DNA from: Flavobacteriales bacterium
GTDB taxonomy: Bacteria > Bacteroidota > Bacteroidia > Flavobacteriales > Flavobacteriaceae
DNA length: 36,988 nt
Direction of reading: 5' to 3'
NCBI GenBank assembly: GCA_027061855.1
Contig: JAMOVT010000067.1
Span: 1-36,988, forward strand
The number at the start of each line of letters is the position of its first letter. Within the stretch, counting starts at the first letter, position 1. Both the position numbers and the translations under genes were made by a program. This document shows, one piece after another, positions 1 to 36,988 of the stretch. A model generated the notes under the pieces. The model was not told where the DNA came from. It saw only the letters and a list, made by a program, of their open reading frames with translations, and searched no databases.

Positions 1-170
1 CACATAACTTTTTATCCAATAAAGGATATACAAAAAAATACAGACCTTGGTTAGTGGTTTTTGTAAAAGTTTTTTCTCATAAAAAGCAAGCGATGATTTT
101 TGAAAAATATTTGAAATCCGGAAAAGGAAGAAAATACATACATACAAAAATATTACCTCTTTATAAATAG
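1..170 (+). CDS. GIY-YIG endonuclease-like protein, 3' part (cut by window edge)
   Basis: This is the C-terminal part of a small GIY-YIG (URI-type) domain protein; the gene begins before the window and stops with TAG at 168-170. The visible part starts at the residues HNFLSNKGYTKKYRPW and ends SGKGRKYIHTKILPLYK. It is nearly identical to the C-terminal half of the next gene, differing for example by Lys for Glu after GKGR, so the two are tandem copies offset by 358 bp. Family members are single-domain putative nucleases of about 80-100 residues whose cellular role is mostly unknown. The catalytic N-terminal half lies outside the window, so it cannot be judged whether this copy is intact. Confidence 0.8.
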   Translation, partial: HNFLSNKGYTKKYRPWLVVFVKVFSHKKQAMIFEKYLKSGKGRKYIHTKILPLYK

Positions 171-264
171 GCTCATATCCGCCCGAGGCGGACGCAGGTT
201 CTCCCCTATCCGGGGACCGCTACAAATGAAGGAGAATCAAAATTGGTTCTCCTTTTTTTATTGT
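171..264 (+). repeat. Spacer repeat with GC-rich hairpin and terminator-like stem, copy 1
   Basis: The spacer holds a stem TCCGCC/GGCGGA (178-183 with 187-192, loop CGA), then a second small stem TCCCC/GGGGA, then GGAGAA ... TTCTCC followed by a run of T at about 253-259. The last stem looks like an intrinsic terminator for the upstream GIY-YIG gene. The block is strikingly GC-rich against its AT-rich surroundings. The first 28 bases recur at 533-560. Confidence 0.7.
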
Positions 265-267
265 AAT

Positions 268-528
268 ATGCAAGAATTCGTAGTATATGTTTTATATTCA
301 AAAAAATTTGATAAAATCTATATCGGATATACTTCTAATTTACGTCAACGATTCCTCTCACATAACTTTTTATCCAATAAAGGATATACAAAAAAATACA
401 GACCTTGGTTAGTGGTTTTTGTAAAAGTTTTTTCTCATAAAAAGCAAGCGATGATTTTTGAAAAATATTTGAAATCCGGAAAAGGCAGAGAATACATTCA
501 TACTAAAATATTACCTCTTTATAAATAA
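268..528 (+). CDS. GIY-YIG (URI-type) endonuclease domain protein, intact copy
   Basis: A small single-domain GIY-YIG superfamily protein of 86 residues. The family signature is visible near the N-terminus as YVLYSKKFDKIYIGYT (residues 6-21), in which the Y-V-L tyrosine and the IGYT segment replace the canonical GIY and YIG, followed by the conserved Arg in LRQRFLSHN. I chose ATG 268 rather than the upstream in-frame ATG at 226. The extra 14 residues from 226 are encoded by a hairpin plus T-run that looks like a terminator, and family proteins begin directly with a short M-x-E-F-V-Y-V-L stretch. Family members are predicted nucleases and often occur in multiple copies; a specific role is not known. 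It is a near-perfect duplicate of the preceding gene. Confidence 0.85.
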   Translation: MQEFVVYVLYSKKFDKIYIGYTSNLRQRFLSHNFLSNKGYTKKYRPWLVVFVKVFSHKKQAMIFEKYLKSGKGREYIHTKILPLYK

Positions 529-532
529 CAGG

Positions 533-576
533 GCTCATATCCGCCCGAGGCGGACGCAGGCCGCTACAAATGAAGG
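533..576 (+). repeat. Spacer repeat with GC-rich hairpin, copy 2
   Basis: This repeats the block downstream of the first GIY-YIG copy: 28 identical bases (171-198 and 533-560) including the TCCGCC-CGA-GGCGGA hairpin at 540-554, followed by CCGCTACAAATGAAGG. It lacks the 18-base CCCC/GGGG stem insert present in copy 1. The rest of the gap to 666 shows nothing recognisable. Confidence 0.75.
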
Positions 577-666
577 GAGAAGTATTCATAATTTCTTTCG
601 GCATAAGTGATTTTCTATGGGTATTCCATTTTTTTAATAAGCTATTATTGGGGTTATAATAAAGTT

Positions 667-3600
667 TCACCTTTTACATCTCTGTTCTTTATTAAAATCC
701 CACTTATCTGCATACATTCCATAAACATATTTAAATTCATTGTTTAAAACATATTCTTCATCAAAGCCTTTTCCAAAATTTACATGATATATATAAACTT
801 TTATATTATTATTTTTTAATTTAATCAAATCCTCTTTATATTCTGCTATTTTTTTTCGGGAAATAGCAACCTTATTTATGCCCAATTTTTTAAAAAAACT
901 CACTTTATCTCCTTTAATATTTTTGAATATATTTTCTCCTGCCATCACTATATTTTTATTGATTTTAAGAGCTTTTTTAGCATCATCGAGCGAAAATATT
1001 TCCATAATTAATCTATTTTTATCTATGAATTTGGAGGCAAATTCCTCAGGATTTTGCACTTTATCCGTTACTAAAATAGCATCAGGATGATTTTTAAACC
1101 ACTCATTTATATCTGCCATTTCCAATGGAGTATACTTCCCGTACTTTTTATATTTTTTGAATTCCAAACTATTTACCGGTGTATGCCCTTTATAATTTGT
1201 TATACTTATCCAATGTTTCCAGTCATGTTCTGCAATATATTTCCCGTCGGAAGATTTTATTATATCCAATTCAAACATCCTGAATCCTTTTGTGTAATTT
1301 TCATTCAAAGCTTCCAATGAATTAGTGTATCGTTTACCGTTAATTTCACCTCCTGCATGCGCAATAAATCGTGATTTATCAGTTCGCCAATTTCTTTTTT
1401 GAGATATAGTGATTTTGTCAGCCTGTGGTAATGCGTTCATATTCCAAGGAAGAACTACCGTTATTGTTTCATTTCCAGTATATTCTTCCAATATATCATT
1501 GTTATAAAAAGCGATATAAGGTTGTCTATTTTTAATTTTAAGCAATTCAAAAAAACCTAAACATTTTAGTTCTTCTTTAATTTCTTTAATTTTATTGGCC
1601 GCTGAATCATAAGCAAACATCACATAGCTTGTGCCCATTTTTTGCAATTTTTGTAAAAGTTCAATTAGTTGTTTTGCTTCATTTGTACTGGCATGTGTAT
1701 CAAAAGAAATAACGGTATCTTTTGATTGTATATGATAAATTACATTCAGTCCTCTTTTAAATGGGAAACTTTCATGATTGTATACTACTTGTGTAGGTAC
1801 AGTTTTATGTTCTACATAATTTGAGCTGGTAATTTTCATTAAATTTCCTAAAACAATCAACTTTTTATTATTTATTTTCTTGTTTTTTGTTTGAAAGGGA
1901 AATACAGAAATGGATTGAAGAACATTATCTATGATTTTTGAATCTAATTTAATTTCACTGATTCCTTTTTTTGAAATCCCAAGATGTTCTTTATCTCCTA
2001 AATAAACGAAAAGCAAATTATCTTTTACAGAAATTATTAAATGTAAATAATTATCCTCTCTTGTTGAAATTGTCAAGTCTTTAAATTCAACATTATTTAT
2101 TTTTAATAAGGACATATCATTATCAAAAATTAATTCTTTGGTAATTCTTTTTTTATTAGGCTTTATAGGAAATTTAACATTACCTTCATCGGCCTTTATT
2201 ATAAGGAAATCACCTTCCCTTTGGATTATTAAATCACCGCTAAAATTATCTTTGGTTAAAGCAACTTTATTTAATTGAGCTATTTCATTCCCTTTATTTT
2301 TCAAAAAACTTATTTTGTCTTTTGTTTTTATAAAATCAGTCAAAAAAACTGCATTAGTCTGAATACCGGAACCTTCTATTATTAATTTAGGCAAATCGAT
2401 TTGGTAAATTTGTTCATTAGGAGATTTAGAAAATTGTGTAGAGTCTATATTTGTAATCATATACAAGCCTCTTTTATTTCCCAGGCGGTCAAATATATTC
2501 TTATCACTACCCAAACCCATTAATTGATGATCAGGAAAGATATAAATGGCTGTATTTTTATATAAATTGTTTTCTTTAAGATATTTAATTAAATCACCTA
2601 TTAAATAATCTAATGTGGCAATAGAAAACTCATGATTGGATAAACCTTCGGGCAATTTATTTTTCATTCGCTCATCTACTACACCATGAGGCGGATGAGT
2701 AGAAATAGTTGATAAAATCAATGCAAATTTTTCTTGTTTTGATTTTTTATTTTTAATATACTTTTTTGCTTCTTGAAATAAATCATAATCATATAATCCC
2801 CAAGGGGCATCTTTATAATGACTCTTCATATCATCTCTGTCAATTACATTAATTTGATAAGCTTTTACTAAATTTCTTGTACCGGCAAAATCAGCTTCCG
2901 AAATCAAAAAATCCGATTTATAACCCGCCTTTTTGAATATATGTCCCAAACCTGTTAATTTAACTTCATTCAAGTTTTTAAATACTTCATTTCCTTTTCC
3001 GGGTATTAGAGCTGGGACACCGGTCATAAAAGTATATAAAGAGGCTATAGTCCAACCACTGCCGGGCCCCTGAGGCATATTCTTAAAATAGGTTAATTCT
3101 CTTGTTAATTTTTGTAAATTAGGGGTAACTTTTTTAAATTTTTCATTTAAAAACCCCTTTTCCAATGATTCCATTGAAATAATAATAATATTCTTTCCTT
3201 TTGAAGCTTTAATATGCTTGGGAGTTTTATATTTCTTTGGGTTTATACCTAAATCTTTTAAAGCTTGATTAAAAGCAATTTTTTTTACATTTAAAATTTT
3301 ATAGATTTCATAAATATTACTCCCAATACTATTGGGGCGAAATAAAATAAAGTAAGAAAGAAGAACAAAAGAAAAAATGAAGAATACTTTTTTCCCTTTA
3401 AATTGACTTTTAGTGAGTAAATTAGAAATTTTTATTAATACAAAATAAATAAATAAAGTTCCTAATATGAATACCAAGGCTTGCAATATAAATTGTGATG
3501 CTCCAACCCAAATATCATTCAAATTTGCATGTAAATAAAATTTATAATTTATTAAAGCTCCTCCAATATATATTGAGATAAGTTCGGCCAAAACAAATAA

Positions 3601-3726
3601 AGAAAATATTAAAGCTGATAGTTTTCTAATAAATGAATTTTTTATAAAAGACAAACTAATCAGAAATAAAAAAAATAAAAGCAAAATTTGAAAAAACATA
3701 AAAAAATTATATATAAAAAAATCCAA
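667..3726 (-). CDS. Membrane LTA-synthase-like phosphotransferase fused to ILEI-like and GDPD-like domains
   Basis: A 1019-residue protein with three recognisable parts. Residues about 8-130 contain four or five hydrophobic segments typical of the membrane anchor of LTA-synthase/OpgB-type enzymes. Residues about 178-470 are a sulfatase-fold catalytic domain: metal-ligand Glu186 in IISMESLEK, candidate nucleophile Thr226 in GSGWTIAS, and Asp399-His400 in FPDHQ. Residues about 640-745 resemble the ILEI/FAM3-type domain (RGLNVIYH ... DTHAS ... YVMFAYDSAANK). Residues about 786-1010 resemble a glycerophosphodiester phosphodiesterase barrel: His790 in RFIAHAGG, Glu819 and Asp821 in FELDI, His834 in AEHDW. 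LTA-synthase relatives transfer phosphoglycerol or phosphoethanolamine to extracytoplasmic glycans; the exact substrate here is unknown. It stands alone, is much richer in A/T than nearby housekeeping genes, and sits beside duplicated GIY-YIG genes, so horizontal acquisition is plausible. Confidence 0.75.
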   Translation of the reverse strand: MDFFIYNFFMFFQILLLFFLFLISLSFIKNSFIRKLSALIFSLFVLAELISIYIGGALINYKFYLHANLNDIWVGASQFILQALVFILGTLFIYFVLIKISNLLTKSQFKGKKVFFIFSFVLLSYFILFRPNSIGSNIYEIYKILNVKKIAFNQALKDLGINPKKYKTPKHIKASKGKNIIIISMESLEKGFLNEKFKKVTPNLQKLTRELTYFKNMPQGPGSGWTIASLYTFMTGVPALIPGKGNEVFKNLNEVKLTGLGHIFKKAGYKSDFLISEADFAGTRNLVKAYQINVIDRDDMKSHYKDAPWGLYDYDLFQEAKKYIKNKKSKQEKFALILSTISTHPPHGVVDERMKNKLPEGLSNHEFSIATLDYLIGDLIKYLKENNLYKNTAIYIFPDHQLMGLGSDKNIFDRLGNKRGLYMITNIDSTQFSKSPNEQIYQIDLPKLIIEGSGIQTNAVFLTDFIKTKDKISFLKNKGNEIAQLNKVALTKDNFSGDLIIQREGDFLIIKADEGNVKFPIKPNKKRITKELIFDNDMSLLKINNVEFKDLTISTREDNYLHLIISVKDNLLFVYLGDKEHLGISKKGISEIKLDSKIIDNVLQSISVFPFQTKNKKINNKKLIVLGNLMKITSSNYVEHKTVPTQVVYNHESFPFKRGLNVIYHIQSKDTVISFDTHASTNEAKQLIELLQKLQKMGTSYVMFAYDSAANKIKEIKEELKCLGFFELLKIKNRQPYIAFYNNDILEEYTGNETITVVLPWNMNALPQADKITISQKRNWRTDKSRFIAHAGGEINGKRYTNSLEALNENYTKGFRMFELDIIKSSDGKYIAEHDWKHWISITNYKGHTPVNSLEFKKYKKYGKYTPLEMADINEWFKNHPDAILVTDKVQNPEEFASKFIDKNRLIMEIFSLDDAKKALKINKNIVMAGENIFKNIKGDKVSFFKKLGINKVAISRKKIAEYKEDLIKLKNNNIKVYIYHVNFGKGFDEEYVLNNEFKYVYGMYADKWDFNKEQRCKR

Positions 3727-3864
3727 ATTTACTTATTATATATTTTTGTTGCAAAGAATTTATATTAAATTTCAAAAGAAATTAAATGGTTTTCTTTATA
3801 TTCATTAAGTAAATTTTTTTGACAATTTTATAATAATCCAATTCCCGGTTTACTCTAAAAACCT

Positions 3865-3872
3865 TAATTTTG
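3865..3872 (+). promoter_or_regulatory. -7 box TAATTTTG for cysM
   Basis: It matches the Bacteroidota TAnnTTTG consensus and lies 23 bases upstream of the chosen ATG. No clear -33 TTG was seen at the usual spacing. Confidence 0.5.
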
Positions 3873-3895
3873 CAACCCATTTGCAAATAACTATT

Positions 3896-4795
3896 ATGAT
3901 ATACGATAATATTCTTCAAACGATAGGCGTTACACCCTTAGTTAAGATTAACAGGTTAAATCCCAAGCCGGGAAAAGTACAGATTTCTGCCAAAATTGAA
4001 GGTACAAATCCCACAGGAAGTATCAAAGACCGGATTGCTTTGAAAATGATTGAACAGGCAGAAGCAGAAGGGAAACTTGACCAAAATAAAACTATCATTG
4101 AAGCTACTTCCGGAAATACAGGAATCGGCTTGGCTATGATTGGCGCGGTAAAAGGGTATCCCGTTGAAATTGTGATGAGTGAAGCGGTATCTGTGGAAAG
4201 AAGAAAATTAATCGAGGGATTTGGTGGAAAAATCATCTTAACCGATAAAGATAAAGGAACCGATGGAGCGATTGAGAAGGCAAGAGAACTGGTAGAAAAA
4301 AAACCGGATAAATATTTTATGCCTGATCAATTTTCCAATAAATATAACAAATTAGCTCACTATAAAACTACCGGCGAAGAAATATGGAAACAAACAAACG
4401 GTAAAATCGATTATTTGGTTTCCGCATTGGGAACTTCCGGAACCATAATGGGAATCGCCAAAACCCTCAAAGAATATAATCCAAATATTAAAATTGTCAG
4501 TGCCCATCCTGTTAAAAGGCATTATATACAGGGAATCAAAAACATGGAAGAAGCCATAGTTCCGGCCTTATATAACCCCGAAAAGATCGATATAACTATA
4601 ATGGTAGAAACGGAAAAAGCCTTTGAAATGACCCGTCAAATTATGAGACAGGAAGGAATCCCAGTAGGAATGAGTAGTGGAGCGGCTATGTATGCTGCCT
4701 CTGAAATAGCCAAACAAATTGAAACAGGAAATATTGTGGTTATTTTTCCTGATCGGGTCGATAAATATTTGAGTACAGAGTTATTTAATGTTTAA
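3896..4795 (+). CDS. cysM: O-acetylserine sulfhydrylase / cysteine synthase, CysM type
   Basis: A fold-type II PLP enzyme of 299 residues that makes cysteine from O-acetylserine and sulfide (or thiosulfate in true CysM). The PLP lysine is Lys44 in NPTGSIKDR. The substrate-binding loop is TSGNTGIG (71-78), and the glycine-rich phosphate loop is GTSGT. The C-terminal DRVDKYLSTELF resembles the CysM ending DRGDKYLSTGVF. I prefer ATG 3896 (MIYDNILQTIG) over the upstream ATG at 3881, because family N-termini begin this way and the longer start would leave almost no leader after the -7 box. The gene is monocistronic and ends at a shared bidirectional terminator. Cysteine is the sulfur donor for the suf operon farther along the window, but no linkage is evident. 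Confidence 0.92.
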   Translation: MIYDNILQTIGVTPLVKINRLNPKPGKVQISAKIEGTNPTGSIKDRIALKMIEQAEAEGKLDQNKTIIEATSGNTGIGLAMIGAVKGYPVEIVMSEAVSVERRKLIEGFGGKIILTDKDKGTDGAIEKARELVEKKPDKYFMPDQFSNKYNKLAHYKTTGEEIWKQTNGKIDYLVSALGTSGTIMGIAKTLKEYNPNIKIVSAHPVKRHYIQGIKNMEEAIVPALYNPEKIDITIMVETEKAFEMTRQIMRQEGIPVGMSSGAAMYAASEIAKQIETGNIVVIFPDRVDKYLSTELFNV

Positions 4796-4856
4796 TATCT
4801 TATTCAATTTTTTCTTTTATTTAATTTTATTTTTAATAATAAATAACCAAAAAAAA

Positions 4857-4890
4857 TGAAAGAGGCTAAATAAAGTTTCAGCCTCTTTCA
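4857..4890. terminator. Bidirectional terminator between cysM and the convergent lipoprotein gene
   Basis: A perfect 11-bp stem, TGAAAGAGGCT (4857-4867) with AGCCTCTTTCA (4880-4890), around a 12-base loop. A run of A on the plus strand at 4849-4856 gives a T-tract for minus-strand transcripts, so it is strongest for the lipoprotein gene but can also end cysM. Confidence 0.85.
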
Positions 4891-4899
4891 ATTAATAAT

Positions 4900-5565
4900 T
4901 TAATTTATAGTAGCTGAAAAAGTATTTGGCGGATTATTACCCCAAGTAAATGTACCGCTCATTGTATTACCATCAACTACAATTCCGGTAAATATATATG
5001 AAGTAGCTTGCGGATCTCCCAAAAAATTATAATATAATGTATCATGACCTACCGTCCAAGTTCCGTATTGTGTGTAAACTCCGGGATTAGAAGGCTCATC
5101 CCATTTGGCTGTACCATTACTAAAAAAATCAACATTACCGGGATAATTTAAAAGCGGTGGATTTGAAGATAAATAATTCAAAAGAAATGACCACTGTGTA
5201 TCACTAATTGTCCAAGTATTTATAATTTCTTCATTTCCATATGAATAACCATCACTATTAAGAGCAAAAGCTCTTGCATAATAAGTTGAATTTTCAGATA
5301 AATTATCTATAGTAACCGTAAATGTATCTGTCTGAGCCAAAACAATATTATCATTTACAGTTGGATTAGGAGAAGTACTCCAACAAATACCCCGTTGTGT
5401 AACAGTTGTTCCTCCATTGGAAGTTATGTCTCCTCCGACATCAATACTCGTATATGTTTTTATGGTAGTAGGAACGGTAACTACAGTAGCTGTCGTTGTG
5501 TTTGGATCATTATCACAACTAATAATAATAGAAGTGAAAAGTAAAACCAAGAAGATTTTATACAT
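4900..5565 (-). CDS. Uncharacterised SPII lipoprotein with fibronectin III-like domain
   Basis: From the chosen start, MYKIFLVLLFTSIIISC gives a lipoprotein signal with the lipidated Cys at residue 17; an acidic DNDP follows. Residues about 25-115 contain the pattern GGTTVTQRGICWSTSPNPTV ... NLSENSTYYARAFALN, which is common in FnIII-like modules of Bacteroidota surface lipoproteins. The C-terminal 100 residues carry a QWSFLLNYL segment and beta-rich stretches like those of small lipocalin-like or calycin domains (WTVGHDTLYYNF, GTFTWG), but I cannot assign a family. An upstream in-frame ATG at 5625 would add 20 residues before the signal peptide and hide it, so 5565 is preferred. Function unknown; probably exported and membrane-anchored. 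Confidence 0.75.
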   Translation of the reverse strand: MYKIFLVLLFTSIIISCDNDPNTTTATVVTVPTTIKTYTSIDVGGDITSNGGTTVTQRGICWSTSPNPTVNDNIVLAQTDTFTVTIDNLSENSTYYARAFALNSDGYSYGNEEIINTWTISDTQWSFLLNYLSSNPPLLNYPGNVDFFSNGTAKWDEPSNPGVYTQYGTWTVGHDTLYYNFLGDPQATSYIFTGIVVDGNTMSGTFTWGNNPPNTFSATIN

Positions 5566-5756
5566 ATTGTTATGTACAATTAAGATTTGGATAATTTTTA
5601 GCGTTTTCATAATTTTTTTATTCAAAAATCGATTTATTTAAGATTATACAAAACCCTTATTTGATAAAAAGGGTTTCTTAGTAGATGTAAAAATGTTTTG
5701 ATTAGATAAATTTATTTAATTATAATTTAACCTTTAAAAATATTATTAATTTTTCT

Positions 5757-5764
5757 TATCTTTG
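5757..5764 (+). promoter_or_regulatory. -7 box TATCTTTG for rpsA
   Basis: A consensus TAnnTTTG box. Transcription would start near 5770, giving an untranslated leader of about 113 bases. Confidence 0.65.
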
Positions 5765-5769
5765 CAGCC

Positions 5770-5865
5770 GTTATCTGCAGACGGAGTTGGATAACATAAA
5801 AGATTCAAAATCAAAGTTTAACCGCTTTCATTTTAATCTGCTTAATAACTCCGGTTAAAATGAAA
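5770..5865 (+). promoter_or_regulatory. Structured 5' leader of rpsA, candidate autoregulatory RNA
   Basis: Two stems are visible. Stem 1 is GTTATC (5770-5775) with GATAAC (5790-5795). Stem 2 is TTTCATTTTAA (5826-5836) with TTAAAATGAAA (5855-5865), a perfect 11-bp stem ending 17 bases before the ATG. The loop of stem 1 contains CGGAGTT (5782-5788) and the loop of stem 2 contains AACTCCG (5847-5853), which are exactly complementary, so a kissing interaction is possible. TTTAACCG (5817-5824) can also pair with CGGTTAAA (5852-5859), competing with stem 2. Ribosomal protein operons are often autoregulated through such leaders; this one is inferred from pairing only. Confidence 0.5.
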
Positions 5866-5882
5866 TACAAATTTTAATCAGC

Positions 5883-7718
5883 ATGTCTGAAGAAAATCAA
5901 AAACAAGAAGAACTTCAACAGGAAGTTCAAGCAGAAGTAGTACAAGAAGAAACTACCGAAACCCCAAATTTAAAAGAAGAAAATCCCGAAAAATTCCTCG
6001 AAGAATTCAATTGGGATGCTTATGAACAAGGAATTGAACCTATCAAAGACGAAAAACTCAAAGAGTTTGAAAAACTGGTAGAAGAAAAAATCAAGGTTCT
6101 CGAAGAAAACGAAATTATCGAAGGGACCGTTACGGCCATTACCGACCGTGACGTAATTATCGATATCAATTCCAAATCGGAAGGTGTTCTTCCACGTAAT
6201 GAATTCCGTTACAATCCCGACCTTAAAGTAGGTGATAAAGTGGAAGTAATGGTTGTGCGTAAAGAAGACAAAAACGGACAATTGGTATTGTCTCACAAAC
6301 GTGCACGTCAATTAAAAGCTTGGGAAAGAGTAAACGAAGCTTTAGAAAAAGACGAAATCGTAAAAGGTTATATCAAAGCCAGAACCAAAGGAGGAATGAT
6401 TGTAGATGTATTCGGTATCGAAGCTTTCTTACCCGGTTCTCAAATCGATGTAAAACCCATTCGCGATTATGATCAATATGTAGGAAAAACCATGGAATTC
6501 AAGATTGTAAAAATCAATCCCGAATTCAAAAACGTGGTGGTTTCCCACAAAGCTCTTATCGAGGCCGACCTCGAAGAACAAAAAAGAGAAATTATCTCTC
6601 AATTGGAAAAAGGTCAAGTGCTCGAAGGAACCGTCAAAAACATCACTTCTTACGGAGTATTTGTGGATTTGGGCGGTATAGACGGATTGATCCATATCAC
6701 CGACTTGGCTTGGAAACGCATCAATCACCCCAGTGAAGTGGTAAACCTCGATGATAAACTCAAAGTGGTTATCCTTGATTTTGATGAGAAAAAATCACGT
6801 ATCCAATTAGGACTTAAACAATTGGAACCTCATCCGTGGGACAAATTGGATGAAAACCTCAAAGAAGGAGACAAAGTAAAAGGAAAAGTTTCCGTTATCG
6901 CCGATTACGGTGCATTTGTAGAAATCGAGCCCGGTGTAGAAGGATTGATTCATGTTTCCGAAATGTCTTGGAGTACTCACCTACGTTCTGCTCAAGACTT
7001 TGTTAAAGAAGGAGATGAAGTGGAAGCAGTAATTCTTTCATTGGACAGAGACGAAAGAAAAATGTCTCTCGGAATGAAACAATTGACCCCTGATCCTTGG
7101 GCGGATATCGAAACCAAATATCCCGTAGGTTCCAAACATAAAGGAATCGTAAGAAACTTTACTAATTTCGGTGCTTTTGTCGAATTGGAAGAAGGAGTAG
7201 ACGGATTGATTTATATTTCCGATTTGACTTGGAACAAAAAAATCAAACATCCTTCCGAGGTATTAAACATTGGTGACGAAGTGGAAGTAATCGTTCTTGA
7301 TGTGGATAAAGAAGGAAGAAAATTGAGCTTAGGCTTAAAACAACTTCAAGAAAATGTTTGGGATACTTATGAAACCAAATATGCCGTTGGAAGTGTTCAT
7401 GAAGGAGAAGTAAAAGAAGCCGCCGGTAAAGGTGCTACTGTTCTTATCGATAAAGAAGTGGAAGCATTTGCTCCCGGACGTTTAATGATTAAGGAAGACG
7501 GCACTAAACTTAAAAAAGGTGAAGTGGCTCCTTTCAAAATCATAGAGTTCAACAAAGATGCGCAAAAAATGGTTGTTTCTCATACCGCTACTTACAAAGA
7601 AGAAGAAGAGCGTATTGTAAGAGAAAACAAAACCAAAATGGAAAGTGAGCAAAAAGCCACACTCGGTGATTTGGATGCACTTGCCCAATTGAAAAAAGAT
7701 ATGGAAAACGGAAAATAA
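5883..7718 (+). CDS. rpsA: 30S ribosomal protein S1
   Basis: A 611-residue protein made of six S1 (OB-fold RNA-binding) repeats at roughly 76-138, 157-222, 243-311, 328-396, 414-483 and 502-568. Repeats 3-5 show the classic pattern, such as GVFVDLGGIDGLIHITDL and GAFVEIEPGVEGLIHVSEM. The N-terminal 70 residues are very rich in Glu and likely form the ribosome-anchoring segment. S1 binds mRNA and helps load it on the 30S subunit; in Bacteroidota, initiation depends little on Shine-Dalgarno pairing, consistent with the A-rich, purine-poor region before this ATG. Codon use is strongly biased, as expected for a highly expressed gene. It has its own promoter, a long leader that may be regulatory, and a strong terminator. 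Confidence 0.97.
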   Translation: MSEENQKQEELQQEVQAEVVQEETTETPNLKEENPEKFLEEFNWDAYEQGIEPIKDEKLKEFEKLVEEKIKVLEENEIIEGTVTAITDRDVIIDINSKSEGVLPRNEFRYNPDLKVGDKVEVMVVRKEDKNGQLVLSHKRARQLKAWERVNEALEKDEIVKGYIKARTKGGMIVDVFGIEAFLPGSQIDVKPIRDYDQYVGKTMEFKIVKINPEFKNVVVSHKALIEADLEEQKREIISQLEKGQVLEGTVKNITSYGVFVDLGGIDGLIHITDLAWKRINHPSEVVNLDDKLKVVILDFDEKKSRIQLGLKQLEPHPWDKLDENLKEGDKVKGKVSVIADYGAFVEIEPGVEGLIHVSEMSWSTHLRSAQDFVKEGDEVEAVILSLDRDERKMSLGMKQLTPDPWADIETKYPVGSKHKGIVRNFTNFGAFVELEEGVDGLIYISDLTWNKKIKHPSEVLNIGDEVEVIVLDVDKEGRKLSLGLKQLQENVWDTYETKYAVGSVHEGEVKEAAGKGATVLIDKEVEAFAPGRLMIKEDGTKLKKGEVAPFKIIEFNKDAQKMVVSHTATYKEEEERIVRENKTKMESEQKATLGDLDALAQLKKDMENGK

Positions 7719-7743
7719 TTTCTTATTTCCATTATAGAAAATA

Positions 7744-7774
7744 AAAAATCGCCTCCGGATTGGAGGCGATTTTT
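7744..7774 (+). terminator. rpsA intrinsic terminator
   Basis: The stem is AAAAATCGCCTCC (7744-7756) with GGAGGCGATTTTT (7762-7774), a 13-bp stem with a 5-base loop, followed by a T-rich stretch. Confidence 0.92.
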
Positions 7775-7801
7775 GTTTGTTAAAGGTTTTTTATAATTTT
7801 G
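7772..7801 (+). promoter_or_regulatory. Promoter of the THX gene (TTTG - 18 bp - TAATTTTG)
   Basis: A -33-like TTTG at 7772-7775 and a -7 box TAATTTTG at 7794-7801. The start site near 7808 leaves a leader of only about ten bases before ATG 7818. The -33 element overlaps the rpsA terminator tail. Confidence 0.6.
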
Positions 7802-7817
7802 CAAAAAACAAATCGCT

Positions 7818-7922
7818 ATGGGAAAAGGAGACATCAAAACCCGAAGAGGTAAAATTTTTAGAGGGACTTTTGGTAAAACCAGACCCAAACCCTCCAAAAA
7901 GAAAAAGCTTCAAAGCAAGTAA
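7818..7922 (+). CDS. 30S ribosomal protein THX
   Basis: A 34-residue, strongly basic peptide beginning [20 protein letters not shown] and ending in a Lys/Ser tail. The GKGDxKTxRGKIxxGTxGxxRP pattern is that of small ribosomal protein THX (bTHX), which sits in the head of the 30S subunit and stabilises the rRNA there. It is known from Thermus and is widespread in Bacteroidota. The gene is far below usual ORF length cut-offs. It has its own consensus promoter directly after the rpsA terminator. Its stop codon TAA (7920-7922) lies inside a 44-bp perfect palindrome shared with the convergent CYTH gene. Confidence 0.9.
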
Positions 7923-7960
7923 AGCAAAAAGCGGGTAATTACCCGCTTTTTGCTTTACTT
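7917..7960. terminator. 44-bp perfect palindrome: bidirectional terminator overlapping both gene ends
   Basis: The left arm 7917-7938 is the exact reverse complement of the right arm 7939-7960, 22 bp per arm with no spacer. The core is GCGGGTAATTACCCGC, flanked by AAAAA/TTTTT and AAGTAAAGC/GCTTTACTT. It includes the last codons and stop of the THX gene on the plus strand and the last seven codons, including the stop, of the CYTH gene on the minus strand. Confidence 0.9.
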
Positions 7961-8403
7961 AAAAAAGAATTGTAATATTCCTTTTTACCGGTTACTTCCT
8001 CTCCTAACCAATCCGGCTTTTGAAATGGTAAATCTTTTGAAGGCAATTCGATTTCGGCCAAAACCAAACCTTGATGATCTCCTAAAAATTCATCTACTTC
8101 AAATTTGAGTTTATTCTCCACCGGGATAATATATCGTACTTTTTCAATTATTCCTTCTTCTGCTATTTCAATCAATTTTTCGGCTTCTTCAAGCGGAATC
8201 TCTTTTTCCCATTCAAAGCGAGTGGTACCCGTAGAGTCCGATTTTCCTTTAATCGTGATATAAGCTTTTCCATTATCTATACGGATACGCACCGTACGTT
8301 CCGGGTCCCGATTGAGATAAGCTTGAATAATGTGATGAACCTCTGATGCATCCAGCTTATAATCCTCATTCTTTACCAGAAATTTCCTTTCTATTTCCTG
8401 CAT
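7939..8403 (-). CDS. CYTH domain protein (triphosphate tunnel family)
   Basis: A 154-residue CYTH protein. The signature ExExK is at the very N-terminus (Glu3, Glu5, Lys7 in [10 protein letters not shown]). It is followed by the usual alternating charged strands: TVRIRI, AYITIKG, TRFEWEKEIP, KFEVDEF and LVLAEIELP. CYTH enzymes form an eight-stranded tunnel that binds triphosphates with divalent metal; bacterial short forms are mostly inorganic triphosphatases or proteins of unknown substrate. ATG 8403 is chosen because the ExExK motif must be near the start; the longer reading from 8451 has no support. The start lies inside the 3' end of lon, so the two genes overlap by 38 bases and are probably translationally coupled. 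Substrate not determinable from sequence. Confidence 0.9.
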   Translation of the reverse strand: MQEIERKFLVKNEDYKLDASEVHHIIQAYLNRDPERTVRIRIDNGKAYITIKGKSDSTGTTRFEWEKEIPLEEAEKLIEIAEEGIIEKVRYIIPVENKLKFEVDEFLGDHQGLVLAEIELPSKDLPFQKPDWLGEEVTGKKEYYNSFLSKAKSG

Positions 8404-10828
8404 TTTTCTTTTTGTTTTGTTTCGCGGGCAGTAAAGCCAAATCCAATACATCTTCTACTTTGTCGACGAAATGAAAGGTCAAACCTTTGATATAATCTTG
8501 GTTGATTTCCTCAATATCTTTTTTGTTTTTCTCCGAAAGTATAATCTCTTTGATCTTTGCCCTTTTTGCCGCTAATATTTTTTCCTTGATACCTCCTACG
8601 GGTAAAACTTTCCCTCGTAGAGTAATTTCTCCGGTCATTGCAATATTAGGCTTCACTTTTCTTCCCGTTAAGGCAGAGACCATAGAAGTGATCATGGTAA
8701 TTCCGGCAGAGGGACCATCCTTTGGAGTGGCTCCTTCCGGAACGTGCAAATGAATTTGATATTGCTCAAAAACTTCCGCGTCCACACCCAATTTATCATA
8801 TTTTGATTTGATATATGACAAGGCTATCTGGGCCGATTCTTTCATCACTTGTCCTAAATTTCCGGTTAAATTCAATTGGCCTTTTCCTTTGGACAAAATG
8901 GATTCTATAAATAAAATATCCCCCCCTACTCTTGTCCATGCCAATCCGGTTACTACTCCCGGCACATTATTGCCTTCATATTCTTGAATGGAAAAACGAG
9001 GTTTTCCGAGAATTTTTTCAATATCTTTAAAACTCAACTTCGGATTATATTCTTCTTCCATCGCTATATGCTTCGCTACATTTCTTATCACCTTGGCAAT
9101 CATTTTATCAAGGGTACGCACTCCCGATTCGCGCGTATAATTTTCAATGATTTTACGCAATTGCTTTTTCCCTATTTTCACATCCTTTTCTGTCAATCCA
9201 TGTTCTTTGATTTGTTTGGGAAGTAAATGTCTCTTGGCAATTTCCACTTTTTCTTCAATGGTATATCCTGTTACGGGAATAATTTCCATGCGGTCTCTTA
9301 GTGCCCAAGGAATATCATAAAGATAATTGGCCGTGGCAATGAACATTACCCGGGATAAATCATAACCGACTTCAAGAAAGTTATCATAGAACTCCGAGTT
9401 TTGTTCGGGATCCAATACTTCAAGCATAGCCGAAGAAGGATCTCCTTTGTGTCCATATCCCAATTTATCAATCTCATCCAATATAAAAACCGGATTGGAA
9501 GTTCCCGCTTTTTTAATGGATTGAATGATTCTTCCGGGCATTGCTCCGATATATGTTTTTCTATGCCCACGTATCTCGGCTTCGTCTTTTAAACCTCCTA
9601 ATGACATCCGCACATATTTTCTTCCCACGGCTTCGGCTATAGATTTTCCCAAGGAGGTTTTTCCCACTCCGGGAGGGCCATAAAGACATAAAATAGGAGA
9701 TTTCATATCATTTTTGATTTTTAAAACCGCCAGGTACTCAATGATACGTTTTTTGACATCTTCCAAACCGAAATGGTCGCGATCCAAAATTTCTTGCGCT
9801 TTTTTCAAATCAATTTTATCTTCGGATAGATAATCCCATGGCAAATCTAGCATTAATTCCAAATAATTACGTTGTACGGCATAATCCGGAGCTTGCGGAT
9901 TCATACGTTGCATACGTTTCAATTCTTTTTCGAAATGTTCCGCCACTTCTTTTTTCCATTTCTTTTTCTTTGCCCGCTTTCGCATTTCTTCTATTTCCTT
10001 ACCGCCGGCATCTCCCAACTCTTCCTGAATAGTGCGCATTTCCTGATGCAAAAAATATTCACGGCTTTGCTTGTCAAGTGCCTTACGGGTTTTATTTTGG
10101 ATATCTTGTTTCAATTCCAAACGTTGCACTTCTTTATCTAAAAGTTTTAATAAGCCTAAAGCTCTTTCTTCAAAATTATCCGTTTCAAGAAGTACTTGTT
10201 TTTTTTCCACCGGCGCTTCCATATTTGAGGTGACAAAATTCACCAAAAAAACAGGGCTTTCAATGTTGTCTATGGCAAAAGTAGCTTCTGTCGGAATATT
10301 GGGATTAAGCTGAATTACTTGTTTAGCCAATTCCTTGATGGAATCCATCAAAGCTTGTATTTCTTTTGTATTATCCGGTTGCGCATCGGGTAAAGTCGTA
10401 ATTTTTGCTTTTATATAAGGTTCCTCTTGAATTACTTCATCTATTTTAAATCGTTTGACTCCTTGTAAGATAACCGTTAAATTACCATCGGGCATTTTGA
10501 TTATACGCTGAATGCGGGCCACTGTTCCTACGGGATAAATATCATTTTTTCCCGGTACCTGTGTCATAGCATTCTTTTGAGCCACTACACCTATGATTTT
10601 ATCTCCGGCTTCTGCATCTTCTATCAACTGGATGGATTGATCACGTCCGGCAGAAATGGGAATCACCACTCCGGGTAATAAAATATTATTCCGAAGGGTT
10701 AAAATAGGCAGCACTTCGGGTACTTCTTCTTTTTGTAACTTTTCTTCATCTTCCGGTGTTAATAAAGGAATAAATTCGGCATTATCATTCATCATGTCAA
10801 ATAAAACTTTGTCTATGTTTTGCTTCAT
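8366..10828 (-). CDS. lon: ATP-dependent Lon protease
   Basis: An 820-residue LonA-type protease that degrades misfolded and regulatory proteins in the cytoplasm. The N-terminal substrate-binding domain (about 36-235) starts with [14 protein letters not shown]. The AAA+ module has Walker A GPPGVGKT (384-391) and Walker B FILDEID (448-454). The C-terminal protease domain carries the catalytic dyad Ser707 in DGPSAG and Lys750 in GGIKEK, at the family's 43-residue spacing. The Lys/Asn-rich tail after residue 800 is a modest extension. Start ATG 10828 gives a normal N-terminus. It lies 96 bp downstream of yciH in the same direction; no TAnnTTTG box is visible in that gap, so it may be transcribed from the mutS2 promoter or from an alternative-sigma promoter that I cannot recognise. 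Confidence 0.97.
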
Positions 10829-10924
10829 ATCTTTCTACTTTTTAAATATTATTCTTATCAATAATTATACCCAATAATATGTGGGATTTTCATTGAAATA
10901 TTCTCTGTAATTATGGCAGTTTTT

Positions 10925-11281
10925 TTAGCCCCCTATTTTTTTCACTTTAAATCCTTTGGATTGAAGGAGTTCCACTACTTTATCCCGGTTATTTCCTTGG
11001 ATTATTATTTCTCCGTCTTTAACACTTCCTCCTACTCCGATTTTATTTTTTAATTCTTTTCCCAATTTTTTTAATTCCTGCACACTTCCTTCAAATCCTT
11101 TAATCACGGTAACTACCTTGCCTCCACGTCCTTTTTTTGAGAAATGAGCTTCCAAATATTGCTTGGCAGGCTCCACTTCAAATTCTTTGGGTTTATCGGG
11201 TTCTGGGATATAATCGGGATGTTCGGCAAAAACATGTTTTGCCAAATCCGAGAAATCATTGAATTTTTTCTTTTTACTCAT
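10925..11281 (-). CDS. yciH: SUI1/YciH-family translation factor
   Basis: A 118-residue protein with a C-terminal SUI1 (eIF1-like) fold. The motif [13 protein letters not shown] (about 51-63), then [29 protein letters not shown] and a final basic helix, is the conserved core of YciH. Bacterial YciH binds the 30S subunit and can influence start-site fidelity or act as a stress-time translation inhibitor, as known from E. coli. The N-terminal 40 residues are charged and likely flexible. It starts 3 bp after the stop of mutS2, so it is almost certainly co-transcribed with it, and it precedes lon. Confidence 0.9.
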
Positions 11282-11284
11282 TTT

Positions 11285-13477
11285 TTATTTTCTTAAAACT
11301 AATTCCAATTCTTTTATAGGAGCCCACGCTCTAAACTTACCGTAATTAAGCAAGGCTTTGTTTTTTTCCAATTTTTCTATGATGGCATTGGATTGACTTC
11401 CTTTAATACGCACTTGATCCTTCAATTTAGGCTCAAAACTCATCGTTTCAATTTCTATCTTTTCCAATTCTTTATGCACATCTTTTTCTTGCAGTTCCGT
11501 TAACACTTCTTCTTTCAATTCCTTTTTGAATTTTTCCTCCTTTTTGCTTTTATTTTTTTCCTGCTTGGTTTGCCTTTTGGTTTTATCCAAATGTGGAAAT
11601 TTTTTATTTTTTTCTATTTCAGCCCATTTAAAAATCTGCGAAGTCAATCTCTTGGCATTCTGATGTTTAAAGTACTCTTCAAAGAGTTTATTCAATTTTT
11701 CTCCGGTTTGCAAAATATCATTTTCCATTTGATACAACTTGTTAAACCGGTTAAGTTTTTTCAATAAATCCTTGTTTAAAGAAGTTTGTTCTTTGAATTC
11801 TTTTTCAAGCTTCCGCTTCTCATTTTCATATTTCTTTTGCAAATCTTTCAAACTTTTGATCTCTTTTTGCATTTTGACCAAAGTCTGGTCGAATTTCACT
11901 TTATTTCTACTGACTTTCTTTTTGGCTTTATTTATGATACTATAAGGAATCCCAATTTTTTGAGCCACCTCAAAAGTAAATGAGCTACCTGCCTGCCCTA
12001 TATGTAACCGGTAGGTAGGTTGCAAACGGGAGATATCAAATTCCATATGCGCATTGACAATCTCGGGATATTTATCGGCAATTAATTTCAGATTATTGTA
12101 ATGAGTGGTGATAATCCCAAAAGCTTTTTTCTTATAAAATTCTTCCAGAAAGGCCTCTGCCAATGCTCCTCCCAGATCCGGGTCGGAACCTGTACCGAAT
12201 TCATCAATCAAAAACAGAGTGTTTTCATTGATTTTACGCAAAAAATTCCGCATATTTTTCAAACGATAACTATATGTAGAAAGCTGATTTTCAATAGATT
12301 GATTATCGCCAATATCGGTTAGAATATTTTGAAAAACCGGCAACTTAGAAGATTCATGTACCGGTATCAGCAAGCCGCTTTGGGCCATTGCTTGTAGAAG
12401 ACCGGCGGTTTTAAGACTTATACTTTTCCCTCCCGCATTGGGACCTGAAATGATAATGATACGTCTTTGTTCATTCAATTCTATATCTTGCGGAATCACC
12501 GGTAATCCCAATTCACGATTGGTGCGTTTTAAAATCGGATGAAAAGCTTTGACTAAATGCAATTCTTTTTGGCGAGTAATTTCCGGGCGCAAAGCTTCCA
12601 AATCCTGTGCATATTTTGCCTTGGCTGCAATCGTTTCCAATTCAATTAAATAGTCATTATATTTTTGTAAATCGGTCAAAAAAGGTTTTAACGCTTCCGC
12701 AAGTTCTTTAAGTATCCGTATGATTTCTTGTTTTTCGTCAAATTTTAATCCGAATACTTGTTTTTGCAAAGCATTGATGGACTCCGGTTCAATAAATACG
12801 ATACTTCCTGTTTTTGAAGTGCCTAAGATACTTCCTTTCACTTTTTTCCTGTATGCCGCCGATACCGCCAAAACATTGCGGTTCTCCAAGATGCTTTCTT
12901 TGATATCAGAGAGATAACCCAGCTTTTCATATTTTCTTTTTTCGGTAGAAAATATTTTTAAAATTTCTTGCTGAACTGAATAAATTTCTTTTCGTATTTT
13001 TTTTAATTCCGGTGAGGCCTCGTCTTTTACTTCTCCATACTGGTTGATAATTTTGCGAATCATTTTTGCTATTTCAGGATGGATTTTTATTTTTTCTATT
13101 TCGGTGAGCAAACGCGGAAAATAGGAGTTCAGTTTTACAAAAAAACGTTTCAGCTCATTTATGGTATCAACGGCATTGGCAATTATCAAAAGATTTGCAG
13201 GCTCTATAAATGCATTTTCCACTTTCAGCATTTTCAAAGCTTCATCAAAAGGAGGAATAATGTGATAAGGTAAAGGATTTTCACTTTCCAAGGAACGCAG
13301 ATATTCATTGGTTAAATCCAACTGCCGGTTGACTTCTTCATAATCTATCGAAGGAGTGATTACCAAAATTTTATTTTTGGCTTGATCGGAATGGGCAAAT
13401 TCCTTTACCGTATCAAGAATTTGATCAAATTCGAGGTCTTCAAGTGCTTTGGGATGTATAGGTTGGATTTTTCTCAT
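11285..13477 (-). CDS. mutS2: MutS2-family ATPase without C-terminal Smr domain
   Basis: A 730-residue MutS-fold ATPase. It lacks the mismatch-recognition domain of MutS1 and begins with the MutS2 core/lever helices (MRKIQPIHPKALEDLEFDQI). The ATPase domain has Walker A GPNAGGKS (345-352) and Walker B LFLIDEFG (421-428), plus the ITTHYNNLK segment. Residues 515-670 are a long Lys/Glu-rich coiled coil, and the last 50 residues look like a small KOW-like beta domain (LKDQVRIKG ... GKFRAWAPIKELE). MutS2 classically suppresses recombination or rescues collided ribosomes and carries a C-terminal Smr nuclease domain; here no Smr domain is present. It heads the mutS2-yciH-lon-CYTH gene string. Confidence 0.92.
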   Translation of the reverse strand: MRKIQPIHPKALEDLEFDQILDTVKEFAHSDQAKNKILVITPSIDYEEVNRQLDLTNEYLRSLESENPLPYHIIPPFDEALKMLKVENAFIEPANLLIIANAVDTINELKRFFVKLNSYFPRLLTEIEKIKIHPEIAKMIRKIINQYGEVKDEASPELKKIRKEIYSVQQEILKIFSTEKRKYEKLGYLSDIKESILENRNVLAVSAAYRKKVKGSILGTSKTGSIVFIEPESINALQKQVFGLKFDEKQEIIRILKELAEALKPFLTDLQKYNDYLIELETIAAKAKYAQDLEALRPEITRQKELHLVKAFHPILKRTNRELGLPVIPQDIELNEQRRIIIISGPNAGGKSISLKTAGLLQAMAQSGLLIPVHESSKLPVFQNILTDIGDNQSIENQLSTYSYRLKNMRNFLRKINENTLFLIDEFGTGSDPDLGGALAEAFLEEFYKKKAFGIITTHYNNLKLIADKYPEIVNAHMEFDISRLQPTYRLHIGQAGSSFTFEVAQKIGIPYSIINKAKKKVSRNKVKFDQTLVKMQKEIKSLKDLQKKYENEKRKLEKEFKEQTSLNKDLLKKLNRFNKLYQMENDILQTGEKLNKLFEEYFKHQNAKRLTSQIFKWAEIEKNKKFPHLDKTKRQTKQEKNKSKKEEKFKKELKEEVLTELQEKDVHKELEKIEIETMSFEPKLKDQVRIKGSQSNAIIEKLEKNKALLNYGKFRAWAPIKELELVLRK

Positions 13478-13485
13478 TAAATTTG
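13478..13485 (+). promoter_or_regulatory. -7 box TAAATTTG for ung
   Basis: A consensus TAnnTTTG box that begins immediately beside the mutS2 start codon (ATG complement 13475-13477). The start site would be near 13492, about 24 bases before the ung ATG. Confidence 0.5.
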
Positions 13486-13502
13486 TTCACCTGTTTAAAC
13501 TA

Positions 13503-13510
13503 CAAAAGTA
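13503..13510 (-). promoter_or_regulatory. -7 box TACTTTTG for mutS2
   Basis: Read on the minus strand, TACTTTTG fits TAnnTTTG. Transcription would start near 13496, giving a leader of about 19 bases before mutS2. It faces the ung -7 box 17 bases away. Confidence 0.5.
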
Positions 13511-13515
13511 ATAAA

Positions 13516-14184
13516 ATGGATGTTAAGATAGAAGAGTCTTGGAAGGAAGTATTAAAAAACGAATTTAAAAAAGAGTATTTTTCTGATCTCACCTCATTTG
13601 TTAAGGAAGAATATGCCACTCATCATTGTTTACCCAAAGGAAAAGAAATTTTTAACGCTTTTAAGTTTACACCTTTTGACAAAGTAAAAGTTGTAATTAT
13701 AGGTCAAGACCCCTATCCTACTCCGGGGCATGCTCACGGACTTTGTTTTTCTGTTCAAGAACATGTAAAACCCTTTCCGCCTTCTCTACAAAATATTTTC
13801 AGAGAAATACAAACCGATCTGGGAATTCCTTTTCCGGATAATGGAAATCTGGAAAGGTGGGCCAAACAAGGCGTTTTATTATTGAATGCCGTTCTCACTG
13901 TTCGTGCAGGTCAAAGCCGTTCTCACCAAGGGAAAGGCTGGGAAATTTTTACCAATGCAGTGATAAAAAAAATATCGGATGAAAAGGAAAATATTATTTT
14001 TTTGCTTTGGGGAGGAGATGCAAAGAAAAAAATTCCTTTAATTGATGCTTCTAAACATCATATACTTACTAGTGGACATCCTTCTCCTTTAAGTGCGAAT
14101 CGCGGTTATTGGTTTGGAAACAGACATTTTTCCAAAACAAACAAAATCCTTCAATCCATAGGATCAAAGGAAATAAAATGGTAA
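13516..14184 (+). CDS. ung: Uracil-DNA glycosylase, family 1
   Basis: A 222-residue Ung protein that removes uracil from DNA to start base-excision repair. Motif A is GQDPYPTPGHAHGLCFS with the catalytic water-activating Asp65. The uracil-binding segment LLLNAVLTVRAGQSRSH follows, and motif B is HPSPLSANRG with catalytic His188. Length and motif spacing are normal. I chose ATG 13516 (MDVKIEESW) because the upstream ATG at 13483 lies within the -7 box region and would add a non-conserved 11-residue leader. The gene is divergent from mutS2 across only 38 bp, placing two DNA-maintenance genes on a shared control region. Confidence 0.95.
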   Translation: MDVKIEESWKEVLKNEFKKEYFSDLTSFVKEEYATHHCLPKGKEIFNAFKFTPFDKVKVVIIGQDPYPTPGHAHGLCFSVQEHVKPFPPSLQNIFREIQTDLGIPFPDNGNLERWAKQGVLLLNAVLTVRAGQSRSHQGKGWEIFTNAVIKKISDEKENIIFLLWGGDAKKKIPLIDASKHHILTSGHPSPLSANRGYWFGNRHFSKTNKILQSIGSKEIKW

Positions 14185-14193
14185 ATAGAATTT

Positions 14194-14349
14194 TTATTTT
14201 TTCAGGTCTACTGAAGCTACCGTAATAGCATTTGAATTGATATTTTTCACATTATCAGCAGTGGTACGTGTTCTACAGTTTTGGGTTGATCCGCATGAAG
14301 ATAAAACAAAGAAACTGATAACTGTCAAAAACAAAAATAACTTTTTCAT
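14194..14349 (-). CDS. Small SPII lipoprotein of unknown function
   Basis: A 51-residue peptide: Lys-Lys n-region, hydrophobic core LFLFLTVISFFVL, then lipobox LSSC with the lipidated Cys at residue 19. The mature part is only about 33 residues (GSTQNCRTRTTADNVKNI ...) with a second Cys at residue 24. ATG 14349 gives a textbook lipoprotein signal; the in-frame ATG at 14376 lies inside the promoter box and is rejected. It ends 10 bp from the stop of the convergent ung gene. Not recognised as a named family; small entericidin-like lipoproteins of this kind are common in Bacteroidota. Confidence 0.65.
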   Translation of the reverse strand: MKKLFLFLTVISFFVLSSCGSTQNCRTRTTADNVKNINSNAITVASVDLKK

Positions 14350-14373
14350 AAATAGAATATTTAATTTAAAGAA

Positions 14374-14381
14374 CAAAAATA
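14374..14381 (-). promoter_or_regulatory. -7 box TATTTTTG for the small lipoprotein
   Basis: A minus-strand TAnnTTTG match 25 bases upstream of ATG 14349, in the gap after the upstream gene, so the small gene may be transcribed separately. Confidence 0.45.
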
Positions 14382-14402
14382 AGAATTTTTTTAATACCCT
14401 TG

Positions 14403-15446
14403 TTAAATTTTAAAGCCCAATCCTACATTAACTACCGGATATTTTTGAATTGTATAATCTGCAAAAATTTTCAATACAAATAAATTGAGTTGTACACCCA
14501 TTTTGGTTTTTATTCCGGAAATATCATATTTTAATTGTAACGGATCGGTAATGGTTTTATTTTCCGTACGCAGATATACTCCATTATCATCATAAACATC
14601 ATAAGAAACGTCCATACTGCCTTTCACGTCTATATTTCCATCGCCTTGCGTGATTCCCACTCCTCCGTAAAAAGAAATAAAACGGTAATCCAGTGAAGCC
14701 AAAGCTTCCACGGTAACGGTATTTAAACCGGAAGTCAGGTAATATTGATCAGTTGGATCGTCATCATAATCAATCGTAATATGGTTAAAAGCCGCGGCGA
14801 CTGCCATATTAAAATGTCTTTTATTTTGTTTACCGTTTTCGTCGGTTTTAGCAGGAATATATTGAGAAATACTATGTTGCACTCCTACTCCTATCTGATT
14901 GATACTCGCTCCACTATTTTCAATTTTTGGTAAATATCTCACGGATACTGCTGTTCCGAAGGGTAAGCCCATACTTAATTGGATATTAGGAGAAGGTACC
15001 ATATTAAAAGGAAGGTCAAATTCATTTTTTAAATCCGTACCGTCCAATGCATCCACATCGGTTACCAAATGTTCGTTATTTCCAACCGGAACATCGATAT
15101 GCAATACACTCGAAGAAGTTCCTCCCAAAACAGTGGGTAAAGTATTTGGGCCGGAAGCAAGTGTGGTATATTGATATTCCGAGGGATCAAAAGTAAAATA
15201 GGTTTCATCATCCGGAACTATCGATCCGGCAGCCGAAATATTTAATTGGAAATGAAAAGGTTTCAAAGCCTTGGCACTTGTAAACCATCCGGAGGATGTA
15301 CTGTATAAAAAACCGTTTATTACCGGTTCGGTATAGTGAGACAAATAGGTATTTGCATCACCGGTAGCTGTAAAAAGATTTTCAAATTGGGCGGTCATTA
15401 ATTGCATCGAAAATAAGAAGACAAAGAGACTGATTGTTTTTTTCAT
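14403..15446 (-). CDS. Predicted outer-membrane beta-barrel protein (DUF6588-like)
   Basis: A 347-residue exported protein with a signal peptide MKKTISLFVFLFSMQLMTAQ (cleavage likely after AQ). The early segment LFTATGDANTYLSHYTEPVINGFLYSTSSGW, the GLPFGTAVSVRYLP strand and the C-terminal alternating strands ending VVNVGLGFKI suggest a small outer-membrane barrel. This resembles what is annotated as DUF6588 in Bacteroidota, though I cannot confirm the family. Function unknown. It is followed after 53 bp by the small lipoprotein gene in the same direction and lies downstream of the gyrB terminator, so it is transcribed separately from gyrB. No consensus -7 box was found close to its ATG. Confidence 0.75.
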   Translation of the reverse strand: MKKTISLFVFLFSMQLMTAQFENLFTATGDANTYLSHYTEPVINGFLYSTSSGWFTSAKALKPFHFQLNISAAGSIVPDDETYFTFDPSEYQYTTLASGPNTLPTVLGGTSSSVLHIDVPVGNNEHLVTDVDALDGTDLKNEFDLPFNMVPSPNIQLSMGLPFGTAVSVRYLPKIENSGASINQIGVGVQHSISQYIPAKTDENGKQNKRHFNMAVAAAFNHITIDYDDDPTDQYYLTSGLNTVTVEALASLDYRFISFYGGVGITQGDGNIDVKGSMDVSYDVYDDNGVYLRTENKTITDPLQLKYDISGIKTKMGVQLNLFVLKIFADYTIQKYPVVNVGLGFKI

Positions 15447-15504
15447 GATTATAGATTTTATATTTATACAAACAAATTTTATACCGTTATATTGCAGGAA
15501 ATTT

Positions 15505-15559
15505 ACAAAAAAACAATGCCTTTCGATAAAATGATTACTTCATTCGACCAAAAGGCATT
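15505..15559 (-). terminator. gyrB intrinsic terminator
   Basis: Outer stem AATGCCTTT (15515-15523) with AAAGGCATT (15551-15559); an inner stem AATGA/TCATT sits in the loop. The A-run at 15507-15513 gives a T-tract on the minus strand directly after the stem. Confidence 0.75.
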
Positions 15560-15581
15560 TTAATTAATTTAATAAATGAAA

Positions 15582-17528
<1,947 letters not shown>

Positions 17529-17554
17529 TCAAATTTTCAACTAAATGATAAATA

Positions 17555-17562
17555 CAAATATA
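17555..17562 (-). promoter_or_regulatory. -7 box TATATTTG for gyrB
   Basis: A minus-strand consensus box 30 bases upstream of the gyrB ATG. Confidence 0.6.
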
Positions 17563-17665
17563 GGTTTTTTTTGCGAGAAAAACGAATATTTCACTATCAA
17601 AATATAGTGAAAGCAAGCATAATTTTCAAGTTTTTAATAAATTGAAGTTTTTCATTTTTTTATTC

Positions 17666-17673
17666 TATTTTTG
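17666..17673 (+). promoter_or_regulatory. -7 box TATTTTTG for the glycosyltransferase gene
   Basis: A consensus box ending 14 bases before ATG 17688; the implied leader is very short. Confidence 0.55.
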
Positions 17674-17687
17674 ATAAAAATACCCGG

Positions 17688-18830
17688 ATGAAAATACTTT
17701 TGGTTGGAGAATATAGCCGCTTACATAACAGCCTGAAAGAAGCTTTGGAAAAACTCGGGCATACTGTCACTCTAATAAGCACAGGTGACTCTTTTAAAAA
17801 CTATTCTTCGGATATCGATGTGAGTTCCCGCATGAAAAAGAATTCTGCCGGTTTTTTTATGGGAAAGGTTATTCATCGCCTTTCGGGTATAGATATTTTT
17901 GAAAAAGAAAGAAAACGAAGGCTTTATAAAGTTTTGCCGAAACTCAGAGATTATGATGTTGTGCAATTTATTAATCAGGATCCTTTCGGGCTTGATTCTA
18001 CCACTGCTAGCTTGGCTAATAATATGATTATCAAACAAAACAAAAAATCTTTTTTACTCGCTTGTGGAGAAGACAGCCATGTGATAGAATATTATAGCCG
18101 TAACCTAATGAGATATTCCACTTTAACTCCATTGATTGAAAATCCGAAATTAGAATCCGAATACCATTTTAGTTTGCGATACCTGCAAAAGGGATATAAA
18201 AAAAATTATACTGAATTGGCAGAAAAAGTCCAAGGGATTATCCCTACGGATTTTGATTATAAAATTCCCTATGAAAATCACCGGAAAGCAATGGATATGA
18301 TTCCAAATCCTATAAATATTGACAAGATTGCTTTTCATCCTCTCGAAATTGATGGAAAAATCCGGATTTTTCACGGAATTAACCGGAGTAGTTTTTACAA
18401 AAAAGGGAGTCCGTTGATACTGAATGTATTACGGAAAATAGAGAATAAATATCCGGATAAAGTTGTAGTTCATACAACGGAAAATTTGCCTTACAATCAA
18501 TATATCCAGATTTATCAACAAGCTCATATCTTGATAGACCAATTATATTCGTATGATCAAGGTTATAATGCATTGGAAGCAATGGCTGCCGGAAAATGTG
18601 TTTTAAGCGGAGCGGAAAAAGAATGGAAAGCTTTTTATCAACCTAATGAAGAAGTATTAATCAATGCCTTCCCCGATGAAAAAAAATTATTTATGCAAAT
18701 TGAAGAATTAATTAATGATCCGGAAAAAATTATGCATATCGGAAAAAATGCGCGGGATTTTATTGAAAGGGAACATCATTATATTTCCATTGCTCAAAAA
18801 TACCTCGATACTTGGCAAAAAAAGGCATAA
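17688..18830 (+). CDS. GT-B fold glycosyltransferase (group 1/GT4-like)
   Basis: A 380-residue cytoplasmic or membrane-associated glycosyltransferase. The N-terminal Rossmann domain starts MKILLVGEYSRLHNSLKEALEKLGHTVTLIS, typical of the GT-B acceptor half. The C-terminal half has the donor-binding pattern: IRIFHGINR with KKGSPLIL, then HILIDQLYSYDQGYNALEAMAAGKCVLSG, where the EAMAAGKCVL segment corresponds to the GT4 E-x7-E nucleotide-sugar region. The C-terminal helix DPEKIMHIGKNARDFIEREH is also typical. Acceptor and sugar are unknown; no polysaccharide cluster is next to it. It has its own promoter, and its stop codon lies 4 bp before a hairpin that mainly serves the convergent cold-shock gene. 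Confidence 0.85.
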   Translation: MKILLVGEYSRLHNSLKEALEKLGHTVTLISTGDSFKNYSSDIDVSSRMKKNSAGFFMGKVIHRLSGIDIFEKERKRRLYKVLPKLRDYDVVQFINQDPFGLDSTTASLANNMIIKQNKKSFLLACGEDSHVIEYYSRNLMRYSTLTPLIENPKLESEYHFSLRYLQKGYKKNYTELAEKVQGIIPTDFDYKIPYENHRKAMDMIPNPINIDKIAFHPLEIDGKIRIFHGINRSSFYKKGSPLILNVLRKIENKYPDKVVVHTTENLPYNQYIQIYQQAHILIDQLYSYDQGYNALEAMAAGKCVLSGAEKEWKAFYQPNEEVLINAFPDEKKLFMQIEELINDPEKIMHIGKNARDFIEREHHYISIAQKYLDTWQKKA

Positions 18831-18855
18831 AAAAAATCCCGCTTAAAGCGGGATT
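18829..18855 (-). terminator. Terminator of the cold-shock gene
   Basis: Stem AATCCCGC (18835-18842) with GCGGGATT (18848-18855), loop TTAAA. The plus-strand A-run 18829-18836 supplies the T-tract for minus-strand transcripts and overlaps the glycosyltransferase stop codon. Confidence 0.85.
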
Positions 18856-18882
18856 CTCGATAAAAAATTTATTCAGTAATGA

Positions 18883-19074
18883 TTAAGCACGCTTAACATT
18901 AACTGCATTCAAACCTTTTTTTCCTTCTGTAAGTTCAAACTCTACTTTGTCTCCTTCACGGATATCATCCAACAAACCTGTTGCATGTACAAAATATTCT
19001 GTGTTTGACTCGTCGTCGATAATAAAACCGAATCCTTTGGTTTCATTAAAGAACTTTACTGTTCCTGTTTTCAT
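18883..19074 (-). CDS. Cold-shock domain protein (CspA family)
   Basis: A 63-residue single cold-shock domain. RNP1 appears as KGFGFI (13-18) and RNP2 as YFVHATG (27-33), preceded by the conserved MKTGTVKFFNETKG start. Family members bind single-stranded RNA and DNA and act as RNA chaperones, in the cold or constitutively. It has a consensus promoter, a 28-base leader and a strong terminator. No long 5' UTR of the cspA cold-sensing type is visible, which suggests constitutive rather than leader-controlled expression. Confidence 0.95.
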   Translation of the reverse strand: MKTGTVKFFNETKGFGFIIDDESNTEYFVHATGLLDDIREGDKVEFELTEGKKGLNAVNVKRA

Positions 19075-19102
19075 TTTTACTATTTATTAATTATAACTCC
19101 GA

Positions 19103-19110
19103 CAAAGGTA
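19103..19110 (-). promoter_or_regulatory. -7 box TACCTTTG for the cold-shock gene
   Basis: A minus-strand consensus box 29 bases upstream of the ATG, the best-matching class of TAnnTTTG seen in the window. Confidence 0.65.
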
Positions 19111-19206
19111 CGCTTTTTTATTTCTAAACCTAATTATTTTGAAACATTTTTTATTTATTTATAAAACCTAAAAAAATATTGAATTTTATATCCGCCAAAA
19201 GCTTTG

Positions 19207-19214
19207 TATTTTTG
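19207..19214 (+). promoter_or_regulatory. -7 box TATTTTTG for trmD
   Basis: A consensus box ending 14 bases before ATG 19229. Confidence 0.55.
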
Positions 19215-19228
19215 CAAAAAAGAAATTT

Positions 19229-19900
19229 ATGCGAATTGATATTCTCAGTGCCGTCCCCGACTTACTCAAAAGTTTTTTTGAGCACTCTATTGTAAAACAA
19301 GCCATTGATAAAGGAGTAGTAGAAATACATTTACATGATTTACATGAATATGGCAAAGGAAAATATCGTCAAATCGATGATTACCAATATGGAGGAGGTG
19401 CCGGAATGGTATTGATGGTCGAACCCATTGATAAACTCATATCGAAATTAAAATCAGAAAGAGAATATGACGAAGTAATTTTTATGACTCCCGATGCGCC
19501 TTTATTGAAACAGGAAACTGCTAATAAATTGTCTCTCCATAAAAATTTGATAATATTAGCCGGGCATTATAAAGGGGTAGATCAACGAATCCGCGATCTA
19601 CATATTACCAAGGAAATATCAATAGGGGATTATGTTCTATCGGGAGGAGAATTGCCTGCTGCCGTTCTCACAGATGCTATTGTGCGACTCATACCGGGAG
19701 CCATGTCTGATGAAACCTCTGCTTTAACGGATTCCTTTCAGGATAAGTTACTTTCTCCTCCGGTATATACACGACCTGCCGAATACAAAAAAATGAAGGT
19801 GCCTGATGTTTTATTGAGTGGAAATCATAAAAAAATAGAAGAATGGAGGGAAGAAAAAGCATTGGAAAGAACAAAAAACATACGTCCCGATTTATTATAA
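19229..19900 (+). CDS. trmD: tRNA (guanine37-N1)-methyltransferase
   Basis: A 223-residue SPOUT-class enzyme that methylates G37 of tRNAs from S-adenosylmethionine and so prevents +1 frameshifting. The start [25 protein letters not shown], the segment [22 protein letters not shown] and the knot region [12 protein letters not shown] ... [19 protein letters not shown] are the conserved TrmD blocks. The C-terminal [34 protein letters not shown] is also typical. It stands alone here, not with rpsP-rimM-rplS as in many bacteria. It ends beside a convergent terminator. Confidence 0.96.
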
Positions 19901-19904
19901 AATA

Positions 19905-19939
19905 AAAAGAGGCTGCCTAAAATTTATTGGACAACCTCT
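19905..19939 (-). terminator. Terminator of the DUF2202 lipoprotein gene
   Basis: Imperfect stem AGAGGCTGCC (19908-19917) with GGACAACCTCT (19929-19939); the outer five pairs are perfect. The A-rich stretch 19899-19907 gives a T-tract on the minus strand. Confidence 0.65.
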
Positions 19940-19961
19940 TCCTATAGAACACTATTAAAAA

Positions 19962-20600
19962 TTACATACCACATCTTTCTTTCGGAGAGTTTACAATGGC
20001 ATCAAACTCTTCTTGTGAAATAAATTGAGGGATATAAGTTTCATTCAAAAGAATTAATTGGCCATAAAATGCCCTCATATGATTTCTTGATCCACAAGTA
20101 AGATTTTCAAATACTTGTAAAATATCTATATTATTAGTTAAAGCGGTATATTCTTCAAGATCGTAGATATCCAAATCTTCAATGGTAGCTCCTACTTTCA
20201 AAGCATCTACCTCTGATGTTTCTCCCATAGTAATTAATTGCGTATATAATTCTTGTAAATCCGGATCAGAAAATTCACCGCGATTAGGTAAGGCAGGATC
20301 TTCCAAGTTATATTTTTCCAATAGAGCTAACACCCTGTCCATATGAACTTGTTCACTGGAAGAAATATTTCCAAAAATTGTAAATGAAGGATATTTTTCA
20401 TAAAGATATTCATATACATCTCTTGCTAATTTTTCTTCTTCACGCATTTTGATCAACATATCTTTCTCTTCTTGCGTTAATTCGGGAAGAGTATCTTCAT
20501 TATCATCATCCTTTACACAGGAAGTTAAAATATTTGAAGATAAAACTATCGTTAATAATAGCAAAGGGAATGTCTTGTAGAATTTCATAAAATGTCTCAT
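19962..20600 (-). CDS. DUF2202 ferritin-like lipoprotein
   Basis: A 212-residue protein with a lipoprotein signal (hydrophobic FPLLLLTIVLSSNIL, lipobox LTSC, Cys28) followed by an acidic linker and a four-helix domain. Putative metal ligands sit in REEEKLARDVYEYL, SSEQVHMDRV, IEDLDIYDLEEY and SRNHMRAFYGQL, the pattern of DUF2202 proteins, which belong to the ferritin-like superfamily. Their activity is not established. ATG 20600 is taken, but ATG 20588 (MKFYKTF) is equally plausible because it gives a tighter signal peptide. It has its own promoter and terminator. Lipidation implies an extracytoplasmic role, unusual for ferritin-like oxidases. Confidence 0.85.
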   Translation of the reverse strand: MRHFMKFYKTFPLLLLTIVLSSNILTSCVKDDDNEDTLPELTQEEKDMLIKMREEEKLARDVYEYLYEKYPSFTIFGNISSSEQVHMDRVLALLEKYNLEDPALPNRGEFSDPDLQELYTQLITMGETSEVDALKVGATIEDLDIYDLEEYTALTNNIDILQVFENLTCGSRNHMRAFYGQLILLNETYIPQFISQEEFDAIVNSPKERCGM

Positions 20601-20629
20601 AAGCTTTTCGTTTTAATGTTTTTATACCA

Positions 20630-20637
20630 CAAAGGTA
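20630..20637 (-). promoter_or_regulatory. -7 box TACCTTTG for the DUF2202 gene
   Basis: A minus-strand consensus box 30 bases upstream of ATG 20600, identical to the box of the cold-shock gene. Confidence 0.6.
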
Positions 20638-20742
20638 CAATGACATATTCCTTTGACTATTACAAAATTTTATAAAAATTTAATGATTTTGTTATTATTT
20701 AATAAAAAAAGAAAGATAAAATGATTTTTAACAGAAATTAAG

Positions 20743-20827
20743 TGCGCACGACAGGACTTGAACCTGCACGGCCTAAACGGCCACTAGCCCCTCAAGCTAG
20801 CGTGTCTACCAATTCCACCACGTGCGC
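20743..20827 (-). tRNA. tRNA-Leu (GAG)
   Basis: An 85-base class II tRNA. The acceptor GCGCACG pairs with CGTGCGC. The anticodon stem CTAGC/GCTAG encloses loop TTGAGGG with anticodon GAG, which reads CUU and CUC. A long variable arm (TGGCCGTTTAGGCC) and the T-loop GGTTCAAGTCC are present. The CCA tail is not encoded. Confidence 0.95.
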
Positions 20828-20839
20828 AAAAAAGAGGTT

Positions 20840-20847
20840 CAAAAATA
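20840..20847 (-). promoter_or_regulatory. Possible -7 box TATTTTTG for tRNA-Leu
   Basis: A minus-strand TAnnTTTG match 13 bases upstream of the mature tRNA 5' end. It overlaps the T-tract of the tRNA-Lys terminator. Confidence 0.4.
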
Positions 20848-20880
20848 AAAAAGTTAAGCATATTTGCCTAACTTTTTTAT
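20843..20880 (-). terminator. Terminator downstream of the tRNA-Lys pair
   Basis: Stem ATAAAAAAGTTA (20845-20856) with TAACTTTTTTAT (20869-20880), extended by GC/GC after one mismatch, with a 6-base loop. On the minus strand the stem runs into TTTTTTATTTTT. Confidence 0.75.
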
Positions 20881-20888
20881 TTTATAAG

Positions 20889-20961
20889 TGACCTGGCTGA
20901 GGCTCGAACTCAGGACCCTCTCCTTAAAAGGGAGATGCTCTACCTACTGAGCTACCAGGTC
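20889..20961 (-). tRNA. tRNA-Lys (TTT), copy 2
   Basis: A 73-base tRNA with acceptor GACCTGG/CCAGGTC, D-arm AGCTCAGTAGGTAGAGC, anticodon stem TCTCC/GGAGA with loop CTTTTAA (anticodon TTT), and T-loop GTTCGAGCC. No CCA is encoded. It is identical to the copy at 21000-21072. Confidence 0.96.
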
Positions 20962-20999
20962 GGAAAATTGTTATTTCAAAAAGTTAATCTAAAAAGAAG

Positions 21000-21072
21000 T
21001 GACCTGGCTGAGGCTCGAACTCAGGACCCTCTCCTTAAAAGGGAGATGCTCTACCTACTGAGCTACCAGGTC
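21000..21072 (-). tRNA. tRNA-Lys (TTT), copy 1
   Basis: Identical in every base to the downstream tRNA-Lys, offset by 111 bp. It is the promoter-proximal copy; both are probably cut from one transcript that ends at the hairpin 20845-20880. Confidence 0.96.
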
Positions 21073-21092
21073 GGGTTTCCTTGTTAGGCGTG

Positions 21093-21124
21093 CAAATATA
21101 TAAACATTTTTACTTTTGACAAAA
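21093..21124 (-). promoter_or_regulatory. tRNA-Lys promoter (TTTTG - 19 bp - TATATTTG)
   Basis: On the minus strand a -33 TTTTG (21124-21120) and a -7 TATATTTG (21100-21093) are separated by 19 bases, the best complete Bacteroidota promoter in the window. The rest of the gap to 21348 holds only an imperfect AAATTCAA/TTGAATTT inverted repeat and T-rich sequence. Confidence 0.7.
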
Positions 21125-21348
21125 CAATTTTATATTTTTTTGAATGATTTTTTTCTTTCATCACATTCTTTTAAATTCAAATAAATTACTATTCTTTTTA
21201 AAGAATTGAATTTGAGAATATTCAGGTTACCAGATTCATCTAAATCCTCCATTTTCTTTTATAACGGTGGTCTCTTTATTCCTTTTCTTTACTTTTATAA
21301 ACCGTGATTTTCCTTGATAGTCGTATTTAAAATTTTCTTTTTTCTTTT

Positions 21349-21678
21349 TTACATCATTCCCAGCATCAATTTTGCTTCATCACTGAGAAAATCTTTGCTC
21401 CAAGGCGGATCAAAAGTAAGTTCTACTTCTGCATTTTTTACTCCGTGAGTAGCTTTGACTCGTGTTTTTACCTCTTCGGGCAATGAATCTGCTACGGGAC
21501 AATTGGGGGCCGTTAAAGTCATTAAAACCTTGACATTATTATCATCATCGATATCAATATCATAAATGAGTCCCAAATTATAAATATCTACAGGAATTTC
21601 CGGATCATAAATTAATTTGAGCTGCTCTACTATGGCGTCCTCCAAAACTTTTTTGGGTATTTTGTGTTCTTCTGACAT
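21349..21678 (-). CDS. DUF59/MIP18-family iron-sulfur assembly protein (SufT-like)
   Basis: A 109-residue DUF59 protein: the start KKVLEDAIVEQLKLIYDPEIPVDIYNLGLIYDI and the conserved Cys segment LTAPNCPVADSLPEEV, then VELTFDPPWSKDFLSDEAKLMLGM. DUF59 proteins assist late iron-sulfur cluster maturation and form the last gene of many suf operons; the Cys in APNCP is the functional residue in relatives. It begins 4 bp after the sufE stop, so the two are co-transcribed. Confidence 0.92.
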   Translation of the reverse strand: MSEEHKIPKKVLEDAIVEQLKLIYDPEIPVDIYNLGLIYDIDIDDDNNVKVLMTLTAPNCPVADSLPEEVKTRVKATHGVKNAEVELTFDPPWSKDFLSDEAKLMLGMM

Positions 21679-21682
21679 GGTA

Positions 21683-22096
21683 TTACATATTTTGTTTTGC
21701 TAATTCTTTTATTCTTTTCATTACGGATTCCAAACCCATTTTACGGGTAGGTGACAAATGATTAGGGAGATCAATTTGATGAACAATATTAAAATCGTAT
21801 TTTTCTATTTCCTCCGCGGTATGCCCATTCAATAAGTTTAAAAGCATACTGATTACTCCTTTTCCTAAAATAGACTCGCTATCTCCTTTAAAATAGAGTT
21901 TTCCGTCCTTTTTATCCACAGTTAACCAAGAGGCAGATTGACAGCCTTCTACTTTGGTCTGTGCGTTTTTATGCTCTTCCGGTATGAGAGGAAGCTCTCC
22001 TCCCATATCCATAATATAATTGTACTTGTCGTTCCAATCGGGAAACATAGAAAAATCTTCCAGCAATTCCGCTTCCTTTTCTTTTATTGTTTTCAT
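21683..22096 (-). CDS. sufE: SufE sulfur-acceptor protein
   Basis: A 137-residue SufE. The sulfur-accepting Cys52 is in VEGCQSASW, preceded by DWNDKYNYIMDMG, with the C-terminal helix HLSPTRKMGLESVMKRI, all family blocks. SufE takes persulfide sulfur from the desulfurase SufS, stimulates it, and passes sulfur to SufB. Its partner gene sufS would be expected just upstream but is not there. The first phased repeat array begins 8 bp upstream of this ATG, so translation initiation would occur right beside the repeats. Confidence 0.95.
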   Translation of the reverse strand: MKTIKEKEAELLEDFSMFPDWNDKYNYIMDMGGELPLIPEEHKNAQTKVEGCQSASWLTVDKKDGKLYFKGDSESILGKGVISMLLNLLNGHTAEEIEKYDFNIVHQIDLPNHLSPTRKMGLESVMKRIKELAKQNM

Positions 22097-22103
22097 TTTT
22101 GTT

Positions 22104-22257
22104 AGTTATGAGTTATGAGTTCGGGGTTATGAGTTATGAGTTATGAGTTCATAGTTATGAGTTACGAGTTCATAGTTATGAGTTATGAGTTCATAGTTAT
22201 GAGTTATAAGTTCTTAGTTATGAGTTATGAGTTCGTAGTTATGCGTTTGGGGTTATT
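22104..22257 (+). repeat. Heptanucleotide array 1 (22 units of AGTTATG type)
   Basis: Twenty-two consecutive 7-bp units from 22104 to 22257 in exact register with no insertion or deletion. The main unit is AGTTATG; every third unit is usually AGTTC with a variable end (AT, GT, TT), giving a 21-bp higher-order period. All frames on both strands contain stops, so it is not coding. It lies between the sufE start and the S23 gene. Confidence 0.9.
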
Positions 22258-22286
22258 GTATGCCTATATATCATAATACATAAGAT

Positions 22287-22646
22287 TTACCTTTTCATAT
22301 TTTTCTTAGTATTAATTATAATTGTTTTTATGATTTTTAAAATAATTTCAGCCTCATTATGAAGTTCATCATAATATTTTTGATCAATATATTTTGTTTC
22401 ATGTAACAACTCCAACCAATATAATGTTTCGTCAGCTTCTTTTTGAGATATAGATAATTTATGGACAAAATCCGCTTTACTTACAGCATTATCCGCTTCT
22501 CTATAATTGGCTCCAATAGAAGTGCCGGATCTTAATATCTGTTTGCTAATAACATATTCTTTCTTTTCATTCGCCAATTTTTTGTATAAAGTTATTATTT
22601 TAACAGCAAATTGAAAAGTCAGTTTCTTAATGTTATTATCTCTCAT
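22287..22646 (-). CDS. S23-type four-helix bundle protein (IVS/Avd-like family)
   Basis: A 119-residue all-helical protein with the S23 signature: LTFQFAVKIITLYKKL, then ISKQILRSGTSIGANYREADNAVSKADFVHKLSISQKEADETLYWLELL and a final basic helix. The family was first found in intervening sequences of 23S rRNA genes and also includes free-standing genes and the Avd accessory proteins of diversity-generating retroelements; these form basic barrels that bind nucleic acid. Here no rRNA, reverse transcriptase or variable repeat is nearby. The gene interrupts the suf operon, between sufD and sufE, in the same direction, and is flanked by arrays 1 and 2 of phased 7-bp repeats. Function unknown. Confidence 0.9.
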   Translation of the reverse strand: MRDNNIKKLTFQFAVKIITLYKKLANEKKEYVISKQILRSGTSIGANYREADNAVSKADFVHKLSISQKEADETLYWLELLHETKYIDQKYYDELHNEAEIILKIIKTIIINTKKNMKR

Positions 22647-22676
22647 GTTTTAATTTTTTATAAATATACGTTTTTT

Positions 22677-22774
22677 AGTTATGAGTTATGAGTTACGAGT
22701 TCATAGTTATGAGTGTTGAGTTATGAGTGTTGAGTTATGAGTGTTGAGTTATGAGTGTTGAGTTTGTAGTTATT
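22677..22774 (+). repeat. Heptanucleotide array 2 (14 units)
   Basis: Fourteen contiguous 7-bp units in exact register. It starts like array 1 (AGTTATG, AGTTACG, AGTTCAT) and then alternates AGTTATG with AGTGTTG. Orientation is the same as array 1. It lies 30 bp upstream of the S23 start codon, so S23 transcripts may run through it. The 58 bp between arrays 2 and 3 are AT-rich without a recognised feature. Confidence 0.9.
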
Positions 22775-22832
22775 GGTTAAACTCTTTATAAAAATACAAC
22801 TTATTTTCTATAACCCAAACAAAACTATACAC

Positions 22833-22944
22833 TTGTACTACACACTACACACTGCACACTACGAACTACGCACTACGCACTACGAACTCCACACTACGAA
22901 CAACACACTAAGAACTCCACACTACGAACTCCACACTACACACT
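22833..22944 (-). repeat. Heptanucleotide array 3 (16 units, inverted)
   Basis: Sixteen contiguous 7-bp units read on the minus strand, types AGTGTGG, AGTTCGT, AGTGCGT and AGTGTGT, in exact register. It shares the AGT start of arrays 1 and 2 but is inverted relative to them, and its first unit overlaps the sufD stop codon TAG (22945-22943). Confidence 0.88.
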
Positions 22945-24295
22945 AATTAGGAACGGTACATTGCAATATACATTTTTCACATACATCCAGTTCTCCGTTT
23001 AATCGTTTTTTTATCAAATCTTTAGTCGGTTCTATTAATTCGGGAATCTTAATCGCCTCGATCAATTCGCCTGTAAAAGCATATAATTGTAAAAGTTGGG
23101 CATCACGTTTTGATATTCCGCGTTGCCTGATATAAAATAAAGCTTCATTATCAAGCTGTCCGGTGGTGGAACCATGGCTACAACTCACATCATCGGCATA
23201 GATTTCCAAGAAAGGTTGCGAACTGATTTTGGCCTTATCCGTCAATAAGATATTGTCGTTTTTTTGATAAGCATTTGTCTGCTGCGCATCTTTCTTAACC
23301 AGAATTTGTCCGTTAAAAAATCCTTTTCCGCTGTCATCTAAAATCCCTTTGAATTTTTGATTGGAATAACTCCCTTCCGATGAATGCGATATAAATATCA
23401 CATTATCGAATTGTTGTGTTTTATCGACCAAATATAATCCGTAATGATCCACTTCCACTTCTTTACCTAAAATATCGGCAAATTGTTCATTGCGCAAAAG
23501 TTTTCCGTTTAATTGATAGAAGTTGGTATAAAACCGTGCTTTTTCTTTTACTTCAGAAAACGAATTGGAAAACAAAGCACTTAAATTATTAATATTTTGA
23601 TATTTATACCAATTGAGTTCGGCATTTTCTTTGACAAAAATTTCACTGTCAAAAGTAGCAAAATGACTTCTGTGTTCATTGGAATCATCACATTGAATAA
23701 TATTCACTTGTGCATCTTTTTCTATTATCACAAGATTACGAGTATTGATTAATGCATCTACCGGAGCATCCAGTTTTTGTGAGATTTGCAGATTGAAGTT
23801 CTTCACATTTTCCGGCACATACATAAAAAAACCATCCGTAAATAAGGCCGTATTGAGATAGTCCATAGGATTGGTGGATTTTTCGGTCAAACGATTGAAA
23901 TATTTTTGGACCAATTCGGGATATTTTCCGGCTGCTTGCTTGATACTTCCCAATAAAACTCCATTTTCAAGTTCTTGAAAATCACCCGCATAATGGCCGT
24001 TAACCAAATAAATATTCTTGGTTTTCAGCTCGGGCACAATACATATATCATTTTCATAAGAGTCTTTGATCACTGAGTGAGCTACCGGATGATAATAACT
24101 ATCCAACAACCGGTTTAAATTGGTTTTTCTCCATTTCTCATCTTTTAAAGTGGGAAAACCTTTTTCTTTAAATTTTTGAAAAGCTTCGATACGGGCTTTT
24201 CTTATAAAACCGGGCTCCTCTTGTATTTGTTTTGAAAAAGTATTTTCAAAAAAATCAATGATATGTTGTTCTAAAAGTTTTCTCGTTCTAGGCAT
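22943..24295 (-). CDS. sufD: SufD, Fe-S cluster scaffold complex subunit
   Basis: A 450-residue SufB/SufD-family protein. The N-terminal helical part (KARIEAFQKFKEKGFPTLKDEKWRKTNL) and the long right-handed beta-helix with ISHSSEGSYSNQKFKGILDDSGKGFFNGQILVKKDAQQTNAYQKNDNILL and SCSHGSTTGQLDNEALFYIRQRGI are the conserved SufD blocks, including His in CSHGS. SufD joins SufB and SufC in the SufBC2D scaffold that builds new clusters. ATG 24295 is chosen: it overlaps the sufC stop by 8 bases, typical of translational coupling, and the upstream 34 residues only mirror the sufC sequence in another frame. A run of phased repeats starts exactly at its stop codon. Confidence 0.95.
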   Translation of the reverse strand: MPRTRKLLEQHIIDFFENTFSKQIQEEPGFIRKARIEAFQKFKEKGFPTLKDEKWRKTNLNRLLDSYYHPVAHSVIKDSYENDICIVPELKTKNIYLVNGHYAGDFQELENGVLLGSIKQAAGKYPELVQKYFNRLTEKSTNPMDYLNTALFTDGFFMYVPENVKNFNLQISQKLDAPVDALINTRNLVIIEKDAQVNIIQCDDSNEHRSHFATFDSEIFVKENAELNWYKYQNINNLSALFSNSFSEVKEKARFYTNFYQLNGKLLRNEQFADILGKEVEVDHYGLYLVDKTQQFDNVIFISHSSEGSYSNQKFKGILDDSGKGFFNGQILVKKDAQQTNAYQKNDNILLTDKAKISSQPFLEIYADDVSCSHGSTTGQLDNEALFYIRQRGISKRDAQLLQLYAFTGELIEAIKIPELIEPTKDLIKKRLNGELDVCEKCILQCTVPN

Positions 24296-25070
24296 TTTGT
24301 TTTGATTTTTTATATTCTTCTTCAATCCATGCATATCCCTTTTCTTCCAATTCTTTGGCAAGGTTTTTATCTCCCGTTTTGACAATTTTTCCGTCATACA
24401 TTACATGCACAATATCCGGAACTATATGGTCGAGAAGACGTTGATAATGAGTAATTACCAAAAAGGCATTATCATTATTACGCAATTTATTCACGCCATC
24501 TGCTACGGCTTTCAAAGCATCTATATCCAATCCGGAATCGGTCTCATCGAGAATAGCTAAATCCGGCTGTAACATCGCCATCTGGAAAATTTCATTCTTC
24601 TTTTTTTCCCCGCCCGAGAAACCTTCATTTACCGAACGGTTTTTCATTTTGTCGGGCATATTGACCATTTTTTGTTTCTCTCGATACATTTTCAAGAACT
24701 CGCCGGGTTTGATAGGGTCTTGCCCTTTGTATTTTCTTTGCGCATCGATAGCCGCTTTCATAAAATTAGTCATGCTCACTCCGGGAATTTCCACAGGGTA
24801 TTGGAATCCCAGAAAAATACCTTCCAAGGCTCTTTCTTCGGGGTCTAAGTCCAAAAGATTTTTACCTTTGTAGATGATTTCCCCGTCGGTTACTTCATAG
24901 CCTTCTTTTCCAGTAATCACATTAGCTAACGTACTTTTTCCGGTTCCATTCGGTCCCATAATGGCGTGGACTTCACCGGGATTGATGGTTAAATTCAATC
25001 CTTTTATGATTTCTTTATCGCCAATTTTGGCATGTAGATTTTTTATTTGTAATAAAGGTTTTTTTTTCAT
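24288..25070 (-). CDS. sufC: SufC ATPase
   Basis: A 260-residue ABC-type ATPase that powers the SufBC2D scaffold in the cytoplasm. Walker A is GPNGTGKST (39-47), the signature is NEGFSGGEKKKNE, and Walker B is LAILDETDSGLD followed by the switch His in VITHYQR. These are typical SufC forms, including the SGLD D-loop. It sits between sufB (203 bp away, across repeat arrays) and sufD (8-base overlap). Confidence 0.97.
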   Translation of the reverse strand: MKKKPLLQIKNLHAKIGDKEIIKGLNLTINPGEVHAIMGPNGTGKSTLANVITGKEGYEVTDGEIIYKGKNLLDLDPEERALEGIFLGFQYPVEIPGVSMTNFMKAAIDAQRKYKGQDPIKPGEFLKMYREKQKMVNMPDKMKNRSVNEGFSGGEKKKNEIFQMAMLQPDLAILDETDSGLDIDALKAVADGVNKLRNNDNAFLVITHYQRLLDHIVPDIVHVMYDGKIVKTGDKNLAKELEEKGYAWIEEEYKKSKQNA

Positions 25071-25079
25071 TTTATTATT

Positions 25080-25135
25080 GTTTAATTGTCGAATCGTTGA
25101 ATCGTTTATTTGTTGAATTGTTTAATTGATGAATT
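25080..25135 (+). repeat. Octanucleotide array (7 units of GTTGAATT type)
   Basis: Seven contiguous 8-bp units in register: GTTTAATT, GTCGAATC, GTTGAATC, GTTTATTT, GTTGAATT, GTTTAATT, GATGAATT. It begins 10 bp upstream of the sufC ATG, mirroring the position of array 1 before sufE. Confidence 0.75.
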
Positions 25136-25229
25136 TTACTTGGCATTACATTTTTTTCTATCATATCTCATATCTTTTAACTGCATAAATTTGTACAAAG
25201 AGGTAAAACCATGATGGAATTCCATTTCG

Positions 25230-25264
25230 TTCCACTTTTCTCTTTCCACTTTCCACTTTTTACT
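25230..25264 (-). repeat. Heptanucleotide array 4 (5 units of AGTGGAA type)
   Basis: Five contiguous 7-bp units read on the minus strand: AGTAAAA, AGTGGAA, AGTGGAA, AGAGAAA, AGTGGAA. It starts 9 bp after the sufB stop, mirroring array 3 after sufD. The 95 bp between this and the octamer array show no feature. Confidence 0.75.
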
Positions 25265-25273
25265 TTATCCTAT

Positions 25274-26731
25274 TTACCCCACACTTCCTTCCAAGCTAAT
25301 TTCCAATAATTTTTGTGCTTCCACGGCAAATTCCATCGGTAACTGATTTAATACTTCTTTGGCGTACCCATTGACAATCATATTCACCGCCGATTCTTCA
25401 TCCAATCCGCGTTGTTGCAAATAAAAAAGTTGCTCTTCGGAAATTTTTGAAGTCGTCGCTTCATGCTCCACAATGGAAGAACGGTTTTCTACATCGATAT
25501 ATGGGAAAGTATGCGCTCCGCATTGATCACCCATTAATAATGAATCACAAACGGAATAATTACGTGAATTGATTGCTCCACGTTTTATATCTACCAATCC
25601 GCGATAGGAATTCTGGCTTTTTCCGGCGGATATCCCTTTACTGATGATGGTGCTTTTTGTATTTTTCCCTATATGAATCATCTTTGTTCCGGTATCCGCT
25701 TGTTGGTGATTATTGGTCACCGCAACCGAATAAAATTCGGCTATGGAATTATCTCCTTTCAAAATAGTTGAAGGGTATTTCCAAGTAATGGCCGAACCTG
25801 TCTCGACTTGTGTCCAGCTTATTTTGGAATGGTTTCCTTTGCAGATACCGCGTTTGGTGACAAAATTGAAAATTCCTCCTTTTCCTTCTTTGTCTCCGGG
25901 ATACCAGTTTTGCACAGTTGAGTATTTGATTTCCGCATCTTTTTTGGCAATGAGTTCCACCACTGCGGCGTGTAATTGATTTTCATCTCTTTGCGGAGCC
26001 GTACATCCTTCGAGATAACTTACATAGCCGCCTTCTTCTACAATTACAAGTGTGCGTTCAAATTGTCCGGTTCCGGCCGAATTAATCCTGAAATAACTCG
26101 ATAATTCCATAGGGCTGCGGACTCCTTTGGGAATAAACACAAAAGAACCGTCCGTAAAAACCGCCGAGTTCAAAGCCGCATAATAATTGTCGGAATACGG
26201 AACCACAGAACCCAAATATTGTTTTACCAAATCGGGATAATCACGAATGGCTTCACTAATCGGGCAAAATATAATTCCCCGTTCTTTCAGTTCTTTCTGA
26301 AAAGTGGTTTTCACCGATACACTGTCAAAAACCGCATCCACAGCTACTCCCGAAAGGGCTTTTTGTTCGTCAAGCGGTATTCCCAGTTTCTCATATACTT
26401 CCAATATCTCGGGATCCACTTCATCGAGACTTTCCAATTTCTTCTTTGGTTTGGGTTTGGCATAATAAATCAATTCGTTAAAATTGATTTTGGGTATGAC
26501 TAAGTGGGCCCATTTAGGCTCTTCCATTTTGAGCCAGGCATGATACGCTTTCAGGCGAAACTCCAATACCCATTCCGGTTCTTGTCGTATTTCCGAGATT
26601 TTCCTTATAATTTCCTCATTCAATCCGGGAGGAAATTTTTCAGTTTCTATATCCGATTGAAATCCGTATTTATATTCTTGTTCGGTAACCTCTTTCAGGA
26701 CCTTATCTTGATGTTCTTCTTTCGATAACAT
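25274..26731 (-). CDS. sufB: SufB, Fe-S cluster scaffold complex subunit
   Basis: A 485-residue SufB, the subunit of SufBC2D that receives sulfur from SufE and holds the nascent cluster. The conserved late block [22 protein letters not shown] contains the key Cys and is followed by [22 protein letters not shown] with the conserved Glu. The mid part [23 protein letters not shown] and [22 protein letters not shown] is also diagnostic. It is the first gene of the operon and has a consensus promoter; no IscR/SufR-like regulator gene is nearby. Confidence 0.97.
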
Positions 26732-26753
26732 AACTATAGTAATTTTTGTTGCA

Positions 26754-26761
26754 CAAAGATA
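26754..26761 (-). promoter_or_regulatory. -7 box TATCTTTG for the suf operon
   Basis: A minus-strand consensus box 23 bases upstream of the sufB ATG. A second identical box lies at 26800-26807 on the same strand and could be an alternative upstream start. Confidence 0.6.
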
Positions 26762-26898
26762 TAAAAAAATTCTTATTTAGAATCATTTTAAATAATAAAC
26801 AAAGATACAAAAATTACATTTATTTTTCAAGAGTTTATTAATAACATTTTTTAACTATTTATCTTTTAAATTAATATAAGATTCTGAGTAAAAAAAAT

Positions 26899-26906
26899 TA
26901 TATTTG
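26899..26906 (+). promoter_or_regulatory. -7 box TATATTTG for folP
   Basis: A consensus box ending 12 bases before ATG 26919, leaving a leader of only about six bases. Confidence 0.5.
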
Positions 26907-26918
26907 AAAAAAAATCAG

Positions 26919-27716
26919 ATGAAAAAGCCTGCCCTACAAATTATGGGTATCTTGAATATCACCCCCGATTCATTTTTTGACGGAAACCGGTATGTAACTG
27001 AAAAATCTGTGATTGATAGAGCGGCACAAATTTTGGATGAAGGAGGCGAAATTATAGATATCGGAGCTTTTTCATCCAGGCCCGGAGCTGCTTTGGTAAG
27101 TGAAGAAGAGGAAAGAAAAAGACTCATGCCATTTCTGGAAAAAATCGTTAAAGAGTTTCCCGATGCTACTATTTCCATAGATACTTATCGCAGCACGATT
27201 GCAAAAGAGGCGGTGGAAAAAGGAGCTAAAATAATCAATGATATTTCTGCCGGAGAATTAGATAAAAATATGTTTCAAACCATTGCTTCGCTTAAAGTTC
27301 CTTATATTATGATGCATATGGCCGGAACACCGCAAAATATGCAAGACAATCCTATCTATAAAGATGTCGTGAATGATATTATGGTATATTTTTTAAAAAA
27401 AATCGACAAACTAAAAAAATATGGAGTTGATGAAGTGATTTTGGATCCAGGATTTGGCTTCGGAAAAACTTTAGAGCATAATTATGAAATATTAAAGCGG
27501 TTAGATGAGTTTACATTATTAAATAAACCTTTATTGATAGGTATTTCCCGCAAGTCAATGTTATATAAATCCTTAGGAGGAACTCCTGCCGATATGGGGA
27601 ATGCCACGAGTATTGCCAATACAGTTGCTGCCTTGAAGGGGGCACAAATATTGCGTGTACATGATGTGAAAGAAGCCGTAGAAATCAAAAAAATAATACA
27701 AAACATATTTCCATGA
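26919..27716 (+). CDS. folP: Dihydropteroate synthase
   Basis: A 265-residue TIM-barrel enzyme of folate synthesis that joins p-aminobenzoate to dihydropterin pyrophosphate; it is the sulfonamide target. Signature 1 is GILNITPDSFFDGNRY (10-25), signature 2 is GGEIIDIGAFSSRPGA (42-57), followed by ISIDTYRSTIAKEAVEKGAKIINDIS and VILDPGFGFGKT with the pterin-binding Asp and Lys. ATG 26919 is chosen over the TTG at 26904, which lies within the -7 box. Its end overlaps the start of the S41 protease by 4 bases (ATGA), implying coupling. Confidence 0.96.
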   Translation: MKKPALQIMGILNITPDSFFDGNRYVTEKSVIDRAAQILDEGGEIIDIGAFSSRPGAALVSEEEERKRLMPFLEKIVKEFPDATISIDTYRSTIAKEAVEKGAKIINDISAGELDKNMFQTIASLKVPYIMMHMAGTPQNMQDNPIYKDVVNDIMVYFLKKIDKLKKYGVDEVILDPGFGFGKTLEHNYEILKRLDEFTLLNKPLLIGISRKSMLYKSLGGTPADMGNATSIANTVAALKGAQILRVHDVKEAVEIKKIIQNIFP

Positions 27717-29134
27717 GAAAACTACTTTTTGTCTTAGCCTTAGGACTTATATTTATACAATGTAAAAAAGACGATGTTTATCAAGACAATGTCCAATTGG
27801 AAATCAAAGATTTTGTCTGGAAAGGTTTGAATGCTTATTATTTATGGAAAGATGAAATTCCGGATTTACAAGACACAAAGTTTCAGAATCAATCCGAATT
27901 AAATGATTATCTGGAAGGTTTTCCCTCTCCGGAAGAATTGTTTGAGTTCCTCCTTTATCAACGAAATATAGTAGATCGGTGGTCTTGGATTGTTGATGAC
28001 TATGAAGCTTTGGAGCAAATGTTTCAAGGAATAAGAAAAACTACCGGAATGCGCATCGGACTGGTATATGAACCCGGATCCAATTCCCGGATTTTTGCAT
28101 ATGTTAAATATGTATTAGCGGGTTCTCCGGCAGACCTCGCGGGAATAAAAAGAGGAAATGTTTTTAGAAAAGTGAACGGTACTTATCTTACTGTCCAAAA
28201 TTATTCGGAATTATTAGGGGCTGAAACTTTACAAGTGGAATTGGCCCAATGGCAAAACGATGTCCTTATAGATACGGGGATTACTATCGAATTAATCAAA
28301 GAAGTAATCAGTGAAAATCCTATTTACATCCATAAAATTCTTCTACAAAACGGTAAAAAAATCGGTTATTTGATGTATAATAATTTTGTTTCTGAGTATG
28401 ATCAAGAATTGAATCGAGTGATGGAGGATTTCAAAAACAATCCGATTGATGAATTGGTTCTTGATTTACGCTACAATTCGGGCGGAAGTGTTTCTACCAT
28501 GCAATATTTGGCTTCTATGATTACGGGGCAATTTACCGGAGAAAAATTGGTCGTTTATCAATGGCATTCGCAATTACAAGAATGGTATCAACAAAATTAT
28601 CCCGAGAGTTTATACCGTCCCTTTGTAAGTGAAATGAGTGATGGTACTCCTATAAGCAGTCTGAATTTGAATAAAGTATATATCATCGCCACCACTTCGA
28701 GCGCCTCTGCCAGTGAAAGCTTAATAAACTGTTTACGTCCCTATATAGATATTGTACATATCGGAACCGAAACACATGGAAAATACACTGCGTCTATCAC
28801 TTTATATGATTCGTCGGATTTTACAAAAAGAGGAGTAAATCCCAATCATAAATGGGCCATGCAACCCATTGTATTGAAAATCTCAAATGTACAAGGAATT
28901 TCGGACTTCTATAACGGACTTACTCCCGATTATTATATCAAAGAAGATTATAAAAACATGGGTGTTCTCGGGGAGCCGGACGAAAGATTATTACAAGCGG
29001 CTTTACTTCTTATCGACGGAAATTTACCGGTAGCCAAAAAACTGCCTGTACAAACAAAAGAATTATTTTACCGTCAATTTATTACGGATGGAATACAAAA
29101 CATTAAGGATTTATCCTTTCCGGTTTTGAAATGA
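27713..29134 (+). CDS. S41 family peptidase lipoprotein
   Basis: A 473-residue C-terminal-processing-type protease. A lipoprotein signal ends at IFIQC (Cys17), so the mature protein is membrane-anchored outside the cytoplasm. Residues about 85-195 contain a PDZ-like segment (YVKYVLAGSPADLAGIKRGNVFRKVNG). The catalytic domain has ELVLDLRYNSGGSVST (247-262), Ser332 in TSSASASES and Lys357 in THGKYT, at the 25-residue Ser-Lys spacing of the family. Bacteroidota carry many such S41 lipoproteins with unknown clients. It overlaps folP by 4 bases and abuts the convergent antiporter gene with no gap between stop codons. Confidence 0.93.
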   Translation: MRKLLFVLALGLIFIQCKKDDVYQDNVQLEIKDFVWKGLNAYYLWKDEIPDLQDTKFQNQSELNDYLEGFPSPEELFEFLLYQRNIVDRWSWIVDDYEALEQMFQGIRKTTGMRIGLVYEPGSNSRIFAYVKYVLAGSPADLAGIKRGNVFRKVNGTYLTVQNYSELLGAETLQVELAQWQNDVLIDTGITIELIKEVISENPIYIHKILLQNGKKIGYLMYNNFVSEYDQELNRVMEDFKNNPIDELVLDLRYNSGGSVSTMQYLASMITGQFTGEKLVVYQWHSQLQEWYQQNYPESLYRPFVSEMSDGTPISSLNLNKVYIIATTSSASASESLINCLRPYIDIVHIGTETHGKYTASITLYDSSDFTKRGVNPNHKWAMQPIVLKISNVQGISDFYNGLTPDYYIKEDYKNMGVLGEPDERLLQAALLLIDGNLPVAKKLPVQTKELFYRQFITDGIQNIKDLSFPVLK

Positions 29135-30406
29135 TTATTTTTCATGCTCACTATATAATTCTTCCCATAGCTCATTATCAATATGATGAGCATGATCGAA
29201 GTTCTCGTATAACTCAAACTCTTCCTTGGTAGTTTTCTTCCTGCTAAACATCAAGGCCAACATCATCAGCAAGGCAGATCCCAAAATCACAAAAGTGATT
29301 ACCTCTTGACTGAAATAAGGGATTTTATATTGCTCGGGGATTTTATAGAATAACAGAATGGTAATCAACCCGCGAGGAGCCATTAAGACTTCGGGGAATA
29401 AAGATTTTCCACGGAAAATAAGTTTTAGATTCAAAAATCTCACAAGGAAAGTAAGTAACAAAATAAAACCACCGATGATATATACATTTTGATAGAAAAC
29501 TCCCTCAATATTGATGGTCATTCCAAAAAGGATAAAAAAGAAAGTACGAATAAGAAAAGCCATTTCAAAAGTAATGAGCTTAAATTGCTCTTTAACATTT
29601 TCAATGATTTCTTTTTTGTAAATTTTTCTGAGTTTTCCACGGAAAAACACATCGTAATTTTCAAGCATCAACCCAAAAAACAAAATGAGAATCAAAGAAG
29701 AAAGGTGCAATATTTTTCCGGCCACAAATAATCCTGTTAAAATCGACAGAAATAAAAAGAATTTGACTTTTGTTTGTATATTTTGGAAAAAGAAAATCAG
29801 TACATAACCGATAATTAAGGAAGCTATAATCGTAAGGAAGATTTTGCCGGTAATATGTCCTAATACATTTCCTTCACTTTCAGGCAGCATTAGCACAATA
29901 TCAAAAGCGATAATTCCAAGAATATCACTAAAGGTGGATTCATAAATCAAAAACTCCTTTTTTTCTTCATCGAGAAACTGCACACTGGGAATTACAATGG
30001 CACTACTCACCACAGAGAGAGGAAGCGCATTGATATAGGCGGTATAAAAATCATCTGTTAAACCTAGCCAGTAAATCAAATAGGCTATGGCAAATGAAGT
30101 TCCTATAAGAATAAGTAAAGCGGTAGCAAAAGCTTTGAGAATAAGGGGAATTTTATCCTTTGTCAATTTCAATTCCAAAGCTGCTTCAAGCACAATCAAC
30201 AGTAAACCGATAAGCCCCAATATATTGACAATCCCTTGCAATTCCGGCATAGGAATACCATATTTTTCCATAATCCGTTTGATGAGAATCCCCGTTCCCA
30301 TTAATAAAATAACAGAAGGTACCCGAATTTTTTTGGAAAGGATATCAAAAAAGTAAGAAAATACTACCAGTATGCTTAACCCGAGAATAAAATAGTAACT
30401 GTTCAA
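29135..30406 (-). CDS. Cation/proton antiporter (CPA superfamily)
   Basis: A 423-residue integral membrane protein with about 12 hydrophobic segments and a short acidic, His-containing cytoplasmic tail. The core has VVSSAIVIPS (132-141), corresponding to the unwound fourth helix of the fold, and YESTFSDILGI (155-165), where Asp161 matches the transport Asp but the preceding residue is Ser, not the Asn or Asp of classic ND or DD motifs. It likely exchanges Na+ or K+ for H+; ion choice cannot be read. It lies 19 bp after the PAS gene in the same direction, so the two probably form one operon. Confidence 0.9.
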   Translation of the reverse strand: MNSYYFILGLSILVVFSYFFDILSKKIRVPSVILLMGTGILIKRIMEKYGIPMPELQGIVNILGLIGLLLIVLEAALELKLTKDKIPLILKAFATALLILIGTSFAIAYLIYWLGLTDDFYTAYINALPLSVVSSAIVIPSVQFLDEEKKEFLIYESTFSDILGIIAFDIVLMLPESEGNVLGHITGKIFLTIIASLIIGYVLIFFFQNIQTKVKFFLFLSILTGLFVAGKILHLSSLILILFFGLMLENYDVFFRGKLRKIYKKEIIENVKEQFKLITFEMAFLIRTFFFILFGMTINIEGVFYQNVYIIGGFILLLTFLVRFLNLKLIFRGKSLFPEVLMAPRGLITILLFYKIPEQYKIPYFSQEVITFVILGSALLMMLALMFSRKKTTKEEFELYENFDHAHHIDNELWEELYSEHEK

Positions 30407-30425
30407 TGTGTAAAATTTTTATGAA

Positions 30426-31094
30426 TTAACGGCCTAAAAGTCTATTAAGGAAACTTTTTTTCTTTTTCGTATTGCTGTGGCTTTTCTCATATTGAGAAAT
30501 GTATTTATCTTCACATTTGCCAAGCTGCTCATCACTCACTTCTGATTTTAGATATTTATCGATAAGCTCTTTGTCTCCTCCAAATAAACTCTCTACATAA
30601 TCTTGAAAAGTTGTATTGTGTTTTTTCAACCATTCGTTTAGGTATTTTTCAGAAGCCTCCATTCCACCATGCTCTTCGAGCTCTTTTAAGGTTTTATATA
30701 ATTTTTCTATCTCTTCTTTCACATGTTGCGGAACCGCTTTCCGTCTGGCATAATAACCGATGATGTTTCCGTCTTCATCCCTCAATGTATGAAAATTGGT
30801 AATTACCCAATAATATCTTCCGTCTTTAGCCAGATTTTTAATAATGGCACGCATATCATTGCCTTTTTTCAGCTCGTCCCAAAGTAATTTAAAAATGATT
30901 TTGGGCATATCCGGATGACGAATTACATTATGGGGTTGACCGTATAATTCGTCGGCATTATATCCCGCAATATCCATAAAATAGTCATTGGCAAATTTGA
31001 TTATTCCTTTGGCATCCGTTCTGCTGACAATGGTTTTTTTGGGACTTACGGTAATTTCTTCATTCTTGGGGGTTGGCTTCACTATTCTTTTCAT
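30426..31094 (-). CDS. Aer-like PAS domain protein without output domain
   Basis: A 222-residue soluble protein. Residues about 18-118 are a PAS domain of the Aer/redox-sensing type: VSRTDAKGIIKFANDYFMDIAGYNADELYGQPHNVIRHPDMPKIIFKLLWDELKKG, where the HNVIRHPDMP and downstream Trp are typical of FAD-binding Aer PAS domains. The rest is charged helix (EEIEKLYKTLKELEEHGG ...) and a Lys-rich C-terminus with no kinase, methyl-acceptor, GGDEF or DNA-binding domain. It may sense redox or flavin state and act through partner binding. It heads a two-gene operon with the antiporter. Confidence 0.88.
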   Translation of the reverse strand: MKRIVKPTPKNEEITVSPKKTIVSRTDAKGIIKFANDYFMDIAGYNADELYGQPHNVIRHPDMPKIIFKLLWDELKKGNDMRAIIKNLAKDGRYYWVITNFHTLRDEDGNIIGYYARRKAVPQHVKEEIEKLYKTLKELEEHGGMEASEKYLNEWLKKHNTTFQDYVESLFGGDKELIDKYLKSEVSDEQLGKCEDKYISQYEKSHSNTKKKKSFLNRLLGR

Positions 31095-31116
31095 AACCGG
31101 TAATTTTTTTCTACTA

Positions 31117-31124
31117 CAAACTTA
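31117..31124 (-). promoter_or_regulatory. -7 box TAAGTTTG for the PAS-antiporter operon
   Basis: A minus-strand TAnnTTTG match 23 bases upstream of the PAS gene ATG. Confidence 0.5.
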
Positions 31125-31206
31125 TAAAATTTATTCGGGATATGAAAAACTTTCCGCATACAAAAGCCTTTTTTAAATCGATAAAAAGGAATTTCTTAAT
31201 TTATCT

Positions 31207-31214
31207 TATATTTG
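31207..31214 (+). promoter_or_regulatory. -7 box TATATTTG for fabI
   Basis: A consensus box 24 bases upstream of the fabI ATG. Confidence 0.6.
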
Positions 31215-31237
31215 CCTTAAAATAAAATGAAAAATTT

Positions 31238-32080
31238 ATGGCTTATAATTTACTAAAAGGAAAAAAAGGAATCATATTCGGCGCTTTAGATGAAAACTCA
31301 ATTGCATGGAAGGTCGCCGAAAAAGCTCATGAGGAAGGTGCTAAATTTGTTTTGACCAATGCTCCCGTAGCAATGAGAATGGGCGAAATCAATAAACTTG
31401 CCGAAAAAACCGGAAGCCAAATCATTCCCGCCGATGCCACTTCGCTTGAAGATCTTGAAAATTTAATCGACCAATCTATGGAAATATTAGGTGGAAAATT
31501 GGATTTTGTTCTTCATTCTATCGGAATGTCGGTAAATGTGCGAAAAAAACGTCCTTATACAAATCTCAATTATGATTGGTTGACAAAAGGTTGGGATGTA
31601 TCGGCTGTTTCTTTTCATAAATTATTAAATCTATTATACAACAAAGACGCTATGAATCCCCAAGGTTCCATAGTGGCTTATTCTTATATCGCTGCACAAC
31701 GTGTTTTCCCCGATTATAACGATATGGCCGATAATAAATCTTATCTCGAAGCCATTGCAAGAAATTTCGGTTATTTCTTCGGTAGGAAAAACGGTGTACG
31801 TGTCAATACCATCTCTCAATCCCCTACTCCTACTACGGCCGGAAAAGGAGTGAAAAGTTTTGAAGCTTTTCTAAAATATGCCGAGTTGATGTCTCCTTTG
31901 GGAAATGCAACCGCCGAAGAATGTGCCGATTATACCATTACCCTATTCTCGGATTTGACAAAAAAAGTAACCATGCAAAACCTTTTCCATGACGGAGGCT
32001 TTTCTACCACAGGAGTTTCAAATGAAGTAATGGATTTATTAATGGATGAATTGACCAAAGATTTAAAAGAAAAAGAATAA
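31238..32080 (+). CDS. fabI: Enoyl-ACP reductase FabI
   Basis: A 280-residue short-chain dehydrogenase-type enzyme for the last step of each fatty-acid elongation cycle; FabI is the triclosan target. The cofactor loop is GALDENSIAWKVAEKAHEEGA, the SIG loop appears as LDFVLHSIGMS, and the catalytic region is YSYIAAQRVFPDYNDMADNKSYLEA, with the Tyr and Lys of the Y-x6-K pattern (YNDMADNK). The C-terminal HDGGFSTTG is the usual end block. It is followed after 28 bp by the MenE-like ligase gene in the same direction. Confidence 0.96.
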   Translation: MAYNLLKGKKGIIFGALDENSIAWKVAEKAHEEGAKFVLTNAPVAMRMGEINKLAEKTGSQIIPADATSLEDLENLIDQSMEILGGKLDFVLHSIGMSVNVRKKRPYTNLNYDWLTKGWDVSAVSFHKLLNLLYNKDAMNPQGSIVAYSYIAAQRVFPDYNDMADNKSYLEAIARNFGYFFGRKNGVRVNTISQSPTPTTAGKGVKSFEAFLKYAELMSPLGNATAEECADYTITLFSDLTKKVTMQNLFHDGGFSTTGVSNEVMDLLMDELTKDLKEKE

Positions 32081-32108
32081 CTTATAATTGTAATTGAAAC
32101 CTTTTTTT

Positions 32109-33170
32109 ATGATGAAAATTCATCCCCAATTTCAATTACAGAATCATTCTTTTTCAAATACAGAGGAATTTTTGAAATATGTGAAGACCCATTGGCCTTC
32201 ACATATTTCTTTTTTACGGCAATGGCTTGACAACAACGATTTTATCATTGCTCACACCTCGGGATCTACCGGAAAACCCAAACCCGTGAAAATTTCTAAA
32301 AAGGCAATGGTGAAAAGTGCCGAAAAAACCATTAATTTTTTTTCGCTTTCTCCGCAGACCAAAGCATTATTGAATCTTTCCTCCGATTTTATCGCCGGAA
32401 AAATGATGTGGGTACGGGCATTTACCGGAGGCTGGAATCTTTTTGTTTCCAGTCCCGACAATCAATCCATTCGACAAATCCTTCAAAAAGAAGATTTTGA
32501 TTTCGGAGCGATGGTACCTCTCCAATTAATTGCTAATTTAAACGATATTCACCGGTTCAAAAAACTGATTATAGGAGGTGGTGCTCTTTCTCAAAGATAT
32601 ATTGACAAAATTAAAAATATAGAAACTGCCGTATTTGCTACCTACGGTATGACGGAAACAATTACTCATATTGCTGTTAAACCACTCAACAAAAAAGCCG
32701 GGCTATACAAAACAGATTTATTTGAAAATGTTTTTGCGGCATTGCCCGGTGTGAGTTTTGATATTGATAAAAGGGAGTGCTTACGCATAAAGACATCATT
32801 TCTTGAAGAAAATATCATACAAACAAATGATATAGTGGAACTGATCGATTCTCATCATTTTGAGTGGAAAGGACGCTTTGATAATGTGATAAATTCCGGA
32901 GGAATTAAATTACAAGCCGAGGAGATTGAAAAAAAATTAACTCCTTATATAGATAAGAGTTTTTTTATTTCCGCTTTACCGGATGATAAACTCGGAGAAA
33001 AAGTTGTTTTGATAATTGAAACTGAAACTCCTTTTCATTTCACAATGGAAGAAGTGCTTTCTAAATATGAAATTCCTAAGGAAATTTATACCATTCCCAA
33101 ATTTGAATATACTTCTTCGGGAAAAATTCAGCGAAAAAAAACAATGGAAAAAATAAAAAGGAGAGATTAA
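32109..33170 (+). CDS. menE: AMP-binding ligase, MenE (o-succinylbenzoyl-CoA synthetase)-like
   Basis: A 353-residue acyl-adenylate-forming enzyme, shorter than most family members, as is usual for MenE of Bacteroidota. The P-loop is HTSGSTGKPK (49-58), A5 is ATYGMTETITH, A7 is WKGRFDNVINSGG, and the A10 lysine motif is TSSGKIQRKK. MenE activates o-succinylbenzoate with ATP and CoA in menaquinone synthesis. The other men genes are not adjacent, so the substrate is inferred from size and motif style. ATG 32109 is chosen (32112 is equally possible) over the TTG at 32094. Likely in one transcription unit with fabI. Confidence 0.8.
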   Translation: MMKIHPQFQLQNHSFSNTEEFLKYVKTHWPSHISFLRQWLDNNDFIIAHTSGSTGKPKPVKISKKAMVKSAEKTINFFSLSPQTKALLNLSSDFIAGKMMWVRAFTGGWNLFVSSPDNQSIRQILQKEDFDFGAMVPLQLIANLNDIHRFKKLIIGGGALSQRYIDKIKNIETAVFATYGMTETITHIAVKPLNKKAGLYKTDLFENVFAALPGVSFDIDKRECLRIKTSFLEENIIQTNDIVELIDSHHFEWKGRFDNVINSGGIKLQAEEIEKKLTPYIDKSFFISALPDDKLGEKVVLIIETETPFHFTMEEVLSKYEIPKEIYTIPKFEYTSSGKIQRKKTMEKIKRRD

Positions 33171-33274
33171 TATTGGCAATTAAAAAATGTTAAAAATAAT
33201 CTACATCTTCTTCTATATTATATATATTTTTTTTCTCTATAAAACCAGCTGTATCAAAAGCCATAATCTTACAA

Positions 33275-33404
33275 TGTCATTGCGAGGAATGAGGAACGAA
33301 TGACGTGGCAATCTTAAACATATTAACAATGATATTGCTTTATAAACGACTGCGATTGATTCACAGAGATTGTCATGCTTCACTGCGTTGCACTCGCAAT
33401 GACA
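33275..33404. repeat. 130-bp inverted-repeat element (MITE/REP-like)
   Basis: Terminal inverted repeats TGTCATTGCGAG (33275-33286) and CTCGCAATGACA (33393-33404) are exact over 12 bp. Imperfect inner arms include GGCAATCT (33307-33314) and AGATTGTC (33367-33374). It has a higher GC content than its surroundings. Similar CTCGCAATGACA-ended palindromic elements are dispersed in many bacterial genomes. It sits in the 453-bp gap between the MenE-like gene and lysS; the remainder of that gap is AT-rich with only a small GGAAT/ATTCC stem at 33561-33573. Confidence 0.75.
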
Positions 33405-33593
33405 GTAGAAATAGTTTTTATGTATTTGTATATAAAAAAGAGAATTTTTTAATATAAATTTGTTTTTTCCTTCCTTTTATTTCTATTTTCCCTTCCCTTT
33501 CAGCTCAATTGACTTGATTATTCTTCCTTTTTTTCTAAATTCGTCATCCATTTTTTTTCCGGAATTGCATTCCATAAAATAAAAGAAAGGTCT

Positions 33594-33601
33594 TATCTTT
33601 G
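33594..33601 (+). promoter_or_regulatory. -7 box TATCTTTG for lysS
   Basis: A consensus box 22 bases upstream of the lysS ATG, identical to the rpsA and suf boxes. Confidence 0.6.
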
Positions 33602-33623
33602 CATAATTAAAAGTTAGAGTTTT

Positions 33624-35318
33624 ATGCAATTATCCGAACAAGAAATCGTACGAAGAGAATCTTTAAAGAAATTAAGAGAGTTAGGTATTGACCCTTATCC
33701 CGCCGCTGAATATAAAGTTACTGCAAAAATTAAGGATATATTAGATAATTTTGACCAATACGAAGGCAAAGAAGTGAGTGTTGCCGGCCGAATTATGAGC
33801 CGCCGAATTATGGGAAAAGCATCCTTTGCCGAACTCAAAGATGCTACGGGAAGAATGCAAATTTATATCAACCGGGATGAACTTTGTCCGGGTGAAGATA
33901 AAACTCTTTATAATACCGTTTTTAAAAAATTGCTCGATATTGGAGATATTATCGGTGTCAAGGGAGAAGTTTTTAAAACACAAGTAGGCGAACCTTCCAT
34001 CAATGTAAAAGAGCTTACGGTATTGACAAAATCCTTACGTCCCTTACCGGTAGTGAAAATCGATGCGGACGGAAAAGTACACGATGCCTTTTCCGACCCC
34101 GAACTTCGCTACCGTCAACGCTATGTAGATTTGATTGTCAACGATAAAGTGAAAGATACTTTTATCAAACGTTCCAAGATTATCAATACGATGCGTAATT
34201 TTTTTAATGAACGCGGATATTTGGAAGTGGAAACACCGGTTCTCCAACCCATTCCCGGAGGGGCTGCCGCCAGACCTTTTATTACTCATCATAATGCTTT
34301 GGATATCCCGCTTTATTTACGTATCGCTAATGAATTATATCTCAAACGTTTAATCGTAGGAGGTTTTGACGGTGTCTATGAATTTGCCAAGGATTTCAGA
34401 AATGAAGGAATGGACAAAACACATAATCCCGAGTTTACCGTAATGGAGCTTTATGTTCCCTACAAGGATTATAATTGGATGATGGGAATGACCGAAGAGC
34501 TTTTGGAAAAGGTAGCCAAAGAAGTAACCGGGGATACCAAAGTGAAAATGGGAGATAAAACCATAGATTTTAAAGCACCCTATCCGCGTGTACCCATTCT
34601 CGATGCAATCAAAGAACATACGGGTTACGATTTACATGGAAAATCAGAAGAAAAAATCAGAGAAATTGCCAAAGAATTGGGAATTGAAGTAGATGAAACC
34701 ATGGGAAAAGGTAAATTAATCGATGAAATATTCGGAGAGAAATGTGAACATCATTATATACAACCTACTTTTATTACCGATTACCCCAAAGAAATGAGTC
34801 CTCTTACCAAAGCCCATAGAGAAAAAGAAGGTCTTACCGAACGTTTCGAACTAATGGTGAACGGAAAAGAATTGGCCAATGCTTATTCGGAGTTAAATGA
34901 CCCGATTGATCAACGCGAACGCTTTGAAGAGCAATTGAAACTCTCTCAAAAAGGAGATGACGAAGCCATGTTTATCGACCAAGATTTCCTGAGAGCTTTG
35001 GAATACGGAATGCCTCCCACCTCCGGAATAGGAATCGGGATTGACCGGTTGACGATGTTCCTAACCGACAATGACAGTATCCAGGAAGTAATCTTTTTCC
35101 CTCAAATGAAACCCGAGAAAAAAGCAGTGGAATTGACCGAAGAGGAAAAAAAGGTGCTAAATATTCTAAAAGAAACCAAAGAAATACCTCTTGCCGAACT
35201 TAAAGAAAAAGCAGGTCTGAGTAACAAAAAATGGGATAAAGCCATAAAAGGCCTTAAAAAGAAAAAAGTAGCCAAAGTGGAACAAAAAGATGATAATTTA
35301 TTCGTTGCATTAATATAA
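33624..35318 (+). CDS. lysS: Lysyl-tRNA synthetase, class II
   Basis: A 564-residue class II aminoacyl-tRNA synthetase that charges tRNA-Lys. The N-terminal OB-fold anticodon-binding domain (about 45-150) contains [23 protein letters not shown]. Motif 1 is near [34 protein letters not shown], motif 2 is [20 protein letters not shown], and motif 3 is [14 protein letters not shown]. After motif 3 and the family end near [10 protein letters not shown], an extra 65-residue Lys/Glu-rich tail (about 495-564) resembles a small winged-helix module. The substrate tRNA-Lys genes lie 12.5 kb upstream. It is followed after 7 bp by a lipoprotein gene. Confidence 0.96.
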
Positions 35319-35325
35319 TTACACT

Positions 35326-36988
35326 ATGTTTTATAAAAGAGCAGGACTGTATTTGAGCCTTATTATTCTATTGTTTTGGTCTTGTAATTCCGGACAAAAG
35401 AAAAACGACTCTTCTATAAAACAATCCTGGCATGAGCAAATTCCGGACTATACCGGTTACATATTTGTATTTAATAAAAATGTCAAAATCAACCGGCTTA
35501 ATTCTCCTGTTTTTCAAAAATATATTTCAGAAACAGACCGGAATTTTTTGAAAAAAATTGGCTTTCAATTCCCCTTTTATTTATATGTTATCCAAAAAGA
35601 CGATAAGCTGCGTTCTTTTGTAGCTCTAGGCTTATCTTCACAATTTAATCAAACCTTTCATGAAATTGACGGAATATACGAGGGAGTAAATATTTTTAAA
35701 GCAATCAACAAAAAAAAAGAATATTTCGGATACAAAAGCAATGATATCGTTTATATATCGGATTCGCGTATTAATCTGGAAAATATGATCCGGAAAAAAA
35801 AGGAAACTCCTACTGCGGAACAACTGCGTTTATTAGAAAAAACAGATTTATTATTGGATCGAAATGCCGATTATAATTTGATACAATTCTCGCAACAGTT
35901 AAAACCCGATATTTTCAACCGGTTTTCTTTGAATATATCCTTAAAGGATTTACCCGAAATAGAAGCTTATGATGCAATAGATTATTTAAAACCTGTTTAT
36001 TCGGGAGTGGGCCTAGATGAAGAAGAAAGAAATATAGGAGAAATATTTAAAGGAATAAAAGGCGAATCACATGAAATATACCAATTTGTTCCGGAAGGTT
36101 TCACAGCTTTAACGACCATGAGCTTTGATGATTTTCCAGGATTTTATGAGCAGTTTCTCGCCTATTTTCAGTATCAGCCTTTGATTAAATATACAACTAA
36201 ATCACGCTTCCGGAGTTTGATTTCTTTAAGTGTATTTGAAGAAAATTTCAACAAAGCCATGATTTTGGGTTTTGAAGACGCTATGGACTTTATCAAGGTA
36301 AATCCGTTTTCAACTACATATAATAATTATGATATATATGAAATAAAAGAGCCTGAACAATTACAAGATTTTTTCCAACCCGTATTACCCAAGTTTAAAG
36401 CCTCGTTTTTTACTGTAATTGACGATTATATTCTTATAACGGAAAACAATGCCTACTTAAAGCAATTGATAAATTCCATAGAAAATAGAAGTACTTTGAT
36501 CAATAGAAAGGATTTTCAAGAATTTTCGGAGCTATTTCCTTCGGGTGCGCAAATTGAGAATCTCAGACAATTCCGGTTACAAGGGAATAATTTTTACCTT
36601 TATAAAAATTATAGTTTTGAAAACAACAATACGTATGTAAATTTATTATTGCAAAAAGTCGATTCAAAACAAAAACAAGAAGGTATCGAACATATGCTTA
36701 CGGTTTCTATGGAGGATACACCGATTATTAAACCACAACTCGTATATAATCACAAGCACAAAACCTATCGCATTATTTACCAAAATCAAAATAATGAACT
36801 GGTTTATAAAGACTTATCAGGACAAGAACTATGGCGTAAGAAATTTGACGGGAAAATAATCGGTAAAATATATCCTGTTGATTTATACCGCAACGGAAAA
36901 ATTCAATACACTTTCGTCACCAAAAATAAATGGTATGTAATCGACCGTTACGGAAGGAATGTAGAAGGATTTCCCGTAAAATTTAAAA
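35326..36988 (+). CDS. Uncharacterised lipoprotein, 5' part (runs off window)
   Basis: Open from ATG 35326 to the window end, at least 554 residues. The N-terminus has a hydrophobic stretch LSLIILLFWSC with a lipobox Cys at residue 20, so it is a likely lipoprotein. The body has no motif I can name; the last visible 60 residues (LWRKKFDGKIIGKIYPVDLYRNGKIQYTF ... YVIDRYGRNVEGFPVKF) look like repeated beta-blade units as in WD40/PQQ-type propellers. It starts 7 bp after lysS and is probably co-transcribed. Function unknown. The C-terminus is outside the window. Confidence 0.8.
   Translation, partial: MFYKRAGLYLSLIILLFWSCNSGQKKNDSSIKQSWHEQIPDYTGYIFVFNKNVKINRLNSPVFQKYISETDRNFLKKIGFQFPFYLYVIQKDDKLRSFVALGLSSQFNQTFHEIDGIYEGVNIFKAINKKKEYFGYKSNDIVYISDSRINLENMIRKKKETPTAEQLRLLEKTDLLLDRNADYNLIQFSQQLKPDIFNRFSLNISLKDLPEIEAYDAIDYLKPVYSGVGLDEEERNIGEIFKGIKGESHEIYQFVPEGFTALTTMSFDDFPGFYEQFLAYFQYQPLIKYTTKSRFRSLISLSVFEENFNKAMILGFEDAMDFIKVNPFSTTYNNYDIYEIKEPEQLQDFFQPVLPKFKASFFTVIDDYILITENNAYLKQLINSIENRSTLINRKDFQEFSELFPSGAQIENLRQFRLQGNNFYLYKNYSFENNNTYVNLLLQKVDSKQKQEGIEHMLTVSMEDTPIIKPQLVYNHKHKTYRIIYQNQNNELVYKDLSGQELWRKKFDGKIIGKIYPVDLYRNGKIQYTFVTKNKWYVIDRYGRNVEGFPVKFK

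Follow-up and report, generated by a model that had tools for sequence, protein, structure and literature searches.

What occupies the space between sufD and sufE in a flavobacterial suf operon in which sufS is lacking? The window analysed here is the whole stretch of 36,988 nucleotides of contig JAMOVT010000067.1 (assembly GCA_027061855.1; Flavobacteriales bacterium, family Flavobacteriaceae), and between these two genes it carries a small S23-type gene set among tandem heptad arrays. According to the original prediction, this was a repeat-bounded S23 cassette through which sufS had been replaced or relocated. We asked what the cassette is, and whether it has anything to do with the missing sufS.

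The sufD-sufE interval and its heptad arrays

Profile matches bore out the gene order sufB-sufC-sufD, S23, sufE-DUF59 that had been proposed for the minus strand, and TRF confirmed that three heptad arrays extend from the sufD stop codon to just before the sufE ATG. The features of the locus are as follows.

25274-26731, minus strand: sufB (NF008773, 5.2e-268)
25071-25273, minus strand: sufB-sufC gap with a period-8 array and a short period-7 array (TRF)
24288-25070, minus strand: sufC (TIGR01978, 4.6e-110)
22943-24397, minus strand: sufD, upstream of the cassette (TIGR01981, 4.5e-69; PF01458)
22837-22945, minus strand: outer upstream arm of degenerate AGTnnnn heptads, overlapping the sufD stop codon (TRF, period 7, 15.6 copies)
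22677-22773, minus strand: inner upstream array, in the opposite orientation, nnnnACT (TRF, 13.9 heptads)
22287-22646, minus strand: S23-type four-helix-bundle gene, 119 aa (PF05635, 1.3e-27; TIGR02436, 6.4e-32)
22104-22256, minus strand: downstream arm, nnnnACT, ending 7-8 bp before the sufE ATG (TRF)
21683-22096, minus strand: sufE, downstream of the cassette (PF02657, 1.7e-39)
21349-21678, minus strand: sufT, a DUF59/SufT-type SUF-associated gene (TIGR02945, 4.6e-44)

The S23 gene is the sole ORF of at least 60 aa in the 846-bp interval (22097-22942). Its product is a full-length member of the family, matching positions 1-105 of the 106 of PF05635 with 96.6 bits (cut-off 33.8) and TIGR02436 with 110 bits (cut-off 24), and 2rld (9.4e-36) was its only solved relative found by sequence at an E value of 0.01. 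The sufB-sufC gap of the window was searched for an S23 remnant and none was found (best E 0.015). Over the whole window Rfam reported three tRNAs and nothing else; these lie at 20742-21072 on the minus strand, one being Leu(gag) and two Lys(ttt), and the two Lys genes have the same Rfam score.

The downstream arm has a period of 7 (18.6 copies) over 22104-22233 and a period of 14 from there to 22256. The outer upstream arm was complementary to the inner upstream array with a score of 30 (best shuffle 29) and to the downstream arm with a score of 26 (best shuffle 25); neither score was reached in 500 single-base shuffles, which destroy the period of the arrays, and the margins over the best shuffle are narrow. 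The inner upstream array repeats the downstream one in direct orientation (score 67, 0/500 shuffles). As in an intervening sequence (IVS), the S23 ORF lies between inverted repeats able to pair, namely the outer arm with the two other arrays; its location is between sufD and sufE and not in an rRNA gene. When folded as RNA, the interval beat 20 of 20 shuffles (z -3.7). The arms of the window are atypical in that the array adjoining the S23 start is a direct, not an inverted, copy of the downstream array, and with 160-nt flanks the window scored only 10 for complementarity, ranking 28th of 49. The source genome is a draft of 117 contigs and 95% completeness, and the repeats of the window are taken as assembled.

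sufS in the source genome and its relatives

The absence of sufS held for the genome as a whole. In a survey of 60 genomes of the family, one per genus, TIGR01979 was found above cut-off in 59, the sole exception being the source genome, whose SUF operon is thus incomplete as regards sufS. A PF00266 search of this genome returned two class V proteins, a 492-aa enzyme and one of 358 aa which by reading we take to be SerC, besides weak matches. The same search found a SufS/IscS-type enzyme in none of the three genomes of the genus that were examined (G000, G060 and G061): the matches were the 492-aa enzyme (as a fragment in G060), a SerC-like protein in two genomes and weak ones, and the sole strong match of G060 was a 73% orthologue of the 492-aa enzyme and not SufS. 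Since all three genomes are drafts of 90-95% completeness, and G061 gave no sufE match either, a genus-wide loss of sufS rests mainly on G000 and G060. In both of these, where the suf locus was seen, sufBCD, sufE and sufT are kept.

The expectation that sufS normally lies between sufD and sufE was partly correct. From 39 sufE matches 30 were taken, 28 of them from other genera, and in 18 of these 28 a co-oriented sufS was located 0-958 bp upstream of sufE. All 7 loci whose flank gave a sufD match had sufD upstream of sufS. In G060, of the same genus, the order is sufB, S23 fragment (70 aa), sufC, sufD, sufE and sufT, and its sufD-sufE gap of 162 bp has neither S23 nor a heptad array nor sufS. 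The palindrome AAAGACAAGGCATGCCTTGTCTTT is present in this gap (L064, about 6530-6560). In this sister species, S23 has reached another gap of the suf operon.

The cassette does occupy the slot that holds sufS in many relatives, in a genome without SufS, and both facts speak for its having replaced or displaced the gene. We nevertheless regard this as very improbable: G060 has lost sufS although there is no S23 in that gap, so that the loss does not depend on the cassette; no SufS/IscS-type enzyme was found in any of the three genomes of the genus; and S23 cassettes elsewhere sit between neighbouring operon genes. The proposed replacement or relocation was therefore not supported, and the absence of sufS looks like a separate loss common to the sister genomes. 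As for the source of sulfur, most of the 492-aa class V enzyme could be aligned with SufS structures (7.5e-29), and the alignment retained three functional residues, namely the second histidine of MEHH, the HK-motif lysine and the RxGxxCA cysteine. This enzyme is plausibly the likeliest remaining sulfur donor and a candidate stand-in for SufS. The cassette in the window is probably transcribed together with suf and probably supplies no sulfur.

S23 cassettes and their arms at other loci

The description of the S23 gene as a repeat-bounded cassette gained support from similar cassettes at many sites. S23 was present in 116 of 148 sampled Bacteroidota genomes, with 1-16 copies each. A check for other S23 genes in the source genome revealed two more, both in gaps of the nuo operon (gene names assigned by reading the sequence) and both with inverted repeats of their own, built of different units. 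The two nuo copies are sisters in the tree, 66% identical to each other and distant from the window copy, which suggests movement of a copy inside the nuo operon. The genus yielded no empty nuo site, G060 and G061 having given no nuoB orthologue. The window S23 shares 62% identity with Ancylomarina copies, about 60% with copies from the hisA-hisF site of Flavobacterium, and 50%, over a shorter stretch, with the G060 fragment. Among the three S23 copies of the source genome the arm units all differ, with no shared terminal inverted repeats of the transposon, MITE or REPIN type, and one pattern searched from the window arrays recurred at just one other place; the arms are therefore not carried along as fixed sequence. 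No S23 relatives were confirmed in viral contigs.

Two further observations concern the placement of arrays and genes. Heptad arrays with no adjoining S23 were seen on contig C70 of G000 as well as at L065 (7567-7602, 8015-8199, 12782-12885 and 18439-18589) and L066 (1790-1963), and one or more of these arrays occupy a nuo operon gap. Antisense S23 copies at L141, L142, L127, L147, L165 and L174 share one repeatedly used gap, whose neighbours read as genes for an ABC-transporter ATPase and an efflux adaptor.

Complementarity of the arms was scored between the 160-nt upstream flank and the reverse-complemented downstream flank at 110 S23 loci carrying 116 S23 ORFs. Seventeen loci had been found with the window S23 (Bacteroidota and single draft genomes of Ignavibacteria, Treponema, Chloroflexi and Oscillospiraceae; L098, cut by a contig end, was dropped), 90 came from a search of Bacteroidota and 3 from the source genome. 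The 90 comprised 30 best-per-genome loci and 60 hand-picked, hence non-randomly, from about 150 best-scoring rows, and the whole sample includes homologous sites of related genomes. The mean same-locus score was 18.9 as compared to 11.2 across loci, and the observed sum was reached in none of 20,000 permutations. The cross-locus 95% point was exceeded by 60 of the 110 loci and the 99% point by 31; 50 loci were not above the 95% point, and 10 ranked in the lower half for complementarity. Control comparisons over the same loci gave 13.2 (direct), 11.4 (reversed only) and 12.4 (complemented only). Self-match of the flanks at lags of 7, 14 and 21 was 0.37, 0.35 and 0.34 upstream and 0.36, 0.34 and 0.32 downstream, all other lags between 3 and 24 giving 0.25-0.31. 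When non-S23 control genes of 300-1200 nt were scored, 37 of 237 were above the 95% point and 7 above the 99% point; one of these 7, with scores above 21, is probably the S23 gene of L207.

The excess persisted among loci at shared sites. For 44 loci in 11 such sites the same-locus score was 18.7 versus 14.7 for cross pairs within a site (0 of 20,000 within-site permutations), although in the hisA-hisF group (7 loci) the same-locus score of 16.6 was not above that of cross pairs (17.0). The 28 loci of a second Flavobacterium site gave 20.6 and 16.0 (0 of 20,000 permutations), and the unit type of one arm predicted that of the other (rho 0.76). Both arms change together at one and the same site.

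For each of these two Flavobacterium sites 30 loci were taken, from the genomes closest to the query and thus non-randomly; at hisA-hisF all were of the genus of G096, which we take to be Flavobacterium from the hisF of G096, with up to 97% identity to the hisF of a named Flavobacterium. With L216 excluded, where the hisA match fell on hisF itself at a contig end, the 29 measurable hisA-hisF loci consisted of 2 bare junctions, 23 hairpins without S23, 2 loci with S23 by profile (L197 and L207) and 2 with other genes. The gaps without S23 were 28-105 bp long and all 23 folded with z below -2 against mononucleotide shuffles; the hairpin without S23 is thus the common state at this site. The other genes were a NIPSNAP-like ORF, named by reading, at L204 and two small ORFs at L202. 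The S23 gene at hisA-hisF is under purifying selection (median dN/dS 0.063, 27 pairs). At the second site S23 was detected by profile in 27 of 30 loci, although in one of the 27 no ORF of the expected length was intact; 2 loci were without S23 and 1 was cut by a contig end.

Some copies lie inside genes. Taking as in-gene any S23 ORF enclosed by a longer open frame that reaches 90 nt or more beyond it at either end, we found 5 among 110 S23 ORFs; ORFs and neighbours were called by simple scripts, and spurious neighbours persist around the in-gene copies. Every host frame matches a DNA methylase, three being N6_N4_Mtase and two of the N6_Mtase/Eco57I/MmeI type, and in all five the host frame reads through S23 in the +2 frame with no stop codon, whereas at the other 105 loci neither alternative frame was open in any case (medians of 10 and 11 stops). 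After synonymous codon shuffling the +2 frame was open in 47 (L106), 196 (L122), 423 (L131), 156 (L150) and 0 (L172) of 2000 shuffles; openness is thus eased by base composition in some of the copies and striking in others. A complementarity score of 24 marks clear arms in one of these copies; two are borderline, at 16 and 15, and the remaining two, at 12 and 7, are without arms. The five form one clade (support 99/86) and may therefore trace to few events. Two open frames in one stretch of DNA make these copies a case of natural overlapping coding. The methylase host at L131 also has a DUF559 (restriction-endonuclease-like) domain beside a repeated SPTGRGAGGEG at about residues 984-1088, perhaps a second insert of like kind.

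Maintenance of the arms and kinship of the cassettes

The nearest relatives of the cassettes are the IVS of 23S rRNA, for instance in Coxiella and Leptospira, which likewise have an S23-family ORF, a stem of terminal inverted repeats and a sporadic distribution (PMC4990558). In Coxiella, GACAGAT heptamers in two or three copies, depending on the strain, stand just upstream of the S23 ORF, tandem heptamers in this position being common to that IVS and to the cassettes; the terminal inverted repeats form a 28-bp stem, and the RNase III site is at the first heptamer. That report also describes the rRNA helices as each having a small tetraloop, which the stem-loop of the element replaces, in keeping with a preference for the tips of hairpins. 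Purifying selection on S23 is strong at one site here, whereas the ORF in Coxiella is described there as decaying. Again unlike the rRNA elements, the cassettes are located in operon gaps or methylase genes and their arms are degenerate heptad arrays that differ from locus to locus. The cassette can be classed as a variant of S23 intervening sequences, and there is evidence that its arms are paired and evolve together.

Other systems share single features with it. Avd of diversity-generating retroelements has a related four-helix fold and is a pentamer, and as Avd is among the relatives of S23 a mobile or RNA-linked origin had been called conceivable; in the source genome, the one draft searched, PF00078 found no reverse transcriptase, so a retroelement link was not supported there. 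REP/REPIN sequences with RAYT transposases and MITEs are short intergenic palindromes with or without an associated gene, but the three copies in the source genome have no arm sequence in common and the associated gene is S23. Eukaryotic foldback elements have inverted ends built of short tandem repeats, as the cassettes do; hosts, size and cargo differ, and no homology is claimed. TAACTGA heptamer arrays, recorded from Beggiatoaceae, Cyanobacteria and five Bacteroidetes, are also heptad arrays in intergenic gaps but have one fixed unit and are mostly direct (PMC4679880); neither 'S23' nor 'four helix' appears as a term in that paper. In Flavobacterium columnare a four helix bundle gene is flanked by the genes for guanylate kinase and nicotinic acid mononucleotide adenylyltransferase; it is likewise an S23-type gene in an operon-like gap, but is listed in a phage region, and the table passages that list it do not discuss repeats (PMC5524665). 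Among the papers listed by searches of an open-access library, the Coxiella report alone concerned S23 elements, and none tied operon S23 genes to inverted heptad arms.

Are the arms kept complementary as RNA or as DNA? If they paired in the transcript and RNase III cut there, the S23 segment would be excised as an mRNA intervening sequence, leaving sufBCD and sufE-T mRNAs. The Coxiella element, with its S23 ORF, heptamers, stem and RNase III cut, is a precedent (PMC4990558), and both the fold of the window interval and the co-orientation of S23 with both neighbours in 86 of the 110 ORFs that had both neighbours called agree with this reading. However, co-orientation is at the background level of the same loci (152 of 197), so that S23 showed no preference for sense orientation, and 9 of the 110 ORFs are antisense to both neighbours. 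Pairing in the transcript, if it kept the arms complementary, would be expected to tolerate G-U above A-C mismatches, yet G-U and A-C numbered 121 and 115 over 67 loci, 14 and 14 over 6 antisense loci and 10 and 21 in 20 hisA-hisF hairpins, the cross-locus control being 1863 and 1713; at the second Flavobacterium site they were 23 and 49 (p 0.003), an excess of A-C. With no preference for G-U, RNA-level selection on the arms was not supported. Excision would, moreover, break the five in-gene copies, whose frames stay open. We consider mRNA excision unlikely, and because of the missing G-U preference and the nine antisense copies we put maintenance of the arms at the DNA level first.

The arrays could also be ordinary intercistronic hairpins, REP-like and serving control of translation or decay, with S23 a host protein that binds them to tune the operon. 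The predominance of the S23-less state at hisA-hisF fits this, as does purifying selection on S23 at one site; palindromic elements occur by thousands in two Flavobacterium genomes (PMC12306157), and heptamer repeats ahead of start codons have been put forward as sites for regulators (PMC4679880). Still, S23 is found between arms at unrelated operons and in a patchy distribution, and if the protein recognised a specific sequence, arms that vary from copy to copy would not be expected; we hold this explanation, too, to be improbable. An assembly artefact, in which repeats joined unrelated pieces of a draft genome, is suggested by the 117 contigs and by repeats of 100-150 bp, but is hardly credible when the same architecture is present in unrelated genomes, including the single-contig G140, G199 and G231, and at two further sites of the source genome.

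The reading we prefer is that the sufD-sufE interval is an S23 foldback cassette maintained at the DNA level, one of many across Bacteroidota and in a few draft genomes of other phyla, lying in operon gaps and occasionally inside genes, and we think it about evenly balanced between right and wrong. We infer both the movement of S23 and its role in what follows. The arms would fold into a DNA hairpin or cruciform, and replication-linked template switching between them, of the kind known from correction of quasi-palindromes, could keep them matched while their sequence drifts. A pentameric S23 protein may bind the hairpin fold and favour keeping or copying of the loop, and the cassettes would settle where an extra hairpin is harmless, such as operon gaps, the tips of rRNA helices and tolerant points in methylase genes. 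Somewhat doubtful, though worth entertaining, is the broader proposal that S23 is the cargo of a wide class of mobile hairpin cassettes with no need of a transposase, which would settle between hairpin arms such as those of rRNA helix tips and intercistronic heptad hairpins, whose arms are continually rewritten yet kept complementary by DNA-level copying, whose in-gene copies are dual-coded and so spare the host protein, and of which the 23S rRNA IVS would be a special case.

S23 proteins are common small proteins of Bacteroidota, known mainly from rRNA IVS. If S23 is tied to inverted heptad hairpins of operon gaps, the family would gain a testable substrate, a class of intergenic repeats would gain a protein, and the rRNA intervening sequences would gain a likely origin.
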